This document shows, piece after piece, positions 1-64,000 of a stretch of 64,000 nt of DNA. Each line of letters begins with the position of its first letter. Position 1 is the stretch's first letter. Under the pieces are notes generated by a model that did no database searches, had not been told where the DNA came from, and worked only from the letters and a program-made list of their open reading frames with translations. Both the position numbers and the translations under genes were made by a program. The stretch is from a virus. The stretch covers positions 1 to 64,000 of IMG/VR virus record IMGVR_UViG_3300020546_000003; one strand, written 5' to 3'.

Positions 1-1581
1 AGGGAAATCAGAAGAGCAAAGTTCACTATAATCCATATCATTAGGGTTTTTACTAGATACAGATATAAACAAAGGTTCAACTTCATAAGAAACTGCTTCA
101 AAAAAACATTCTTTTCTATCTCTTTGTACATAAGCACTTTCTAATTGTACTCCACATACACAACCTACACCAGTAACATCAGTAGCTACTAAAGTCCATA
201 TAGAACCATTAAAAGGTTGAGGAGCTGTAAAAGTATAAGTAGGGTCAGAACAATCATCACAATAAATATTATCACTTTCTATTTCTATGAAATATTGAGT
301 AGTACAAGTACCAGTGTTAGTAGTTCCTTGAGTTACAGTACCAATTCCATCATAAGCTGCTTGTAATTCTGTTAAGAATCCATCTCCACAAACATTATTT
401 TTAAGAGATATAGAGTAGCTTTGTAAAGCTCTAGTACAAGTAACACCTTCAGTCCATGCTATAGAAGTAGCAGTATCTTGAGTACAAACTGCTTGAACAT
501 CTCCTATAAGAGTAACCACATCCCCAGCTGTAGCAGCAGCTAAAGTTGCACTTGTAGAATATATTTCATAAGTAGAAGTACCAAATGCTCGAGATAATCT
601 TATTGCTGTATTTTCTTCTGCTGTTGCAGTATAGTCAGTTTTAAAAGTAGCTAATGCTGTTGGAGTACCATCATCTGTTCTTGTTACAGTATAAGCATAC
701 AAACCATCTACTAAAGTATATCCAGAAGGACAAGTAGTACAATTAGGAATTGTAGGAGTAACAGAAGAATCAAAAGCTGTTGGAGTAGAACTATCACATA
801 CAACTAATTTATAAGTTGAGTAAACTCCTGATCTAGATAATCTAGATACAGCTGTACCAATATACTGAGCTTGAACTCTTCCTAGTGCTTCTTGATTACC
901 TGCATCAGCTACAACCAAAGTAAATTCTGTACAGTTTACAGTAGCATAACCACTTGGAGTATCACAAGATACAACTTTAGAAGCTCTTACATATTTAGAA
1001 AGTAATTCTCCACCTATAGTTTTTCTTTTATTGATTGCATCAATCATTGCATCTGCAACTACATTACAATCTACTAAAGCTCCACAATTATCTGCACATT
1101 CATCAGTACAAGGTAACTGAATAGTAAATGCTTCAGTTAATGTATTGTAGTGAGTAGTAGAACTAGCTCCTAAAAGATTTCCTATAGGTGCTCCAGATAA
1201 TGTTAGGTAGAAATTCATATCTTTACCTTCTTGTAAAGATAAAGTTTTAGTAGCATCCACACCATCATAACCAATTCTTACAATCATATTCTGAGGTGCT
1301 TGGCTTTTATTACCAACCCAAGATTTAATACTTGATGCTTTAATTGGAAGAGATTTTGGTGTTTCATTTGTTAGACCAATTCCCATAGGAAAAGATCTAA
1401 CATCTCTACCCCAAGCTATTATAATAGCATTGTTTGTAGGATATGAAGGAGTAGTTACTGCTTGATAAGTTCTAGCATCGAAAACTCCAATTTGAAAATC
1501 ACCTAAATCATAAGTTGATCCTGTAGAAGGAATAGAACCTAAGTTTGTGATAAATGCATTTCTGTACGGTTGTGTTGCCAT
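1..1581 (-). CDS. Virion structural protein, partial (C-terminus beyond window)
   Basis: An open frame starts at the ATG at 1579-1581 (MATQPYRNAF...) and runs leftward off the window without a stop, at least 527 residues. It is rich in Thr, Ser and Gly, with many Cys pairs (for example CDTPSG, CTTCPSG, CDDC) in its middle and later part, as in beta-rich virion proteins. It is the most distal visible gene of the capsid block. By position it could be a ring, head-fibre or tail-associated component; no family motif is recognised, so the exact role is open. Confidence 0.7.
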   Translation of the reverse strand, partial: MATQPYRNAFITNLGSIPSTGSTYDLGDFQIGVFDARTYQAVTTPSYPTNNAIIIAWGRDVRSFPMGIGLTNETPKSLPIKASSIKSWVGNKSQAPQNMIVRIGYDGVDATKTLSLQEGKDMNFYLTLSGAPIGNLLGASSTTHYNTLTEAFTIQLPCTDECADNCGALVDCNVVADAMIDAINKRKTIGGELLSKYVRASKVVSCDTPSGYATVNCTEFTLVVADAGNQEALGRVQAQYIGTAVSRLSRSGVYSTYKLVVCDSSTPTAFDSSVTPTIPNCTTCPSGYTLVDGLYAYTVTRTDDGTPTALATFKTDYTATAEENTAIRLSRAFGTSTYEIYSTSATLAAATAGDVVTLIGDVQAVCTQDTATSIAWTEGVTCTRALQSYSISLKNNVCGDGFLTELQAAYDGIGTVTQGTTNTGTCTTQYFIEIESDNIYCDDCSDPTYTFTAPQPFNGSIWTLVATDVTGVGCVCGVQLESAYVQRDRKECFFEAVSYEVEPLFISVSSKNPNDMDYSELCSSDFP

Positions 1582-1613
1582 TTTATTTTATTTGTTTAAA
1601 TTTATTTTTATAA

Positions 1614-2276
1614 TTAGTTTTGTTTAACTTTCCTACTATCTGCTAGTTGATAACCTATTGAATTTTCTGAACTTCTAAAGAATTCTTCTACAGCATAGTT
1701 TATGATTTCATCCATAAACCTATCATCTATAGGTAGAGGTTGGTTTGTTGAATTTGTGTTGTCTATATTAATGTATCCTTCTATATCAAAAGTTGGAAGA
1801 TTTAAATAATAAGTAACAGTTATTTTAGGTATAGTAAAATCTGTTTTATATACTTTTATAGAGTTAGATGCTATTTGGTGAAATGTCCATTCCCAATCAA
1901 AGTCTGGTTTTTGGTTTTCATCAAATTCTAAAAGGTTTTTATTTTGACCTTTAGAGGGTCTAGAAAAGATTACCTTTTTGCATTTGTCTTTTACAGCTTC
2001 ACAAGTTACAGATATACATTCAAAAAAGTTTGAGTCTATTGGAAATTCTATAAAATCTCCTTTATCTATACCATTTATTTTTGAGGTTGTAACTACTAAA
2101 GATTGTATGTCATCTATTAGGATAGAGTCTTTATTCTTTAGTTTATCATTCTCCCAGATATTTTTAACTTCATTTATGATTAAAGCAAATCTGGCTTTAT
2201 CACATTGAATGTTAAATTCTGTATTACCTTTATTTATTTTTAATAAAAACTTCTGATATGCTATTTCTGGATTCAT
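1614..2276 (-). CDS. Putative structural protein (head-tail connector candidate)
   Basis: 220 residues, starting MNPEIAYQKF. It has mixed alpha/beta character with a helical C-terminus (DRFMDEIINYAVEEFF). It lies 32 bases from the Cys-rich structural gene and 16 bases from the next gene, so it belongs to the late transcript downstream of the major capsid gene. Connector or ring proteins sit here in related phages, which is the only basis for the role suggested. Confidence 0.55.
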   Translation of the reverse strand: MNPEIAYQKFLLKINKGNTEFNIQCDKARFALIINEVKNIWENDKLKNKDSILIDDIQSLVVTTSKINGIDKGDFIEFPIDSNFFECISVTCEAVKDKCKKVIFSRPSKGQNKNLLEFDENQKPDFDWEWTFHQIASNSIKVYKTDFTIPKITVTYYLNLPTFDIEGYINIDNTNSTNQPLPIDDRFMDEIINYAVEEFFRSSENSIGYQLADSRKVKQN

Positions 2277-2292
2277 TTTAAACCTTTAGTTT

Positions 2293-3258
2293 TTAGCCAA
2301 GGTTTTTCATAGTCTTAGCTTTTTTATCAACTGCTTCTCTCAACTGTGCTAATTCTGTAGAAAAAGAATCAGATTTTAATAATTCAATAGAACCTTCTTC
2401 AGTATCTCTATAATTAACTCCACCTCTAAAATAACATTTATCTGTAGGATTAAACTTAACTATATTTAAGATTACAGCTTTTTTGAAAAGATTTGCTGTC
2501 ATTATATCTTCATTCTTTAAAGAACAAGCATTATTGAATTTTTCTGCTTGAGCAACAATCATTGTTTTTTCATATAACAACTCTTGTAAAAGATCTTCAG
2601 ACATATTTCTCTTAGGTTTGTACCCTAAGTAATAAGCAATTTCCCAAGCTCTATCATAATTTACTTTATCTCCAAATAACTCAGATAAGTGTTTACCTTT
2701 AGCTATATCTATTCTTACTCTTTGTCTAGCATCTTTGTTTATTTCATCTTCAGTTGTTAAGAGGTATTTAGCTTCTCTGAACTTAGGATCTCCAGCTTCT
2801 TCTTTAGTGCCTGGTACTAGATTGTTAAACTTTAAGAAAATAAGAGCTACTTTATGATAAGGATTATCTGTAGGACTTAAATTATAACTTTTACCTTTGA
2901 TGTCCATGTATGCATTACCAAATGCATCATCTCCAAGAACTACACAAAAATCATCCCAGAATTCAGATTTAGGAGATAAGTCAACACCTAAAGTATCTTC
3001 TAGGTCTTGTTTTAACTCTGTAATTTCTTTAATTTTTTGTTCTTTTTCTTTACCTTTTAAAACCAATACACTTGGATGAGTTACATCTAAACCTGTAGAG
3101 AATTTTTTTAAGTTATGATTGTAAGGACAAAAAATTAATTTACTAGTATCTGGGTAAGAACTTTTTTTGTAATCAGAAAGTCCTGAAGGATCTTTCTCAA
3201 TGTATCTTTGTTTTACTTGATATGACTTAGATAAGTCAATAGTTGAATCAGTGTTCAT
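2293..3258 (-). CDS. Late-block protein of unknown function next to the capsid gene
   Basis: 321 residues, starting MNTDSTIDLS. It is mostly helical and charged, with a Lys/Glu-rich stretch near residues 70-95 and a basic C-terminus. It lies immediately downstream of the major capsid gene in the same late transcript. No motif was recognised. A virion or assembly role is inferred only from position. Confidence 0.6.
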   Translation of the reverse strand: MNTDSTIDLSKSYQVKQRYIEKDPSGLSDYKKSSYPDTSKLIFCPYNHNLKKFSTGLDVTHPSVLVLKGKEKEQKIKEITELKQDLEDTLGVDLSPKSEFWDDFCVVLGDDAFGNAYMDIKGKSYNLSPTDNPYHKVALIFLKFNNLVPGTKEEAGDPKFREAKYLLTTEDEINKDARQRVRIDIAKGKHLSELFGDKVNYDRAWEIAYYLGYKPKRNMSEDLLQELLYEKTMIVAQAEKFNNACSLKNEDIMTANLFKKAVILNIVKFNPTDKCYFRGGVNYRDTEEGSIELLKSDSFSTELAQLREAVDKKAKTMKNLG

Positions 3259-3300
3259 TTTGGTTTTTTGGTTTTTGGTTTTTTAAAAATTTAGTATATC

Positions 3301-4998
3301 TTAGTAAGGAGCAGACAATTCAAATAAGATTGATTTTGTAGGATCTTTCAACCAGATATTAGATTGATTTTCCATGATAGTTGTAGAACCATCAAATCTA
3401 CTTGAAGCTACATTACCTCTACCTGCTGAAGGAGCATATGGAGATGTTCTACCTGCAATATAAGTTACTTTAGTACCTGGCATTCCTGCATTTCTTACTA
3501 AGTAAATATTTGCTCCAGTATCTACACCTTTAGCCCATTCTACTTGAGAAGTTACTTGAGCAGCATTTGTTGATGCTGAGTCTGTAACATCAAATATAGC
3601 AGAAGTGTAAGAATGTTTAGGGAAACCTCCAATATAAGGTTCATCTTCAGTTCTTGAGAACTGTGAATCAAATGCTGGGTTATGTTCTATTTCAAGAGTA
3701 CCTAAACCAGAGATGAATACAGATTGCATTCTATAACCAGAAGATAATTGAGATATACCATTTATTTCACCTACTTTTTTAACTATACCAAGATCAGCTG
3801 CTTGTAATACTGCACCAGCTTGATTAGCTGTTCTATTTAATTCTTCATTAAAGATTCTTTGAAGTTCATTAACTGCACCTCTACCACCTTGTAATTTGAA
3901 TTTTCTCATATAATCAGGAATGTCTGGTCTGTTTCTGAAAACTTGTCCAAATACATTCATTAAAGCTTGTTTAGAGTATCTAGGGATTTTAGCCCAGTTA
4001 CCTCTTTTCATTTGTTGGTATAAACCTTCACCTATGATTTGAGATTTGTTTCTAGCACCTTGTATAACACCTCCTTTTGCCCACATAAGATCTCTTTCTT
4101 CATCTAACATTAATTGTTTCATGATAAGAGCATCAGCCATAGACATCCAAGAAGCTGTACCAGGTTTAATACCTTGCATACCATCAGTACCTAATTTACC
4201 ATTACCTTCACCAATAACCATATAGAAATTAGGGTCATTTGGATTTAAAAGGTTAGAGTTACCTCCTACAAAGTCTACAGGAGTAGTACCATTATTTTTA
4301 TTGAATTGTAGATTCAATCTTTGAGCATTACCTGTGATAGTATACTCAACACCTCTTCTACCTCCCAATTGATGTTTTAATTTCATCATACCAAAAGAGT
4401 TCTCAATACCTGCAAAGTTTTCTGTGAATTCTCCACCTGTACCTGAAATTCTAAAGTATTGTGTACCTACAGATAAATATTTTTTATCAAAGTATTCATC
4501 TCTATTGTTAGTTACTAGTCTTACTTTGTAAATAAAACCTTGACCACTTTGAGCAGATGCTACATCCACAATGTAAAGATTTTGTCCATCTCTGAAGTCT
4601 GGAGTAATTCTTGTTCCAATTTGGAAAGTTGGTTCTAGATTACCATCACCTAAACAGATTTCAAATAATTGACCATCTTGACCTGGTTTAGCTATATCAG
4701 TACTCATTTCCTCTTTTACAGTAACACCATCTAATTGGTAAGGCATGTTGAAAGTTAATTCTCCATCATCTCCATTTAAATAGATAGTATTTTTTTGTAA
4801 TTCTGTCATTGACAATAATGGTGTAGAGATAAGAGACCATTGATTCCATGCTGAGAGAACTCCCATATGAGTAGATCTAATATCATCTCCAAACATCTTT
4901 AATAAGTTGTTTGAGTCTGTAAAAACTCCAGACATTCTATAATCTGCTTTTTTTACTACTAAGTTATTGCCAAAATTCTGAAAAGTAGGTGTTGCCAT
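3301..4998 (-). CDS. Major capsid protein
   Basis: 565 residues, MATPTFQNFG to ELSAPY. Its length, Gly/Asn-rich composition and place after portal and scaffold-like genes fit the HK97-fold major head protein of crAss-like phages. The central region has QGARNKSQIIGEGLYQQM, and the body alternates beta-rich and helical segments. Translation starts after an A-rich leader. The C-terminal peptide WLKDPTKSIL is repeated almost exactly in a small early protein at 46534-46782. The call rests on gene order and general character, not on a structural match. Confidence 0.8.
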   Translation of the reverse strand: MATPTFQNFGNNLVVKKADYRMSGVFTDSNNLLKMFGDDIRSTHMGVLSAWNQWSLISTPLLSMTELQKNTIYLNGDDGELTFNMPYQLDGVTVKEEMSTDIAKPGQDGQLFEICLGDGNLEPTFQIGTRITPDFRDGQNLYIVDVASAQSGQGFIYKVRLVTNNRDEYFDKKYLSVGTQYFRISGTGGEFTENFAGIENSFGMMKLKHQLGGRRGVEYTITGNAQRLNLQFNKNNGTTPVDFVGGNSNLLNPNDPNFYMVIGEGNGKLGTDGMQGIKPGTASWMSMADALIMKQLMLDEERDLMWAKGGVIQGARNKSQIIGEGLYQQMKRGNWAKIPRYSKQALMNVFGQVFRNRPDIPDYMRKFKLQGGRGAVNELQRIFNEELNRTANQAGAVLQAADLGIVKKVGEINGISQLSSGYRMQSVFISGLGTLEIEHNPAFDSQFSRTEDEPYIGGFPKHSYTSAIFDVTDSASTNAAQVTSQVEWAKGVDTGANIYLVRNAGMPGTKVTYIAGRTSPYAPSAGRGNVASSRFDGSTTIMENQSNIWLKDPTKSILFELSAPY

Positions 4999-5034
4999 TT
5001 TTTATAATTTTTTTTATTATTTGTTTATTTAAGT

Positions 5035-6240
5035 TTATTTAAACCTATCAAATGTGGTAGGTCTGTTAAAAGTTTGTTTTTGTTTTTTAGTTTCTTCAGG
5101 AAACTCAGTATTTTTTCTAGTAATATTACCTTCTCTTATAAGTTGGAAAGTTTTTTTATTAGTTTCCTTTTCTATTTCTTTTTTATCTCCCACAGAATCA
5201 AAGTCTTTAACCATTTTAACAAGTTTTAAAAACTTTGCAGGATCAGATTGGATTTCTTGTATTTTTAAAAGATAATCAGAAGCTTTTCTTCCACCTTCAA
5301 TTACATGTTTAGTATCAAAATAAAACTTTTCTAATTCTTTTTTTTCTCTATCAGGAGTAGAATCTTTGTAGATAGCTTCTTTGAAAGTTTTTATGTATTT
5401 TTCTTGAGATTCTCTTTGATATTTAGCTTGTCTTTCTTGTTCTTGTAAAAGAGTTTGTCTATCTTCTTGTATAGCTTTCACTAGTGCTTCTTTTGCTTCT
5501 TCAGCAGCTTCTGATAAAGCTTCAGCTCCTTGATCTTTTAAGAACTCGATGTATTTTTTTGTATTTTTATCAGAAGCACCTAAAGCTTCTTGATAATTTT
5601 TTATTAATTCTTCAGCATGATCAGGATCTTCAGGATCATAAGAATCTATATTTTTTTGGTCAGCTTCAAATTTTGCTAAATCTTCAACTCTACCTCCATT
5701 TTTTATAAACTCATAAAAAGACTTATATTGTTCTCCTAGTTCTTCTTCTTTTTGTTGTAGAACAGATTCAGCTTTCCACTGTGCTTGTTTGATAGCTAGT
5801 TCTTGAAAAGATTCATCATCTAGCTCTAAATCTTCTATAGGTTGACCTTTTTCATCTTCTACAGGAAACCATTCTCCAGATTCTACTAACATCTTATAGT
5901 ATTGAGTTCTATCTAGACCTGTTGATTTTGTATTCTCAGTAGTAGGTTTATTATCTTTACTTTTACCAGAGTCTTTTTGAGTATCTTCTGTAGTAGTAGG
6001 TTCTGCACCTAAAACAGATAATTCCTCCTCTGTCATACTTGGGATTTCTCCAGGTATTAAAGTTTGATTGGGAATTACTGTGGTTTCAGTTTTGGTGTTT
6101 TCTACAGTTTCTGTTGTTTCTGTAGTAGCTCCAGGAGCATTATCTAAAGACTCTCCTGACAAAGCTTGAATCTCATCATCAGATAATGAGGCAACTTGAA
6201 AATCAGACATTTTTTTTGGTTTTTTGGTTTTGTGATACAA
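5035..6240 (-). CDS. Acidic coiled-coil protein, probable capsid scaffold or assembly protein
   Basis: 401 residues. The N-terminal third is Thr/Glu-rich and low in complexity. It is followed by a long Glu/Lys/Gln-rich helical region (about residues 150-340) and a basic tail (KKQKQTFNRPTTFDRFK). An acidic, coiled-coil protein directly before the major capsid gene is typical of scaffolding proteins. It lies 36 bases from the capsid start. Scaffold function is inferred from composition and position. Confidence 0.6.
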   Translation of the reverse strand: MYHKTKKPKKMSDFQVASLSDDEIQALSGESLDNAPGATTETTETVENTKTETTVIPNQTLIPGEIPSMTEEELSVLGAEPTTTEDTQKDSGKSKDNKPTTENTKSTGLDRTQYYKMLVESGEWFPVEDEKGQPIEDLELDDESFQELAIKQAQWKAESVLQQKEEELGEQYKSFYEFIKNGGRVEDLAKFEADQKNIDSYDPEDPDHAEELIKNYQEALGASDKNTKKYIEFLKDQGAEALSEAAEEAKEALVKAIQEDRQTLLQEQERQAKYQRESQEKYIKTFKEAIYKDSTPDREKKELEKFYFDTKHVIEGGRKASDYLLKIQEIQSDPAKFLKLVKMVKDFDSVGDKKEIEKETNKKTFQLIREGNITRKNTEFPEETKKQKQTFNRPTTFDRFK

Positions 6241-6309
6241 TATTACAAAATATTATTCATATAAAAAAATGAGTATCAATACTTTGCTTTAATATGTTAA
6301 AATGATACT

Positions 6310-6630
6310 TTAAGTTGTAAGTAATCTTTTTATGTGCTCAAAAAGATAAGCTTGTATTTCATGATTGTTAAAATCTATTTCTACTCCAGCATAATTTAAT
6401 ATATACCAAGTAGCGTGGATTAATTCATGATCTAAAGTAGTATTATTGTTATAAAATAATAGAAAAGAACTTGGACCAGGAAATTGATAGAATATACCAA
6501 ATACATTATCTAGGTCTTCTATTAATTTTGTCTCATTAGGATAATTTAATTTAACCCATTTTTGACATTTTTCTTTATCTTTAAAACTAAATATGGGAAA
6601 ATTAAAAGGTTCAACTATTATTTTTTTCAT
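6310..6630 (-). CDS. Small protein with HExxH zinc-protease motif
   Basis: 106 residues. HELIH at about residues 79-83, followed by ATWYIL, matches the metallopeptidase HExxH signature in a predicted helix. The frame overlaps the portal stop by one base, so it is translated with the portal. It could be a capsid maturation or lytic protease, or a catalytically dead fold. The third zinc ligand cannot be assigned with confidence. Confidence 0.5.
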   Translation of the reverse strand: MKKIIVEPFNFPIFSFKDKEKCQKWVKLNYPNETKLIEDLDNVFGIFYQFPGPSSFLLFYNNNTTLDHELIHATWYILNYAGVEIDFNNHEIQAYLFEHIKRLLTT

Positions 6631-9524
6631 TATTTAGAAGGTTTTGGTTTAGTTCTAGCATTTTTAAGTTGAACTTTAGCTATATCTAGTTTTATCTTTC
6701 CTAACTTTTCATCATTTTTAGCTTCTTTATCTGCTAGTTTTGATTCTTTGTTTAGAACATCCATATCAGTTTTATGTTTCTTGTTAGCTAACTGTAACTG
6801 ATTTTGATTTTGTTCTCTAGAAGTTTGTTGTTTTATTTTCTCTGTTTGAGTTTTAGCTCTAAAAGCATCTTCTTTAGCTTTAATGTCTCTAGCTTGTAAA
6901 CTTAATTTTTGTTTCTCTAAAGAATGTTTTCTAGAAGATTCTAAGAATTTATGAGAATTGTCTAAGGTAGAGATATATTGATCATGGGAAAGTCTAGATT
7001 GTTCTATAGCTATTTTACCTTGTTCTATAGCATCTATCATATTATTATCAGCAGTATCTGTGTCAAAACCCATTACTTTTATAGAAGCTTCTTGTATTTT
7101 AGCTTCTCTATTGAGTTGATTTTGTTCTGCTTCAAATGCTTGAGCTTTATCTAAGGCTTCTTGTTGAGCTTTAATTTGTTGTTGTTGCATTTCTTGCTCA
7201 TGTTGTCTTTGAGCTTCTACTTCTTTTCTTTGATCTTCTTCTGCAACCTCCAAAGCTTTTTGTATAGCATTGATGTTTTTCAAAGATATGATAGATATAA
7301 GTTTAGACATAGGTAGGTTAGTAGTATTGTTCTCTACAGCTAATCTTCTAGCTAAATCTAAGTCTTGTAAAGTTTCTTGAGCATTATCTACATTTACACC
7401 CATATTCTTTAAGAGTAAATCTGTACCTGTAGTTTTTATGAAAGCATTGCCTAGGTCAGAAGTTATATAGTCCAGAGTAATGTCTCCTTTAGTACTAGCA
7501 ACATATTGTGCTAGGTCTATAAGCATTGTTAGTTTTCTTCTCTTATAGTTATAGAAGTTTTCATTGTAGGGTTCTGTAATTGCATAAGAATTCATTACAG
7601 CTGCTTGAATACCTGTAGCTGTTTCTGAAGCTTGAGTTTGTCCTTGTCTTTGTGGGGTAATACCTATTTGTTTGAAACCCATATCTTCTATAATAGCAGC
7701 CATTTGTAATAACTGCATAGCTTTTTCAGTTTCTCCTAAGTCTAGAACAGTAGTTTGATTAAATTGCACAGAACCTCCTGTGTTTGAAACAGATGTATCT
7801 AAAGGCACAATTCCTAACTCTCTACCTATAGCTAATCCTTTTTCTAAAGCTTGTTCTCCTCCCCAATCTTTAAAGTTAGATAAAAGTTTAACATCTAAGA
7901 AAGCTATCTTACCATTATTTCTTTGAGCTATACCATAAGCTTGATTTACAAGGGCATTATAAAATATCTGATAAGGTTTTAGTAGATCTACAAGGGAATT
8001 GGATTTAGCATTTCTATTGTTGAAGATACCTCCTACTACAGGAAGTTTTGGTTCAAAAGGAGTAAAATCCCCTTTGAATTGGAAAGGACAAGGTTTAACA
8101 TCAAAGTAAATAGCATTTCTATCTCTATCTTCTGTAGATTGAGAGAAATTAGCATTTATTTTACATCCTTGCCATATTTGAGTATGCCAAGTCCATACTA
8201 CACTATTTACAGGAAAGTCTTCGTTATAATTAACAAGAGGGGTGTCTCTTATTTCTTTTATATTGAAAAGTTTTGGGTTAAAAGATTCATCTACTATTTG
8301 TGTGGTAGCTTCACCAGTTTCAGGATCAGCTATAGTTAAGTAACCTATTCTAGATTGACTTCTCCAATAAGCTTCTGTAACTTGAACTAAGTCTCCTGTT
8401 GCAAATTGGAAATTAGGAAAACCTGTGTTTAAGTCTTCATAACCCAAAGTAGGAAGATTTCCTACAGGAGTATTATTCCAAGGGTCAAATCCTATAGAAG
8501 TAGTTACATTTGCATAATCTCTGTAAGCAGGAAAAGGATACATTGTAGCATTAAAGAACTCTCCATATACATTTCCTTGTGTCTCTCTATAGTCTTTAGG
8601 GTATAATTTTTTAATTTGCTCTTCAGCCATTCTCCAACCAAATCTATCTATTACTGTAGATTTGTTCATATAGAATACTCTACCTACATAATCTCCTTTT
8701 TCTATATGTGGAAGATCTGGATGCTGATGGAAAAATACATTTAAAGGGTTCCAATATTCTAGATTATAACCTGTAGGTGTGAGGTACATATGTGAAAAGC
8801 ATCTATCTGCTATCAACATATCTGTAAACTCTACTTTTTCTAGTTCTCTAAAGTTAAATCTTTTTCTATCATTAGAAAGTACAGCTTGTCCCCATTCTTC
8901 AGCAGAAGTTCTGTAGTCATACCTCATATATTTTTCAATATTCTTAGGAGTTAACTCCTGGTATTTTTCTTGAACTTGTTGTTGGTATTGTTGAGCTTCT
9001 TCTTCTGTTTTGAAGTCTTTCTTGTTAGGGTCTATTCCTTGTTGTTGTAACTTAAGAGTTATTTCTCTTTGGATTTCTTCCATCATAAACTGATGTAATA
9101 AATCAGTCTTAACTCTTAATCTTTCATTAGTAGCATCTGGTCCACTTTCCACCACAGAAAATATATCAGGTCTCTTAAGGTATTCTCCTACTAAAAGTTG
9201 AACAGCCTTACCTATAATATCATAATGTTTTAAGTGAGAAGGAATTTCAAACTCTTGAGATATAGCAGATACTAAATCTACATACTCATTCTTTCTCATA
9301 TAATGGGCTAAATCAAACTCTTTAGATACTATCTTGTAGTTTTCCTTTAAAGCCATATTTTGAGCAAACTGATACCTTCCTACAGCTTCTAAAGCATCCA
9401 TAGTATCTTTCATCCATTTGGACACACCAAATTTATCCAACTCTTCTAGTTTCTTAGTAAGAGGTAGTTGTTGTCTGGGTAAAGCTGCATTTAAAGGTTT
9501 GCTTGTATCTATAGCACTTGTCAT
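6630..9524 (-). CDS. Portal protein
   Basis: 964 residues between terminase and scaffold-like genes, the usual place of the portal. The body (about residues 30-640) is alpha/beta with aromatic-rich stretches (YRTSAEEWGQAVL, IWQGCKINANFSQS). The last 250 residues are a long Gln/Glu/Lys-rich coiled coil. Portals of crAss-like phages are large, and this long helical tail is consistent with a barrel or extension. The protein would form the packaging vertex with the large terminase encoded just upstream. Confidence 0.78.
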   Translation of the reverse strand: MTSAIDTSKPLNAALPRQQLPLTKKLEELDKFGVSKWMKDTMDALEAVGRYQFAQNMALKENYKIVSKEFDLAHYMRKNEYVDLVSAISQEFEIPSHLKHYDIIGKAVQLLVGEYLKRPDIFSVVESGPDATNERLRVKTDLLHQFMMEEIQREITLKLQQQGIDPNKKDFKTEEEAQQYQQQVQEKYQELTPKNIEKYMRYDYRTSAEEWGQAVLSNDRKRFNFRELEKVEFTDMLIADRCFSHMYLTPTGYNLEYWNPLNVFFHQHPDLPHIEKGDYVGRVFYMNKSTVIDRFGWRMAEEQIKKLYPKDYRETQGNVYGEFFNATMYPFPAYRDYANVTTSIGFDPWNNTPVGNLPTLGYEDLNTGFPNFQFATGDLVQVTEAYWRSQSRIGYLTIADPETGEATTQIVDESFNPKLFNIKEIRDTPLVNYNEDFPVNSVVWTWHTQIWQGCKINANFSQSTEDRDRNAIYFDVKPCPFQFKGDFTPFEPKLPVVGGIFNNRNAKSNSLVDLLKPYQIFYNALVNQAYGIAQRNNGKIAFLDVKLLSNFKDWGGEQALEKGLAIGRELGIVPLDTSVSNTGGSVQFNQTTVLDLGETEKAMQLLQMAAIIEDMGFKQIGITPQRQGQTQASETATGIQAAVMNSYAITEPYNENFYNYKRRKLTMLIDLAQYVASTKGDITLDYITSDLGNAFIKTTGTDLLLKNMGVNVDNAQETLQDLDLARRLAVENNTTNLPMSKLISIISLKNINAIQKALEVAEEDQRKEVEAQRQHEQEMQQQQIKAQQEALDKAQAFEAEQNQLNREAKIQEASIKVMGFDTDTADNNMIDAIEQGKIAIEQSRLSHDQYISTLDNSHKFLESSRKHSLEKQKLSLQARDIKAKEDAFRAKTQTEKIKQQTSREQNQNQLQLANKKHKTDMDVLNKESKLADKEAKNDEKLGKIKLDIAKVQLKNARTKPKPSK

Positions 9525-9608
9525 TAATACATAAATTATTGTAGCACAATATTACATAAAATATTCCATATTTTAGAATTGATAACTAATATCAGTTATT
9601 TTGGTTAT

Positions 9609-11714
9609 TTACCAATTTATATTTGTCTTAGGAGTTCTTTGATTTTCTGATCTGAAAGGGGATTTAGACTTAGGTACAATATCTCCAAAAAAGGTTTGAA
9701 CTCTAACTTCTGGTTTAGTAGGTTCTGTTGGTTTAGGTTTGTAACCTTCTAGAGGATAAAGAGCATCATAATATTTGGCTAGGGTAAGGGCATGTCCAGC
9801 TGATATGACTCTATCATAGTTACCATCATGCACACCTTTAGAAGAAGAAGGTTTTCCTTTGTACTGTATATATTCTTCTAAAAGCATAGGATCTAATATT
9901 TTGGATACTCCTAAATATTCTTCTATATTTCCATCTTCATCTATTGTACTAATTTCTTCTTTAGCATCTTCTACTAGGAGAGACATATAGTGATTTTGAT
10001 TTGGAGTTGAAGCCGAAAGTCCTATTAACCTATTAGATTTAGTTTTTTGATTAATTTGTTTAGAAAGATCTAAAGATTTAGCAAAGTAATGTCCTTTCTT
10101 TTTCATTATGACATATTGTATCATGGTTTTATCTTCATTCTCAGGAAGTGCTCCTTCTATAGCATTATAGTATTCCATAACCATTAAACATAGTTCATGG
10201 AATTCTCCTACAGTTTTACATCTGCCTGTCCAAGAAAACACAAATTTATTAGCAAAAGGATCTCCAGGTTTATAATATCTTTTTCTGACATGTATAGATC
10301 CTAAAGAGTTTACTTTATCAGAAGACTCATTTTCATTGTAAGGGTCAATCCCTATACAGTATGTAGCAAAAGGAGCTTCAGGATCTGGATGTTCATATAC
10401 AGAACAAGGTATTTTACCTAAATGTTGTAAGTCTTTAGCACTTACTGGAAATTTAAATATAGGTTTGTTATCAGAATATCTAAAGTCTACTTTGTTTTTT
10501 TGGTTTCTAAATAAATCTACATATTCAGCAGTATAATTTAATTCTAACCATTTTTGTTGAGCTTTACAAGCTTCTACAGGAAAGTTATTATGAGATTCTG
10601 ATAAAAATACATCATCTACATTTAAAGGATAATATGCTTTCCATCTATTGTAAGATTCAATATCACCTTCTTTTTTAAACTCTTCTAACTCCTCTTCTAT
10701 TTTTTTAATACCTTTTTCTTTATCAGAAACTCTAATATCAATATCCCAAAGTTCAGAATCCTTAGGTATATCTTTTAAAATTCCCTGATCTGTAAGATAT
10801 TTTCCTAGTGATGTAAGATATTTACAATCTTGTCTTAACCAACCAGGTAAAAATAAACCTGTAGTTCTACCATCTTCTTGTAAGTGCTCTATAAAGGTAT
10901 GTGCTTTTGGATTAAAAAATAATTTTTTAGCATCTTGAGCTTTTTCTACATTTCCTCCTGTACCTACACAAATGGGAAAACATCTCCAACCATGTTCAGA
11001 AAGCATTGCTGGTTTAGTACCTATAAGAGCTTGTAAAAAATCATTTTTACCTATCTCATCCCAGATATTAGATTTTAAGTTAGAAACCCCTGCACCTTTT
11101 TCTGTATTTTTACCACCTATTGTGTTTCTTATGACAAAAGTAGAATGTACAATATTATCCCCAGATTTAGTTTTTAGTCCTACTAAAACCCTTTCTTGTC
11201 CCCAATCTTTTGTAATTCTGGGTATTCTAAAATAAGGAGAACAATTTAATAAACCATAATCTAAGTTTTGAGTAAGGTTATTTAAGTCATCACTAGATGT
11301 ACCCATTATAAGATTTTGAGAACCTTTAAATAAAATACCTGCTCTCCCTGCATAAGAAGATTCTAAAGTAGTCTTAGCAAATTGTCTAAGTCCCATAATA
11401 CTTATTCCTTTTCTTTCTCTTTCAGCAGTTTTTAATTCTTCATTTAAAATGATTTCATTATCCCTCAAACCAGGAGTTACCATATCAGGTATGATTTCCC
11501 CATAGTCAGTCATCTTATCAGCATTAATCTTCCAATGGTTTATATGCCAATATAACCAACCAGTCATTTTATAACCATCTATTTCAACACCTCTTTCTAC
11601 TTTATATTTTTCTTTTTCCCAAAACTCTGCATACCCTGGATCTGTTTTTTTCCAAGGTATGTCCTTATCATTCATTTTGTAAAAAAGTTCAGTAGTATAT
11701 GTTTTTTTACTCAT
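9609..11714 (-). CDS. terL: Terminase large subunit
   Basis: 701 residues. The ATPase part has a Walker A-like RQFAKTT (110-116) and Walker B/catalytic WDE (218-220). The C-terminal nuclease begins with GIDPYNE at about residue 450. The upstream segment GWLYWHINHWKI (about 52-63) is characteristic of crAss-like terminases. It drives DNA packaging through the portal, whose gene lies 84 bases downstream. It overlaps the start of a small upstream gene by one base, so it sits in a translationally coupled late cluster. Confidence 0.9.
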   Translation of the reverse strand: MSKKTYTTELFYKMNDKDIPWKKTDPGYAEFWEKEKYKVERGVEIDGYKMTGWLYWHINHWKINADKMTDYGEIIPDMVTPGLRDNEIILNEELKTAERERKGISIMGLRQFAKTTLESSYAGRAGILFKGSQNLIMGTSSDDLNNLTQNLDYGLLNCSPYFRIPRITKDWGQERVLVGLKTKSGDNIVHSTFVIRNTIGGKNTEKGAGVSNLKSNIWDEIGKNDFLQALIGTKPAMLSEHGWRCFPICVGTGGNVEKAQDAKKLFFNPKAHTFIEHLQEDGRTTGLFLPGWLRQDCKYLTSLGKYLTDQGILKDIPKDSELWDIDIRVSDKEKGIKKIEEELEEFKKEGDIESYNRWKAYYPLNVDDVFLSESHNNFPVEACKAQQKWLELNYTAEYVDLFRNQKNKVDFRYSDNKPIFKFPVSAKDLQHLGKIPCSVYEHPDPEAPFATYCIGIDPYNENESSDKVNSLGSIHVRKRYYKPGDPFANKFVFSWTGRCKTVGEFHELCLMVMEYYNAIEGALPENEDKTMIQYVIMKKKGHYFAKSLDLSKQINQKTKSNRLIGLSASTPNQNHYMSLLVEDAKEEISTIDEDGNIEEYLGVSKILDPMLLEEYIQYKGKPSSSKGVHDGNYDRVISAGHALTLAKYYDALYPLEGYKPKPTEPTKPEVRVQTFFGDIVPKSKSPFRSENQRTPKTNINW

Positions 11715-12028
11715 TATTTCATTATATCAGGAACTTCTTGATCATTTCTCATAGAAACTTTAACTTTTTCATCTTCAGTTCTTAGTTTATTAATAACTTC
11801 TAAAAGAGCTAGGTAATCTTTCATAGTTTCTCTATGGTTTTTTTGTTGAGCTTCTATTGTAGCTACTGTAAGAGGCATAGCTCCTCCACCCTTAGTTTCT
11901 TTCCATTGTATTCTATCCACGAAACTATCATAAGGATTATCTTGTAGAAATTTCTTATAATAAGTTAATTGTTCTTCAGCTAATCCTAACTCTATTAAAA
12001 TAAATTTATTTTTACTAGTTACTGCCAT
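11714..12028 (-). CDS. Small protein upstream of terminase, function unknown
   Basis: 104 residues, helical, ending DNQEVPDIMK-like. Its stop overlaps the terminase start by one base and its start overlaps the previous gene, so it is translationally coupled to terminase. A small-terminase role is conceivable by position, but no DNA-binding motif is seen. Confidence 0.55.
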   Translation of the reverse strand: MAVTSKNKFILIELGLAEEQLTYYKKFLQDNPYDSFVDRIQWKETKGGGAMPLTVATIEAQQKNHRETMKDYLALLEVINKLRTEDEKVKVSMRNDQEVPDIMK

Positions 12029-12431
12029 TTGGTTTTATTGTTTTTAAGAATTCTTCTATTTGAGGGTTTACTTCTATTTTATCTCCCTTAATCTTTAGGT
12101 TATCTAATACATGATTATTCATTATATAGTAATGAGAGAGTTGAGAATCATTTAAAAGAGTAGTAAGGTCATATCCTAGGTTGTTAGATATAATTTGTAA
12201 TAAGGTAAACATTTGTGCTTCTAAAAAGTTAACTTTATAAGAAACAAATCCTAGTTTGATTTTTAAAGATCTATCTAAGTCTTCTTGATTAAGATTTCCT
12301 TTTCTAGCATTATCTTCTATTACTTTAGCTAATTCATTATACTCTTTTAGTATAGAATTGTATTTACTCAAAAGAGAGTCTTTAAGGGACTCTCTATCAA
12401 GTGTTTGGGTATTTGGGTTTGTATTTTCCAT
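12015..12431 (-). CDS. Late-block helical protein, function unknown
   Basis: 138 residues, predicted almost all helical with heptad-like spacing of hydrophobic residues. It ends at a TAG followed directly by TAA and overlaps the next gene by 14 bases. It belongs to the coupled run leading into terminase. No family recognised. Confidence 0.55.
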   Translation of the reverse strand: MENTNPNTQTLDRESLKDSLLSKYNSILKEYNELAKVIEDNARKGNLNQEDLDRSLKIKLGFVSYKVNFLEAQMFTLLQIISNNLGYDLTTLLNDSQLSHYYIMNNHVLDNLKIKGDKIEVNPQIEEFLKTIKPNGSN

Positions 12432-12712
12432 TATTCTTCTCCTTCTCCTTCATCATATTTATCAAAAAAAGATACTTTTGGAGGATCCATCTCTAGTTCA
12501 GCCATATATTTTTCTATCTTAGAGAGAGTTGTTTTGTTAGTCCAAAAGTAAGGACTAGTATCTGATTCTTCTTTTCTAAATATAGTACTCATATGTTGAG
12601 CAAAAGTCATCATAGGATAAAGATTAGTTAGTTGATCTAGTCTAGAGAGAATCATATTTTTGATTTGTCTGTCTTCTTTAAAGTTTGGGATAGTGTTTAA
12701 TCCATTATTCAT
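12431..12712 (-). CDS. Small late-block protein, function unknown
   Basis: 93 residues with an acidic tail (DKYDEGEGEE). The stop and the next start overlap by one base. Short helical body; no motif recognised. Confidence 0.5.
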   Translation of the reverse strand: MNNGLNTIPNFKEDRQIKNMILSRLDQLTNLYPMMTFAQHMSTIFRKEESDTSPYFWTNKTTLSKIEKYMAELEMDPPKVSFFDKYDEGEGEE

Positions 12713-12755
12713 AAAAATTAGTTTTTATTGTTTTAGTTTTATATTTAAAAGATAC

Positions 12756-13118
12756 TTACCATTTTAAGTTTTGGAAGTTATCTGGGTTTTCATTATTATA
12801 TTCTTCTAATCCACAATGACAAGTTAAACAAGCTGTTTTCTTAGAGATTATGCAAGAACAAATGGAACAATGTAAGTATTCTACACTTGATTTGTAGTTT
12901 TCTCCATATAATTCTTTATACTCTTTAGAAGTTTTTGCATTTATAGAGTTTAAAGGACAAGTTTCACATATAACCCTTCTAGATATAATTTTCTCTATAT
13001 CTTTATCAGATAATTGATTGTTATCTAGTTTATATGCATTGATCCAACCCTCAAGGACTTGAGCTGGATGTCCTAACCCTTTAGGAATTAGTTTTAAATA
13101 TTCTGTTAATTTAGACAT
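12756..13118 (-). CDS. Cys-rich, probable zinc-binding small protein
   Basis: 120 residues. Cys pairs occur as CETCP, CSICSC and CLTCHCG in the C-terminal two thirds, which suggests one or two zinc ribbons. It is preceded by an A-rich leader and lies in the terminase-proximal late cluster. Similar Cys-rich proteins are common in Bacteroidota phages; the role is not known. Confidence 0.55.
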   Translation of the reverse strand: MSKLTEYLKLIPKGLGHPAQVLEGWINAYKLDNNQLSDKDIEKIISRRVICETCPLNSINAKTSKEYKELYGENYKSSVEYLHCSICSCIISKKTACLTCHCGLEEYNNENPDNFQNLKW

Positions 13119-13158
13119 TTTTTATTAAATTCAATTTGTAAATATACAACATTTTTAT

Positions 13159-13689
13159 TTAAAAGTCAATAGGGGGTAATTTTTTGTGTTCTATAAAGTA
13201 TTCAACAAACGTATAATCTGTTGGTTTATAGTCTATTATGATTCTATGAGATTCCCCCTTCTCTCTTAGTTTTTGGTTCCAAGCTATAGTTCTAATGATT
13301 ATAACTTTTCTTAGAATTTCTAATTGTTGCCAAGCTATTCTAACTTTATTTTGTAGATCTGTGTAAGCTAGGTAAAGTTTATGTTCTTCAACTACTATAT
13401 TTTTTTGTTGTTTGAGTCTTCTAACTCTAGGTTTCATCTTCCTCAACTCTATAATAGAAGAATGTAAGAATTTCTTTAAAGGAGACATTGATACATCAAA
13501 GACTCCTAATTTTGGTAATTCTATTGTAGTGTAAGGAGAGAATTGTTTTCTCTTTATAACTTCCTTCCAAAATTCTGTATATATAGCAGTATGTAATTGA
13601 GTAGGAGTTTTTTCCCCTATATCTTTACCTATAGGGGAATCACACTCTTTTACTACTTTATATATTAAATCAGGAATATTTCCAAACAT
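13159..13689 (-). CDS. Basic late-block protein, function unknown
   Basis: 176 residues, Lys/Arg-rich between about 80 and 150 (KMKPRVRRLKQQK). It could bind nucleic acid on charge alone. It sits between the Cys-rich gene and the GroES-like gene in the same direction. No recognised domain. Confidence 0.55.
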   Translation of the reverse strand: MFGNIPDLIYKVVKECDSPIGKDIGEKTPTQLHTAIYTEFWKEVIKRKQFSPYTTIELPKLGVFDVSMSPLKKFLHSSIIELRKMKPRVRRLKQQKNIVVEEHKLYLAYTDLQNKVRIAWQQLEILRKVIIIRTIAWNQKLREKGESHRIIIDYKPTDYTFVEYFIEHKKLPPIDF

Positions 13690-13698
13690 ATATTATTT

Positions 13699-14004
13699 TT
13701 AAAGTACAGCTATAATTTCAGATTCCTTAATTAGAGCAAATAAAACTTTCTCATTAGCTGTTTCATCTCTCTCACCCCATACTTTAGGATAAGCATAAGA
13801 AGTAAGAACAGTATCTCCTACATTACAGAAAGTAACATCTTCAGCTTTGGTAATAACTTCTCCCTTAAAGAAAGCTTCTTGTGTCTCTAAAACAGCATCT
13901 TCAGCAGAGATAATAATTCCAGATTCTGTTTTTTTAGGGGGCATAATTTGTTTTACTAAGATATGTCCTTTGTTAAATCTGGCATTTTGATATTTTGATT
14001 GCAT
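13699..14004 (-). CDS. GroES-like cochaperonin
   Basis: 101 residues, the usual size of GroES. The order of features fits: an early beta strand (HILVKQIMPPKKTESGIIISA), a GEVITK segment (GxV), VGDTVLTSYAY in the middle and a final ESEIIAVL, matching the GroES C-terminal dIlAv strand. Phage cochaperonins such as T4 gp31 redirect host GroEL to fold the capsid protein, which suits a late-gene position. The mobile-loop sequence (residues about 22-33) is not obviously GroES-standard. Confidence 0.6.
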   Translation of the reverse strand: MQSKYQNARFNKGHILVKQIMPPKKTESGIIISAEDAVLETQEAFFKGEVITKAEDVTFCNVGDTVLTSYAYPKVWGERDETANEKVLFALIKESEIIAVL

Positions 14005-14027
14005 AATTTGGTTTTTTATTTATTTAT

Positions 14028-14357
14028 TTATTTAATTAATTTAAAAAATTTCTCAAAAAAATTCTTTTTTGGTTGAGGTTGGGGTTTATTATTAATAATT
14101 CTTTTTAATAGCATTATTTCTTCTTTTAAAGTACTCACTTCATCTAGTAGTCTTTTTTCTTTTTTCCAATTGTCAGCTAATTGTTCTTCATGTTTTTTCA
14201 TAAGTTCTAGTAACATATCTTCTTTTGTATAAACAAAGAATTTATCTCCACTACATCTGTTTATATACGCAATGTGATTATGCTCTAATAAAGTACTATC
14301 TCTAAGTAATTTATGATAGTGACTAAGTTCTAATACAACTGTGTTTACTTTTTGCAT
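14028..14357 (-). CDS. Coiled-coil protein, function unknown
   Basis: 109 residues. The N-terminal half is globular; residues about 50-90 form a Lys/Glu/Leu coiled coil, followed by a Pro/Gln linker and a basic aromatic tail (FFEKFFKLIK). No family recognised. Confidence 0.5.
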   Translation of the reverse strand: MQKVNTVVLELSHYHKLLRDSTLLEHNHIAYINRCSGDKFFVYTKEDMLLELMKKHEEQLADNWKKEKRLLDEVSTLKEEIMLLKRIINNKPQPQPKKNFFEKFFKLIK

Positions 14358-14361
14358 ACTT

Positions 14362-14709
14362 TTATTTATTTAATAATTTTAATTCTATTAGGTTTAATTG
14401 GGTAGCTAGAGACATATTCAATTCTTTACAGAGAGTTTCAGAATGTGAATCTTTTACTAGTATCCCTAGGGTTCTATATTTAGATATACAGTTTGTTAAG
14501 ACTTGTTTGTTTTTGCAAAGTTTTAACTCCTCTATAATCTTAGTCTTTGTAAACTCATTATATCCTTCTATCATAAAGGTACTTATAATCAAGTTATCAT
14601 TAGAAGTAATTCTTATGTTCTTTATAAGGCAAATCAACTCTATATAGAATCTAACAGAATCTATGTAGGAAGAAGAATATTTTGTAATTTGTATCTTTTG
14701 GGCTTTCAT
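14362..14709 (-). CDS. Late-block protein, function unknown
   Basis: 115 residues, helical and basic, only 4 bases from the neighbouring coiled-coil gene. Contains four Cys but no paired spacing that suggests a zinc ribbon. Unknown role. Confidence 0.5.
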   Translation of the reverse strand: MKAQKIQITKYSSSYIDSVRFYIELICLIKNIRITSNDNLIISTFMIEGYNEFTKTKIIEELKLCKNKQVLTNCISKYRTLGILVKDSHSETLCKELNMSLATQLNLIELKLLNK

Positions 14710-14718
14710 ATTTATATT

Positions 14719-15033
14719 TTATATTCCTAATACTGAATCTATAAGTGCATCTAAAGTATCTACTGATTCTGGAGAAGTAAAAGTAATATCTATACCTGGG
14801 ATAATAATCTCTGTTTGTTCAAAACTTACCTCATCAAATGCATAAGGTATCAAAACTATTCCTTTTATACTATCTCCATATACTACTAAGTCTCTAACAG
14901 AATAATCTGATGGAGCTATTTCTACCTTTACTATATCACCTTCCTCTTTACCCTCTAATTCTTTTTCTATTTTATCTGAAACTCTTTTATTGTTACAGAA
15001 TATAGGAATTCTTACTTTTAATATTTTATCCAT
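14719..15033 (-). CDS. Late-block protein, function unknown
   Basis: 104 residues, acidic and beta-rich (alternating Val/Ile), compact size. It follows an 85-base gap without a gene and is preceded by an A/T-rich leader. No family recognised. Confidence 0.5.
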   Translation of the reverse strand: MDKILKVRIPIFCNNKRVSDKIEKELEGKEEGDIVKVEIAPSDYSVRDLVVYGDSIKGIVLIPYAFDEVSFEQTEIIIPGIDITFTSPESVDTLDALIDSVLGI

Positions 15034-15118
15034 TATCTAATAATTTTTGGTAAAGTTACAAAGAATTTTTGACATTTAGTATGCTTTTTACATAAAAAAG
15101 TTATCAACATTTTATAAC

Positions 15119-15340
15119 TTATTGATTTTCAAACACACTAGTTTCTATATAGAAATATTTAGGTTTTGATTTTTGATCTTCAGGAAACATTTTTAAGTAC
15201 CAACCATTTTGTTTTAAATGGTTTTGTAACCAAAGATTTTTCATTACAATATTATACACTAATTCTACTTCATCTTCCCTACAACTAAAACTAGAATATT
15301 GTTTATCCTCTTGTAAATCTTTAAATTCTGTTAATTTCAT
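15119..15340 (-). CDS. Small protein, function unknown
   Basis: 73 residues, acidic N-terminus and aromatic C-terminal half (NGWYLKMFPEDQKSKPKYFY). It lies just downstream of the tRNA-Gln gene in transcription order. Unknown role. Confidence 0.45.
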   Translation of the reverse strand: MKLTEFKDLQEDKQYSSFSCREDEVELVYNIVMKNLWLQNHLKQNGWYLKMFPEDQKSKPKYFYIETSVFENQ

Positions 15341-15365
15341 ATTTTTGATTTTTAGTTATTTTTAG

Positions 15366-15437
15366 TTTTCTCTTTAGGATTTGAACCTAAATTTCCTCAG
15401 TCAAAGTGAGGTATCCTGCCAATTAGATGAAGAGAAA
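15366..15437 (-). tRNA. tRNA-Gln (anticodon UUG)
   Basis: Read on the minus strand it folds as a full cloverleaf: acceptor TTTCTCT/AGAGAAA, D-stem ATCT/GGAT, anticodon stem CCTCA/TGAGG with loop CTTTGAC (anticodon TTG), and T-stem TTAGG/CCTAA with loop TTCAAAT. The discriminator is A and CCA is not encoded. It lies between two late genes in their direction and is probably cut out of the late transcript. It would decode CAA/CAG, not a stop codon. Confidence 0.9.
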
Positions 15438-15444
15438 ATATATT

Positions 15445-15810
15445 TTATTCAGAACAAAAACTTATTATTTTATAAAATCTAGTACCTTTCTTTATAGTTA
15501 CAGGATTACAACTATCTGTTAGTAATTTAAATCTATTAGGGTAAGCTACACAAAATATAGAAATTACAGGATTACTTTGATAAGTTTCAAGTCTTTCTCC
15601 TGTTTTAAATACAAACCCATCTAAATAAAAAGTAGAACAATCTTCCACAGTAACATCTTCTAACACTTTATACCCTCCTAAATTTAAATTTTCTATTTCT
15701 TCTTGTAATTTAGAGATTCTAATATCTAAATTTTTAATAGAATGTTCTAAAAGTTCTTCTTTAGTACAATTGCAATTTCTATCCCAACATCTTCCACAAG
15801 CTATTTTCAT
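15445..15810 (-). CDS. Cys-rich N-terminus protein, function unknown
   Basis: 121 residues. The start MKIACGRCWDRNCNC carries four Cys in 14 residues, a possible zinc knuckle, followed by a short coiled coil (about 20-45) and a beta-rich rest. It lies 7 bases upstream of the tRNA in transcription order. Confidence 0.5.
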   Translation of the reverse strand: MKIACGRCWDRNCNCTKEELLEHSIKNLDIRISKLQEEIENLNLGGYKVLEDVTVEDCSTFYLDGFVFKTGERLETYQSNPVISIFCVAYPNRFKLLTDSCNPVTIKKGTRFYKIISFCSE

Positions 15811-15821
15811 AATCTTATACT

Positions 15822-16277
15822 TTAATTTATATTTAATAATTCTTTAGTTATATATCTAAATTCATTAATACTTGGACATATACCATGATAAACAGGATAA
15901 CTATTCCAACTGCTATTTTTTGTTATAACTATTGTTTTAAATCCAAATCTGTTACCATCCCCCGTTATTATTAGGGTAAAACTAATACTATCTGTATTTT
16001 TAATATCATAAATAAAAGAATTAGAATCTTTAGAATATACCCAACCTTCAGATTCTATTTGTTCTTTAGTTAGGTAAAGTGTCCTAAACTCTGCATAACC
16101 ATCATCATGAGCTATAACAATATCATCTAAATCTGGACAATAAACACCCTCTTCATCCTTTAACCTTGTATTTAAAGGTATAAATTCTTCAGAATACCCT
16201 CTACTCCAATTTACTTCACATTCATAGCCAATCCTAATATCTGTAATTTTAGGTGTATAGTATAATTCTTTTTCCAT
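15822..16277 (-). CDS. Late-block protein, function unknown
   Basis: 151 residues, beta-rich with many aromatic residues, about 11 bases from the next gene and 1 base from the previous one, so part of a coupled run. No motif recognised. Confidence 0.5.
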   Translation of the reverse strand: MEKELYYTPKITDIRIGYECEVNWSRGYSEEFIPLNTRLKDEEGVYCPDLDDIVIAHDDGYAEFRTLYLTKEQIESEGWVYSKDSNSFIYDIKNTDSISFTLIITGDGNRFGFKTIVITKNSSWNSYPVYHGICPSINEFRYITKELLNIN

Positions 16278-16278
16278 A

Positions 16279-16650
16279 TTATATAATACTTGTTAAGTTA
16301 AAGCTACAAAAACCTAATTCTCTAGCATCAAGAGAATCTCCATCAAAACCAGAAGTTTGAACCCTAAACATTTGTAACATATCTACTTCTTTATTCATAA
16401 GTTTCAATACTATTTTATCTTTTAAAATTTCTTCAGGATTAGAGACAAACATTTTAAAATAACAATTATCCCCCACAATATCTATTTCTACTCTATCATA
16501 TTTAATAATAACACCCTCTCTAAAATCTACCATAAAGGTTTTCTTCTTTATAAGATGGTTTAGTAAAAGTTCTAAATTTTCATTTAAGTTAGACTTAGGT
16601 TTTAAGTCAAACATAAAACTATCAAACTCTATTTTTCCTTGTAATATCAT
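16279..16650 (-). CDS. Late-block protein, function unknown
   Basis: 123 residues, alternating beta strands, 1 base from the following gene and 5 from the preceding one. No motif recognised. Confidence 0.5.
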   Translation of the reverse strand: MILQGKIEFDSFMFDLKPKSNLNENLELLLNHLIKKKTFMVDFREGVIIKYDRVEIDIVGDNCYFKMFVSNPEEILKDKIVLKLMNKEVDMLQMFRVQTSGFDGDSLDARELGFCSFNLTSII

Positions 16651-16655
16651 TTTCT

Positions 16656-16964
16656 TTATAATTTTATTGTTCCTATAATTAATTCACTTACATAAATATC
16701 TGGATAATTGATTATATAATATGACCCACTTTTAAATCCATAGTAACCAATTATTACTTTATCTAAAACTTCTGTTTTAGAAAGACCTTCATAGGAAAAA
16801 GAAGTATGAACTTTGCCATTAGAATCTACCACTTTATCCTTATAACTAATAGTTTTCCAAAATAATCCATATTTCTTCTCTTGTAAAAAATAAACCCTTT
16901 CCATTTTTTCAGTATTAGTATTAAACATATCTTGTATAATATACCTAATTTTAATTTTTTTCAT
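16656..16964 (-). CDS. First gene of the minus-strand block, function unknown
   Basis: 102 residues, starting MKKIKIRYII. It is Tyr/Lys-rich and beta-like. As the gene nearest the divergent control region it would be the first to be transcribed in the leftward direction. Role unknown. Confidence 0.5.
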   Translation of the reverse strand: MKKIKIRYIIQDMFNTNTEKMERVYFLQEKKYGLFWKTISYKDKVVDSNGKVHTSFSYEGLSKTEVLDKVIIGYYGFKSGSYYIINYPDIYVSELIIGTIKL

Positions 16965-17258
16965 ATTAATTATGATTTTTATTTTATATTTAAAACCCCA
17001 AAGATAATACTTTTATACTATATATACAAATATATTTATACTTTTCTTTGTTTTTATCCCCCTATACTTAGTTTTTATAAAAAGAGACCCCCCCTACCCC
17101 ATTTTACTTTTTTTTTGTTTTTTGAAAATGTTAAATGTGTAGGTGAATTGGAACCTGGTCACCATTACTACCCCTATTCAAAATTAGGGTTTGGGTATAC
17201 CGCCTATGAATGTAGGGGATATTTGAATTTTTAAATAAATATTTAAATTTTAAACAAA
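16965..17258 (+). promoter_or_regulatory. Divergent control region between the two gene blocks
   Basis: 294 bases separate the leftward and rightward blocks, so promoters for both are expected here. The left half is A/T-rich with long T runs. The right part (about 17124-17234) is unusually GC-rich for this genome and holds a hairpin, ACCCCTA...TAGGGT near 17168-17190. No promoter box can be assigned with confidence. Confidence 0.5.
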
Positions 17259-17690
17259 ATGGCAACAGTTATTTTAAAAGGTGCAAGACTTAGTAATAAT
17301 CCTGAAACTAAGACTATAGCAAATGAACAAGGAGTAAATGGATTAGTAAATGTTACTAGCAGTGGTAAACAGTTTTATCAAACAGACGTGACATTGTTGA
17401 ATGGATTAACACCTGTAAACAAAACTCACACAGTTTGGGCTGATGATAATGGAAAATTTCCAGTATCTGTAGCAGAGTACAATGAAATGTACAAGGGAGA
17501 GAAAACACAAGGTAGACTTGTAAGATTTGATGAAATCCCAACATACGAGGTTGAGGGTAAAGAATTCAACCATGTAACATTACTTGTAATGGAGGGAGAA
17601 TCTGAGAGTGCAGTGATTGCAGGTTGGATTAAGAGAAATGAAAGAGCAGAAACATCTGTAAATAGTATGAAAGTAGAAGTGGACATGTAG
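17259..17690 (+). CDS. First gene of the plus-strand block, function unknown
   Basis: 143 residues, MATVILKGARLSNN to VEVDM. Beta-rich in pattern and compact; an OB-type fold is possible but not shown. Codon use has more C and G than the neighbours. It ends in a TAG lying inside a terminator-like hairpin, and a second terminator follows, so it appears to be a separate, strongly insulated transcript. Early and probably abundant by context; function not recognised. Confidence 0.6.
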   Translation: MATVILKGARLSNNPETKTIANEQGVNGLVNVTSSGKQFYQTDVTLLNGLTPVNKTHTVWADDNGKFPVSVAEYNEMYKGEKTQGRLVRFDEIPTYEVEGKEFNHVTLLVMEGESESAVIAGWIKRNERAETSVNSMKVEVDM

Positions 17691-17710
17691 TCCACTTTCT
17701 CTTTCTTTTG
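17675..17710 (+). terminator. Hairpin overlapping the stop codon of the first plus-strand gene
   Basis: AGAAGTGGA pairs with TCCACTTTCT around the TAG stop, followed by a T-rich run (CTCTTTCTTTT). Confidence 0.6.
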
Positions 17711-17716
17711 AAAGTT

Positions 17717-17765
17717 ATCCTCTACAATACTATAGTAATATAGTGTTGTGGAGGGTATTTTTATT
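17717..17765 (+). terminator. Intrinsic terminator
   Basis: Long stem ATCCTCTACAATACTATA with TATAGTGTTGTGGAGGGT and a TATTTTTATT tail. Confidence 0.75.
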
Positions 17766-17768
17766 AAT

Positions 17769-18000
17769 GCATCATAACTCTATTCCCAAGGTAGAGCAAG
17801 TTGTAATATAATAAAGCCATATCATATCCTATGCAGTATAGTAAAGTGTACACTTTATGATTCTGTTGGTTGAGGTTAATAAATTATTACAACTTGAATG
17901 CAGAGGGATAAAACAAAAAACTTAATAACTTTCCAAGTTGTTGAGGACACCAGTTTCTTATACTATATACCAGGGGAATTGCGTATAAGTTTTAGGTGTA
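17769..18000 (+). ncRNA. Candidate structured non-coding RNA, between terminators
   Basis: No gene fits this 340-base interval between two terminators. It is not A/T random: CAAGTTGTAATA (17797) pairs with TATTACAACTTG (17885), enclosing a palindromic hairpin TAAAGTGTACACTTTA. Downstream, ACACC and CTTATAC pair with GTATAAG and GGTGT (17947-17999). A terminator follows at 18011. An independent small RNA is the simplest reading; its family is not recognised. Confidence 0.5.
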
Positions 18001-18010
18001 AAACACAAAA

Positions 18011-18054
18011 AACCTACTCTTATTATTAATATATAGGAGTAGGTTAATTTTTTG
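18011..18054 (+). terminator. Intrinsic terminator
   Basis: AACCTACTC/GAGTAGGTT stem followed by AATTTTTTG. It closes the non-coding stretch before the next gene. Confidence 0.75.
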
Positions 18055-18105
18055 TCTACTTTTACTTTATTTTTTTAAACTCAATAAACAAACAATTTAA
18101 AAATC

Positions 18106-18360
18106 ATGAAAACTATATTATTAGATGAATTTACAAATACAATAGCTGTAGCTTGTTCAGAAGAGCAATGTATAATTAATTATTTTGACACTGTAGAACA
18201 TGCTCTTAAAATGTATTCTGATGCAATAATTGACTCTGATTTAGATAAAATTAATATTAGTATTGATAATAATTCTGTTATTATTACACTTACTAATCAA
18301 AAATTAATCCTAAATAAAGAACAAGCTTATATTTTAAGAAGTGTTCTTGAATCTATTTAA
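18106..18360 (+). CDS. Small acidic protein, function unknown
   Basis: 84 residues, MKTILLDEFTNT..., acidic, with the alternating pattern of a small alpha/beta protein. A good A-rich leader (AAAAATC) precedes the ATG. It is flanked by a terminator upstream and a long non-coding stretch downstream. No family recognised. Confidence 0.5.
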   Translation: MKTILLDEFTNTIAVACSEEQCIINYFDTVEHALKMYSDAIIDSDLDKINISIDNNSVIITLTNQKLILNKEQAYILRSVLESI

Positions 18361-18918
18361 GTTTTTGAGTTTTAGGGGAGATAATATCAAACCTAAACTC
18401 AATTATTTTTAAAGAACTCAATGTTTATAGGTTAAACAAAATGTAGTCATTTTAGGCTATTTTGAGGAAATAAATTGTTTTTCTCCTAGAGAAAAATTTA
18501 CTTTTTACTCATTTTAGTCATATTTTGTTTAACTCTTTTTACATAACTAATTGATAATCAAGTATAGCATATTTTAGAGTATTAAACAGTTTATATTTTG
18601 CTAAAAATATTAGCAATTTACTAAAAATATTAGTAAAATAGTTAGTTTTTTAGTTTAAAATGCTAAAAATATTAGTAGAGGAGTACCAGGTTACCCTCTA
18701 TCCTGTTTATCTACTTTAAAACTTTACTATAATACATAATAGTTTTACTATAGTGAAATAATATTTTATATTATGTTTGGTAGCATTACTACTCTATATA
18801 TTGTATTGATTATCAATACTTTATGTTCTTTTTACCCTAAAAATACACTATTTTAGCTAAATTTGCTATTATATGTTGTGTTAATATTATTTATATATTA
18901 TACCTATATATATATTTT
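18361..18918 (+). promoter_or_regulatory. Non-coding stretch with repeats and inverted repeats (operator or origin candidate)
   Basis: No gene is visible in about 560 bases. It holds three copies of CTAAAAATATTAG (18601, 18621, 18663), the first two extended to inverted repeats by flanking TG/CA and TA/TA. GTTAAACAAAAT (18431) is repeated inverted at 18522, and GTATTGATTATCAATAC (18803) is a near-perfect palindrome. Such clusters suit a regulator's operators or an initiator-binding origin. Which one cannot be told from sequence alone. Confidence 0.45.
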
Positions 18919-19088
18919 CCCTTTTGTACTAGCTTATTCTCATAAAATAAGTAGTTGTAATATGTAACCTAGATATACTACTTAGGTGAATTACAAATAG
19001 GAGTAGAGTAAATAAGTCAATGTATCAAGAAGCAAGGCTTGAAGTAAATACTTTGATGGTATCTCTATTACAACTAAGTACAAAAGGG
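18919..19088 (+). ncRNA. Candidate structured RNA closed by a 12-bp stem
   Basis: CCCTTTTGTACT (18919-18930) pairs perfectly with AGTACAAAAGGG (19077-19088), 170 bases end to end. Inside, AGTTGTAAT (18953) can pair with ATTACAACT (19067) or partly with ATTACAA (18990). Further hairpins are CTTATT/AATAAG, ACCTAG/CTTAGGT and TCAAG/CTTGA. There is no gene here. The multi-helix layout argues for a functional RNA; family unknown. Confidence 0.6.
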
Positions 19089-19154
19089 GTTAATTTTAAT
19101 TTTAAATATATATATACTTCTGGGAGGAGTTATAAAACCTAAATTTTCAATATC

Positions 19155-19328
19155 ATGAAAAACTTTATATTTCTTATCTTATTAATAATAATATTCATAG
19201 TAATATTATTTCCTGTTATACTAGCATTTGCTGTAGGAAACTATTGGCTCATACTATTATATATTGTTTGGTGGATACCAGGACTTGTATTAGTAAACTT
19301 TTGTGTAGAATTATCTAAAAATCTTTAA
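19155..19328 (+). CDS. Small membrane protein
   Basis: 57 residues with two hydrophobic stretches: MKNFIFLILLIIIFIVILFP, then a second span around WLILLYIVWWIPGLVLV. A hairpin inner-membrane protein is likely. First of three small membrane genes in a row. Confidence 0.55.
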   Translation: MKNFIFLILLIIIFIVILFPVILAFAVGNYWLILLYIVWWIPGLVLVNFCVELSKNL

Positions 19329-19345
19329 ACTTTAAAATAAAAAAA

Positions 19346-19537
19346 ATGAAAATATTACTTACTTTATTCCTATTATTCCATATATTATATTTATCTATAG
19401 TATTAATGAATATATTCTTTATTTGGTTTTATAATACTATAGAAGAAACAAATAGTAGAAATGATAGTATAGATATTATAAACTATCAAAAGGCTTTAAA
19501 TCCAATTTATTTAATTCAAATTATAAAAAAATTTTAA
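19346..19537 (+). CDS. Small membrane protein
   Basis: 63 residues; the N-terminal 32 residues are one hydrophobic span (LLTLFLLFHILYLSIVLMNI) followed by a polar tail. The next gene starts two bases after its stop, suggesting coupling. Confidence 0.5.
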   Translation: MKILLTLFLLFHILYLSIVLMNIFFIWFYNTIEETNSRNDSIDIINYQKALNPIYLIQIIKKF

Positions 19538-19539
19538 AA

Positions 19540-19713
19540 ATGATAACATTATCTATATTACTAGGAATACTATATTTTTGTTCTGGATATTATTTATTTA
19601 GAACTGAATTTAATAGTACAAATTTATATTATCCTGCTTATATGTTTTTTTGGGTAACAACAGTATGTATAGGATTTGGTATACTATACTTAATAAGCAT
19701 ATATTTACCTTAA
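19540..19713 (+). CDS. Small membrane protein
   Basis: 57 residues, with hydrophobic spans at both ends around a short polar loop (RTEFNSTNLYYP). The ATG at 19540 lies directly after the previous stop. Third member of the membrane-protein run. Confidence 0.5.
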   Translation: MITLSILLGILYFCSGYYLFRTEFNSTNLYYPAYMFFWVTTVCIGFGILYLISIYLP

Positions 19714-19746
19714 AAATCAATTATTAAAAATAAACTAAAAAAAAAA

Positions 19747-20163
19747 ATGAACAAAATACAAGCAAGAAATATGTTAGAAATAGTTGTAAAACATTTCTCT
19801 AAAAATCCTAAAGAATTAAGATGTTTATCTGCTAATGGTAATTGTAATTATTCTTATCAAAAAAATAAACCTAAGTCTTCAGGATGTGCAATAGGTATAT
19901 TTTTACCTAATGATTTATGTTTAGAAATGGATGATTCTAGTAATACTGATATTAAAAGTATTCTTGATAATCCAGATTTATATAAAAAGTTACCAAAATG
20001 GATGCAAAGTATGGACAGTAGTTTTTTAGAAAAATTACAAATTTTACATGATGCCAATTATTATTGGACTAAAACTGACATATCTAAAGGAGGTAAAGAA
20101 TGGGTTAATGATATTATTAATTCACATAATTTAGGTAAACCTATGTTTAGAGTTACTACTTAA
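19747..20163 (+). CDS. Conserved-looking phage protein, function unknown
   Basis: 138 residues. A central CAIGIFLP segment preceded by a Cys/Asn-rich loop (CLSANGNCNY) and a Trp-containing C-terminal half resemble small uncharacterised phage proteins with a GCAIGxxL motif. Charge and Cys placement would allow metal binding. No function is claimed. Confidence 0.5.
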   Translation: MNKIQARNMLEIVVKHFSKNPKELRCLSANGNCNYSYQKNKPKSSGCAIGIFLPNDLCLEMDDSSNTDIKSILDNPDLYKKLPKWMQSMDSSFLEKLQILHDANYYWTKTDISKGGKEWVNDIINSHNLGKPMFRVTT

Positions 20164-20213
20164 AAAATCAATTATTTATAAACAAATTTAAAAACAAAAA
20201 AAAATTAATAAAA

Positions 20214-20381
20214 ATGAAAAGATCATATAACAAAAAAACAAACATTTGGAAATTCTCTCTATCTTGGACAATGTCTAAAATAATTGAATTTGTTAACAGA
20301 CAAATAACTAAAGGAGCAAAACTAATAAAAGATTATACCTCTCAAAAAGGTAAAATATCTTTTGCTCTCCAATATTCTTAA
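20214..20381 (+). CDS. Small basic protein
   Basis: 55 residues, basic, MKRSYNKKTNIWKF..., preceded by a long A-rich leader. Possibly nucleic-acid binding on charge; no motif. Confidence 0.4.
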   Translation: MKRSYNKKTNIWKFSLSWTMSKIIEFVNRQITKGAKLIKDYTSQKGKISFALQYS

Positions 20382-20401
20382 TTTTTTAAACTATAATTAC
20401 A

Positions 20402-20599
20402 ATGGAATTAGAAGAAATAATAGAATTATTTTCTATAAATAAAGATAAATCTAAATTTATAGAGTATTTAAAAGAAATATATTTAAATATATCAGATAAT
20501 CAATTAGAACAAATTAATGAATTATTAAATATGTTTAATAAATTTAGAACTTATTCTACTGATGAATTGTTAGTAGATATTAAATCAATATTAAACTAA
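20402..20599 (+). CDS. Small acidic helical protein
   Basis: 65 residues, predicted all-helical and acidic. It ends 11 bases before the first of three structured RNAs. Unknown role. Confidence 0.45.
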   Translation: MELEEIIELFSINKDKSKFIEYLKEIYLNISDNQLEQINELLNMFNKFRTYSTDELLVDIKSILN

Positions 20600-20610
20600 C
20601 TAAAAACACT

Positions 20611-20801
20611 TAAACATTTCTACTATACTTAAATGTATAAATTGTCAAACAAATAAAAATGTGATTAATTATAAAATAGCCAGTTATAAGACAACATAAA
20701 GCTGTTGTATATGAAATAATTAGCTAATAAAGTAATATTTGCAAAAACTGTGATATAATTACAAATAGCCATTTGAGTTGTAACAATTGTAGAAATGTTT
20801 A
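20611..20801 (+). ncRNA. Structured RNA A of a three-RNA array (13-bp closing stem)
   Basis: TAAACATTTCTAC (20611-20623) pairs perfectly with GTAGAAATGTTTA (20789-20801). Inside, an imperfect 25-base direct repeat (20661 and 20750, sharing GTGAT, AATTA and TAGCCA) and hairpins ATAC/GTAT and ACAAC/GTTGT are seen. No reading frame fits. It is followed by the spacer TTTCTTTAAAAAAG and the next RNA. Family unknown. Confidence 0.6.
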
Positions 20802-20815
20802 TTTCTTTAAAAAAG

Positions 20816-20950
20816 TAATAAAATATTGTATTAGAGAGAAAGTTCTGGAAGCTCTAAATAAAGTTAATTCCAGGTTGTTTACTTAAATTTTAAATGCTAT
20901 AGGCTAATAAAATTAATAAGAAGAACTTATAAACAAACAATATTTTATTA
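20816..20950 (+). ncRNA. Structured RNA B of the array (14-bp closing stem, pseudoknot)
   Basis: TAATAAAATATTGT (20816-20829) pairs perfectly with ACAATATTTTATTA (20937-20950). Inside lies a classical H-type pseudoknot: TTAGAG (20831) with CTCTAA (20852), interleaved with CTGGAA (20845) and TTCCAG (20868). A 3' hairpin ATAAG/CTTAT follows. No coding frame. Family unknown. Confidence 0.65.
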
Positions 20951-20963
20951 TCTTTAAAATTTT

Positions 20964-21188
20964 AGACAATTATTCTGTATATAATTTATAATTAAACAAA
21001 TAATACTTGGTGATTTAACACCCTAATGGTCTGATTGCAAGGACTCCATGAACAGAGTCATGGAATATTATTAACATAATCCAAAATGTTTACGTTTAAT
21101 ATAAATATACTAAATTACAGCTGAGAATACCTAGAGTAGCTGCTAGGAAGTAGTCCTATTTGGAAAGGATATATACAGATAATTGTCT
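20964..21188 (+). ncRNA. Structured RNA C of the array (19-bp closing stem, pseudoknot)
   Basis: The 5' strand AGACAATTAT-T-CTGTATATA pairs with TATATACAG-ATAATTGTCT at the 3' end, with one bulged T. Inside are hairpins GGTG/CACC and GACTC/GAGTC, and a perfect H-type pseudoknot: CAGCT (21118)/AGCTG (21138) interleaved with CCTAG (21130)/CTAGG (21143). It ends 28 bases before a small gene and close to the tmRNA. Family unknown. Confidence 0.65.
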
Positions 21189-21215
21189 TTTCTTTAAAAA
21201 ATTAAAATAAATAAA

Positions 21216-21368
21216 ATGTTTAAAAAAATAGAAACCATTTATCAAAAAAGAGTTAAAACTTATTTAGATGGGGACATTAAACATACAGAAACTTATAGAT
21301 TAAGTAAATATTACTTTCTTTTTATACTAATATATAGTAAAGAAGAAGTATTATCGCATAATTTATAA
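21216..21368 (+). CDS. Small protein between structured RNA and tmRNA
   Basis: 50 residues, basic N-terminus and a hydrophobic stretch (YYFLFILIY) near the end. An A-rich leader precedes the ATG at 21216. The stop lies 9 bases before the tmRNA. Weak call because of length. Confidence 0.4.
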   Translation: MFKKIETIYQKRVKTYLDGDIKHTETYRLSKYYFLFILIYSKEEVLSHNL

Positions 21369-21717
21369 AAAATTTATGGGGGTGAAAGGTATAGATTGGA
21401 CACAAAAGTTTAGAAATTAAGCAAGTGGTAGTATGATTACACTTTAAAAATTACATATAATCAATAAGTGCAGAGAAATCTGATTTTAGTTTTGAAGATG
21501 CAATGAATTTTGTATCTACAGAAGAGCTTGTAGTAGCTTAGTAACAGAATACTACAAATTGTTTTTTCTTATTTTTCTTAAAAAATAAGATGGTGGTAGT
21601 CTAACCCTCTGTGGTTGGTCCCAATTCTTTATTGGAATCTAAAGTAGTAAGATAAACTTTGATTATCCTAAGCTTATAAATAAATTTCTTTATAATTGGC
21701 GTAACAAGACTTGGGTT

Positions 21718-22532
21718 TAAATTTGGACCCACATAATAGGGATATTATGTTAAAAATTGGATGAATTCAGGGAAAACTGTGTCAGAAATGATATGTCAAT
21801 CCTGAGCCAAGTTAAGAATAAATTCTTAAAAGGTGCAACGACTACCTGAGTAGTAAATCTACTTAATAACAGGCAAGAGCTTCCAACATCTAGAACAGAT
21901 GATGATATAGTCTAATCTAAAGGGAAACCTTTAGTTAAATAATTTTTAGTTATTAATTTACACACTAATAAAGTTTCTTCATGTGACATAGTATGTTTCA
22001 TATAATTAATTGATTGAGAAACATATTGAATATTACCTTTTATGTAACCTAAAGAAGAATCAATTCTATCTAAAGAAGCTAAATGTATTATATCTTTCTT
22101 TTTATTGATATGACTATTTAATATTAAAGATATTCCTGAGTATATACAAATACCATTTTGTATATCCCATTGTTCTTTTAAATCTTCTAATGTTAAATTA
22201 CATTCTTTAAATCTACTTTTAGCACATTTTAAATAAAATTTAAATGGATTAAAAGATTTTAATTTATTTCTTTCTATAGTACTTAATCTTGATTTTTCTT
22301 TAGAATCTTTAGATAATATAGTCTTTTCTACAAAATGTAACCCTGTACATTCTCTAGAACAAAAAGATTTTCTATTTAATCTAACATTTCTTAAATATTC
22401 AGTTTCAGGTTTTTCATATGAATTACCACAATGATCACAATTAACTTTTATTAATCTTCGATTTTCTTTATATTTTTGCATATGTAAATATAATCAAAAT
22501 TTAATTAATAAACAAATTATTATTTAAAATTG
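21718..22532 (+). other. Group I intron in the tmRNA T-loop
   Basis: 815 bases. The 5' exon TGGGTT pairs with the guide GACCCA at 21726-21731, giving the required U-G at the splice site. The intron ends in G (22532). The core is recognisable: CAATCCTGAGCCAAG (P4-P6 side), GCAACGACTACC (P3/P7) and GATGATATAGTC (P7 3' strand) near 21900. An antisense HNH gene lies downstream of the core. Removing the intron restores the T-arm TTGGG-TTCGAAT-CCCAA exactly. Confidence 0.88.
21912..22481 (-). CDS. HNH homing endonuclease in the tmRNA intron
   Basis: 189 residues, encoded against the direction of the intron and tmRNA. An N-terminal Cys-rich finger (CDHCGNSYEKP, CSRECTGLHF) is followed by a C-terminal part with GICIYSG and LASLDRIDSSLGYIKGNIQYVS, typical of HNH endonucleases. 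It would cut intronless tmRNA genes and so spread the intron. Being antisense, it needs its own promoter or read-through from elsewhere. Confidence 0.8.
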   Translation of the reverse strand: MQKYKENRRLIKVNCDHCGNSYEKPETEYLRNVRLNRKSFCSRECTGLHFVEKTILSKDSKEKSRLSTIERNKLKSFNPFKFYLKCAKSRFKECNLTLEDLKEQWDIQNGICIYSGISLILNSHINKKKDIIHLASLDRIDSSLGYIKGNIQYVSQSINYMKHTMSHEETLLVCKLITKNYLTKGFPLD

Positions 22533-22554
22533 CGAATCCCAACATCTCCACTTA

Positions 22555-22590
22555 ACTAGTTGATTTATAATCAATTAGTGTTTTGTTTTT
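22555..22590 (+). terminator. Terminator after tmRNA
   Basis: ACTAGTTGAT/ATCAATTAGT stem (one G-U pair), loop, then GTTTTGTTTTT, starting 5 bases after the tmRNA discriminator. Confidence 0.7.
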
Positions 22591-22597
22591 CATTTTT

Positions 22598-22634
22598 ATC
22601 CTCCTATTATAGTAATATAGTAGGGGGTTTTTAA
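22598..22634 (+). terminator. Second intrinsic terminator after tmRNA
   Basis: CCTCCTATTATA with TATAGTAGGGGG followed by TTTTTAAT. Confidence 0.7.
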
Positions 22635-22718
22635 TGAAAAATATATTATTAAAATTTGTATTTTTTGCAAGTTTTAATGATTTAGTATTATTTAACAATT
22701 TAAAAAATCTTAAAAAAA

Positions 22719-22970
22719 ATGAAACAAAAAACTTTTTACATAATCCTTTTAATAGGATTTTTATGTATAATGACTCTTATGTCATTTGCTTCTACAGATA
22801 CTACTTATATAACTAAAGACTCTACATTAGTACTAAAAACTATTAATATAGAACTTTATAAAGAAAGAGTTCAAAATCCTAATAGTTTTGATAAATTATA
22901 TATTTATCAAAGAAAAGATAGATTTGGTTATTATAAAGAATTTGTATTTTATAAAAAACTTAAAAATTAA
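22719..22970 (+). CDS. Small secreted or membrane-anchored protein
   Basis: 83 residues. The N-terminus MKQKTFYIILLIGFLCIMTL is a signal peptide or anchor, with a possible cleavage near SFAS-TD; the rest is polar with many Lys and Tyr. It would be exported. The ATG is preceded by an A-run. An overlapping upstream frame from 22634 is less convincing. Confidence 0.5.
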   Translation: MKQKTFYIILLIGFLCIMTLMSFASTDTTYITKDSTLVLKTINIELYKERVQNPNSFDKLYIYQRKDRFGYYKEFVFYKKLKN

Positions 22971-23028
22971 AAAAATAAAACAATAGTTATTCTTAAACAA
23001 TATTAAATTAAATTAAAAAACAAAAATT

Positions 23029-23535
23029 ATGGCAACTAAATCAACAAGTAAAAAAGGAACAACAACAGTAGCAACAGTAAACACTACATCATTAGTAATT
23101 CCTAAAAACAGTCAAGAAGTATCTGTAACTATAGAACAATTAAAAACTCAATTAGCAATATTAAAAGGTGATAGAGAAGATTCTATATCTTTAGATATTA
23201 GTTATGATAATGGAGATAATATTAAAAACGTGAATACTGTAGGAAGACTTTTAGAAATATCTTCTGCATTACATACAAGAAATGATTCTTATAATAGAGA
23301 AGTAGAAAGATATGGTCTACAAGACAAAAATATAGCTCCTTTTAAAGTAGCTAATAAAACAGTTTCTGAATGGGAAAAGATTATAGATAAAGCAATTCAT
23401 GAATTAATCAATAAAGTAAAAATTGAAAAAATTGAATCTGCTATTAAAAATCTTTCTAAACACCTCTCTGAAGAAGAAAGATTAGCTAATGATTTAAAAT
23501 CAATAGCAGAATCTGTAACAGAATATATACAATAA
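23029..23535 (+). CDS. Ser/Thr-rich N-tail plus coiled-coil protein, function unknown
   Basis: 168 residues. A low-complexity start (MATKSTSKKGTTTVATVN) leads into helical segments with coiled-coil character from about residue 90. The same plan (MATKRNSSKK..., then coiled coil) occurs in the gene at 32519. The two may be distant paralogues. A strong terminator follows. Confidence 0.5.
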   Translation: MATKSTSKKGTTTVATVNTTSLVIPKNSQEVSVTIEQLKTQLAILKGDREDSISLDISYDNGDNIKNVNTVGRLLEISSALHTRNDSYNREVERYGLQDKNIAPFKVANKTVSEWEKIIDKAIHELINKVKIEKIESAIKNLSKHLSEEERLANDLKSIAESVTEYIQ

Positions 23536-23556
23536 TTTTTCATTTTTATAAAGTTT

Positions 23557-23600
23557 CCCTACTTAGTAAATTAAAAAAAGCTAAGTAGGGTTTTTTCTTT
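23557..23600 (+). terminator. Intrinsic terminator
   Basis: CCCTACTTAG/CTAAGTAGGG perfect stem followed by TTTTTTCTTT. Confidence 0.85.
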
Positions 23601-23626
23601 TTAAAATCAAAAAAAAACATAAAAAT

Positions 23627-23857
23627 ATGAAAAAAGAAAATTATGTATATACAGAAAAAGATATTTATGTAGGACTTCAATTTACTACTGTTGATAATAC
23701 TTATAAGATAACTAATATATATCCTTTTAAATTCATAAATACTGGAGATAATTATGAATTTTCTAGATATAGTATTAAAGAATGTTTGTATTATTTTAAT
23801 AACAATGATTGGACTCCTATAATACCTAAACCTCAAAATATAGAGTTATGGATATAA
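23627..23857 (+). CDS. Small protein ending IELWI, first of three coupled genes
   Basis: 76 residues, aromatic and beta-like, ending QNIELWI. The TTATGGATATAA at its end holds the next start ATG, so translation is coupled. Weak similarity to the next two proteins outside the tail. No function recognised. Confidence 0.5.
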   Translation: MKKENYVYTEKDIYVGLQFTTVDNTYKITNIYPFKFINTGDNYEFSRYSIKECLYYFNNNDWTPIIPKPQNIELWI

Positions 23858-24120
23858 CAAAACAAGAAGAAGAAACTACTATAGAATTAGTAAAATCTTT
23901 AGTAGGAAAAGAAGTAAGTTGTACTTTATATTATAGATTTATAAAAAAAGGTAAAATTATTAAAGAAGGAGATAAATATTATATATTACAAAATGTAGAA
24001 GATGGGAATTCAGCTAAAAATAAACAAAATTATAATTATTCTTGGCAAATAGATAAAAATAATTGTGACAGATTAATAAATCTTAAACCTTTAACACAAT
24101 CAATAGAATTATGGATATAA
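23848..24120 (+). CDS. Small tandem paralogue (KEGD...YILQN family), copy 1
   Basis: 90 residues. Shares GKIIKEGDKYYILQN, a following DG and KNK, and YNYSW with the next gene, and ends SIELWI. It starts inside the tail of the previous gene and ends over the start of the next. Predicted small beta barrel. Function unknown. Confidence 0.5.
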   Translation: MDITKQEEETTIELVKSLVGKEVSCTLYYRFIKKGKIIKEGDKYYILQNVEDGNSAKNKQNYNYSWQIDKNNCDRLINLKPLTQSIELWI

Positions 24121-24389
24121 CAGAAATAACAGATGATATGGTAAGTAAAAAGATTACTTGTTATATAGATGGTACTTTTATAGATGATGGAGAAATTACT
24201 AAAGAAGGTGATAATTTTTATATACTACAAAATGAACAAGATGGGTTTGAAATAAAAAATAAAAAAGGTTATAAATATTCTTGGACATTAAAGGACGGTT
24301 CTCAAATTAAATTAAAAAGTGAATTTATTAATGTATCTCAAATAAAACTTAAAGAATCTTTAACAACTTCTATAGAACTTTGGATCTAA
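24111..24389 (+). CDS. Small tandem paralogue (KEGD...YILQN family), copy 2
   Basis: 92 residues, starting MDIT like copy 1. GEITKEGDNFYILQN, then DG and KNKKGYKYSW, repeat the copy 1 pattern, and it ends SIELWI. Duplication with divergence is evident. Function unknown. Confidence 0.5.
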   Translation: MDITEITDDMVSKKITCYIDGTFIDDGEITKEGDNFYILQNEQDGFEIKNKKGYKYSWTLKDGSQIKLKSEFINVSQIKLKESLTTSIELWI

Positions 24390-24427
24390 AGTAAAAAATT
24401 ACAAATAAACAATTAAAAAAAATAAAA

Positions 24428-24661
24428 ATGAAAAAAAGATTAGTAATACACAACAACAAATCATATGTATTAGTATCAAGTACTCAAATACATAAACCTT
24501 CTGTTAGAGTAACAGTAAGTGAAGATTTTCCTATCTCTAAAAAAAGAGAATTAAATGCAACAAAAAAAGCAATTAGATATTTAAGTGTACTAAATAGTAT
24601 ACAAGATACTAACAAAAAAGCTATTTTTGATCATGAAAATAACCAAATATTAGTAAATTAA
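24428..24661 (+). CDS. Small basic protein, function unknown
   Basis: 77 residues, basic, beta-like start MKKRLVIHNNKSYVLV. Long A-rich leader. No motif. Confidence 0.45.
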   Translation: MKKRLVIHNNKSYVLVSSTQIHKPSVRVTVSEDFPISKKRELNATKKAIRYLSVLNSIQDTNKKAIFDHENNQILVN

Positions 24662-24674
24662 ATTAATATACAAA

Positions 24675-24845
24675 ATGATCACAAAAATTATATTAAAAGT
24701 AGTATTAGTTTTAATACTACTTTTTTTATGCAATTGGATATTTAATCATATAAACCCTTGGGTAGGAATATTTTCTGCAATAGGATTATGTTTAGGTACT
24801 CAATACATATTTAAAAAAGAAATAAATCAAATATTAAACAATTAA
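24675..24845 (+). CDS. Small membrane protein
   Basis: 56 residues with two hydrophobic spans (IILKVVLVLILLFLCNWIF and a second near WVGIFSAIGLCLG). It lies 15 bases before the SPFH lipoprotein gene and may act with it. Confidence 0.5.
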   Translation: MITKIILKVVLVLILLFLCNWIFNHINPWVGIFSAIGLCLGTQYIFKKEINQILNN

Positions 24846-24860
24846 AAAAAACAGAAAATT

Positions 24861-25667
24861 ATGAAGAATTTTAAATTATTAGCAATTACATTATTATTAA
24901 GTACAATATTTTTATTTTCTTGTCAAAGAGTAGCTCCTAATTATGTAGGAGTTCTTATGGAAAATTATGGTAAAGCAGGAAAAGATGATTTCTCTATAGT
25001 AAAAGGTAGAGTTTCTACTATGTTTTCTCCTGGTTCAGAATTATTTCAAGTACCTTTATGGGAACAAAGAGCTGATTTTGCAGATAAAGCTTTACATTTA
25101 AAAGCTTCTGACAATACAGAATTTAGTTCTAAACCTATTTATTCTTTTGTAGTTATAGAAAAAAGAGCTATAGATGTAGTATTTGAAAATAAACATTTAG
25201 GTTCTGGAGATGATTTTATGACTTCTTTAGAAGATAATATCTTAGAAACTAAGATTTACGATTTAATGAAAGAAGAATCTAGAAAATATACTACAGATGA
25301 ATTAATGGCTACTGGAGGTTCTTTAAAGTTTGAAGAAACTTTACAAAAGATTGTAGCTGAAGAATTTACAAAAAAAGGTCTAGAATTAAAAACATTTTCT
25401 TGTCAATTAGAATTTTCTGATAAAGTAAAAGCTAAAATTGATAATAGAAATGAAGTAAATACTAATATTTCTGTATTAGATCAACAAATTTTAGAACAAA
25501 GAAAAAGAAATGAATTAGCTGAATTAGAAGCACAAGCTAATATTATAAGATCAAAAGGTATTACACCACAAATTATTCAAGAATGGGCAATTGATAAGTG
25601 GGATGGAAAGCTTCCTACAACAATTACAGGAAATTCATCAACAGTTATGAATATTCCTATTAAATAA
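24861..25667 (+). CDS. SPFH/Band 7-like lipoprotein
   Basis: 268 residues. A signal peptide with lipobox LFSC (Cys21) predicts lipid anchoring outside the cytoplasmic membrane. Residues about 25-220 follow the stomatin/prohibitin plan: VAPNYVGVLMENYGKAG near the start, GSELFQVPLWEQRADF, a central strand-rich domain and a helical Glu/Ala/Arg segment (EQRKRNELAELEAQAN). SPFH proteins form membrane rings and influence proteases such as FtsH. In a phage it could guard the envelope or limit superinfection; that is inference. Confidence 0.7.
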   Translation: MKNFKLLAITLLLSTIFLFSCQRVAPNYVGVLMENYGKAGKDDFSIVKGRVSTMFSPGSELFQVPLWEQRADFADKALHLKASDNTEFSSKPIYSFVVIEKRAIDVVFENKHLGSGDDFMTSLEDNILETKIYDLMKEESRKYTTDELMATGGSLKFEETLQKIVAEEFTKKGLELKTFSCQLEFSDKVKAKIDNRNEVNTNISVLDQQILEQRKRNELAELEAQANIIRSKGITPQIIQEWAIDKWDGKLPTTITGNSSTVMNIPIK

Positions 25668-25692
25668 TTAAAAATTAAATAAAAAAAAAATT

Positions 25693-26109
25693 ATGAATAA
25701 AATATCACTAAAATCACTAATAGAAAATGGTACTATTGTATCTTTTTCTAGACTAAGACAAAACAGTTCTGAATATCACTATATTACTTTTCTAAGTAAA
25801 GTAGGAGAACAAACAGTTTCTCAAAATATCTATTTCTCTAAAAATTCTAATGAAATAGTTAAAAATTATAAAATAGGAGATGATATTACAAATCTACTAA
25901 TTACTTCAGAAATAGTATCTACAACAAATGAAGCAGGAGAAGTAAGATATAAATTATCTTTAGTAGATGATACTAAAGAATACATCAATTCTTCTACACT
26001 ACTAAGTATATTTGGTATTAAAGAAGATACTAAAGATTTTGACTTAACACACTTTAAAACTCAATTCTCAGCAAAACCTGCTCCTGTAGTAGCTAATGTT
26101 GGAGGATAA
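25693..26109 (+). CDS. Beta-rich protein with flexible Ala/Pro tail, function unknown
   Basis: 138 residues. The first 110 are strand-rich (IVSFSRLRQNSSEYHYITFL); the end is AKPAPVVANVGG. The layout recalls small nucleic-acid-binding folds with a tail, but no catalytic or binding motif is certain. A terminator follows, closing the operon that starts near 24428. Confidence 0.45.
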   Translation: MNKISLKSLIENGTIVSFSRLRQNSSEYHYITFLSKVGEQTVSQNIYFSKNSNEIVKNYKIGDDITNLLITSEIVSTTNEAGEVRYKLSLVDDTKEYINSSTLLSIFGIKEDTKDFDLTHFKTQFSAKPAPVVANVGG

Positions 26110-26142
26110 TAAATAAGTTGTTTTTTTTTTTCATTTTAGTAA

Positions 26143-26168
26143 GACCTAGTAGTAAAATACTAGGTTTT
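26143..26168 (+). terminator. Intrinsic terminator
   Basis: ACCTAGTA/TACTAGGT stem followed by TTTTGCTT; it lies after a T-run in the same intergenic gap. Confidence 0.65.
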
Positions 26169-26190
26169 GCTTATTAAAATATATAAAAAT

Positions 26191-26349
26191 ATGAAAACAT
26201 TTGGATTATTTATGCTATTATTTATTACAACAGCTATGGTAGTTAAATTAACAATTCCTGGATATTCAGTAGGAGAAATTGGTATACAAAGTACTTTATA
26301 TGCTTATATTATGCAACAATATATGACTAAGAAAGACAATGATAACTGA
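26191..26349 (+). CDS. Small membrane protein
   Basis: 52 residues from the ATG at 26191; a hydrophobic N-terminus (FGLFMLLFITTAMVV) and a second weaker span. Its stop overlaps the next start. Confidence 0.45.
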   Translation: MKTFGLFMLLFITTAMVVKLTIPGYSVGEIGIQSTLYAYIMQQYMTKKDNDN

Positions 26350-26569
26350 AGCACAAAAAGAAGCACAAGAATTATTTGATAAATTTAATAAAGAAGGTTT
26401 ACATCAGATTTCTAGCATAATAAATAGAACTATTAGAAAACAAATGATTAAACAATGTGCAATTATATCAATAAATGAAACAATTAAATATGCTAAAACA
26501 TTTGGAGATGTAACAGAATTAGATATTGTACATTATGAAGAAACTAAACAAGAAATAGAGAAATTATGA
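26339..26569 (+). CDS. Small helical protein, function unknown
   Basis: 76 residues, all-helical (EAQKEAQELFDKFNKEG...). Overlaps its neighbours at both ends, so coupled. The pattern EAxELxxKF is common in small phage proteins with no known role. Confidence 0.45.
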   Translation: MITEAQKEAQELFDKFNKEGLHQISSIINRTIRKQMIKQCAIISINETIKYAKTFGDVTELDIVHYEETKQEIEKL

Positions 26570-26625
26570 GAAATGTATACTTAATAGAAACAGATAAACC
26601 AAGTAGGTTATGGGAAAATTATTAA
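26566..26625 (+). pseudogene. Orphan N-terminal fragment of a gene split by insertion
   Basis: 19 codons, MRNVYLIETDKPSRLWENY, then a stop. In Bacteroidota phages such a start is often followed by a ...NIYIT..DEEIKEGDW domain. Here that domain is found 1 kb downstream (27576), after an HNH gene. The fragment is best read as the old 5' end. The family knowledge is from memory. Confidence 0.45.
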
Positions 26626-26843
26626 ATAGTTTAAATAAACAACTCAAATCAGAACATAAATCAGATGCGGAAGATTGTTTAAAAATTTATAATCATTTAA
26701 AAGAAACTAATGATGGTAGAGTTTGGGAAAGTCAATGGAATAATTTAATATCTACAAATTTTGAAGGTACATATCCTAATTCTATTAGAATTTCAAAACC
26801 TAATTCCATAGGTAAAATATTTTTAAAAGGTTTAGATAAATAA
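26610..26843 (+). CDS. Small protein, function unknown
   Basis: 77 residues, basic and helical at the N-terminus, then a Trp-rich middle (GRVWESQWNNL). It starts within the fragment above and lies inside the apparent insertion. No motif recognised. Confidence 0.4.
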   Translation: MGKLLNSLNKQLKSEHKSDAEDCLKIYNHLKETNDGRVWESQWNNLISTNFEGTYPNSIRISKPNSIGKIFLKGLDK

Positions 26844-26897
26844 ATTTGGTTTTGTAATTTATTTGTTGTATATTTGTAGGATAAAATATATAACATT

Positions 26898-27035
26898 ATG
26901 ATAAAAGAAAAAGACTTAACAATCAGGATTGAGTTTGAACTCAAAGAAAAACTACAACAAAAAGCTAAATCACTAGGTTTATCTACTTCTGCTTATGTGA
27001 GAATGATAATTAAAAAGGAGATTGAGAATGAATAA
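26898..27035 (+). CDS. Ribbon-helix-helix (Arc/CopG-like) small regulator
   Basis: 45 residues. A short strand LTIRIEF is followed by two helices with the turn LGLSTSAYVR, the usual ribbon-helix-helix pattern of small DNA-binding repressors. It overlaps the start of the HNH gene and may control it. Confidence 0.6.
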   Translation: MIKEKDLTIRIEFELKEKLQQKAKSLGLSTSAYVRMIIKKEIENE

Positions 27036-27600
27036 TCAAGAAATATGGAAAGATATCATAGGTTATGAAATGTTTTATCAAGTTTCTAATTTTGAAAATG
27101 TTAGAAGTTTAGATAGAATAGTTAATAAACCTAATGGAATTTTTTATATAAGAAAAGGTAAGCTTTGTGTTCAATCTAAAAGCAATCTTGGGTATATGAC
27201 TGTTGGATTTACAGTTAACAATAAGAAAGTAAACAAGTATGTCCATAGATTAGTTGCAGAAGCTTTCATTATTAATAACAACAATTATCCACAAGTAAAC
27301 CATATAGATTGTAACAAAACCAATAATAGAATGGATAATCTTGAATGGTGTACTAATTCTCAAAATCATATTCACGCATCTAAAAATGGATTAAACAAAC
27401 TTCATTTACATAGAGTTGCATATTCAGGAGAAAAAAATGGTAGGTCATTATTAACTAAAGAACAAGTTTTAGAAATAAAACAAAAGTATATTCCTTATAA
27501 GTATTCTGCTAAAAAATTAGCTAAAGAGTATAATGTAAGTGAATCATGTATAACACATATTTTAAATAACACATCATGGAAAGAAATATCTATAAAATAG
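27028..27600 (+). CDS. NUMOD4/HNH homing endonuclease
   Basis: 190 residues from ATG 27028. The N-terminus EIWKDIIGYEMFYQVSNF with VRSLDR is the NUMOD4 motif. The HNH core follows as HRLVAEAFI...QVNHIDCNKTNNRMDNLEWCT. The end (LTKEQVLEIKQKYI...LAKEYNVSESCI) is a helix-turn-helix. It is free-standing and appears to split the gene whose remains are at 26566 and 27576. It ends in TAG. Confidence 0.85.
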   Translation: MNNQEIWKDIIGYEMFYQVSNFENVRSLDRIVNKPNGIFYIRKGKLCVQSKSNLGYMTVGFTVNNKKVNKYVHRLVAEAFIINNNNYPQVNHIDCNKTNNRMDNLEWCTNSQNHIHASKNGLNKLHLHRVAYSGEKNGRSLLTKEQVLEIKQKYIPYKYSAKKLAKEYNVSESCITHILNNTSWKEISIK

Positions 27601-28295
27601 GAAAAGAATTGTTTATCACTAATGATGAAGAAATTAAAGAAGGAGATTGGTTTATGTCAGACTTTAATAGTTTTCCAATACATAATATTAAAGAACTTTC
27701 AGAAAGAGAAGGAACTTTAAGTTGGGAACAAAAGGATTTAAAAAACAATCTTAAAATCATACTTACAACAGATGACTTGTTAATTAAAGATGGTGTACAA
27801 GCTATTGATGATGAGTTTTTAGAATGGTTTGTTAAAAATACCTGTTGTGAGTTTGTTAAAACTACAAATTATTTTGAAGAATTTGGAAAAATGGATTTAA
27901 TAAAATACAAAATAATAATTCCAAAAGAAGAACCTAAACAAGAAGCAAGAGTTTTTGGTGGTAAAGATAATAAAATTTTTTGGATAGATAAACCTGTTCA
28001 AAAAGGACACCCTGACTATAAAGAAACACCTGAAGAAGCTGCGTTAAGATTATATCCGAAAATTATTACTGACCCTTACAATCCTTCTGAAGATTTATTA
28101 GAAGAAGAAAGAGATATTTTTGTCAATGGTGCTAAATGGCAACAAAAAAGAATGTATAGTGAGGAAGAAGTTGAGTCAATATGGAAATTTGCTCTATATT
28201 TGGCAGAACAGCATGATAAATTTGGAACTAAAAATAAAAGTAATTTTATTAGAAAAGATGTAGAAGAATTTATTGAACAATTCAAAAAGAAATAA
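27576..28295 (+). CDS. Phage protein with DEEIKEGDW and FVNGAKWQQ motifs, function unknown
   Basis: 239 residues, starting inside the end of the HNH gene. FITNDEEIKEGDWFMSDF sits at residues about 12-29, and the C-terminal part has DIFVNGAKWQQKRMYSEEEV and an EFIEQFKKK end. These pieces recur in uncharacterised phage proteins of Bacteroidota. The original start was probably at 26566 before the insertion, and the present ATG may be a rescue start. Confidence 0.55.
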   Translation: MERNIYKIGKELFITNDEEIKEGDWFMSDFNSFPIHNIKELSEREGTLSWEQKDLKNNLKIILTTDDLLIKDGVQAIDDEFLEWFVKNTCCEFVKTTNYFEEFGKMDLIKYKIIIPKEEPKQEARVFGGKDNKIFWIDKPVQKGHPDYKETPEEAALRLYPKIITDPYNPSEDLLEEERDIFVNGAKWQQKRMYSEEEVESIWKFALYLAEQHDKFGTKNKSNFIRKDVEEFIEQFKKK

Positions 28296-28296
28296 A

Positions 28297-28467
28297 ATGG
28301 AAATTATAATAATAACAATATTTGCATTAATTCTACTATATTATCATTACAAACCTTTTTTAGAAAAACAACAAAATGGGGATTGGTTACTATGGTATAA
28401 TGATCATGAAAAAATAATATCTGGTAGAAAATATATTTTAATTAAAAAAAGACATAAATATGACTAA
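28297..28467 (+). CDS. Small membrane protein
   Basis: 56 residues from ATG 28297; a single N-terminal hydrophobic helix (EIIIITIFALILLYYHY) and a basic tail. Overlaps the next small gene. Confidence 0.45.
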   Translation: MEIIIITIFALILLYYHYKPFLEKQQNGDWLLWYNDHEKIISGRKYILIKKRHKYD

Positions 28468-28561
28468 TTGGCTTATAAGAAATAAAGAATTATATACTAA
28501 ATTCCTTTCAGATGAAGTATCTATAGAAGATATAAAGAAATTATATAATGAAAAAATATAA
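28460..28561 (+). CDS. Very small protein
   Basis: 33 residues (MTNWLIRNKELY...), overlapping genes on both sides. It is supported only by tight coupling and composition. Confidence 0.35.
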   Translation: MTNWLIRNKELYTKFLSDEVSIEDIKKLYNEKI

Positions 28562-28721
28562 AATAACTTTTTTAATGATAAGTCAAGGACATTACTTTAA
28601 AAATGAAATAAAAGAAATTCAAGGAACTTTATATATTTCTGAAAATTATTATAGTATAATAGATGATAAAGGAAAAAGACATTTATTTCCAATAAATAAT
28701 ATTTATATTGAAGAAATATAA
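28548..28721 (+). CDS. Small protein, function unknown
   Basis: 57 residues, strand-rich (GTLYISENYYSIIDDKGKRHLFP), a small barrel-like pattern. Coupled to the gene before it. Unknown role. Confidence 0.4.
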   Translation: MKKYKITFLMISQGHYFKNEIKEIQGTLYISENYYSIIDDKGKRHLFPINNIYIEEI

Positions 28722-28764
28722 CTATATTTGTATTTTTAAAACACAAATAAAATAAACAAAAAAT

Positions 28765-29430
28765 ATGGCAGAATTTATAGCAATAGCAGGAATTAGTGGC
28801 AGTGGAAAATCAACAGCAATTCAATATTTAGATCCAAAAGAAACATATTTAATAAATGTTTCAGGTAAAAGATTACCTTTTAAAGGTAGTTCAAAACTAT
28901 ACAATACAGAAAATAAAAATTATTATGAACCTTTAAGTATAGAAGATACTATTAATAAAATTAAAGTAGTAGCAGAAAAAGCTCCTCATATTAAAGAATT
29001 AGTTATAGATGATAGTAATTATCTTCAAACTTTTAATATGATGTCTAAAGCAACAGAGACTGGTTATACTAAATTTACTCTTTTAGCTAGAGATATTGTA
29101 AAATTAATTCAAGAAGGGAAAAAACTAAGAGATGATTTAATTATTTATTATATTTCTCATATCGAAGATGTAAAAGACGGAGAAGATATTGTTTCTTATA
29201 AATTAAAAACAATCGGAAAAATGCTTGATAATCAAGTAGTTATGGAAGGTTTATTTACTGTTATACTTTATACTAATGTAGAATGTAAAGGAGATGATTG
29301 TAAATATCAATTTATAACTAATAGATATGGTAAACTCTTAGCTAAAAGTCCTTCAGGAATGTTTAAAGACCTTAAAATAGATAATAACTTAAAAATTGTA
29401 TCTGATACTATTAGAGAATATTATAACTAA
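28765..29430 (+). CDS. P-loop ATPase (AAA/RecA-like), replication or recombination
   Basis: 221 residues. Walker A GISGSGKST at residues 9-17 and Walker B-like ELVIDDSNYL near 74-83. The layout resembles Sak4-type RecA-like single-strand annealing ATPases and AAA_24 proteins. It stands directly upstream of the primase gene (11 bases). Exact substrate unknown. Confidence 0.65.
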   Translation: MAEFIAIAGISGSGKSTAIQYLDPKETYLINVSGKRLPFKGSSKLYNTENKNYYEPLSIEDTINKIKVVAEKAPHIKELVIDDSNYLQTFNMMSKATETGYTKFTLLARDIVKLIQEGKKLRDDLIIYYISHIEDVKDGEDIVSYKLKTIGKMLDNQVVMEGLFTVILYTNVECKGDDCKYQFITNRYGKLLAKSPSGMFKDLKIDNNLKIVSDTIREYYN

Positions 29431-29441
29431 AATAAAATAAT

Positions 29442-30455
29442 ATGAATATAGTAGAAAAAGTTAATTTAAAAGACCTTATAGAATCTAAATTAACTCATTT
29501 AGATCTTTATTCTTACTATATGCCTCATAGTTTTGAACTAAATAAGAATTGTTCAAATCCTTTTGTAACAAAAGATAAAAACCCTTCTTTTAGAGTATTC
29601 TATAAGGAGGGTTCTTATTTTCATAAAGCTTATAATAGTAGTCATAAAGGTACTATATATGATTTTCTTAAAGATTTATATAATATATCTTACAAAGAAG
29701 TATTAGATAAAATAGCTGAAGATTTTGGTTTAAAGGAAAAAACAGGTAAAAAGTATGAAAAAATTATTACTGAATTACCTAAAATAGAAATAAGAGAATC
29801 TATTTTACCAAATATTAAAGCTATATCTAAGAACTTTCAGAAAGAACATATTGATTACCTGGCACAATTTGCCTTAACTTTAGATAGTTTAAACTCTGTA
29901 AAAGATACAGAAATTTTAGCATTATCTAAATTTTGGATAAATAACAATCTTTATTCTTTAGATAAAGAAGAAGTAGGTTTTATCTACTATTGTACAGATA
30001 TAAACAAAGTAAAAATATATCTTCCTCAAAGAGATAAAGGTAAAAGATTTTATTCTTGCTTACCTTTTACTTATATACATGGTAAAGAATCTTTTAAATG
30101 TGTAAATGATCAAAAACACAAGAAAGGTATCTTAACAAAGTCTATAAAAGATGCTTTGGTGCTTTCTAAATATATTCAATATCCAATAGGAGTAGTACAA
30201 GCAGAAAATCCTACTTCTATAACACAAGAAGATATAGAATTTTTTAATGAAAATGTTGAAGAAATGTTTATATCTTGGGATTCTGATGGACCTGGGGTAA
30301 AAAATTGTAAAGAATTAACCTCAAAATTAGGTTGGAATTATATAAATCCTCCTAAAAGATATTTACCAAACATAAAAGATTGGGCAGATCTTCAGAAGGA
30401 AATAGGAGAAAAAGCTCTTTTAAATGAATTCAAAAAGAAAAAATTAATTTTATAA
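29442..30455 (+). CDS. DnaG-type primase
   Basis: 337 residues. The N-terminal part (SCNPF-like NPFVTKDKNPSFRVF, then GTIYDFLKDLY) resembles the CHC2-type DNA-binding region. The C-terminal TOPRIM part has ISWDSDGPG (acidic DxD) and an earlier GILTKSIKDALVL in the position of the first acidic strand. It would make RNA primers for the helicase and polymerase encoded farther downstream. The zinc-ligand set looks incomplete. Confidence 0.7.
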   Translation: MNIVEKVNLKDLIESKLTHLDLYSYYMPHSFELNKNCSNPFVTKDKNPSFRVFYKEGSYFHKAYNSSHKGTIYDFLKDLYNISYKEVLDKIAEDFGLKEKTGKKYEKIITELPKIEIRESILPNIKAISKNFQKEHIDYLAQFALTLDSLNSVKDTEILALSKFWINNNLYSLDKEEVGFIYYCTDINKVKIYLPQRDKGKRFYSCLPFTYIHGKESFKCVNDQKHKKGILTKSIKDALVLSKYIQYPIGVVQAENPTSITQEDIEFFNENVEEMFISWDSDGPGVKNCKELTSKLGWNYINPPKRYLPNIKDWADLQKEIGEKALLNEFKKKKLIL

Positions 30456-30470
30456 CAAAATAAAAACAAA

Positions 30471-32513
30471 ATGAAAGAAAATGAAGAAATATTAAAAATA
30501 ACAGATTTAGTAAAAAATGAAATTTACTATTTTGAATCTAATGTAAAATGGATTTTAAGATTTGATAGTTTAACAGAAGAAAATATATTAGTTAATGGTT
30601 CTATTTCTGAAAGTTTGTATTATGGAGAAAAAGAAGCGTTTTGGGGGCAGCTTAATGATGCTAAAAATATAAGAAAAGCTACAAAAAAAGAAATTTATTG
30701 GTTTTTAGAATGCGAAAAATTAAATAAGTTTATCAAATATGAAGAAGCAATGAAAACTTTTATAGAAGAATCAGAATTATATGATATAAGTAAATTAACT
30801 CCTTATCCTAGAGGATATAATGATTTAAAAAGAGGAGATAAAGCTATTTATATAAGTCATGATAAAACTTCTAATAATTGTAAAAAATATATACCTTTAG
30901 GTAGTATAGTAACTATTAAAGAAAATGGTAGTAATATTCCTATAATTTCATATGATAAATATCCTGAAGCAATTTTTTGTTGTAATACTTATAATTTAGC
31001 TCCTATACCAGAAAAACAAAAAGAAAATACTTCTTTAGTAGGTAGATATTTAAAAGCTTTAGTAGATGATGCTCAAAGTACAACTTTTAAAAAAGGTACA
31101 TATGTAGAAATAATTGAAAAAATTAATGATAATCAATATAATTTAAAAGGATATTGGACTTATACTATTAATAATAGTACAGCTGACAATTGGCAATTAA
31201 TGCCTGAAGGATTTAATCCTGAAGAAATTAAAGTAGATAGTGTTCCTGAATATGTAGAATACATTGAAACTCAATATAAAGGGCAAATTGTTAAAGTTGA
31301 AAATTGGGGTTCAGCAAGTTATTGTAAAGTAATATTTCATGATGGTAATAAAGAACAACCTTTTAAATATTTAGTTAAAAAATCTTCTAAAGCAGAATAC
31401 GATTTACAAAATAAACCTAAAGAAATGAAAAAAGTAGAAGATTTAGTATATCCTGATGTAATAGAATTAGAATCTCAAGAACAATTAGATAAGATTTTAA
31501 AATATAATCCTAGATTATATAAAAGTTTTAAAAGATATATGTTATTTGGAGAAAAAGATGCGAAAATAGGTTGGGGTACTTCTACTAGTTATAGTGATAT
31601 ATTTTATAACAATTACAAATTTTCAGATATTATATTTCCAGAAGAAACTACAAAACAATATGATTATGAAGTAGTACATTGTACAACACAAGAAGAGTGG
31701 GATTTTGCTTGTGATAAATATAATAAAGGTATTTATGTAAAAGAACAATTTGTAAAATATGGTTATAATACTTTTGTGATGTCTAATTTTAGTGGATGGA
31801 ATAAAAAAGAATTTTTTTTAAGTGATCCTCTTTATAATAAAAGTCTCAAAATCTACACTTTCAAAGAATATTGTGATAAATTTGGATATACACCTGATTT
31901 TATAGAAAAAGAAGAAAAATGGATTCCTAAAGTAGGAGAATGGATTGTAGCCTTAGAAACAATAGGAGATTTAATTACTAAAAATAAGGTTTATCAATTG
32001 AAAAAACTAGATCAATTTGGAATGTGGCATTTATGTGATGATGGTACAACAAATGGTTATGATAGTTCTAAATATAGATTAGCTTTTCCACATGAAATAC
32101 TTAATAATCAACAAAATGATCAAACTATAGATATAGGAGATACAGTTAATACTTCTGATGGTAATGGTATTGTTATAGGTATTAATACTAGAAACATGTA
32201 TTTAGTTAAAGGGGCTAGGAAAATACATCATGGTTTTCCCCAATATAATACTTTAATAAAAGGAAATTTTAGTGATAAAGAAGATAGTTATTATTATGAC
32301 TTAGACCAATTAACTTTAGTTAAAAAAGCTAATAAATCTAATATTGATATTGTCAGAGAAACAAAAATATTATCTATAAACACTAATTTACCTCTTAAAA
32401 AAACAATAGTAGAGTTTGAAATTTATGATCAAAATATTAGTCTTAAAAAAGATACAATTATAGAATTAGATACAAATTTATTAAAAAACATTAAAAAACC
32501 AATTAAATTTTAA
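30471..32513 (+). CDS. Large protein of repeated small domains, function unknown
   Basis: 680 residues. Several segments share a short beta-barrel pattern, for example GDKAIYISHDKTS, GRYLKALVDDAQSTTFKKGTYV, GQIVKVENWGSASYCKV, GEWIVALETIGDLIT and GDTVNTSDGNGIVIG. It may be a chain of SH3-like modules. It is in the same operon as the primase. No catalytic motif recognised. Confidence 0.5.
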   Translation: MKENEEILKITDLVKNEIYYFESNVKWILRFDSLTEENILVNGSISESLYYGEKEAFWGQLNDAKNIRKATKKEIYWFLECEKLNKFIKYEEAMKTFIEESELYDISKLTPYPRGYNDLKRGDKAIYISHDKTSNNCKKYIPLGSIVTIKENGSNIPIISYDKYPEAIFCCNTYNLAPIPEKQKENTSLVGRYLKALVDDAQSTTFKKGTYVEIIEKINDNQYNLKGYWTYTINNSTADNWQLMPEGFNPEEIKVDSVPEYVEYIETQYKGQIVKVENWGSASYCKVIFHDGNKEQPFKYLVKKSSKAEYDLQNKPKEMKKVEDLVYPDVIELESQEQLDKILKYNPRLYKSFKRYMLFGEKDAKIGWGTSTSYSDIFYNNYKFSDIIFPEETTKQYDYEVVHCTTQEEWDFACDKYNKGIYVKEQFVKYGYNTFVMSNFSGWNKKEFFLSDPLYNKSLKIYTFKEYCDKFGYTPDFIEKEEKWIPKVGEWIVALETIGDLITKNKVYQLKKLDQFGMWHLCDDGTTNGYDSSKYRLAFPHEILNNQQNDQTIDIGDTVNTSDGNGIVIGINTRNMYLVKGARKIHHGFPQYNTLIKGNFSDKEDSYYYDLDQLTLVKKANKSNIDIVRETKILSINTNLPLKKTIVEFEIYDQNISLKKDTIIELDTNLLKNIKKPIKF

Positions 32514-32518
32514 ACATT

Positions 32519-32995
32519 ATGGCAACTAAAAGAAATTCAAGTAAAAAAGTAACAGTAAACACAAATTCATCATCAAACAAAAATCAAAATCAAAACACAA
32601 TGGGAGCAACAACAAAAGTATCAAACTTTACAAGTAAAGTATTAGCAGAATTTAACAAATCTGACAAAGAAAAACAAATGGAATCTGTAGAAGATTTTAG
32701 ACTTCATGCTATTATTGAAACAGAAAGTGTTATAGGATCATTAAAAACAAATGCTATTCCTTCTTTAGAATTAGACCTTAAAAAAGCAGAAAGAACTTTA
32801 GAAAGTGCTGAAAAAACTTATGAAAAATGTAGATATTCTACAGCATATTCTTATCAAGAGTATTTAGAAGCAAGAAAATATGCTTTAGGTTCTATTAGAG
32901 ATGCAAAAAACACTATTAATGACATTAATAGTAAAATTGAGAATCAAAAAGCTCAATTAGCTATGTATCAAGAAATTTTAGCAGATCTATCTTAA
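32519..32995 (+). CDS. Ser/Asn-rich N-tail plus coiled-coil protein
   Basis: 158 residues. MATKRNSSKKVTVNTNSSSN is low complexity; from about residue 55 it is helical with heptads (ELDLKKAERTLESAEKTYEKC). It matches the layout of the gene at 23029. A strong terminator follows. Confidence 0.5.
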   Translation: MATKRNSSKKVTVNTNSSSNKNQNQNTMGATTKVSNFTSKVLAEFNKSDKEKQMESVEDFRLHAIIETESVIGSLKTNAIPSLELDLKKAERTLESAEKTYEKCRYSTAYSYQEYLEARKYALGSIRDAKNTINDINSKIENQKAQLAMYQEILADLS

Positions 32996-33017
32996 TATTT
33001 TAAGATTTTAAGTATAA

Positions 33018-33057
33018 AAGTCCTAGTATAGTAAAATATACTAGGACTTATTTTTTC
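33018..33057 (+). terminator. Intrinsic terminator
   Basis: AAGTCCTAGTATA/TATACTAGGACTT perfect stem followed by ATTTTTTC. Confidence 0.9.
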
Positions 33058-33072
33058 ATTAAAACAAACAAA

Positions 33073-33657
33073 ATGATAAAATTATATAAAGTAAACAATA
33101 AAGAAATAGGTATGCAAAAATTAACTTTTATAGAGTTAATCTTAATAAATATACCTATATCTATAGTACTTTTCTTATTATTTATAGCAATAGGTTCTTC
33201 AAACCCTAAAATAATAACTAAAACAACAACAAACACTACAATAATACATGATACTTTACAACAATTAGTTGTGCTCAGATCAGGTCTTACAGAAATAACC
33301 CTAGATAGAAATAAAAATATAGCTAAATTTTGCTATAATCCAGGTAATATAAGACCAGGAAATAAACAAATAGATGCTTTAGCAATAGGCACAATAAGCT
33401 CTATAAATGGAGAATTTTTATACTTTCCCAGTGAAGAACAAGGATTTAAAGCTCTTGAAATTCTTCTACAAACTAAATATGCAGAAAATACTATACAAGA
33501 ATGTATACAAAAATATGCTCCTCCTTGTGAAAACAATACCTCTAAATATATACAAGATATTTGTAACAAACTAAAAAAACCTTCTACTACTAAGATAAAA
33601 GACTTAGATATTAAAAAACTATCTAAAGAAATAGCTATTATAGAAGGGTATTATTAA
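33073..33657 (+). CDS. Membrane-anchored peptidoglycan-hydrolase-like protein
   Basis: 194 residues. One transmembrane helix at about 20-43 (IELILINIPISIVLFLLFIAI) is followed by a domain with NPGNIRPG, FPSEEQGFKALEILLQTKY, NTIQECIQKYAPPCENNTSKYI. This pattern recurs in phage structural and lysis proteins related to muramidase folds. Its membrane anchor suggests action at the inner membrane or periplasm. The catalytic residue is not identified. Confidence 0.55.
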   Translation: MIKLYKVNNKEIGMQKLTFIELILINIPISIVLFLLFIAIGSSNPKIITKTTTNTTIIHDTLQQLVVLRSGLTEITLDRNKNIAKFCYNPGNIRPGNKQIDALAIGTISSINGEFLYFPSEEQGFKALEILLQTKYAENTIQECIQKYAPPCENNTSKYIQDICNKLKKPSTTKIKDLDIKKLSKEIAIIEGYY

Positions 33658-33677
33658 TAAAAATAAAACTTATAAAA

Positions 33678-34046
33678 ATGGAAAAATACTTTTTATCTTA
33701 TGATTTAGCTTCAGAAATAGAAAAATTAGGATTTAATGAATCTTGTTTAGGTAGATGGGTAATTGTTACAGAATGGGAAAACCCTACAGGAGAAATTATA
33801 TTTCAATTGGGAAGAGAAAAAGACAATAACAATACTACTAGATTTCAATATATAGCACCACTTTATCAACAAGTAATAGATTGGTTTGAAAAAGAACATA
33901 ATATATTCATAGGTAGAACTTGTTATGATGATGGTAAAACTCCTAAAAGATGGGTATATCATGTAGATAGTTATTATGTACAAGAACAATTTTATGATGG
34001 GGCTATAAGATATGCAATAGATAAAATTAAAAATACACAATTATGA
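33678..34046 (+). CDS. Small phage protein, function unknown
   Basis: 122 residues, Trp/Tyr-rich (FLSYDLASEIEKLGFNE, WFEKEHNIFIG, YYVQEQFYDGAIRYAIDKI). Such proteins are frequent in Bacteroidota phages and usually unnamed. It overlaps the next gene by 4 bases. Confidence 0.5.
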   Translation: MEKYFLSYDLASEIEKLGFNESCLGRWVIVTEWENPTGEIIFQLGREKDNNNTTRFQYIAPLYQQVIDWFEKEHNIFIGRTCYDDGKTPKRWVYHVDSYYVQEQFYDGAIRYAIDKIKNTQL

Positions 34047-34291
34047 ATTATTTAGTAATAAAAGATGATACAATAATACAAGTTTGTACTTCTGTAGAAG
34101 ATTTATTAGAATATCTAGAAGTAAATGTTACTGATAAAGGAATTGTAAAAATTGGTAATAATAATTTACCTACTACTTATAATATGAAAGAATATACTAA
34201 AGAAGAAATAATATCAGATATTATAAAATATAAATTAAAAACTATAGAATCTGTGTTAAAAATTGGTATTTATAAATTAGAAAGAATATAA
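34043..34291 (+). CDS. Small protein, function unknown
   Basis: 82 residues, coupled by a 4-base overlap to the preceding gene; mixed alpha/beta, basic C-terminus. Unknown role. Confidence 0.45.
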   Translation: MNYLVIKDDTIIQVCTSVEDLLEYLEVNVTDKGIVKIGNNNLPTTYNMKEYTKEEIISDIIKYKLKTIESVLKIGIYKLERI

Positions 34292-34296
34292 AAATT

Positions 34297-34587
34297 ATGA
34301 TAGATATAAATAAAGAAGCAGAAGAATATGCTAAACAATTTGATTATCCTGAAGATTCTGCTCCATCAACTTGTTTTATAGCAGGAGCAAACTCAAAATA
34401 TGTAAAAGAACAAATAATACAAGCTAAAATAGATGTATTAGATAATTGTTTAGCTGATATGTATCTTTATTCTAGTTTTGAAAATGGATTTGAACAATAT
34501 TCTGATGCTTATTATAATTTAGAAAATTCATATAAAAAAAGTTTAAATAAACTTAGAGAAGAATTAAAACAATTACAAGATGTATAA
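34297..34587 (+). CDS. Small helical phage protein, function unknown
   Basis: 96 residues. EEYAKQFDYPEDSAPSTCFI followed by AGANSKYVKEQI is a common theme in small phage proteins. The rest is coiled coil. It overlaps the next gene by 8 bases. Confidence 0.45.
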   Translation: MIDINKEAEEYAKQFDYPEDSAPSTCFIAGANSKYVKEQIIQAKIDVLDNCLADMYLYSSFENGFEQYSDAYYNLENSYKKSLNKLREELKQLQDV

Positions 34588-34828
34588 AGACAAATATATA
34601 ACATCAGAAAAACTAGAAGGTACATTTAGACAAGATTTACCAATAGGTAATTTTTTAATACAAGGTTATTGTAGATTTGGTATAGAAGTAGGAAAGCCTA
34701 TAGATTTATTTAGTCATCTTATAAAAGGAGTTAGACCAGATTGTTGGACTTCTATAGTTAAAGAAATAAATGGAGATATTATTAAGACAGAAAATAGTAT
34801 TTATAAGATTACAATAAAAGAAAAATAA
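34580..34828 (+). CDS. Small protein, function unknown
   Basis: 82 residues, beta-rich, overlapping the previous gene and 1 base from the first DGR target gene, so perhaps cotranscribed with the DGR. Unknown role. Confidence 0.45.
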   Translation: MYKDKYITSEKLEGTFRQDLPIGNFLIQGYCRFGIEVGKPIDLFSHLIKGVRPDCWTSIVKEINGDIIKTENSIYKITIKEK

Positions 34829-34829
34829 A

Positions 34830-35414
34830 ATGACACAAAAAATTAGTAGAGTTAATCTCAAAGTCATCTATGACAATGTTTGTCAAGATTGGAAAAATAT
34901 AATAACTGATATGTTATTATGGAATGTAGAAAGTTCTATAGAAATAGAAGAAGAAACTATCTTAAAAGGATATAATCAAGCAAATTCTGAACAAAAAATA
35001 TTATTAGAAAAATACTTTAAAATAAACACACCTAAAGACTTAACAAAAACATTAAAAACTTGGAAAGATGTGTTAAAATATGCTAAAGAAAAAGGATATA
35101 ACTTTAAGTTACCTTATTCTGAAAAAACTCAAGTAAAAGAAGAAATATCTTTAAATGCTTTATGTAAAATACATTTATTAGCTAAAGTATTTAATGAAGA
35201 TTGGACAGCAAATTTTAAAGACTCAACTCAATACAAATATTATCCTTGGTTTGAAAGAAAAAGTTCTGGGTGGGTCTTTAGTGTTGTTTATTATCGGGCT
35301 TCTGTTTCTTCTAGTGGCTGGGGTGCTCTTTCATACTTTAAAAGTTCAGAAATAGTAAATTATATCGGTAACAATAAAGAATTTGTAAATATTTATAATG
35401 AATATTTACAATAA
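34830..35414 (+). CDS. DGR target protein 1 (variable protein)
   Basis: 194 residues. The C-terminal part reads YKYYPWFERKSSGWVFSVVY-like, then SSSGWGALSYFKSSEIVNYI, the layout of known Bacteroidota DGR target proteins (KYYPWF, variable loop, FKSSE). Residues 145-169 are the variable repeat (35264-35334), matched to the template at 35434 with changes only at template A. The second target at 36540 is a paralogue (LPY, ...LAKV, WK, YKY). It probably displays a variable ligand-binding surface; the ligand is unknown. Confidence 0.8.
   Translation: MTQKISRVNLKVIYDNVCQDWKNIITDMLLWNVESSIEIEEETILKGYNQANSEQKILLEKYFKINTPKDLTKTLKTWKDVLKYAKEKGYNFKLPYSEKTQVKEEISLNALCKIHLLAKVFNEDWTANFKDSTQYKYYPWFERKSSGWVFSVVYYRASVSSSGWGALSYFKSSEIVNYIGNNKEFVNIYNEYLQ
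35264..35334 (+). repeat. DGR variable repeat 1 (VR1)
   Basis: 71 bases, aligned to TR1 with one 3-base gap. Of the 22 A positions in TR1, 18 differ in VR1 and 4 are kept. None of the 46 non-A positions differs. This is the signature of adenine-directed mutagenesis. The template codons are largely AAT-type at variable sites. Confidence 0.93.
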
Positions 35415-35433
35415 AGTTAATTATTTTATATTA

Positions 35434-35501
35434 TTCTAGGTAGGTCTTTAATGATGTTAATTATCAGAATTCTAATTCTAATAGCTAGAGTACTCTAACA
35501 T
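35434..35501 (+). repeat. DGR template repeat 1 (TR1)
   Basis: 68 bases, lying between target gene 1 and the reverse transcriptase, outside any gene. It has AAT codons in the VR frame at variable sites. Two in-frame TAG triplets correspond to TGG (Trp) in VR1. It is one codon shorter than VR1. Confidence 0.92.
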
Positions 35502-35605
35502 ATTTTGTATTTAAAGAAATAATTAACTTATCCTATAGGATAAAAATCAAGAAATATTTTAAAAAGTGTTTGGTAGGTCTATTCTCGAAGAACATTTAAA
35601 TTAAT

Positions 35606-36556
35606 ATGAAAAGAATAGGAAATTTATACAATCAAATATGTGATAGAAATAATATAGAATTAGCTATAAAAAATTCACAAAAAAGTAAGAAGAAAAATAA
35701 GAATGTTATAGAATTTAACAAAAATTATGAAAATAATTTAGAAATTTTAATAAATTTACTAAAAGAAGAAAAATATGTTATTTCAGACTATAAAATAAAA
35801 TATATTAAAGATGGAAATAAAATAAGGGAGTTAAAGATACTCCCTTATTTTCCAGATAGAATTATACAACATTGTATATTAAATATAATATCTTTTACGT
35901 TATTAAAAACTTTTCCTACTAATACTTATTCAGCAATTAAAAATAGAGGTATACATAAGTGTTTGTACAAGTTAAAAAGTATAATAAATAAGTATGACTA
36001 TTGTTTAAAACTGGATATTAAAAAATATTATGAAAATATAGATAATGACATATTAAAATCTTTTCTTTTAAAAAAATTTAAAGATAAACAATTATTAGAT
36101 TTACTTTTTCATATAATAGACAAAGAAAAGGGATGTGTAATTGGCTCTTATTTGTCACAATGGTTTGGTAATTTTTATTTATCTTATTTTATACACTATT
36201 TAAATGATAAAAAAGATATTAAAGTTTTAGTTTATATGGATGATATTGTTATATTAGGTAATAGTAAACAATTATTGTATGATTTAAAGTTAGAAATAAT
36301 AGAATATTTAAGAACTAAACTAAAGTTAGAATTAAGTAATCATCAAGTATTTTCTCTTACACAAGGTATAGATTTTTTAGGCTACAAAACATTTAAAACA
36401 CACATTTTAATAAGGAAAAGAATAAAATTAAATTTTATTAAAATGATTAAAACAAATTATAATGAAAAGTCAATTAATAGTTATTTAGGTTGGCTTTGCC
36501 ACGGAAATACATTAAATTTACAACAAAAATACATTAAAAATGCAAAAAACAATTAA
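35606..36556 (+). CDS. DGR-type reverse transcriptase
   Basis: 316 residues. Key motifs are YCLKLDIKKYYENID (first catalytic Asp), VIGSYLSQWFGNFYLS (DGR/retron-like motif 4 with SQ) and VLVYMDDIVILG, with YMDD at residues 210-213. It copies template RNA with errors at adenines to mutate the two variable repeats. It overlaps the second target gene by 17 bases. No Avd-like accessory gene is seen nearby. Length fits DGR enzymes. Confidence 0.93.
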   Translation: MKRIGNLYNQICDRNNIELAIKNSQKSKKKNKNVIEFNKNYENNLEILINLLKEEKYVISDYKIKYIKDGNKIRELKILPYFPDRIIQHCILNIISFTLLKTFPTNTYSAIKNRGIHKCLYKLKSIINKYDYCLKLDIKKYYENIDNDILKSFLLKKFKDKQLLDLLFHIIDKEKGCVIGSYLSQWFGNFYLSYFIHYLNDKKDIKVLVYMDDIVILGNSKQLLYDLKLEIIEYLRTKLKLELSNHQVFSLTQGIDFLGYKTFKTHILIRKRIKLNFIKMIKTNYNEKSINSYLGWLCHGNTLNLQQKYIKNAKNN

Positions 36557-37034
36557 TTTAACAAAAAAAGAAGCTATTAAATTTTATAATAGTGCACAAG
36601 ATCAAGGATTTAAAGATTTATTAGAAACAAATTTTGGTAAAGATTTCTGGAAACAAGAAATTACAGATTTAGTATATGATTTAGATTCTTTAAAAGAATA
36701 TTGTAAAAATAACAATATATCTTTTTCTTTACCTTATCTTTGTGATACTCAAGATAGTTTAGAAAAAACATTAAATGCTACTTACATATTAGCAAAAGTT
36801 GCTAAAATATATAATAAAGGAACTATTTTAAATTGGAAAAACAATAATGAATACAAGTATTTACCTTATTTATATTTTTCTGGTGGTTCTGGGGTTGCTG
36901 CTGGTGTTTCTTTTTATTGGGATTCTGATTTGTTTGCTTCTTATTGTTTGTACTATAAAAACTCAAATTTAAGCACAAAATCTTATAATAACTTTAAAAA
37001 ATATTGGGAAGATTATTGGGGAGTAGAACAATAA
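36540..37034 (+). CDS. DGR target protein 2 (variable protein)
   Basis: 164 residues, paralogue of target 1 (both have LPY, LAKV, a WK segment, YKYxP). Residues 113-138 (FSGGSGVAAG..., ending LY) form the variable repeat 36876-36953. Its start overlaps the end of the reverse transcriptase. Template TR2 lies 24 bases after its stop. It would present a second diversified surface. Confidence 0.8.
   Translation: MQKTINLTKKEAIKFYNSAQDQGFKDLLETNFGKDFWKQEITDLVYDLDSLKEYCKNNNISFSLPYLCDTQDSLEKTLNATYILAKVAKIYNKGTILNWKNNNEYKYLPYLYFSGGSGVAAGVSFYWDSDLFASYCLYYKNSNLSTKSYNNFKKYWEDYWGVEQ
36876..36953 (+). repeat. DGR variable repeat 2 (VR2)
   Basis: 78 bases, aligned to TR2 with one 3-base gap (extra GGT codon). 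Of 23 template A positions, 18 differ; among the remaining 52 bases one differs (C to T). Clear adenine-directed pattern. Confidence 0.92.
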
Positions 37035-37057
37035 TATAAAAAAGAGATAAATAAATA

Positions 37058-37132
37058 TTTTCTAGTAGTTCTAGGGTTACTAATGATTCTAATAATTGGA
37101 ATTCTAATTTGAATACTCCTAATTGTTTAAAC
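37058..37132 (+). repeat. DGR template repeat 2 (TR2)
   Basis: 75 bases outside any gene, downstream of target 2. In the VR frame it reads as AAT-rich codons without stops (TTT TCT AGT AGT TCT AGG ...). It is one codon shorter than VR2. The sequence is distinct from TR1, so the two targets have separate templates. Confidence 0.92.
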
Positions 37133-37201
37133 TTAATTATAATACAAACAATTTTATTTATCTTAACCTATTGGTTAAAAAAACAAGCAAAATCTTAAAA
37201 C

Positions 37202-37240
37202 AAATCCCTTAGTACCTTTAGTGTGGAAAAGGGATTTTTT
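37202..37240 (+). terminator. Intrinsic terminator after the DGR
   Basis: AAATCCCTT/AAGGGATTTTTT stem and T-run; closes the DGR transcript. Confidence 0.8.
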
Positions 37241-37268
37241 AATTAAGTACAAAAATATAAAGTAAAAT

Positions 37269-37454
37269 ATGGAATTACCAATATTAATACCTACAATATA
37301 TGTAGATACTCCAGAACATAAAAAAACTATTCAATATGGGAAATATTTAGTAGTAAGAAAAGATGGTAAAACTCACTTAGAAACATTTAATGGAACTGGA
37401 TGGGCTTATAATCATAATACTATTATAGCTTATTATTTACCTAAAATTAATTAA
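37269..37454 (+). CDS. Small protein, function unknown
   Basis: 61 residues, beta-like (KYLVVRKDGKTHLETFNGTG), ending 2 bases before the next start. Unknown role. Confidence 0.45.
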   Translation: MELPILIPTIYVDTPEHKKTIQYGKYLVVRKDGKTHLETFNGTGWAYNHNTIIAYYLPKIN

Positions 37455-37456
37455 AA

Positions 37457-37747
37457 ATGAATTATTTAGATACATTAAAACAAAAAAAATCAATAGATAC
37501 AGAGTATGAAACTCAAAAAGAGTTATTATTACAACAAATAACTAACATAAATACTCTATATAGTAAATATAATGGAGATTTTTTAAAAGAATTAAGTCAA
37601 TTTACTAAAGATTATGAAGAAAGAAGAAAAATTAAATTGGGACAACTTCTCACTGAAATTTCATCCAACTTGGAGAAACAAAATGAAAAAAATAGTGGAA
37701 AGCCCTCAATTATTTCAGATATTCCAAGAACTGAAGAAGCAATCTAG
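37457..37747 (+). CDS. Coiled-coil protein, overlapping the UDG-like gene
   Basis: 96 residues, helical, Gln/Glu/Lys-rich, ending in TAG. Its last 134 bases overlap the UDG-like frame if that gene starts at 37614. A frameshift relic or a true long overlap cannot be told apart by eye. Confidence 0.45.
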   Translation: MNYLDTLKQKKSIDTEYETQKELLLQQITNINTLYSKYNGDFLKELSQFTKDYEERRKIKLGQLLTEISSNLEKQNEKNSGKPSIISDIPRTEEAI

Positions 37748-38303
37748 CCAAGGAAACAAATTATATCCTCAAAGTAAAGATATATTTGAATTTTTAAATT
37801 TTGATATATCTAAACTAAAAGTATTAATCTTAGGAGATATTCCTCATACCTATAGTAATGGGATATGGTTAGATTGTAGTAATAACACAATAGTTTCTAA
37901 AGATTTAGAATATTTTTATAATAATATAGAAAAAGATCTTTATAACCTAGATTTTAACTATGATAGAAACAATAAAAGTTTAGAATATCTTAAGGAACAA
38001 GGGGTTATATTATCTTCTTGTTCTTTAGTATCTAATAATATAGAACTTTTTAAGCTTTTTTGGAAGTTAATGTTTGAAGAAATCTTTAACACACAAGCAG
38101 GTTTACATATTATAGCTGTAGGAAAAGAAGCTCAAAAAATATTAGTAGAGAACTCAGAACCTTTTATACACTATACTTATTACCTAGAATCTTGGGATAA
38201 AACTCTAGAATATCCTAAATTTAATACTTTTTCTATTATAAATAAACTATTAGAAAAAGATAATGGTAAAGAATTTACAATACAATGGCTAAAAACAATT
38301 TAA
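37614..38303 (+). CDS. Uracil-DNA-glycosylase-like protein, active site degenerate
   Basis: 229 residues. The order of blocks follows family 1 UDG: FHPTWRNKMKK near the start, LYPQSKDIFEFLNFD, then KVLILGDIPHTYSNGIWLD where UDG has VILGQDPYH, QGVILSSCSLV where UDG has QGVLLLN, and AGLHIIAVGKEAQK where UDG has the VFxLWGxxAQ strand. The catalytic Asp-Pro-Tyr-His and HPSP elements are replaced. It may bind DNA or the host enzyme without cutting. An alternative start is ATG 37682, but the N-terminal similarity favours 37614. Confidence 0.55.
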   Translation: MKKEEKLNWDNFSLKFHPTWRNKMKKIVESPQLFQIFQELKKQSSQGNKLYPQSKDIFEFLNFDISKLKVLILGDIPHTYSNGIWLDCSNNTIVSKDLEYFYNNIEKDLYNLDFNYDRNNKSLEYLKEQGVILSSCSLVSNNIELFKLFWKLMFEEIFNTQAGLHIIAVGKEAQKILVENSEPFIHYTYYLESWDKTLEYPKFNTFSIINKLLEKDNGKEFTIQWLKTI

Positions 38304-38455
38304 AACATCTATTATTAATACCTTGTATAATATTTATAACTCTAATAATGAAAGATTTGACAAATATTCCTTTAGTAAGAGATTGGTTATATTTTATATT
38401 ATTAGAGTTTTTCTTACAAGTATATTATAATAGAATAGTAAAAGAAGATTTATAA
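38285..38455 (+). CDS. Small membrane protein
   Basis: 56 residues; two hydrophobic segments (LLLIPCIIFITLIM and WLYFILLEFFLQVYY). It overlaps the end of the UDG-like gene by 19 bases. Confidence 0.45.
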   Translation: MAKNNLKHLLLIPCIIFITLIMKDLTNIPLVRDWLYFILLEFFLQVYYNRIVKEDL

Positions 38456-38474
38456 ATAATAAAATAAATAAAAA

Positions 38475-38780
38475 ATGAAACAAGTAAATATAAAAAAACA
38501 AAAAATAGTATTAACAGGATATTTATTTAATATATTACCTGGAATTTTAATAACAGATGATCATAAAGAACAATTTGAGTATCATTTTGAAAAAAAAGAT
38601 ATATTAGATATTATACTAGATAATATTTCTGACTATAACAGTAAAAAAACAGTAACTTTAGATAAGTTGACAAATCAAGAAATTAACAAAGCTGTTTATA
38701 TTTGTCAACAAATAGTTCAAGATGTAGACTATGCTAACAATTTATTTGCTTTGAGTAAAAAATATAGAGGTTTATTATAA
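38475..38780 (+). CDS. Small protein, function unknown
   Basis: 101 residues, beta N-terminal half, helical C-terminal half. The stop overlaps the next start by one base. Unknown role. Confidence 0.45.
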   Translation: MKQVNIKKQKIVLTGYLFNILPGILITDDHKEQFEYHFEKKDILDIILDNISDYNSKKTVTLDKLTNQEINKAVYICQQIVQDVDYANNLFALSKKYRGLL

Positions 38781-39331
38781 TGAAAACTATATTTTCAGAT
38801 AAATCAAAGATAATTGACCTTTGGATAGAACAAAAACAAGATTTTGCTGGGACTCCTTTAAGTGTAATAACAGATAGTAGTATAAAACAAAGAAGATTAT
38901 TCTTTAAAGGAGATACTATTTATAGTTATAGAGAATCTTATCCTTTAGCTAGATTATTAGGAGATAAGATATATTTAAGAGAGGAAAATTATAGTAGAAC
39001 AACAAGTAAACAAAAACTTTGTATACAAAGTAGGGCTTTAAAATATAATAAAAAAATAATATTTTCAGATGATTTGAAAAATGAAAATATTAAAGATAAA
39101 AAATTACAAATTGCTTTAGAAAAATTATTAAAAGCTAGACTTTGGAAAGATTATTATATTTATGCTATTTCTAATTTAATAGCAAATAATGAAAATAATC
39201 TTATAACTAAATCTAAATTTCCTTTATTATTTGATGAAAAACATGAAAAAGTAAAACAAATGTTATTTTCTCAAGATAATGAAACAGTTAATTTAGCAAT
39301 AAAAATTATAAAACAAGAAAAACTAATATAA
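38780..39331 (+). CDS. Protein with C-terminal S-x-D-x-E-T helix motif
   Basis: 183 residues, basic, coupled to neighbours. The tail FSQDNETVNLAIKIIKQ matches a helix motif (SxDxETxxLAxxII) found in at least three other proteins of this window. Function unknown. Confidence 0.45.
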   Translation: MKTIFSDKSKIIDLWIEQKQDFAGTPLSVITDSSIKQRRLFFKGDTIYSYRESYPLARLLGDKIYLREENYSRTTSKQKLCIQSRALKYNKKIIFSDDLKNENIKDKKLQIALEKLLKARLWKDYYIYAISNLIANNENNLITKSKFPLLFDEKHEKVKQMLFSQDNETVNLAIKIIKQEKLI

Positions 39332-39332
39332 T

Positions 39333-39590
39333 ATGTATGCAATAAAAGTAAAAAATAAAGATTTATATTTAAATCTTGATAGTCTAATAGGATATTTTAT
39401 ATCTTCTTATCCTTATATAGCTTCTAAAAAACAAATAACAGATATTTTTTTAAATATTAATTCTGAAAAACCTTATTACGAAATTAATTCTAATACAGAA
39501 GAATTAAGTTTTGAAGATGATATAAAAAATTATATATTAGAAAATATTGAAGATTTAGAAATTAAAGAAATAAAAATAGAATTAATATGA
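39333..39590 (+). CDS. Small acidic protein, function unknown
   Basis: 85 residues, acidic C-terminal half, 1 base after the preceding gene. Unknown role. Confidence 0.45.
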   Translation: MYAIKVKNKDLYLNLDSLIGYFISSYPYIASKKQITDIFLNINSEKPYYEINSNTEELSFEDDIKNYILENIEDLEIKEIKIELI

Positions 39591-39640
39591 CAAAATCAAA
39601 TGAAAAAGAAGCTATCTCGTATTAAATAACAGAAATGTAG

Positions 39641-39668
39641 GATACTATCAACAAAAATAGTATTTTTG
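39641..39668 (+). terminator. Terminator-like hairpin
   Basis: ATACTAT/ATAGTAT stem followed by TTTTTG, in the non-coding gap before the tRNA-like element. Confidence 0.55.
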
Positions 39669-39694
39669 AGGATAATAATCAACAATAATAAAAT

Positions 39695-39764
39695 AGTCAG
39701 GTGGCGTAAGGGAAACGCAGTCTCCACAAAGAAAGAAAGCAGGTTTGAATCCTTGTCCTGACTA
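39695..39764 (+). tRNA. tRNA-like element without a normal anticodon arm
   Basis: Acceptor AGTCAGG/CCTGACT, D-stem GCGT/ACGC with AAGGGAA loop and T-loop TTTGAAT are as in tRNA, total 70 nt. The middle (about 39720-39738, GTCTCCACAAAGAAAGAAA) does not form a five-pair anticodon stem, and the T-stem (GCAGG/CCTTGT) is mismatched or bulged. Best read as a decayed or atypical tRNA. No anticodon can be given. Confidence 0.5.
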
Positions 39765-39778
39765 CAAAAAATAAAAAA

Positions 39779-40144
39779 ATGATAATATTTAAATTTACAC
39801 TATATACTTTAATTCTTAGTTATAGTCCTTGTGATGTATTTAAACATTTTAATGTAACTGAAATGCATGGTCTTAATTTAGTTGATTGTGAAAAATACAA
39901 TAACACTAATGAAGATGCTTATATAGCAGGTTTTTGTAATGTATCTCCTATTGATGGTAAACCATTTGTGTTTATAAATTTAAGTAGATGTAATAATGAT
40001 GTTGAAACAACAGCATTAGTATTTCATGAGATGATGCATCTTTCAGGTATAAAATATAATGATGAATGGTTATCTAATGAAGAAAATATGATAACATTTG
40101 CAGAAAATGAAACATATAAAGTTGTTAAACTAATTAAAAAATAA
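39779..40144 (+). CDS. Putative exported metallopeptidase-like protein (HEMMH)
   Basis: 121 residues. The N-terminus MIIFKFTLYTLILSYS may be a short signal or anchor. TALVFHEMMHLSGIKYNDEW at about residues 79-98 contains HEMMH, a HExxH zinc motif in a helix; a later Glu could complete the site. The conserved-looking Cys pattern (Cys18, Cys37, Cys53, Cys71) suits an oxidising compartment. Substrate unknown. Confidence 0.5.
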   Translation: MIIFKFTLYTLILSYSPCDVFKHFNVTEMHGLNLVDCEKYNNTNEDAYIAGFCNVSPIDGKPFVFINLSRCNNDVETTALVFHEMMHLSGIKYNDEWLSNEENMITFAENETYKVVKLIKK

Positions 40145-40150
40145 TAAAAT

Positions 40151-40285
40151 GGAAAAATTTTAATTTTTAATTCTATTTCAGAAGCTTCTAAAATTTTAAA
40201 TATTAACATTAGTAATATTTCTAGAATAGCAAAAGGAGAAAGAAAAACTAGTAAAAAATTAAATATGACATTTCAATTTATATAA
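40151..40285 (+). pseudogene. Remnant of a homing endonuclease (NUMOD1-like tail)
   Basis: Without a usable start, one frame reads KILIFNSISEASKILNINIS, then NISRIAKGERKTSKK and a stop, which is the NUMOD1 helix-turn-helix tail of intron endonucleases (NSIxEAxKxLxIxxxNIxxxxxGxRK). The 5' part is missing. It suggests that an intron or free endonuclease once sat here. Confidence 0.6.
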
Positions 40286-40304
40286 ATTATAAAAAAAAAA
40301 GAAT

Positions 40305-40697
40305 ATGAACCCACATTTGCATTCAAAATCCTCTGTAAAGCGTTGGGGAGGAAAAATAGAAGACTACATAGAATTACATAAATTTTTAGATAGTCCAAAA
40401 TCTTGTATGAATAATAATACTTCTAGGATGTTAACACACAATACTTGGTTTATTTATGAAGTTATTCCTAGAGTATTTGGTTATAATATAATAAACTCAG
40501 AAGGAAAATCTGTAGATACTGTAGATATAGCTATGTTACATGTGAGTGAAGACTTTAGACATAAATTTATACCTACTCCACAAGATTATTTAAAAAATAT
40601 GAAAATACAATCTTGGATGAATAATGGAGTAAAAGATATTGATAATCCTGATTCAATAGAATTAGCTAAAAAAGTAATAGAAAAATGGAAAAATTAA
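40305..40697 (+). CDS. Phage protein with HLHSKSSVKRWGG motif (DUF6915-like)
   Basis: 130 residues. HLHSKSSVKRWGGKIEDYIE, HKFLDSPK, LTHNTWFI and MLHVSEDFRHKFIPTPQDYL carry His residues spaced as in the phage DUF6915 family, which suggests a metal site. The family assignment is from memory and the activity unknown. Confidence 0.55.
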   Translation: MNPHLHSKSSVKRWGGKIEDYIELHKFLDSPKSCMNNNTSRMLTHNTWFIYEVIPRVFGYNIINSEGKSVDTVDIAMLHVSEDFRHKFIPTPQDYLKNMKIQSWMNNGVKDIDNPDSIELAKKVIEKWKN

Positions 40698-40710
40698 TAA
40701 AAATTAAAAG

Positions 40711-40827
40711 ATGGAATGGTTATTAGTAAAAATAAATAATGAAATAGATGTTATTTGGAATTGGGAAGTGTATAATATTAATTTAAAATGGAAATCTTGT
40801 AAAATAATTAAAAAATGGAAGAATTAA
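40711..40827 (+). CDS. Very small protein
   Basis: 38 residues, Trp- and Lys-rich (MEWLLVKINNEID...). Its end overlaps the next start. Weak call based on spacing. Confidence 0.35.
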   Translation: MEWLLVKINNEIDVIWNWEVYNINLKWKSCKIIKKWKN

Positions 40828-41426
40828 TAAAAGAATGGTTAGATAAAAAAATAGATAGAGCAGAATTTGAGTTTAGTTGTGGGGGAGATTCTATGAATAA
40901 TATTTCTTTAATCTTCTTTGATAAAGAAAATAAAGAGGTTATTATGAGTGATGAAAGCAGAGAAACCCTAGATGATAATATTTATGAAAATGTAGAATTT
41001 TATGAAGACTCTGATGGACATTATCAAGGAGAATTTGGAAAAGTTTTAATTGAATTTGATGAAGAAGAAAATGAATTTAATTACAGTAAAAGTGCTACAG
41101 AAGAATGGTCAGAGTCTTTTACTGATATTATAAAATTAGAAATAACTCCAGAACTACATAAATTCTGTAAAGAGTATGTACTTGAAATATCAGGAGAGTC
41201 TGATTTTTTAGATATTGAATATGCTAAAGATTTTTACATTAATTCAGAAAAATGTAAAATGCTTGAAGATATTCAAGAAATTATTAATGAAGCTATTGAT
41301 AATCATGAACCAGAAAATACATTAGCAGGAGAATTAGAAGATTATGTAAATATGTCTAACTTTGCAACTATTGATAACAATAAAATAAAATTTAACTATG
41401 ACTATGGAAAAACAGTTTATAATTAA
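40815..41426 (+). CDS. Acidic protein with FSCGGDSMNN motif, function unknown
   Basis: 203 residues, strongly acidic. AEFEFSCGGDSMNNISLIFF and EFYEDSDGHYQGEFGKVLIE resemble a conserved phage and plasmid family of unknown function. High acidity could mimic DNA. It overlaps the next gene by 29 bases and leads into the GHKL ATPase gene. Confidence 0.5.
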   Translation: MEELIKEWLDKKIDRAEFEFSCGGDSMNNISLIFFDKENKEVIMSDESRETLDDNIYENVEFYEDSDGHYQGEFGKVLIEFDEEENEFNYSKSATEEWSESFTDIIKLEITPELHKFCKEYVLEISGESDFLDIEYAKDFYINSEKCKMLEDIQEIINEAIDNHEPENTLAGELEDYVNMSNFATIDNNKIKFNYDYGKTVYN

Positions 41427-41700
41427 ACATGATAAATACAGCCTTAAACAAGGAATAAGATTCTTAAAAACCACTGTAACAAACAATTATGATGAATTAC
41501 CAGAGTATTTTAAAGATGAAGAAGTTAAAAATAGTTGGGATTTATATGAAGGTATACCTTTAAAACTGTATCAAATGACTCAATCTAAAGATGAAGAAAC
41601 TTTAGAATTAGCTATAGAATTATTAAGAAAAGCTGATATTAAATTTACATATAGAAAAAACCATTTTGGACCAAATAAAATAGAATTATGGAACAATTAA
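41398..41700 (+). CDS. Small protein with SxDxET helix motif, coupled to the GHKL gene
   Basis: 100 residues. SKDEETLELAIELLRKA matches the recurring SxDxETxxLAxxII motif. It ends IELWNN with the next ATG inside, the same overlap device as at 23848 and 24111. Function unknown. Confidence 0.5.
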   Translation: MTMEKQFIIKHDKYSLKQGIRFLKTTVTNNYDELPEYFKDEEVKNSWDLYEGIPLKLYQMTQSKDEETLELAIELLRKADIKFTYRKNHFGPNKIELWNN

Positions 41701-44060
41701 AAATTAAAAATGATACTACAAAGCTACAACAACTTTTAGGATCTAAATTATATTCAGATAAATATAGTTTTATATCAGAAGCTTTACAAAATAGTACTGA
41801 TGCTATGCGTAAAATAGGTAAACAAGAAGAAAACTTTGATATAGGTATAAAACAAGTAGATTCTGATTTTTATTTTTATATAAGAGATTATGGTTGTAGT
41901 TTTGATAGTATAGAAGAATTTAAAAGATTAGTAGGTACTCTTTTAGAGTCTAGTAAGACTCAAAGTAAAGATAGTACTGAAAATCAAGAGCTAGGAAAGT
42001 ATGGGATAGGATCCATTAGTTTTAGTGCATATCAAAAAAGCTGTAATTATATAGTATATAAAAATGGGAAAGGGTTTAAAGCTAGACTAGAAGAAGTTGA
42101 AAACAAAGGTTTATTTATAAAATGTGAAGATTATTTTGAAAGTGATGAGCCTCAAGGAGTTTACTTTGAATTAATAATTGATAAATATGATTTAACTACA
42201 TTTTATGACAAACTAATAGAAAAATCTAAATATTTTCAAAATATTAGATTCAAATTTGATTTAAGTTTTATTAATTCTCAAAAATATATAAAAGAAGAAT
42301 TATTAGAAATTAACGACAAATTTGCAATATATAAGTCAGATGACTTTCAATTTAGTACTTTAAATCAAGATAAATACTTACATATTTGTTTAGATCAATA
42401 TAGTTATCCTATTAAATGGGAAGAATTAGGTATAGATAAAATTTCAATGCCTATAGCATTAAGATTTAACTTAAATGATTTTGAAACTAATCCTACAAGA
42501 GAAGTAATTACTATAGAAAAAGATTATAAGGATAAAGTATTAAATAAAATTAAAAAAGTAGCTGATTGGTTTTACAATAAATATAATGAAGAAAATCCTG
42601 TAAAAGAATGTACTAATATGTTTAATTTTAGAGATTCTATAGATAACTTAAGAGATGTTATAAAAATAGGAGAAAATACTTTTTATATTAATAACTTAAA
42701 AGCACATACTGATATTATTTTAAATAAACCTGTTTATAAAGAATATTCTTATACAGATATTAATAATTTTAGTAATTTTATGTCACAAACCTGGAGTATG
42801 CATTATACTTTAAAATATAGTCTAAAGCATAATGTGTTGGCGAGAAATGGTTTTAGTAGATATTCAGAAAATAATAATATTTTTATGGGTAAATCTTTAA
42901 AAAGAGTAGAACAAGAATATTATAAATCTTTAGGAGAACTTTTTAAATTTTATAATAAATCTGAAGTAATTTATCATAAATTATATGAAGAAATTATAGA
43001 TGAAGTTGGAAATATTACTTATAAATCAAGAATATGTTTTTTAAATTATGTAGGTAAATCTATGGAGAAATATCTTGAAGATGAGGTTTTAAAAGCATAT
43101 GTAGATACTGAATATGATAAATTTATGAAACTAAAGGAAGAATTTGAAACTTTATGTTTTAAAAATATTGAAATTCCTAAAGAATTCTTAGATAAAGCTA
43201 AAGTTGTAAAAGAGTCTAAACCTAAAGTAGTTAAAAACAATGACCAAATAATACTTAAATATCCTAGAAAACCACAAAAATGGATTAGTTGGAATGCAAT
43301 TTGGGAAGATACAGCTGTAAATATATTAGATTTAAGAAAATTACCTAAGTTACATATCTATGGTTTAGAAAGTCAAAGAAGAAAACTAGAATTTATATTT
43401 ACAAATCTTAAAAACAGAATTAACAATTTAGAACTTATAATGGTATCAGAAAAAACAAAGAAAATGATAGAACAAGAAAATCCACATAATTTTATTTATA
43501 TAGAAGATTTAAAATCTAGATTAGATTTAATGAGTAAATATGTAACAGCTAATTATATCAGAATTAATTTAGAAAAACATAAAGAAGTAGTAAATCATAC
43601 TAATATTAAAATCATAAAAGAACATATTTCTACTAAAATAGGAGATGATTTGTTACATTTAATGAATTTTTTACAAAAATATAATAATGAAAAGTTATTT
43701 GAATATCCTTCTGAAGATCAAGTACATTTCTTAGAAGAAATCTTCAATCTTTTTAAAGATAATCCTAAATTATATCATCAAGAATATATTGATTTATTCA
43801 ATAGATTAGATAAAAACTTAGAAAAATTAGATTTTGTTCCTTTATTTACTCAACAATTGTATTATTTAGATAGACAAGATATGAAATTAGATTATACAAG
43901 AGCACAAATTGCTTTAAAAACTATGAGAGATTTATGTAAATATAAACAATTAAGGATGGATTGGGGATATTATGTATTAGATAAAGTACAAGAAGTTATT
44001 ACTCCAGTAGAAGAAGAATTAAAAATTGATATTTTAGAAGAAACAGAAAATTTTGCATAA
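41688..44060 (+). CDS. GHKL-type ATPase (HSP90-like fold; rIIA-like by analogy)
   Basis: 790 residues. The N-terminal Bergerat fold shows EALQNSTDAM (31-40: E, N and D of the N box), IRDYGCSF (G1 box variant) and GKYGIGSISF (G2 box). The long rest is helical. Such large phage GHKL proteins include T4 rIIA and are thought to act on host defence or the membrane. It is followed by MoxR and VWA genes, which may act with it. The middle domain carries no other motif I recognise. Confidence 0.7.
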   Translation: MEQLKIKNDTTKLQQLLGSKLYSDKYSFISEALQNSTDAMRKIGKQEENFDIGIKQVDSDFYFYIRDYGCSFDSIEEFKRLVGTLLESSKTQSKDSTENQELGKYGIGSISFSAYQKSCNYIVYKNGKGFKARLEEVENKGLFIKCEDYFESDEPQGVYFELIIDKYDLTTFYDKLIEKSKYFQNIRFKFDLSFINSQKYIKEELLEINDKFAIYKSDDFQFSTLNQDKYLHICLDQYSYPIKWEELGIDKISMPIALRFNLNDFETNPTREVITIEKDYKDKVLNKIKKVADWFYNKYNEENPVKECTNMFNFRDSIDNLRDVIKIGENTFYINNLKAHTDIILNKPVYKEYSYTDINNFSNFMSQTWSMHYTLKYSLKHNVLARNGFSRYSENNNIFMGKSLKRVEQEYYKSLGELFKFYNKSEVIYHKLYEEIIDEVGNITYKSRICFLNYVGKSMEKYLEDEVLKAYVDTEYDKFMKLKEEFETLCFKNIEIPKEFLDKAKVVKESKPKVVKNNDQIILKYPRKPQKWISWNAIWEDTAVNILDLRKLPKLHIYGLESQRRKLEFIFTNLKNRINNLELIMVSEKTKKMIEQENPHNFIYIEDLKSRLDLMSKYVTANYIRINLEKHKEVVNHTNIKIIKEHISTKIGDDLLHLMNFLQKYNNEKLFEYPSEDQVHFLEEIFNLFKDNPKLYHQEYIDLFNRLDKNLEKLDFVPLFTQQLYYLDRQDMKLDYTRAQIALKTMRDLCKYKQLRMDWGYYVLDKVQEVITPVEEELKIDILEETENFA

Positions 44061-44335
44061 TGTTAGAAGAAAAAGAAGAAAAAGAACCTATAAAAAATGA
44101 ATTATTGGAGCAATTGATTAATTCTGAAATAGAAGAAAATAAAGAATTTGGGAGTCTACTTTTGAATTCTGAAAATATTCCTCAAGAAGAAAGAGAAGTC
44201 TATATAAATCAATTGCTTAAAAAATTCTTAAGTAGTAATAACTTAAATATATCTATACAAGTATTAGAAAATGTTATAAATGCAAGAAATAATTTAAACA
44301 TTAATTATGCTAAAAACAAAATAAAGAAAATATGA
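44060..44335 (+). CDS. Small acidic helical protein
   Basis: 91 residues, acidic, sharing one base with the GHKL stop and four with the next start. A segment EEREVYINQLLKKFLSSNN recalls the helical motif of its neighbours. Unknown role. Confidence 0.45.
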   Translation: MLEEKEEKEPIKNELLEQLINSEIEENKEFGSLLLNSENIPQEEREVYINQLLKKFLSSNNLNISIQVLENVINARNNLNINYAKNKIKKI

Positions 44336-44973
44336 TAAAACAATATAAACCAGGAGATACTTTACTAAAAGTTGATTATGATAATATAAAAAATAAACTA
44401 AACAATCTTCCAAAAAGTTCTACTTTAGAAGAAGGAAAAACTGTATATTTTAATAAAGCTGTACAAACTTCTAGAACAGAATTTAAAAAACAATATCCTA
44501 CTAATAAAATAGTACATGATCTTTCAAAAGCTAATTATTATATAACTAATAGTTTACCTTATATAACTTATTATTTTGAAAATGGTTTACAAGTAGTTGC
44601 AACTCTTATAATATCTAATGATAGTTGGAGATCAAAAGAATCTTTAAATAATCTTAATTTAGCATGTATTTTAGCTAATACGCCAGAACTCAAATTTATT
44701 TTTCCAGAAAATATTAAATTTAAATCTTCTAATACTGATTTACCTGAAGAAATGATTGAAAGAATAACATTAATGTTAAAATCTTCAGATCAAGAAACAT
44801 TTAATTTAGGTTGGACTATATTATGGGAATATGATCATAGTTTAAATAGAGATAAATTTTTAGTTATTTTAGCTAATTCTCATCCTATGTCTTATTATAG
44901 GAGAAAAAAGTCTAGAATTATAGAACAAAAATTAAAAATATTAAAAACATTTTATCCAAATAAAAACTTTTAA
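44332..44973 (+). CDS. Protein with LKSSDQETFNL motif, function unknown
   Basis: 213 residues. LMLKSSDQETFNLGWTILWE at about 142-161 is the recurring helix motif. It sits between the GHKL and MoxR genes and is coupled upstream. Unknown role, possibly an adaptor for these ATPases. Confidence 0.45.
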   Translation: MIKQYKPGDTLLKVDYDNIKNKLNNLPKSSTLEEGKTVYFNKAVQTSRTEFKKQYPTNKIVHDLSKANYYITNSLPYITYYFENGLQVVATLIISNDSWRSKESLNNLNLACILANTPELKFIFPENIKFKSSNTDLPEEMIERITLMLKSSDQETFNLGWTILWEYDHSLNRDKFLVILANSHPMSYYRRKKSRIIEQKLKILKTFYPNKNF

Positions 44974-44983
44974 ATAAAAAAAT

Positions 44984-46180
44984 ATGATAAATACAGAATT
45001 AAAACCTTCAGAAGTAGTAGAATTATTAAAATATGTAATTCCTCAAAACATAAAATTAGCAGAAAAAGGACATCATCCAGTTGCTTATAATATAATAGGA
45101 GAACCTGGTATTTCTAAATCAGCTGTAGTAGATCAAACAGCTAGAGAATTAAACACTCATCATTATATATCATTAAATCTTTCAATGGCTGAAGTAGGTG
45201 ATTTAATTGGATTTCCTATAACACAATACAAAGTTTGTAAAAATGAAGAATGTTTGTGGATAGGAGATAAATTATTAAATGATTATATTTTACAAGGTTA
45301 TCATGCTAATGGAGAAAGTAGAATGAGTTATGCTAAACCTGAATGGTTAGTTGGAAAAGAAGATAAACCTGTAATATTAAATTTAGATGATTTTTCCAGA
45401 TGCTCTCCTATGATGATGAATGCTTGTATGCAATTAATTGTAGCTCAAGAAACAATTTCTTGGACATTACCAAAAGGTAGTACTGTAATTTGTACTTCTA
45501 ATCCTGATGATGGGGATGAAAGTTTTTCAGTTACAACAATGGATGAAGCTCAAAAAACTCGCTATATCCCTATAAGAATGAAAGCTAGTGTAGAAGATTG
45601 GGCATTAAACTTTGCAGAAAAAGCTGAAATAGGAAGTCCTTTTATAAATTTTCTTTTAAAAAATCCTGAAATAATAGAAGGGTCTAATGTAGATGCTGAT
45701 GGTAATCATTGTAAAAAAGGAAATTTAAGAATTTGGACTAAATTTTTCCAAGCTTCAGAAGGATTATGTAATAATTTATCTGATAATTGGAAGATAGTCT
45801 TTAATTTAGGACAAAATGCTGTTCCTCAAGAACATCTATTAATGTTAAATAAGTTCATAGAAGATAAATTAGACAAATTATCTACTCCAGAACAATTATT
45901 AAAGATGAAACCAGAAGATGCTTTAAAAGACTTAAAAACTTGTATTGGTGAAGGTTCTAAGAAAAGAATAGATATTTCTTCCATAATGAGTAGAAGAGTT
46001 ATGAATTATGTGTTAGTAAACCATAAAAATTTCACTAAAGATATGATAAATAATTATGCTGAAATTATGGAATCTGAATATATGAGTCCTGATCTTGTTT
46101 TACTTTCAGTTAAGAAAACTACTAAGTTATTTCCAGAGTTGATCAAGCGAGAAAAATTAATTAAAATATTAACTACTTAA
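44984..46180 (+). CDS. MoxR-type AAA+ ATPase
   Basis: 398 residues. Walker A GEPGISKSA (39-47), Walker B VILNLDDFSR near 125, sensor-1 STVICTSNPDDGD near 165, then YIPIRMKASVEDW typical of MoxR/CbbQ. MoxR ATPases work with VWA proteins to remodel other complexes. A DUF2201-type VWA protein is encoded four genes downstream (47326). A terminator follows directly. Confidence 0.8.
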   Translation: MINTELKPSEVVELLKYVIPQNIKLAEKGHHPVAYNIIGEPGISKSAVVDQTARELNTHHYISLNLSMAEVGDLIGFPITQYKVCKNEECLWIGDKLLNDYILQGYHANGESRMSYAKPEWLVGKEDKPVILNLDDFSRCSPMMMNACMQLIVAQETISWTLPKGSTVICTSNPDDGDESFSVTTMDEAQKTRYIPIRMKASVEDWALNFAEKAEIGSPFINFLLKNPEIIEGSNVDADGNHCKKGNLRIWTKFFQASEGLCNNLSDNWKIVFNLGQNAVPQEHLLMLNKFIEDKLDKLSTPEQLLKMKPEDALKDLKTCIGEGSKKRIDISSIMSRRVMNYVLVNHKNFTKDMINNYAEIMESEYMSPDLVLLSVKKTTKLFPELIKREKLIKILTT

Positions 46181-46194
46181 TAATAATAATAATA

Positions 46195-46232
46195 AAAGTG
46201 GTATATTTGTAAAAGAGTATACCACTTTTTAA
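46195..46232 (+). terminator. Intrinsic terminator
   Basis: AAAGTGGTATA/TATACCACTTTTT stem with T-run after the MoxR gene. Confidence 0.85.
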
Positions 46233-46243
46233 ATTTTATAATT

Positions 46244-46537
46244 ATGATAGAAGAAAAATGGGCACAAGAATTTCAATATTTATATTCAGATGATACAGAA
46301 ATAGTTTGTTTATATTTAAATATAATTTATGAAAAATATGGTAAAGATGTTTTAATAGACTATTTTAAAGCAAAAGAAGATATGGATAGGTTATTTTATG
46401 CTTATGGTGATCCTACAACTAATACTTTAATAGCAATATCAACAAATTTTAAACCTACTTTTTATTTTTTATTTGAAAATAATAGATTTATTTCTAGATC
46501 TGAACAATTGAAAAATAATAAAAATCTTATAATATGA
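46244..46537 (+). CDS. Tandem small paralogue 1 (SDDxEIxxLYLxIIY family)
   Basis: 97 residues. SDDTEIVCLYLNIIYEKYG near the start defines a family with the next three genes. The overlap with the next gene is 4 bases. It resembles the SxDxET helix motif elsewhere in the window. Unknown function. Confidence 0.5.
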   Translation: MIEEKWAQEFQYLYSDDTEIVCLYLNIIYEKYGKDVLIDYFKAKEDMDRLFYAYGDPTTNTLIAISTNFKPTFYFLFENNRFISRSEQLKNNKNLII

Positions 46538-46782
46538 CATTAAAAAAAGCATTAGAAGGGGATGATTTAGATATTATAAATCTTTATTTACAAATAGTAT
46601 ATCAAAATGAAGGTTTAGGAGCTGTTACTAAAGCTTTTGAAGGAACAAAAAAGTATTCATTTTATGAGTTAAATGGTATACTTACTTTATTAAGATGTAA
46701 TGCTTTTTATGAAAATATGTGGTTAAAAGATCCAACTAAATCCATTTTAATAGAACTTAATAATAATGATGACAATGATTAA
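46534..46782 (+). CDS. Tandem small paralogue 2, with a capsid C-terminal peptide
   Basis: 82 residues. GDDLDIINLYLQIVYQNEG is the family motif. The C-terminus NMWLKDPTKSILIEL matches the end of the major capsid protein (NIWLKDPTKSILFEL) at 13 of 15 positions, with different codons, so it is kept at protein level. It may mimic the capsid tail to bind a scaffold, protease or chaperone. This role is inferred. Confidence 0.6.
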   Translation: MTLKKALEGDDLDIINLYLQIVYQNEGLGAVTKAFEGTKKYSFYELNGILTLLRCNAFYENMWLKDPTKSILIELNNNDDND

Positions 46783-47032
46783 AGAATTACAAAATCTATT
46801 TAAATTTGTAAAATCTAAAGATAGAGAAATATCAGAATTATATTTAAAATTAGTATTAGATAAGTATAAAATTGATATAGTTGAAGATTATGTTTTTAGA
46901 TATGAACCTAATATTATAATAACAAACCATTTAATACCTCAAGTAAAATCTATTACTATAAGATTATTTGCTACCCCAAATTATTATTATGAATATGATA
47001 CGAAGATAAAAGAATTTTTAAATTCTCGTTAA
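46766..47032 (+). CDS. Tandem small paralogue 3
   Basis: 88 residues. SKDREISELYLKLVLDKYK is the family motif. It overlaps the previous gene by 17 bases. Unknown function. Confidence 0.5.
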   Translation: MMTMIKELQNLFKFVKSKDREISELYLKLVLDKYKIDIVEDYVFRYEPNIIITNHLIPQVKSITIRLFATPNYYYEYDTKIKEFLNSR

Positions 47033-47045
47033 ACCCTTTAAAGAA

Positions 47046-47336
47046 ATGAAAAAAGAAGATTACTTAGAAAGTGATGATATAGAAATAGCTACTTTATATG
47101 CTAATATTATATATCAAGAAAAAGGGTTAATAAATTTACAAAAACTATTACATGATAAAAATAAATATATAGTGAATGTTGAAAAACTTAATATTACTGG
47201 TAAAGTAAAATTAGTTGTAATATGGCAAAATATAGTAAGTAAAATAATAATAGACCAAACTGAAAAACAACTAAAATATACTACTAAAGAATTTAATGAT
47301 TTAATATTAAAAACAATAATTAAAAATGGAATATAA
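47046..47336 (+). CDS. Tandem small paralogue 4
   Basis: 96 residues. SDDIEIATLYANIIYQEKG is the family motif. It overlaps the start of the VWA gene by 11 bases, linking the paralogue cluster to the MoxR/VWA module. Confidence 0.5.
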   Translation: MKKEDYLESDDIEIATLYANIIYQEKGLINLQKLLHDKNKYIVNVEKLNITGKVKLVVIWQNIVSKIIIDQTEKQLKYTTKEFNDLILKTIIKNGI

Positions 47337-49974
47337 AAAACAAGAAAAAGAATTACAAAATATAATATTTACTATTATAAATAATTCTAAATTAGTATTT
47401 TTTGGATTATTTTTAACTGAAGTTGGTAAGTTTTTTGATAAAAGAATACAAACAGCATGTTTAGCCAAACATCCAAATGCTAAAATACCTGTAATGTTAT
47501 TTAATCCTGATTTTTGGGATACATTAACTGAAAAACAAAGAATATTCTTAGTTTTACATGAAACAGACCACTTAATTTCTCAGGCTTTCTTATTCTGTAA
47601 AGAATTTGGATTAGAACATCCTTTAGATAATATAGCTTTAGATCTTACTATCAATTCTAGATTAGTAAACAATTATCAAAATGAATTAGAATTTATAGAA
47701 GGAGGAATGCTACCTAAGATTTTTCCTGAATTAAAGTTAGAAGAAGAAAAAGATAGTCTTTATTATTATAATAAGCTTAAAGAAGCTAAAGACAATAAGC
47801 AAAAATCTAAAGAGAAAGGAGAAGATAGTCAAGCAGGTGAACCTGGCAATGGTAATGGTACTTCTGGAGATAAAAACTTAGATGATTTGTTAGATAATCA
47901 AGAAAAAATAGATAATCACTCCCAATGGTCAGAGCTTACAGAAGGTATGTCAGACCTAGAAAAAGAAGTTCTTAAAAGAGATATTATGAGTAGATTAGAT
48001 AAAATATCTGAAGAAGTAACTAAGCAAAATGGTACTATACCAAAACATTTAAAAGGACAACTAAACAAAATAACTAAAATAAAAGAAGTAGTTAATTGGA
48101 AATCTTTATTTAGAAAGTTTATTGGTTCTACTATATCTTCTGAAATACTATCAAATAGAAAAAGACCTAGTAAAAGATTTGAAGAAAATCCTTCTACTAA
48201 ACATAAATTTAAAGTAAGAGGTGTATTTTTATCTGATTAAAAATTGGCATGGTTTTTGTGTTTTATATGTGGAACTATTTCTCATTAAGACTAACAAAAA
48301 TTAAAAATGATTAAAAAAAAAATATGGACAAAAGAAGAAGAAGAACTTCTTAAAAAATTGATAATTGATAAAAAAACAACTGTTAAACAATTAGAAAGTA
48401 TTTTTAGCACTTTAAAATCAAACATTTATAGTAAAATAAAAAGATTAAATTTATCTTTTACAGATTATTCTTTATTAAAAAATAAAAATTATCTTATAAA
48501 AGATGATATTATAACTGATTATAAAAATGGTTTAAATTGCTATCAAATAGCTAAAAAATACAAGACAACAAACACTTCTGTTGCAAAAATATTAAAATTA
48601 AATAATATTAAAATCATACCTTATCATTTAAAAAGTGCTAAAAAATATGATTTTAATGAAAACTATTTTGATTTAATAGACACAAAAGAAAAAGCTTATT
48701 GGCTTGGATTAATATATGCTGACGGAAATATATCAAAAAATTCTTTAAGAATATCTTTAAAAATATCAGATATTGATATTTTAAAAAAATTTAAAGATTG
48801 TATAGAATACACAGGAGATATAAAAATAAGTCGGAAAAAAGATAACATTATTTATGGTAAAAATTGCAATTTTGAAGATACTGCAACTATAAATATTTAC
48901 TCAAAGCATATTTTTAATACAATACAAAAGTGGGGAGTTGTTCCTAACAAAACACATTTATTAACTTTTCCAAGTTTTTTAAAAAAAGAATTAATTAAAA
49001 GTTTTATGTTAGGATATTTTGATGGAGATGGTGGAGTGAGTTTAACAAAAAGAACAGGTGAAATTAACATTAGTATTATAGGAACGGAAATATTTATTTT
49101 AGAATATCAAAACATATTAATAAAAGAGTTAGATTTTAAAAAAACTAAACTATATGAAAGATATCCTGAAAGAAATACAAATACTAGAAATTTTAATTAC
49201 GGTGGAAATAAACAATTATCAAGATTTATAGAATGGTTATATAAAGATGAACCATTATTTTTGTCCAGAAAATACAATAAATTAATCAACAATGTCAAGA
49301 GTCCTGTAAAAAAGTAATTTTTTATAAGTATGTAGTGAATTGACTGGAAACCCCTTAGAGCTTTGTACACTCTCACAAACAGTAATGTTTTGTGTATAGT
49401 AAAAGAGACAAAGATTGGGCAATCAGCAGCCAAGTATCCTAATTAAAGGATAAAGGTTCAACGACTATTCCAGTGATGGAAGTACACTCAAGTGAGTGGA
49501 AGTGCTACACACCCTTATGAAAGGGTGATGATATAGTCTAATCTTATAGGAAACTATAAGCAGTTTAATAAACGAATATAAATTAACGACTTATATTGAA
49601 TACAAATGTCAAGTGGTTCAGTTAGTAATCAAGATTTAGAAAGATGTAATGCTGAATTATATAATGTTTGGAAAGCTGGAGGAAATATAGATTATGCTAG
49701 TTGGGATGCAGAAGTAGAACCTACTAAAAAATATGATGGTAAATTAGAAATTACAAGAACTAAATGTGGTGGCACAGATTTAAATTGTGCTTTAATAGAG
49801 ACAAACAACAATTATAGACAAAAAGGTTGGAATTTTGCTATTATAACAACTGATGGATATATACCTGCTATTACTGTAAAAACTAAAATTCCTACTATGA
49901 TTATTATAACTGAAGGAGGTTCCACAAGTTTTAATAATCCTTATAATTATAAAATAGTTAAAATTAATAAATAA
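47326..49974 (+). CDS. Metallopeptidase-fold/VWA protein (DUF2201-like), split by an intron
   Basis: Exons 47326-48237 and 49609-49974. The N-terminal domain has FLVLHETDHLISQA (HETDH, a HExxH site) and NIALDLTIN, as in DUF2201 N-domains. A Lys/Glu/Gly linker follows (about 150-185). The VWA domain is interrupted after GVFLSD; joining to SSGSVSNQD restores the MIDAS DSSGS. The second exon carries the later VWA part with CGGTDLNCA and FAIITTDGYIP. Unspliced message gives a truncated protein. It probably acts with the MoxR ATPase at 44984. Confidence 0.75.
48238..49608 (+). other. Group I intron in the VWA gene
   Basis: 1371 bases with a LAGLIDADG gene in its 5' half. The core lies at about 49410-49550: GGGCAATCAGCAGCCAAG (P4-P6 side), GTTCAACGACTATTCC (P3/P7) and GATGATATAGTC (P7). 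The intron follows a U (GAT) and ends in G (AAATG). The frame is restored exactly. I could not find a convincing internal guide pairing with the 5' exon, so that boundary rests on the protein motif. Confidence 0.8.
48307..49317 (+). CDS. LAGLIDADG homing endonuclease in the VWA-gene intron
   Basis: 336 residues. The N-terminal 115 residues hold helix-turn-helix segments (WTKEEEELLKKLI, YQIAKKYKTTNTSVAKIL). The endonuclease has two dodecapeptides, YWLGLIYADGNI (about 130) and FMLGYFDGDGGV (about 237), so it acts as a monomer. It spreads the intron by cutting intronless VWA alleles. Frame is sense to the intron. Confidence 0.85.
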   Translation: MIKKKIWTKEEEELLKKLIIDKKTTVKQLESIFSTLKSNIYSKIKRLNLSFTDYSLLKNKNYLIKDDIITDYKNGLNCYQIAKKYKTTNTSVAKILKLNNIKIIPYHLKSAKKYDFNENYFDLIDTKEKAYWLGLIYADGNISKNSLRISLKISDIDILKKFKDCIEYTGDIKISRKKDNIIYGKNCNFEDTATINIYSKHIFNTIQKWGVVPNKTHLLTFPSFLKKELIKSFMLGYFDGDGGVSLTKRTGEINISIIGTEIFILEYQNILIKELDFKKTKLYERYPERNTNTRNFNYGGNKQLSRFIEWLYKDEPLFLSRKYNKLINNVKSPVKK

Positions 49975-50291
49975 TGGAAAGAAGTAACACATTTTATAGA
50001 AAAATAGGAAGGAAATATGTAGAAACGATAGATTGTACTAATCTTGGAGAAGGATTATGGTTAATTACAAATAAACCTTCTAGTAAAGAAACAAATAACA
50101 TACTTTATGCTGTAAAGACTCATGATATACAAAATGTAGGTAAATTTGCTGATTTTTATAATGCACATAAAGATAAATTACAAGATTTAATAAAAGTAGA
50201 ATATGATAAATTTTTTAATACTGACAAATCATTTAGTATTTCAGACCTGGTAAATTGTATTATTTCAGCTTTAAGTAAAGTAAAAGATTAA
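49974..50291 (+). CDS. Small protein after the VWA gene, function unknown
   Basis: 105 residues, ATG shares a base with the VWA stop. Beta N-terminal half (KYVETIDCTNLGEGLWLIT) and helical C-terminal half. A partner of the VWA protein is possible by coupling only. Confidence 0.45.
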   Translation: MERSNTFYRKIGRKYVETIDCTNLGEGLWLITNKPSSKETNNILYAVKTHDIQNVGKFADFYNAHKDKLQDLIKVEYDKFFNTDKSFSISDLVNCIISALSKVKD

Positions 50292-50295
50292 AAAT

Positions 50296-50475
50296 ATGAA
50301 AAAAATAATAATTTTAGATTTCAGTACAACAGAAGTACATGTATTTCCTTATGATGAAAATGTATGGGACAATGCAGAAGATTTTTTTGATAGTGATTAT
50401 TGTATAGAAAAAGGAATAAAAGAAACAAATTGTCAATACATGGTTGTAGAGGATTTAAATATACAAATACATTAA
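50296..50475 (+). CDS. Small acidic protein
   Basis: 59 residues, MKKIIILDFSTTEVHVF..., acidic centre (DNAEDFFDSD). Resembles short phage proteins with a beta-strand N-terminus. The next gene starts 2 bases later. Confidence 0.5.
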   Translation: MKKIIILDFSTTEVHVFPYDENVWDNAEDFFDSDYCIEKGIKETNCQYMVVEDLNIQIH

Positions 50476-50477
50476 AT

Positions 50478-50993
50478 ATGATAACACTTAATTATGATGA
50501 TTGGTTTGAAAAGTATAAACCAATTAAAAATACAATAACAAAGAATTCCTCTTATGGTGGGACTATGTTTGAAACTTTTGGAGATGATTTAGATTTTATT
50601 AAATCTCAACTTAATAATCAAATTTGGACATTATTATCTGTAGAAGATGAAGAATTTTGGATTATTCCAGGTTTTCATTGGGTTAATAGAATGGGGTGTT
50701 TTGTTACAGAAATACCTTGGGAATTAAAAAACATACAAGTAAATGATAATGAAATGTGTACTATTGAAGAAGCTATTGAACATTGTATAGTATTTGCAAG
50801 TAAAGAATTTGGTATAGAATTAAATTGGAATGATGTAAATAAACATTTTCAAAAAAACTTAGATATTACATTTAACAATGAAATGACTATAGGTAGAGCT
50901 AAATATACTGCAATAGCTTATTATGAAGATAGTTTAAACAAAGAAATGAAAGAATTTGAAGATAAAATACATGATTATTACTCACAATTATGA
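50478..50993 (+). CDS. Phage protein of unknown function
   Basis: 171 residues from ATG 50478 (MITLNYDDWFEKYKPIKN), chosen because the longer upstream frame overlaps the preceding gene. SSYGGTMFETFGDDLDFI and WTLLSVEDEEFWIIPGFHWVNRMG are recurrent in Bacteroidota phage proteins. No activity known. Confidence 0.5.
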   Translation: MITLNYDDWFEKYKPIKNTITKNSSYGGTMFETFGDDLDFIKSQLNNQIWTLLSVEDEEFWIIPGFHWVNRMGCFVTEIPWELKNIQVNDNEMCTIEEAIEHCIVFASKEFGIELNWNDVNKHFQKNLDITFNNEMTIGRAKYTAIAYYEDSLNKEMKEFEDKIHDYYSQL

Positions 50994-52078
50994 TGACTAA
51001 AAAAGATATAGTACAACAAGATATTAAAAAAACTATTATAGCTAATAACTTTAAAGGTATTGTGTTGGCAAGTATGAGGGTAGGAAAATGTAGAGTAATT
51101 TTAGAATCTATTAAAAAATTAGATATTGAAAATCCTAAAGTATTAATATTATATCCTTTTGTAGATATAAAAATCTCTTGGGAAGATGAATGTAAAATTT
51201 TAAATTATTATCCTAATATTACTTATAGTACATTTATATCTATAGAAAAAGTAAAAGATTTAGATTTTGACATTATAATAGCAGATGAGGCTCACAATCT
51301 TGTTGTAGAAACTCAATTACCTATTGTAAATCAATTGGTTAATAAAACTAAACACATTCTTTTAATTTCAGGTACTTATAACACAGAAACCTTAAATACA
51401 TTAAAATTTAACACAGGATTAGATTTAATAGTTAATTATTCTACAGAACAAGCTATAAAAGATGAATTAATAATTGATTATCAAATATTTATACATCAAT
51501 ATGATTTAGATGCTACTACTATAAAAGAATTTGGTAAAAGTAAGAAATGGAAATCTACTGATTATAGAGAGTTAAAAAGATTAACAAATAAAATAGCTAC
51601 TTCTCAATTTGAAAAAGAAAAGTTTTTTCATACTTTAAATAGGATGAGATTTATTAATTCTTGTGATTCTTTAGTAAATTGTGTAAATAATTGGATTAAA
51701 AACAATCAAGATAAAAGATTTCTTTTGTTTACTGGAGATGAAAATGTAGGAAAAAGATATAATTTACCTATGTTTAATTCTAAATCTAAGGATAATAGTG
51801 TGTTAGAAGATTTTCAAAATGAAACTATAAATCAATTATGTCTTATAAGAAAAGGAAGTATAGGTAAAACATATAGAAACCTTAGAATAATTCTTTTAAC
51901 AGCTATTAATAGTAATGGAGAAAACCTTCAACAGCAAATTGGAAGATCACTTTTAGATGATACTGAAGATGCAGAAATACATATTTTTGTATCTTCAGAA
52001 CCTTTTCAGCAAAAGTGGTTAATGTCAAGTTTGCAAAACATTCCTAAAAATAAAATAAAATATATAAATGAACAATAA
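50990..52078 (+). CDS. SF2 helicase (DEAH-type)
   Basis: 362 residues. Walker A-like ASMRVGKCR near 24-32, DEAH in DIIIADEAHNL near 97, motif III SGT near 128, and QQIGRSLLDD (motif VI) near 320. Small for SF2, with no added domain. Likely a recombination or origin-remodelling helicase in the replication cluster. Coupled to genes on both sides. Confidence 0.75.
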   Translation: MMTKKDIVQQDIKKTIIANNFKGIVLASMRVGKCRVILESIKKLDIENPKVLILYPFVDIKISWEDECKILNYYPNITYSTFISIEKVKDLDFDIIIADEAHNLVVETQLPIVNQLVNKTKHILLISGTYNTETLNTLKFNTGLDLIVNYSTEQAIKDELIIDYQIFIHQYDLDATTIKEFGKSKKWKSTDYRELKRLTNKIATSQFEKEKFFHTLNRMRFINSCDSLVNCVNNWIKNNQDKRFLLFTGDENVGKRYNLPMFNSKSKDNSVLEDFQNETINQLCLIRKGSIGKTYRNLRIILLTAINSNGENLQQQIGRSLLDDTEDAEIHIFVSSEPFQQKWLMSSLQNIPKNKIKYINEQ

Positions 52079-52289
52079 AATAATATTAATAGAAAGTCAA
52101 CCTTCATTAACTATAAACTATTATCCTGGAAGTATAACATTAGAAGGTAAAGATTTTTACTTTGAAGTAAGAGAAGAAAGTGATGGATTAGGATTTTTTG
52201 AAATTGTAGTTGTTTGGGCAGATCAAAAACCTATAAATTCTACAGAAATAGAAAGTGAAATAATAGAAATATTTACAAAAGGAAGATAA
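52068..52289 (+). CDS. Small protein, function unknown
   Basis: 73 residues, beta-rich (SITLEGKDFYFEVREE), overlapping the helicase gene by 11 bases and the next by one. Unknown role. Confidence 0.45.
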   Translation: MNNKIILIESQPSLTINYYPGSITLEGKDFYFEVREESDGLGFFEIVVVWADQKPINSTEIESEIIEIFTKGR

Positions 52290-52537
52290 TGGGAGAAAAT
52301 AAAGCATATATCAATCTATTACAATCTATAGATTGGACAGATTATACAAAAGCACAAGCAGGTTATGTAGATTTATGTATTGTGTTGAGAATAGAACTAG
52401 AAAAGATTAAAGATTCTTTTTTAATGGAAGGTAAACCTAAAGAAGAAAAATTTATAAATACTTTAGAACAAGTAATGTCATTATTATCTTTGTTAGATGA
52501 AGAAAAATTAGATAAAGTATTAGCAAATGATATATAA
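52289..52537 (+). CDS. Small helical acidic protein
   Basis: 82 residues, helical, overlapping both neighbours (1 and 11 bases). Unknown role. Confidence 0.45.
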   Translation: MGENKAYINLLQSIDWTDYTKAQAGYVDLCIVLRIELEKIKDSFLMEGKPKEEKFINTLEQVMSLLSLLDEEKLDKVLANDI

Positions 52538-53201
52538 AAAATATACTATAGAAATACCTAACTATATAACCCATATTGAATTATCTAAAGCTAGAAGACC
52601 TAAATATTATAAAGTTACAGAAGAAGATAAAATACCTAAGAAACATAAAAAATTAGGTATTACTTATGATAAAAAAGGTATGGCTTTAGATAGTAATGGA
52701 GAGAAAATAGTTAAAAATACTAGAGTAGCAGGTACACCTAAATTATGGAAGATTAATTCCCAGGATTTATATTCTGGGAATCTTCATCATCATTCTAGAG
52801 CTAAAATAATGGTAGAATTACATAAATACTTTGTAGATGTAGTGACTAAAAATTTACTTAAATCTTTGAAAGACAATAAAATAGAACTAGAAGAAGGACA
52901 AAAATTAGCTTTCTACTATACTTTTGAAGGTTCTTTAAGTAAAAATAAAAGTGATTTAGGAAACAAAGCTTATCTTTATGATAAAGCTTTTCAAGATACT
53001 ATTACTCAAAGAGATCTTTCTAATACTAAACAACAAAATGTACATAAAATACCTATAATACAAGATGATTCTTTAGGTTATGTATATAACATTAACTTCA
53101 ACTTTATAGAGAAAGAAGAAGAAAAATTAATTATTAATATCTATATTTGTGATAAAGAATTTAATATTACAGATTTAATAGATAAAACATTTAAATTATG
53201 A
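52527..53201 (+). CDS. RusA-like Holliday-junction nuclease candidate
   Basis: 224 residues. The second half has KNKSDLGNKAYLYDKAFQD followed by IPIIQDDSLGYVYNINF, which resembles the RusA arrangement (D-x-D-N...K...lD and a following DD-x-x-V). It lies between the SF2 helicase and polymerase. The first 100 residues show no known domain. The family call is tentative. Confidence 0.5.
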   Translation: MIYKKYTIEIPNYITHIELSKARRPKYYKVTEEDKIPKKHKKLGITYDKKGMALDSNGEKIVKNTRVAGTPKLWKINSQDLYSGNLHHHSRAKIMVELHKYFVDVVTKNLLKSLKDNKIELEEGQKLAFYYTFEGSLSKNKSDLGNKAYLYDKAFQDTITQRDLSNTKQQNVHKIPIIQDDSLGYVYNINFNFIEKEEEKLIINIYICDKEFNITDLIDKTFKL

Positions 53202-53356
53202 ATAAATTAAAAAAATTACTTAAAGAAAACTTTGGAGATTTATGTTATTTAGGAGAAAACGAAACTATAATATACTATAAAGAAGGTATAGATTTAAAGG
53301 AACTTTCTAAAGTAATTAAAGGTTATAATGTAGGTATACAATTAAATTTATTATAA
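53198..53356 (+). CDS. Small protein before the polymerase
   Basis: 52 residues, basic start and alternating strand/helix; overlaps the previous gene by 4 bases. Unknown role. Confidence 0.4.
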   Translation: MNKLKKLLKENFGDLCYLGENETIIYYKEGIDLKELSKVIKGYNVGIQLNLL

Positions 53357-53360
53357 GTAA

Positions 53361-55376
53361 ATGGCAAATTATATTATCACAAAAGACCAGAATTTTTTTC
53401 AGAAAATAGGAGATTATAATTATTGTAATCTTGAAGATATGATACTACCTGATACTATTGCATATGATAGTGAAACTACTTCATTAAAACCTATATTAGG
53501 AAATATATTTGCTACACAAATAGGTACAGGAGAAAATAATTATCTTATACATTGTTATGATAATAATTATGAACCTAAAGATGTAATACCTTATTTAGAG
53601 GGTAAAACATTAATAGGTCATAATTTATTATTTGATTTAGGATTTTTATATAAATATGGGTTTTATCCTACCAGTACTAAAGATACTTTTATAGCTTCTA
53701 AGTTATTATATAATGGTATTATGGAATATAGACATGATTTTGGTGCTGTATTTTATAGAGAATTAGGTATTATTTATGATAAAACAGAGCAAAAAAATAT
53801 ACATTCTGTTAAATTATCAACTCAAACAAGTATTCAATATTGTTTCAATGATGTAGATAGATTAATAGAATTACATAATTTTTTGGAAAATAAACTTTAT
53901 CAACAAGGCTATAAAGAAACATATGATTTACATTGTAAACATATTCAAGCTTTAGCTTATATAGAACAATGTGGCGTTCCTTTATCTGAAAAAGCTTGGT
54001 TATCTAAAGTAGAAAAAGATAAAGAAGTTAAAAAAGAAAAAGAATTACAAGTTATTGAATATATTTATAATAACTTACCTCAATTTAGAGATAATCAAAT
54101 AGATATGTTTGATACTTCTAAAAGATTAAAAATATCTATATCTTCAGCTAAACAAATGATTGATGTGTTTAAAGAACTAAAAATTAATATAATTACTTCT
54201 GAAGGAAAAGAAAGTATAGGAGAGGATATTATTAATAAATCATCTCATGAATTTGTTAAAATATGGTTAGAATATCAATCTGCTTCTCATGATGTATCTA
54301 CTTTTGGTCAAAATATATTAGATAAAGTAATACAAGGAAGAATTTACAGCACCTATAATCCTATTTTAGATACTGCTAGGATTTCTACCAGAAGAGGAGA
54401 TATTAATACACTTAATCTTCCTGCTAATCAAAGAACTAGAGAATGTATAGAAGCTAAAGAAGGTTTTCAAATGATTGTATCTGATTATGCTGGACAAGAA
54501 AATATAGTAGGTGCTGACATATCTGGAGATGAAATGATGATAGCTTCTGTAGTACAAGATTTAGATTTACATTGTGCTTTTGCTAGAGTATTATATCCTG
54601 AAGAATTACAAGATTTAAGTGATGAAGAGATTATTAAAGACCATAAATCTAAAAGAAACTCAGCTAAAGCTCCAAGATTTTTATTTGCTTATGGTGGTAA
54701 TGCATTTACTTTACATCAAAATGAAGGCATTCCTATAGAAAGAGCACAACAAATAGAAAATTCTTTTAAAGAATTACATTCAGGTTTATATGAAACAGGT
54801 AATAAAAAATTACAAGAAGCTACTAAATTAGGATATATTGAATCTGCTTTAGGATTTAAATTACATTTACCTTATTATAAAGAATATAAAGAATTAGAAA
54901 CTAAAATACAAGCTATTACTAAAGATAATTGGGATTTATATAAAATAGGTAAAAAAGAGTATAAAGCTCAATTTAAAGCTAAAGAGGATAAAAAAGAATA
55001 TACTATTTTAAATCAAATAGCTTATAATTATTATTATAATAATAAAAGTAAAATATCTAAATTTTTTAAACTAAAATCTCAATATATGAGATTATGTTTA
55101 AATAATCCTGTACAAGCTACTTCTGCTCATCAAACCAAACAAGCTACTATAGCTTTATTTAATTTTATTAAAAAAAATAATCATATAGGTAAAGCTAAAA
55201 TAGTATTAGTAGTTCATGATGAAATAGTTATGGAAGTAGAAGATAATTTAACAGAATTATATAAACAAAAATTAGGAGAAATTATGGTTACAGAGGGTAA
55301 TAAATTTATTAAAAACCCTATATTAACCATAAAAGCAGATGCAAATGTTGGTAAAAACTGGTATTTAGCTAAATAG
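53361..55376 (+). CDS. Family A DNA polymerase with 3'-5' exonuclease
   Basis: 671 residues. Exonuclease: YDSETTSL (D36, E38), then GHNLLFDLGFLY. Polymerase: motif A IVSDYAGQEN near 374, motif B RNSAKAPRFLFAYGGNAFT near 434, motif C LVVHDEIVMEV near 617. Length and layout fit the T7-type replicative enzyme. It ends in TAG. It is the hub of the plus-strand replication block. Confidence 0.93.
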   Translation: MANYIITKDQNFFQKIGDYNYCNLEDMILPDTIAYDSETTSLKPILGNIFATQIGTGENNYLIHCYDNNYEPKDVIPYLEGKTLIGHNLLFDLGFLYKYGFYPTSTKDTFIASKLLYNGIMEYRHDFGAVFYRELGIIYDKTEQKNIHSVKLSTQTSIQYCFNDVDRLIELHNFLENKLYQQGYKETYDLHCKHIQALAYIEQCGVPLSEKAWLSKVEKDKEVKKEKELQVIEYIYNNLPQFRDNQIDMFDTSKRLKISISSAKQMIDVFKELKINIITSEGKESIGEDIINKSSHEFVKIWLEYQSASHDVSTFGQNILDKVIQGRIYSTYNPILDTARISTRRGDINTLNLPANQRTRECIEAKEGFQMIVSDYAGQENIVGADISGDEMMIASVVQDLDLHCAFARVLYPEELQDLSDEEIIKDHKSKRNSAKAPRFLFAYGGNAFTLHQNEGIPIERAQQIENSFKELHSGLYETGNKKLQEATKLGYIESALGFKLHLPYYKEYKELETKIQAITKDNWDLYKIGKKEYKAQFKAKEDKKEYTILNQIAYNYYYNNKSKISKFFKLKSQYMRLCLNNPVQATSAHQTKQATIALFNFIKKNNHIGKAKIVLVVHDEIVMEVEDNLTELYKQKLGEIMVTEGNKFIKNPILTIKADANVGKNWYLAK

Positions 55377-55398
55377 ATAAAAACAAACAAATATAATT

Positions 55399-56175
55399 AT
55401 GGCAAAAATAGAAATGGATATATCAGAATATGATATAATGAGAGAAAATAAGACATTGTTAGAGAAGTCTTTAGAAAATGAAAGATTGTTACAGAAAGAT
55501 ATTGAAAAACTACAAGAAGAAAAAATAAAAGCATTAGAAGATGCTAAAATGAAAGTAGTTAAAATTACAAAAACTGAAAAAAGAGAAGTTTTATATAATC
55601 ATTGTGATGAATATAGTGCTTATCAAAAATTATGTACTTTTTTAGGTTTAAATGTGAAAGATAATACACATTTTTTAAGAAGTAGAGTACATTATCAAGA
55701 TTTAATAGAGACTTTTTTTGTTAAAAATGAATATTTTACTCCTACTACAGAAGAAATAACTTTACATGGTTTAGATGAAATTAAAGTTGAAATTAGAGAA
55801 AATCTTAGGAAGGAATTGAATAAAGAAATTCAAAACAAATTAGACAAAGCAGAAAAAACTCTATTAGAACATACTAAACTATTAGAATCTAATCAAAAAT
55901 TAATGTCTGATAATGCTGATTTATTTAAATATAATGAAAGTTTGTTAAAAGAAAGACAAAAATTACAATCTCAATTAGAAATTCAAAAAGAAACTATAAC
56001 TAAAGAATTGACAGAATCTATTACTAAAGAAGAGTATAAAAAAGTAGAAAAAGAAATAACTGAAGGTCAAATAGCTATTAAAATAGTTAGTAAGATAAAA
56101 GAGATATTAGGGGATGGTTATAGATTATTTAATAAATCTGATTTATTAGATAAAATTATAAATTTAACAAAATAA
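55399..56175 (+). CDS. Coiled-coil protein after the polymerase, function unknown
   Basis: 258 residues. Coiled coils at about 15-60 and 130-215 surround a compact region (CDEYSAYQKLCTFLGL). It lies in the replication cluster. A structural or clamp-like role is speculative. Confidence 0.5.
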   Translation: MAKIEMDISEYDIMRENKTLLEKSLENERLLQKDIEKLQEEKIKALEDAKMKVVKITKTEKREVLYNHCDEYSAYQKLCTFLGLNVKDNTHFLRSRVHYQDLIETFFVKNEYFTPTTEEITLHGLDEIKVEIRENLRKELNKEIQNKLDKAEKTLLEHTKLLESNQKLMSDNADLFKYNESLLKERQKLQSQLEIQKETITKELTESITKEEYKKVEKEITEGQIAIKIVSKIKEILGDGYRLFNKSDLLDKIINLTK

Positions 56176-56245
56176 AATTTTTATATTCACTATATTATAT
56201 TATATTTACACATTATTAAACAAAAAAAAATTAAATTAAAAAAGT

Positions 56246-57229
56246 ATGAATTTACCACAAAGAGAACAGACAAACACAGAAAAGAAATTATATGTAGGGT
56301 ATGGAGAATCTACATTAGTAGGAATTAATCCTACAAAAGAAGAACTTATGACATTATTAGGCATAGATAATGAAGAAACTATTGCTAAATTTAAAGATCC
56401 TGAATATACAGGAGAAACTACAGAAGGAGATAAATACTTCAGATTAGCTTTTTATGTTAGAAATACAAGAACAGAACAAATAGATCAATTGAGTTTTCAA
56501 GTAACAGACAAAGAAAGAGTATCTAAAGAAGGTAAACCAGAATGGGTTAATCAATTGGGAGCTAATCAATGGGCTATAACAGAAGATGAATTATGGGATA
56601 ATTTTAAATCTTTTAGTAAAGTATTAAGTTGGAAAAATGTAGATGGTAGTGTTACAGAAAAATATAATGCTGGAGCTAAACCAGAAAAAGTAGATAATTT
56701 AGGAGATAAAGTATTTAGAAAAGCTTTAGAAGGAGAAGTTGCTGTATATAGCTTTATGATTAATATGTTTAATTTAGATATATATAGTCAAGATTTAAAT
56801 CTTTTATTAGATATACCTACTATGCTAAAAGGAAACTTTAAATCACTAAGAAAGACTCTAATGGACATCAGATTTGATGTTAGTGGAAATGAAAAAACTG
56901 TAGTATGTTCTTATGGAGTTAAGTTGAAAGATGATGGAACTCCTGTACAAACTGTTTATAACAGAGCATTTTTACCTGGATATATGTTTAAAAATGTAAA
57001 AGCTTATAATCTAGACCCTACTAAATTAGCTTCTTTAGTACAAGTTAAAGAAGCTAAATCTAGAAAAATTACTCCAGTAGAAACATTTTTAATAGACACT
57101 ATGGATGAAATAAATGGATTTAGAAAAAGTAGCTATTTCTTACCACAGGAAATAGATATTTATGACTCTTCAAAAAACTTTTTAGCTTCTGGAGCAGTTG
57201 TAGCTAGTAGTACAAGTGATGATTATTAG
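56246..57229 (+). CDS. Probable single-stranded DNA-binding protein
   Basis: 327 residues. The core is beta-rich with a long helix-poor centre, and the end is acidic (ASSTSDDY), as in phage SSB proteins that bind partners by an acidic tail. It lies between polymerase and helicase genes under its own leader and terminator, which suggests high expression. No single motif proves the family. Confidence 0.5.
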   Translation: MNLPQREQTNTEKKLYVGYGESTLVGINPTKEELMTLLGIDNEETIAKFKDPEYTGETTEGDKYFRLAFYVRNTRTEQIDQLSFQVTDKERVSKEGKPEWVNQLGANQWAITEDELWDNFKSFSKVLSWKNVDGSVTEKYNAGAKPEKVDNLGDKVFRKALEGEVAVYSFMINMFNLDIYSQDLNLLLDIPTMLKGNFKSLRKTLMDIRFDVSGNEKTVVCSYGVKLKDDGTPVQTVYNRAFLPGYMFKNVKAYNLDPTKLASLVQVKEAKSRKITPVETFLIDTMDEINGFRKSSYFLPQEIDIYDSSKNFLASGAVVASSTSDDY

Positions 57230-57252
57230 TAAATAAATTATATTAAGTCTTA

Positions 57253-57292
57253 GACCCTCTTATATAATTTAAAAAGTATAAGAGGGTTTTTT
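57253..57292 (+). terminator. Intrinsic terminator
   Basis: ACCCTCTTATA/TATAAGAGGGTTTTTT stem and T-run. Confidence 0.9.
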
Positions 57293-57321
57293 AATAATTA
57301 TAATTAAAAAAAAACAAAACT

Positions 57322-57915
57322 ATGTACAACTTAGAAACTTTATTAAAAATAAAAGAACTAGGTTTATCTGTAAGGTATTATCTTCTATTAAAATTAGTAG
57401 AAGATAATGCTCTTTTTAACTTTAGAGAAGAATATTTAGATATTATAGTAGGTATGAAAACTGAAGGTTTTCTAACAAATACTGAAGAATTAACTACTAA
57501 AGGTTATGAAATTTTAAAGGAAATAGAAGGTAAAAATGATACAAAAGGTATTAATTATCCTCTTTTACATAAAAAACTTCAAGATGAATTGTTTAAACTT
57601 ACAGGAGAAAGACAATATAGAGTAGATGGTAAATATTCTTTTTTTCCAAATTTAAAAGATTTCACAGATAAACTTAAAAAAGTAGTTCTAAAATATAAAC
57701 TAAAAGACTACAATAAAATAGAAACTATACTCTTAAATCACATAAGAAAAGCTGTAAAAGCTAATTTTAAATATATTCCTCTCTTAGGATACTATATAAG
57801 TAAAGATAGTAAGAGTATGTTAGTAGATGATTATGAGAATTATGATGGAAAAGAAAATACAACTATTCAAGCTAATCACAATACAAGTACACCAATAAAC
57901 ACATTTGATATATAA
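57322..57915 (+). CDS. Protein upstream of the replicative helicase, loader candidate
   Basis: 197 residues. The N-terminal 65 residues look like a winged helix (LSVRYYLLLKLVEDN, ELTTKGYEILKEIEG), the rest is helical with a polar tail. Its stop overlaps the helicase start by one base. A helicase-loader role is inferred from this coupling. Confidence 0.5.
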   Translation: MYNLETLLKIKELGLSVRYYLLLKLVEDNALFNFREEYLDIIVGMKTEGFLTNTEELTTKGYEILKEIEGKNDTKGINYPLLHKKLQDELFKLTGERQYRVDGKYSFFPNLKDFTDKLKKVVLKYKLKDYNKIETILLNHIRKAVKANFKYIPLLGYYISKDSKSMLVDDYENYDGKENTTIQANHNTSTPINTFDI

Positions 57916-59048
57916 TGATAGATTATTTTGATGATTTAGAGAAAGAAATAACAGAAGGATTAAATAAAGAACTTATTTCAATGGGTTTTGATAGATTAAA
58001 TTATCATATAGGGTTAAGAAAAGCTACTTATTACCTAATAGGAGGTTTTACAGGTTCAGGAAAAACTACATTTTTAGATGATGCTTTTGTATTAAATCCT
58101 TATGAGTTTGTTTTATCTCCTAAAAATACTAAAGGATTGAAGTTAAAAATCTTCTATTTTTCTATGGAAAGAAGAAAAAACTACAAAATAGCTAAATGGA
58201 TAAGTAGAAAAATATTTACTGATACAGGTCAAATTATATCTGTAAATAAGATTTTAGGTTGGGTTTCTAAAGAAAATAAATTAACTGCTGAAGAACTAGA
58301 AATAGTAAAATCTTACAAAGATTATATAAATACTATGTTAAATAATGTAGTTACTATTATAGAAAATCCTCAAAATCCTATGGGTATTAAAAAAACTATA
58401 GATGCTTATGCTGAAGCTAATGGTAAAAAAGTAAAAATAGATGAACATAATTATAAATATATCCCTAATGACCCTAATGAGCATGTTATAGTAATTTATG
58501 ACCATATTGGTTTACAAAAGAAAGAAACCAGAAGTTATCCTAATGGAGATAAAGTTAGATTATCCTCTAAAAAAGAAATTATAGATCAATCTTCAGAAGA
58601 TGCTAGAAAATTTAGAGATGTTTATGGTTATACTATAGTAAAAATATCTCAATTTAACAGAGATATATCTAACCCTATAAGATTAAAAAATGGAGATGTA
58701 GAACCTATGTTAGAGGACTTTAAAGATTCTGCATCAACACAAGAAGATAGTGAGGTATGTATAGCTTTATTTGATCCAATGAGATATAAAATACCTGACC
58801 CTATTGGTTATAATTTAGAAAAATTAAGAAACTCTTATGGTAATAAAATGTATAGAAGTATTAAAATATTAAAGAATAGTTATGGCTCAGATGATGTCAG
58901 AATTGGACTTGCCTTTAATCCAGTAGTGGGAATCTTCAAAGAAATGCCTAAAGTTCAAGATACTACTGAAGAAACTTATAAATCTATTATAGATAATACT
59001 TACTTTACACAAAGAAAATTAACACCTTTAAAAGAATTAAAACTATAA
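57915..59048 (+). CDS. DnaB-type replicative helicase
   Basis: 377 residues. Walker A GGFTGSGKTT near 43-52, Walker B-like VIVIYDHIGLQ near 195, later VKISQFNRDIS and DFKDSASTQEDSEV as in DnaB motifs 3 and 4. It would unwind DNA with the primase at 29442. Coupled to the gene before and the radical SAM gene after. Confidence 0.82.
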   Translation: MIDYFDDLEKEITEGLNKELISMGFDRLNYHIGLRKATYYLIGGFTGSGKTTFLDDAFVLNPYEFVLSPKNTKGLKLKIFYFSMERRKNYKIAKWISRKIFTDTGQIISVNKILGWVSKENKLTAEELEIVKSYKDYINTMLNNVVTIIENPQNPMGIKKTIDAYAEANGKKVKIDEHNYKYIPNDPNEHVIVIYDHIGLQKKETRSYPNGDKVRLSSKKEIIDQSSEDARKFRDVYGYTIVKISQFNRDISNPIRLKNGDVEPMLEDFKDSASTQEDSEVCIALFDPMRYKIPDPIGYNLEKLRNSYGNKMYRSIKILKNSYGSDDVRIGLAFNPVVGIFKEMPKVQDTTEETYKSIIDNTYFTQRKLTPLKELKL

Positions 59049-59917
59049 TGCAATTAGAACTTAAATATCAAAAGACTAAAACTCTTAATATTAAAGAGAA
59101 TGGTAGGTCATCTGACTGGGTAACCCCCAATTTTATTATGGGATGCAATGCTGGATGTTCTAATAGTTATTGTTATACTAGAAGATTTGGAAGAAAATAT
59201 ATTTATATTAATACTAATGTAGATGAAATATTAGAATCAATAAGACAACATTCTTTAAAATTAGGTACTAAAATCCCTAATCAAACAGATTTAAAGTATT
59301 GGACTTTTGATGTGGGATGTGATGTAGATCTTAATTATCATTGGAAAGATTATAATTGGGATAAAGTATTAAAGTTTTTTACAGAAACTCCTAATATTAA
59401 AGCTACTTTTGCTACTAAATTTGTTAATAATCAATTACTACCTTATGGTAATGAAAAACTAAGAATTAGATATAGTTTAATGCCTCAACATATGTCTGAT
59501 ATTTTAGAACCTAAAACTTTTAAAATAGAGAAAAGGATTGAAGCTATTAATAAATTTATAGAGCATGGTTGGGATGTACATATTAATTTTAGTCCTATTG
59601 TATATACTAATACTTGGAAAAAAGATTATGAAGAATTATTTAAACTAATAGATCAGAAAGTATTATATAAAGATAAAGTAGCTTGTGAAGTTATATTTTT
59701 AACTCATAATCAAAACTTACATAATATTAATTTAGAACAAAATGCTATAGAAATAGAAAACCTACTTTGGAAACCAGAAATACAAGAAACTAAAATATCT
59801 CAATATGGAGGAGAAAATATTAGGTATCAATGGGAGTTTAAAAATCAATTAATTAATGAATTTAAAGAATTACATAATAATATCATACCTTGGTGTAATA
59901 TTAGGTATATTTTTTAA
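59048..59917 (+). CDS. Radical SAM protein (spore-photoproduct-lyase-like)
   Basis: 289 residues. MGCNAGCSNSYCYTRRFGRK near 31-50 carries a Cys cluster (CxxxCxxxxC) in the place of the radical SAM iron-sulphur motif. Later SLMPQHMSDILEPKT, then IEKRIEAINKFIEHGWDVHI, match the substrate side of SPL-like enzymes. It may repair DNA or modify a base. The Cys spacing differs slightly from the canonical CxxxCxxC. One base overlap with the helicase gene. Confidence 0.65.
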   Translation: MQLELKYQKTKTLNIKENGRSSDWVTPNFIMGCNAGCSNSYCYTRRFGRKYIYINTNVDEILESIRQHSLKLGTKIPNQTDLKYWTFDVGCDVDLNYHWKDYNWDKVLKFFTETPNIKATFATKFVNNQLLPYGNEKLRIRYSLMPQHMSDILEPKTFKIEKRIEAINKFIEHGWDVHINFSPIVYTNTWKKDYEELFKLIDQKVLYKDKVACEVIFLTHNQNLHNINLEQNAIEIENLLWKPEIQETKISQYGGENIRYQWEFKNQLINEFKELHNNIIPWCNIRYIF

Positions 59918-59938
59918 AATAAAAACATAAAAACTATT

Positions 59939-60238
59939 ATGATACAAACAACAGATCAATTATTTAACTATTATAAAGAACATGTTGCTTTAACAGAAGG
60001 ACATTACGCTTATTTAATAGATAAAGAAGATTTTAAAGAAGCATTAAAAAAATTTGCTACTTTACATGTTGAAAAAGCATTAGAACAAGCATTTTTAAAT
60101 AGTGAAATGAGAGTTTCAGAAAATGATACAAATGAAACACCTGGTTTTACTAATAATTATGATGATGGTTATGTAACTATTACAGTAAGTAAAGATTCTA
60201 TTTTAAATGCTTATAATATAGAAGAAAATATAAAATAA
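59939..60238 (+). CDS. Small protein, function unknown
   Basis: 99 residues, helical first two thirds, acidic, sharing one base with the next gene. Unknown role. Confidence 0.45.
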   Translation: MIQTTDQLFNYYKEHVALTEGHYAYLIDKEDFKEALKKFATLHVEKALEQAFLNSEMRVSENDTNETPGFTNNYDDGYVTITVSKDSILNAYNIEENIK

Positions 60239-60768
60239 TGAAAGATAAATATACAATAGGTAATTATTATAAAATCCCTTGTATAGAATATAAAGAAGTT
60301 TATAATAGATTAGAGCAAGTAAAGTTATATGAGTTAAATATAGGTTATCCTACATATAAAAAATTTGAATATATTTATTATTTACCTGTTACTTCAGAAA
60401 AACCTCATAGTGATAGAGAAAATGGACAAAATTACTTACATTATCATGTAGATTATAGATTTGAATTTGGAGAAAAAAGTAAACATTATTTATTTGAAGA
60501 TAGTAATATTAGATTAGAACATACTAAAAATACTAAAATAGTCTATATGATGATGAAATGTATAAAAAAATCTAATGAATTTACCACTCCTGTAAGTTAT
60601 ATAAAAAACTCTAAACTAAAACATAAATGTATAATAAAAGGTAAATGTCCTCACAGAGGTCAAAACTTAACTTTAGAACCTGATATTAATGGAGTAATAA
60701 CTTGTCCTAATCATGGTTTACAATTTGATGCTATAACTAAACAATTAATAACAAATAATGATAAATAA
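60238..60768 (+). CDS. Protein with a Rieske-type [2Fe-2S] motif
   Basis: 176 residues. At the C-terminus KGKCPHRGQNL (CxH) and, about 20 residues later, VITCPNHGLQFD (CxxH) are the two ligand boxes of Rieske proteins. The first 120 residues are unlike any oxygenase domain I know. It may bind an iron-sulphur cluster for redox or simply as structure. It is coupled to genes before and after and lies near the radical SAM gene. Confidence 0.65.
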   Translation: MKDKYTIGNYYKIPCIEYKEVYNRLEQVKLYELNIGYPTYKKFEYIYYLPVTSEKPHSDRENGQNYLHYHVDYRFEFGEKSKHYLFEDSNIRLEHTKNTKIVYMMMKCIKKSNEFTTPVSYIKNSKLKHKCIIKGKCPHRGQNLTLEPDINGVITCPNHGLQFDAITKQLITNNDK

Positions 60769-60976
60769 CAAAGATTTACCAGGAACAAATAGTGAAACTT
60801 TTAAAATTAGATTTACTGAAGATTGGTTTCAAAAAAGTGAAACAGGTATATACAATACTCATAAATTACTAATACTAGAAATACCTCATAAAAAATGGTA
60901 TAAACAATTATTACAATTTATTAGTTTTGGACTATATGAAGCTCCTATTCAATACAAAGTAATACAAATTAAATAA
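60758..60976 (+). CDS. Small protein, function unknown
   Basis: 72 residues, basic, aromatic C-terminus (KKWYKQLLQFISFGLYE). Overlaps the Rieske-motif gene by 11 bases. Unknown role. Confidence 0.45.
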   Translation: MINNKDLPGTNSETFKIRFTEDWFQKSETGIYNTHKLLILEIPHKKWYKQLLQFISFGLYEAPIQYKVIQIK

Positions 60977-60983
60977 AATAAAA

Positions 60984-61823
60984 ATGAATTTAGTAACAAA
61001 AAGTAATAATGATTATATAGAACCTATTCCACATGACAATAATATTAATAGTATTATAAGTGATTTTAATGTGAAAGAGGAAAAAGTAGTTGTATTTGAT
61101 GCTGATAGCTTACCTTTTATTTGTAGTTATCAGCCTAAAAATGATGAATTTGGTAATCCTACAGAATATTATACTAAAAAAAATGGGGGTTTTGATATAG
61201 CTGAAGGTATTTTAAATGAGAAATTATTAGGAATTTTTAACAAAATAGAAGAATATTTTACTATAAAAACCATTTATTTATGTGTAAAAGGTAATAATAA
61301 TCCTAGAAAACAATGGTTAAGTTCTTATAAAACTCATAGACCAGAAACTCCAGAAATAGTTAACTATTTGCACAATATTCTTATAGAAAAACATAATGCT
61401 TTTATAGCTCCTATAGGAGAAGCTGATGATGCAATTAAAACATTAGTAGATACTTTAGGAGATAATGCTTTAATTTGTGGAATAGACAAAGATTTATTAA
61501 CTATTTCTGGATACCATTACAACTATTCTAAAGATTTTTATCAATATATTGATGAAAAAACAGCTAATTATAACTTTTGGACCCAAGTATTGATAGGAGA
61601 TAGTACAGATTTTGAAAATCTAAGCCCAAAAATAGGTAAAAAATATGCAGAAAAAGTATTAGATATAGATATGACTGAAGAAGAATATAAAGAAGCTGTA
61701 TATAATGGGTTTTTAAAAGCTTGGAAAGGAAATGTTGATTTAGCTAAAGAAAAGATGGAATTATCTTATAAATTAGTTAAATTATGGAATTTTAAAGAAT
61801 TAGAAAATGTTGAAAATAAATAA
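60984..61823 (+). CDS. 5'-3' exonuclease / flap endonuclease
   Basis: 279 residues. The FEN/PIN pattern is clear: VVVFDADSLPF, later GEADDAIKTL, CGIDKDLLTI, and IGDSTDFENLSPKIGKKYAE (helix-hairpin-helix-like). It would remove RNA primers and process flaps, as T4 RNase H or the T7 gp6 group do. Located between the Rieske-motif cluster and recA. Confidence 0.82.
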   Translation: MNLVTKSNNDYIEPIPHDNNINSIISDFNVKEEKVVVFDADSLPFICSYQPKNDEFGNPTEYYTKKNGGFDIAEGILNEKLLGIFNKIEEYFTIKTIYLCVKGNNNPRKQWLSSYKTHRPETPEIVNYLHNILIEKHNAFIAPIGEADDAIKTLVDTLGDNALICGIDKDLLTISGYHYNYSKDFYQYIDEKTANYNFWTQVLIGDSTDFENLSPKIGKKYAEKVLDIDMTEEEYKEAVYNGFLKAWKGNVDLAKEKMELSYKLVKLWNFKELENVENK

Positions 61824-61826
61824 AAT

Positions 61827-62123
61827 ATGGAAAAACAAGAGCAAATAGATGTAATAATTGCACATCACATGGAGCTAATTAATAAATTAGAACATGAAAA
61901 AGCTTTACTAGATTATAATATTATTAAGTCATTTAAAACAATGAATCAAGATAATATAGCCTTAATTTCTTATGAATTTTATGATTATATGGATAAACAA
62001 ATGAAAATATGTGATAAAATTAATGAAAAATATAAATATATGACAAAAGAAGTATATGAGCTGAATGAAGTTGATTTAAGATTAATGAATAAAAATATTG
62101 ATAATTATAATAAAAGTAAATAA
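61827..62123 (+). CDS. Small helical protein
   Basis: 98 residues, all-helical, with heptad-like hydrophobics and Met-rich. 3 bases after the exonuclease. Unknown role. Confidence 0.45.
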   Translation: MEKQEQIDVIIAHHMELINKLEHEKALLDYNIIKSFKTMNQDNIALISYEFYDYMDKQMKICDKINEKYKYMTKEVYELNEVDLRLMNKNIDNYNKSK

Positions 62124-62126
62124 AAT

Positions 62127-62573
62127 ATGAAATTAAGTAAAAAACCTACAGATTGGATTATAGCTACAGCAAATAATAATGATGATTACTTTGTAAGTGA
62201 CTTTATTATAATAAATGCAAAACAATGTATAGACTTTAAAGAAAGAATTATACCTATACTAGAAAATAATGGATTAAAAGGAGAATATTCTGAGCATGGA
62301 GTAATTATGTTTGAATTCTTTGACTCTAGTAATGAATATTACCCTATCATAAATGATTTTTTAGAAAATAATGAAGAAGGTTGGTCTTATATAGAATTAA
62401 CAGATAAAGAATTTGAAGAAATACAAGAAAATTGTGTTATACTAGATAGTTGTGAAAATGAACTTAGAGTAGATTGTACTATTACTGGTATAGATAGAAG
62501 TGGATTTTCTTTTAAATCTTATGGAAAGTATTGTGGTACAGAACTTTATGCAAATTTACCTTTAAATATATAA
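62127..62573 (+). CDS. Small protein, function unknown
   Basis: 148 residues, acidic, mixed alpha/beta, ending in a beta-rich stretch (DCTITGIDRSGFSFKSYGKY). Unknown role. Confidence 0.45.
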   Translation: MKLSKKPTDWIIATANNNDDYFVSDFIIINAKQCIDFKERIIPILENNGLKGEYSEHGVIMFEFFDSSNEYYPIINDFLENNEEGWSYIELTDKEFEEIQENCVILDSCENELRVDCTITGIDRSGFSFKSYGKYCGTELYANLPLNI

Positions 62574-62584
62574 AATAATATTAG

Positions 62585-62626
62585 ATAAGAACCTTATAAT
62601 TTGGAATTATAAGGTTTAAGTCTTAT
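62585..62626 (+). terminator. Long stem-loop between genes
   Basis: ATAAGAACCTTATAAT pairs with ATTATAAGGTTTAAGTCTTAT in two steps. There is no strong T-run, so it may regulate or stabilise rather than terminate. Confidence 0.45.
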
Positions 62627-62652
62627 ATTTGAAACTTAATTAAAAGAAAAAT

Positions 62653-63006
62653 ATGGAAGAAAAAATTAATTATTATTTAGTTTTAGAACAACAAACTCAT
62701 TTTAATGGACATGGAGAACCTGAAGAAGGAAAACTCACTAAATTTATAACTACTAATAAATTATATGAGCAATTAATTGGTAAAGAAGGTGTTATGTTTT
62801 ATGAAAATCCTGTAGAATCTTTTATAGAAGATTCTGTTTTTGTAAATATAGATAAACATTTTAGAAGTTTATTTGCTTTTCCTGAAGATAAACAAGCTCA
62901 AGATAGTTACCATTGCATTATGTATAGTTATGAAGTTAGTATTGTTTCTAAAGAAATGGCTGAAAAATTAACAGAAATTATTAAATCTTATAAGAATATT
63001 AATTAA
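62653..63006 (+). CDS. Small protein, function unknown
   Basis: 117 residues, beta-rich first half (INYYLVLEQQTHFNGHG). A-rich leader. Unknown role. Confidence 0.45.
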   Translation: MEEKINYYLVLEQQTHFNGHGEPEEGKLTKFITTNKLYEQLIGKEGVMFYENPVESFIEDSVFVNIDKHFRSLFAFPEDKQAQDSYHCIMYSYEVSIVSKEMAEKLTEIIKSYKNIN

Positions 63007-63008
63007 AT

Positions 63009-63185
63009 ATGAATCAAAATCTAGAAGTAGGAAACTTAGAGTTAATAAAGTGGAAAGATAAACATGATATCCTTTTAGAAGAAATATCTAATCTTTGGAA
63101 AGATATAAAAGATGCTATAGAAAGTAAAAACTTAAGGTTATTAGAAGAAAAGTTGAAGGATAGTGTAGAATTTATAAAAGAATAA
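63009..63185 (+). CDS. Small coiled-coil protein before recA
   Basis: 58 residues, helical (LEEISNLWKDIKDAIESKNLR-like heptads), 15 bases before the recA start. Unknown role. Confidence 0.45.
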   Translation: MNQNLEVGNLELIKWKDKHDILLEEISNLWKDIKDAIESKNLRLLEEKLKDSVEFIKE

Positions 63186-63200
63186 ATTAAATAAAAAAAT

Positions 63201-64000
63201 ATGGCAAAAGAAGTAAAAAAAGAACAAAATATTGATGGTTTTCAATCAGAAATTGAAAAATTATTTGGGAAAGGAAGTATTATAACAGCAAATGAAGAAA
63301 TTCCTCCTGGAGATATTATTCCTTTAACCAGTTTAACATTATGTAATGCTTTGGGTAAAGGAGGATTTGCTAAAAATAAAATTATAGAAATTATTGGTTG
63401 GGAAAGTGCAGGAAAAAGTACTCTATCTTGTGATGCTATAGCAAATGATCAAAAAACATATGGAGATAATTGTCTTTTAATAGATAAAGAAAATAGTTTT
63501 GATAAATTTTATGCTGAAAGATTAGGAGTAAATTTAGATAAACTACAATTAGCCTATCCTAATTCTTTAGAAGATTGTTATAGTTTAATAGAAAAAGCAC
63601 TAGACTCTAGACTTTTTGGTTTAATTGTAGTAGATTCTTTAACTTCTTTTCAACCTCAAGCAAGTTTAGATAATCCTGGAGGTGCTATGGGTAAAGAAGC
63701 TAGAATTAATTCTGATAGAATGAGAATGGTTAATGATAAAGTTAGAAACTCTAATTGTTGTGTAGTATTTATTAATCAAATTAGAGAGAAGATAGGGATA
63801 TTATTTGGAAGTCCAGAAACTACATCAGGAGGTAACGCATTAAAATTTTATGCTCATGTTAGAATTATGATTAGAAGAAAAGAAATAAAAGCTGAAAATC
63901 AAACTAATACTATGCACTTTAAAATCATTAAAAATAAATTAGCTCCTCCTATGAAAGAAGCAGAAACTACTATTATTTGGGGTAAAGGTTTTGATAAAGA
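63201..64000 (+). CDS. recA: RecA/UvsX-type recombinase, partial (C-terminus beyond window)
   Basis: Open from ATG 63201 (MAKEVKKEQNIDGF) to the window end, 266 residues. Walker A IIGWESAGKSTLS near 70, Walker B LIVVDSLTSFQP near 145, VFINQIREKIG (motif 4, near 190), then ETTSGGNALKFYAHVR as in bacterial RecA. It promotes strand exchange in replication and repair. Cut by the window end. Confidence 0.9.
   Translation, partial: MAKEVKKEQNIDGFQSEIEKLFGKGSIITANEEIPPGDIIPLTSLTLCNALGKGGFAKNKIIEIIGWESAGKSTLSCDAIANDQKTYGDNCLLIDKENSFDKFYAERLGVNLDKLQLAYPNSLEDCYSLIEKALDSRLFGLIVVDSLTSFQPQASLDNPGGAMGKEARINSDRMRMVNDKVRNSNCCVVFINQIREKIGILFGSPETTSGGNALKFYAHVRIMIRRKEIKAENQTNTMHFKIIKNKLAPPMKEAETTIIWGKGFDK

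Follow-up and report, generated by a model that had tools for sequence, protein, structure and literature searches.

The phage analysed here carries a diversity-generating retroelement (DGR) in which a single reverse transcriptase (RT) probably makes use of two template RNAs. At the level of sequence, two A-biased pairs of template repeat (TR) and variable repeat (VR), one RT gene in the records examined, a structured RNA element of the P1-P2-P3 type at both TRs and the recurrence of the layout in relatives are found. Both units are presumably active at present.

The DNA, here called the window, comprises 64,000 of the 66,660 bases of the virus record IMGVR_UViG_3300020546_000003 and has 25 % G+C. 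By its gene content the phage is crAss-like. A crAss-type major capsid protein (PF23898, 3.5e-14, 52.5 bits against a cut-off of 27) places it in the Crassvirales; its gene lies on the minus strand together with those for portal and terminase. The plus strand, which carries the DGR, encodes a DNA polymerase A, a DnaB-like helicase, a Sak4-like protein and a primase-like gene. Both target genes of the DGR are located within this replication block, and the gene content agrees with the earlier note, which had assigned the DGR to the early region of a crAss-like phage. A gene for a LAGLIDADG-like endonuclease (48307-49317; PF14528, 8e-10) belongs to the same block. TAG ends 4 of the 48 open reading frames (ORFs) counted in the window, where 52 are listed.

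An IMG/VR record of 168,934 bases (the 169 kb record) is 100 % identical to the window across the 12,948 nt compared. It is the sole near-identical record, and its VRs are those of the window. Invariant VRs are, to the letter, an outcome that the earlier note named as refuting; but since no difference at all occurs in these 12.9 kb, they are uninformative about the VRs in particular; the record may stem from the same population and thus provides no test of VR variation.

The cassette is composed of the following features.

34830-35414, + strand: target gene 1, an ORF of 194 aa with a KYYPWF-type C-terminal region
35264-35340, + strand: VR1 in target gene 1, from ungapped and gapped alignment, one codon more than TR1
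35434-35507, + strand: TR1, from ungapped and gapped alignment
35606-36556, + strand: RT gene, 316 aa (Pfam RVT_1 1.2e-14; phrog_1423 8.5e-90)
36540-37034, + strand: target gene 2, an ORF of 164 aa whose start overlaps the RT end
36873-36954, + strand: VR2 in target gene 2, from ungapped and gapped alignment, one codon more than TR2
37058-37133, + strand: TR2, from ungapped and gapped alignment

The order target 1, TR1, RT, target 2, TR2, already given in the earlier note, was confirmed in the sequence, with all members on the + strand. The RT contains the motifs IGSYLSQ and YMDD and thereby follows the GxxxSQ and YxDD rules for DGR-type RTs (PMC12386605; PMC11054128). Each VR is situated in the 3' part of its own gene. 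Relatives of target gene 1 were found at 69 distinct loci, including the near-identical 169 kb record. A structure model of target 1, examined for the C-type lectin fold of DGR targets, was uninformative: its pLDDT is below 50 at residues 141-156, a stretch that covers part of the VR and its border, and at E<=0.001 it matched no PDB entry. Among the three cassette ORFs neither Pfam nor PHROGs named an avd gene. In 9 of 12 annotated crAss-like records, the gene listed directly upstream of the RT codes for a tail or tail-collar fibre protein. In three phages (window 36540-36556; L092 6945-6948; L254 4950-4957) the first bases of the downstream target still belong to the RT gene, which suggests coupled translation.

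Both pairs have a TR near the RT, a VR in a target gene and differences at template A positions, as is characteristic of a DGR. In the ungapped scan, pair 1 (TR1 35434-35484 against VR1 35264-35314) is changed at 12 of 16 A and at 0 of 35 non-A positions. Pair 2 is represented by two ungapped blocks which overlap on shifted diagonals, namely TR2 37078-37133 against VR2 36899-36954 (A changed 15/20, non-A 1/36) and, at the 5' side, TR2 37058-37087 against VR2 36876-36905 (A changed 7/7, non-A 0/23). The gapped aligner, which is biased toward A mismatches, gave 17/23 A and 2/51 non-A changes for pair 1, both non-A changes in the last five columns, and 20/25 A and 2/54 non-A changes for pair 2, one in the second column and one inside. 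These two non-A changes in each pair count against the two-template reading. All of these values are close to those of the earlier note (18 of 22 A and 0 of 46 other positions for pair 1; 18 of 23 and 1 of 52 for pair 2).

It is extremely improbable that ordinary paralogy in an AT-rich genome, rather than a relation of template and variable repeat, accounts for the pairs. The 25 % G+C and some likeness between TR1 and TR2 (z 6.5) would fit such an origin, but most A positions differ while the non-A positions are nearly unchanged, and the best ungapped score of 35.8 compares with a maximum of 18.7 in 200 order-2 Markov resamples of positions 33000-39000, so that paralogy is already contradicted. 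Hypergeometric p values were set aside, because the aligner favours A mismatches and because the p values were low as well in the forced cross pairs TR1-VR2 and TR2-VR1. In gapped alignment these cross pairs show more non-A changes (9/48 and 7/43, respectively) and several gaps.

Both VRs exceed their TRs by 3 nt, one extra codon, a feature absent from the earlier note. The TR-VR distance thus changes from 170 before the insertion to 167 after it in pair 1 and from 182 to 179 in pair 2. The additional codon may be seen as the repeat of one that contains A. A shifted neighbouring segment was present in 4 of the 270 TR-VR pairs surveyed, always by 3 nt, and pair 2 of the window is among them; the shift of pair 1 is visible in the gapped alignment only. 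As slippage in multiples of three has been cited for AAC repeats (in PMC12875486), the extra codon is treated here as slippage or as the loss of a codon from the TRs, and not as a new activity. TR1 (35434-35507) holds two in-frame TAG codons which are TGG in VR1, so an unmutated copy would truncate target 1 if TAG is a stop, as in the standard code.

In related DGRs the TR is bracketed by a stem, P1, which is followed by a small hairpin, P2, and by a further stem, P3, with a GGTA-type motif, usually directly 5' of the RT. The corresponding elements of the window are these.

35415-35427, + strand: P1 5' strand of the TR1 unit, a 13-position helix, from the minimum-energy fold with letters checked
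35516-35528, + strand: P1 3' strand of the TR1 unit, from minimum-energy fold, helix search and letters; last base common to P2 as drawn
35528-35543, + strand: P2 hairpin of the TR1 unit, from minimum-energy fold, model match and letters; adjoins P1
35564-35597, + strand: P3 stem of the TR1 unit, from the model match, arms by letters; TTGGTA motif, directly 5' of the RT
37045-37055, + strand: P1 5' strand of the TR2 unit, from the minimum-energy fold; 10 pairs by helix search, 11 by letters
37153-37163, + strand: P1 3' strand of the TR2 unit, from minimum-energy fold, helix search and letters; last base common to P2 as drawn
37163-37178, + strand: P2 hairpin of the TR2 unit, from minimum-energy fold, model match and letters
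37202-37237, + strand: P3 stem of the TR2 unit, from the model match, arms by letters; 9-bp stem

P1, P2 and P3 are hence present in both units of the window, and the same pairs are filled by different bases; the arms of P2, for instance, read TTATCC/GGATAA at TR1 and TTAACC/GGTTAA at TR2. A T run overlaps the 3' end of P3 in the TR2 unit (to 37240), so this stem may double as a transcription terminator.

A covariance model, R1, was built from 32 relatives with no sequence of the window, P2 and P3 being specified by hand. In an unfiltered search of both strands of the 64 kb, its top match was 35514-35610 (24.2 bits, E 0.00053) and its second match 37148-37249 (19.1 bits, E 0.01), followed by a third match of 15.1 bits. 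The first two begin 7 nt past the end of TR1 and 15 nt past the end of TR2, which puts P2 and P3 directly 3' of either TR. On the 169 kb record only the two TR-adjacent sites were found at E<=1 (150 of 200 candidates scored). With default filters, 98 of 100 loci surveyed had a TR-adjacent match (99 matches, two of them in L143), and none was seen under these settings in L001, the window's own copy, or in L027. Three further matches are probably spurious (L086 minus, L073 4087, L038 minus). The 24.2 and 19.1 bits of the window are low against the 31-85 bits of the TR-adjacent survey matches; L233 likewise reaches only 24.3.

Support for P2 and P3 in the relatives comes from covariation. In an alignment of 102 rows, which was fitted to the model and contains none from the window and three probably spurious ones, 91.5 % of the cells are paired, and 205 double-change cells compare with 48.3 in shuffles (0 of 500). 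For P1 the comparison with shuffled strands gave p<=0.05 in 47 of 100 elements, the window's two being at 0.005 and 0.03; under a harsher cross-locus control, 30 of 101 were at <=0.05, with the window at 0.00 and 0.10. The signal of P1 is clearer with arms anchored on the model matches than without anchoring: duplex energies of the flanks across loci, not anchored on P2, were at <=0.05 for 17 % of 125, a mild excess, and at 0.37 and 0.53 for the window. Folding of the whole region with shuffled flanks was too unspecific, at least 8 spanning pairs occurring in 86 % of 125 TRs against 70 % of the controls. The minimum-energy folds of both TR regions include P1 and P2, with unremarkable energies (z -0.67 and -1.50).

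The arrangement target-TR-RT-target-TR is complete in two other crAss-like phages, L092 (contig of 94,209 bases) and L254 (94,231 bases), and partial in the contigs L251, L233 and L094. The TR-VR scans behind these results were limited to offsets of 1,500 or 2,500 nt, and in one of them six copies of the locus of the window were omitted (L001, L002, L020, L089, L090 and L170). The upstream target of L092 has its VR at 5695-5754 and its TR at 5843-5902, with 15 of 22 A positions and no others changed. The RT follows, and the downstream target, which overlaps the RT end, has its VR at 7261-7324 and its TR at 7409-7472 (15/24 A, 0 others). Both pairs of L092 show an offset of 148. Its first element was matched by R1 with 44.9 bits; the second is absent from the R1 matches at E<=1, and its P1 and P3 are recognisable by eye only. 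In L254 the upstream TR (3833-3898; 16/23 A changed, 1 other) is followed by the RT (4001-4957) and by a downstream target from 4950 with the TR at 5364-5431 (18/26 A, 0 others), and the two elements are the top matches of R1 (56.6 and 41.9 bits). The elements of L251 flank the RT at 206-302 (61.2 bits) and 1803-1906 (49.9 bits); its downstream pair is changed at 22 of 29 A and at 0 other positions, and the upstream VR is lost at the contig end. L233 and L094 possess the upstream pair and the start of a target after the RT, truncated where the contig stops. At the opposite end of the L233 contig the rest of target 2 was not found, so that the second TR of L233 is out of view.

The records of L092, L233 and L254 and the window's 169 kb match each contain a crAss-type capsid and one RVT_1 gene; no capsid match was found in the L094 record (16,626 bases). 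The RTs of L092, L094, L233 and L254 are 47 to 56 % identical to that of the window. In a tree of 30 RTs, those of the window, L092, L254, L251, L233 and L094 do not join the remaining 24, which form a 99/99 group; the forks among the six are weak, and the branch of the window is long (1.78 changes per column), which could mean relaxed constraint. Its recurrence in these relatives makes the arrangement look like a genuine two-template machine.

These data bear on two other explanations. One of the two units might be a relic, left by a formerly functional duplication and retaining no more than its repeats, only the other being active. The low R1 scores of the window and its long RT branch would fit a relic, and a possible loss of function has been suggested for pairs two and three of the crAss-like phages Lera and ct1yV3, which have 3 and 10 non-A changes (PMC12386605). 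However, both pairs of the window are nearly without non-A changes and the RNA element is kept at both, and L092 and L254 also have both pairs, for which the ungapped scan shows no more than 1 non-A change; a relic is rather improbable. It is much less probable still that TR2 is served by another RT, of the host or of a co-infecting phage, and lies beside the window RT by chance. The records may be incomplete, and action of a DGR in trans is conceivable, but the element at TR2 is of the same kind as that at TR1, the RT gene contains the start of target 2, and L092, L254 and L251 likewise have a downstream unit beside the RT. The claim of the earlier note that one RT serves two separate TR/VR pairs is thus upheld by the single RVT_1 gene in the 169 kb record, the two A-biased pairs and the element at both TRs.

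The downstream unit of the window resembles an upstream unit elsewhere. Target 2 is 52 % identical (E 1e-51) to the target upstream of the RT in L233, as against 31 % (E 2e-8) for target 1. Among the sequences compared, TR2 is closest to the TRs upstream of the RT in L233 and L094 (z 10.0 for TR2-L233), and the TR2 element is closest to the upstream elements of L233 and L094 (z 9.6 and 10.2), the second element of L092 giving 9.5. Judged by these similarities, the downstream unit of the window is orthologous to the L233 unit upstream of the RT, and the unit has changed sides. Since the best matches of target 1 are nearly equal (L254 upstream, 53.5 bits; L092 downstream, 53.1 bits), a clean swap of both units is unsupported, and the relation concerns the window-downstream and the L233-upstream unit. 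A homologue of target 2 also exists at L367 4001-4498, near a contig end, with 50 % identity to the L233 target; no TR-VR pair was found in that locus.

With one RT using both templates, a single + strand transcript would carry target 1, TR1, RT, target 2 and TR2. Each TR would fold as a unit of its own, closed by P1 and with P2 and P3 behind it, and the RT would recognise this fold and not the sequence of the TR. By analogy with BPP-1, cDNA synthesis would start just 3' of each TR, with template A miscopied, and each cDNA would replace only the VR that matches it in sequence, so that target 1 and target 2 would be diversified separately. Beyond the window, we lean slightly towards a more general view: TR and P1-P2-P3 would form a portable unit, and the sequence enclosed in it would thereby be licensed as a template for the RT. 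Such units would duplicate, diverge in their template and change sides, the fold being held by compensatory change, and one group of crAss-like phages would keep a version with two units, through which a single enzyme diversifies two small proteins independently of each other. If so, what the RT reads, an RNA fold, would be separable from what is copied, the TR, and a DGR could gain templates by acquiring further units. Two natural templates of unlike sequence but with the same kind of fold, next to one enzyme, would offer a ready comparison for the study of template choice and priming.

DGRs with several TRs are already known from published work (PMC6642488; PMC12386605), as is a structured RNA 3' of the TR which recruits the RT in BPP-1 (PMC12875486). 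Yan et al. 2019 (PMC6642488) report several VRs in 271 of 948 DGRs and one TR in 216 of these 271, which leaves 55 with more than one TR. Several TR-VR pairs have also been reported for Lera and ct1yV3 (PMC12386605). The two-TR layout is therefore less unusual than the earlier note had claimed. Lera and ct1yV3 resemble the window phage in being crAss-like and in having a DGR with several TR-VR pairs, beside one RT in the window. Their DGRs include avd and diversify tail fibres that contain Ig-like domains (PMC12386605), whereas the window has targets of 194 and 164 aa, and an avd gene was not named among its cassette ORFs; the second and third pairs of Lera and ct1yV3 carry the non-A changes given above, whereas both pairs of the window are nearly A-only. 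The account of the two phages in PMC12386605 mentions no RNA element at the TRs, in contrast to the element at both TRs of the window. Two diversified genes in one DGR, as in the window, occur in the tentaclin phages nd4 and nd12 (PMC10743442). In the surveyed loci L021 and L025 one TR matches both VRs, whereas each target of the window has its own TR.

BPP-1 has a structured spacer RNA 3' of its TR which recruits bRT-Avd and holds the priming site (PMC12875486), and the window is likened to it by the RNA 3' of its TRs. BPP-1 has one TR and the accessory protein Avd (PMC12875486), the window two TRs. A description of the two-sided layout or of the P1 bracket was not found in the literature within the search terms used.

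The Rfam family RT-17 (RF03020), which reportedly goes back to a paper on 224 candidate structured RNAs, resembles the R1-type element in its hairpin, linker and paired region with a UGGUA motif, directly 5' of the RT in relatives. The RT-17 threshold of 40.4 bits was passed by two of three loci searched (L093, 44.0; L036, 43.6), L143 remaining below it with 33.4 and 28.0 bits. In the window the TR1 site gave 18.8 bits (E 2.3), below the 40.4, and TR2 was not among the matches at E<=5. The 5' arm of P1 falls outside the 95-position RT-17 model.

The frequency of two-template DGRs was estimated from 361 sources (three scans merged), which were gathered by similarity to the RT and targets of the window and are no random sample. 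After removal of identical TR cores, 230 loci with TR and VR remained, 225 of them with one TR and five with two or more (window, L092, L254, L143 and L349). L251 was tallied with one TR, its upstream VR being truncated. L349 was rejected as a genuine case of two TRs, since both of its 'TRs' match the same VRs and the second lacks an R1 match. One TR matching at least two VR positions was seen in 175 of the 361 sources, a coarse count which may split one VR and includes repeats. In L143 (3109-3202 and 5770-5881) and its close relative L144, two TR units both lie upstream of the RT, with an element at each.
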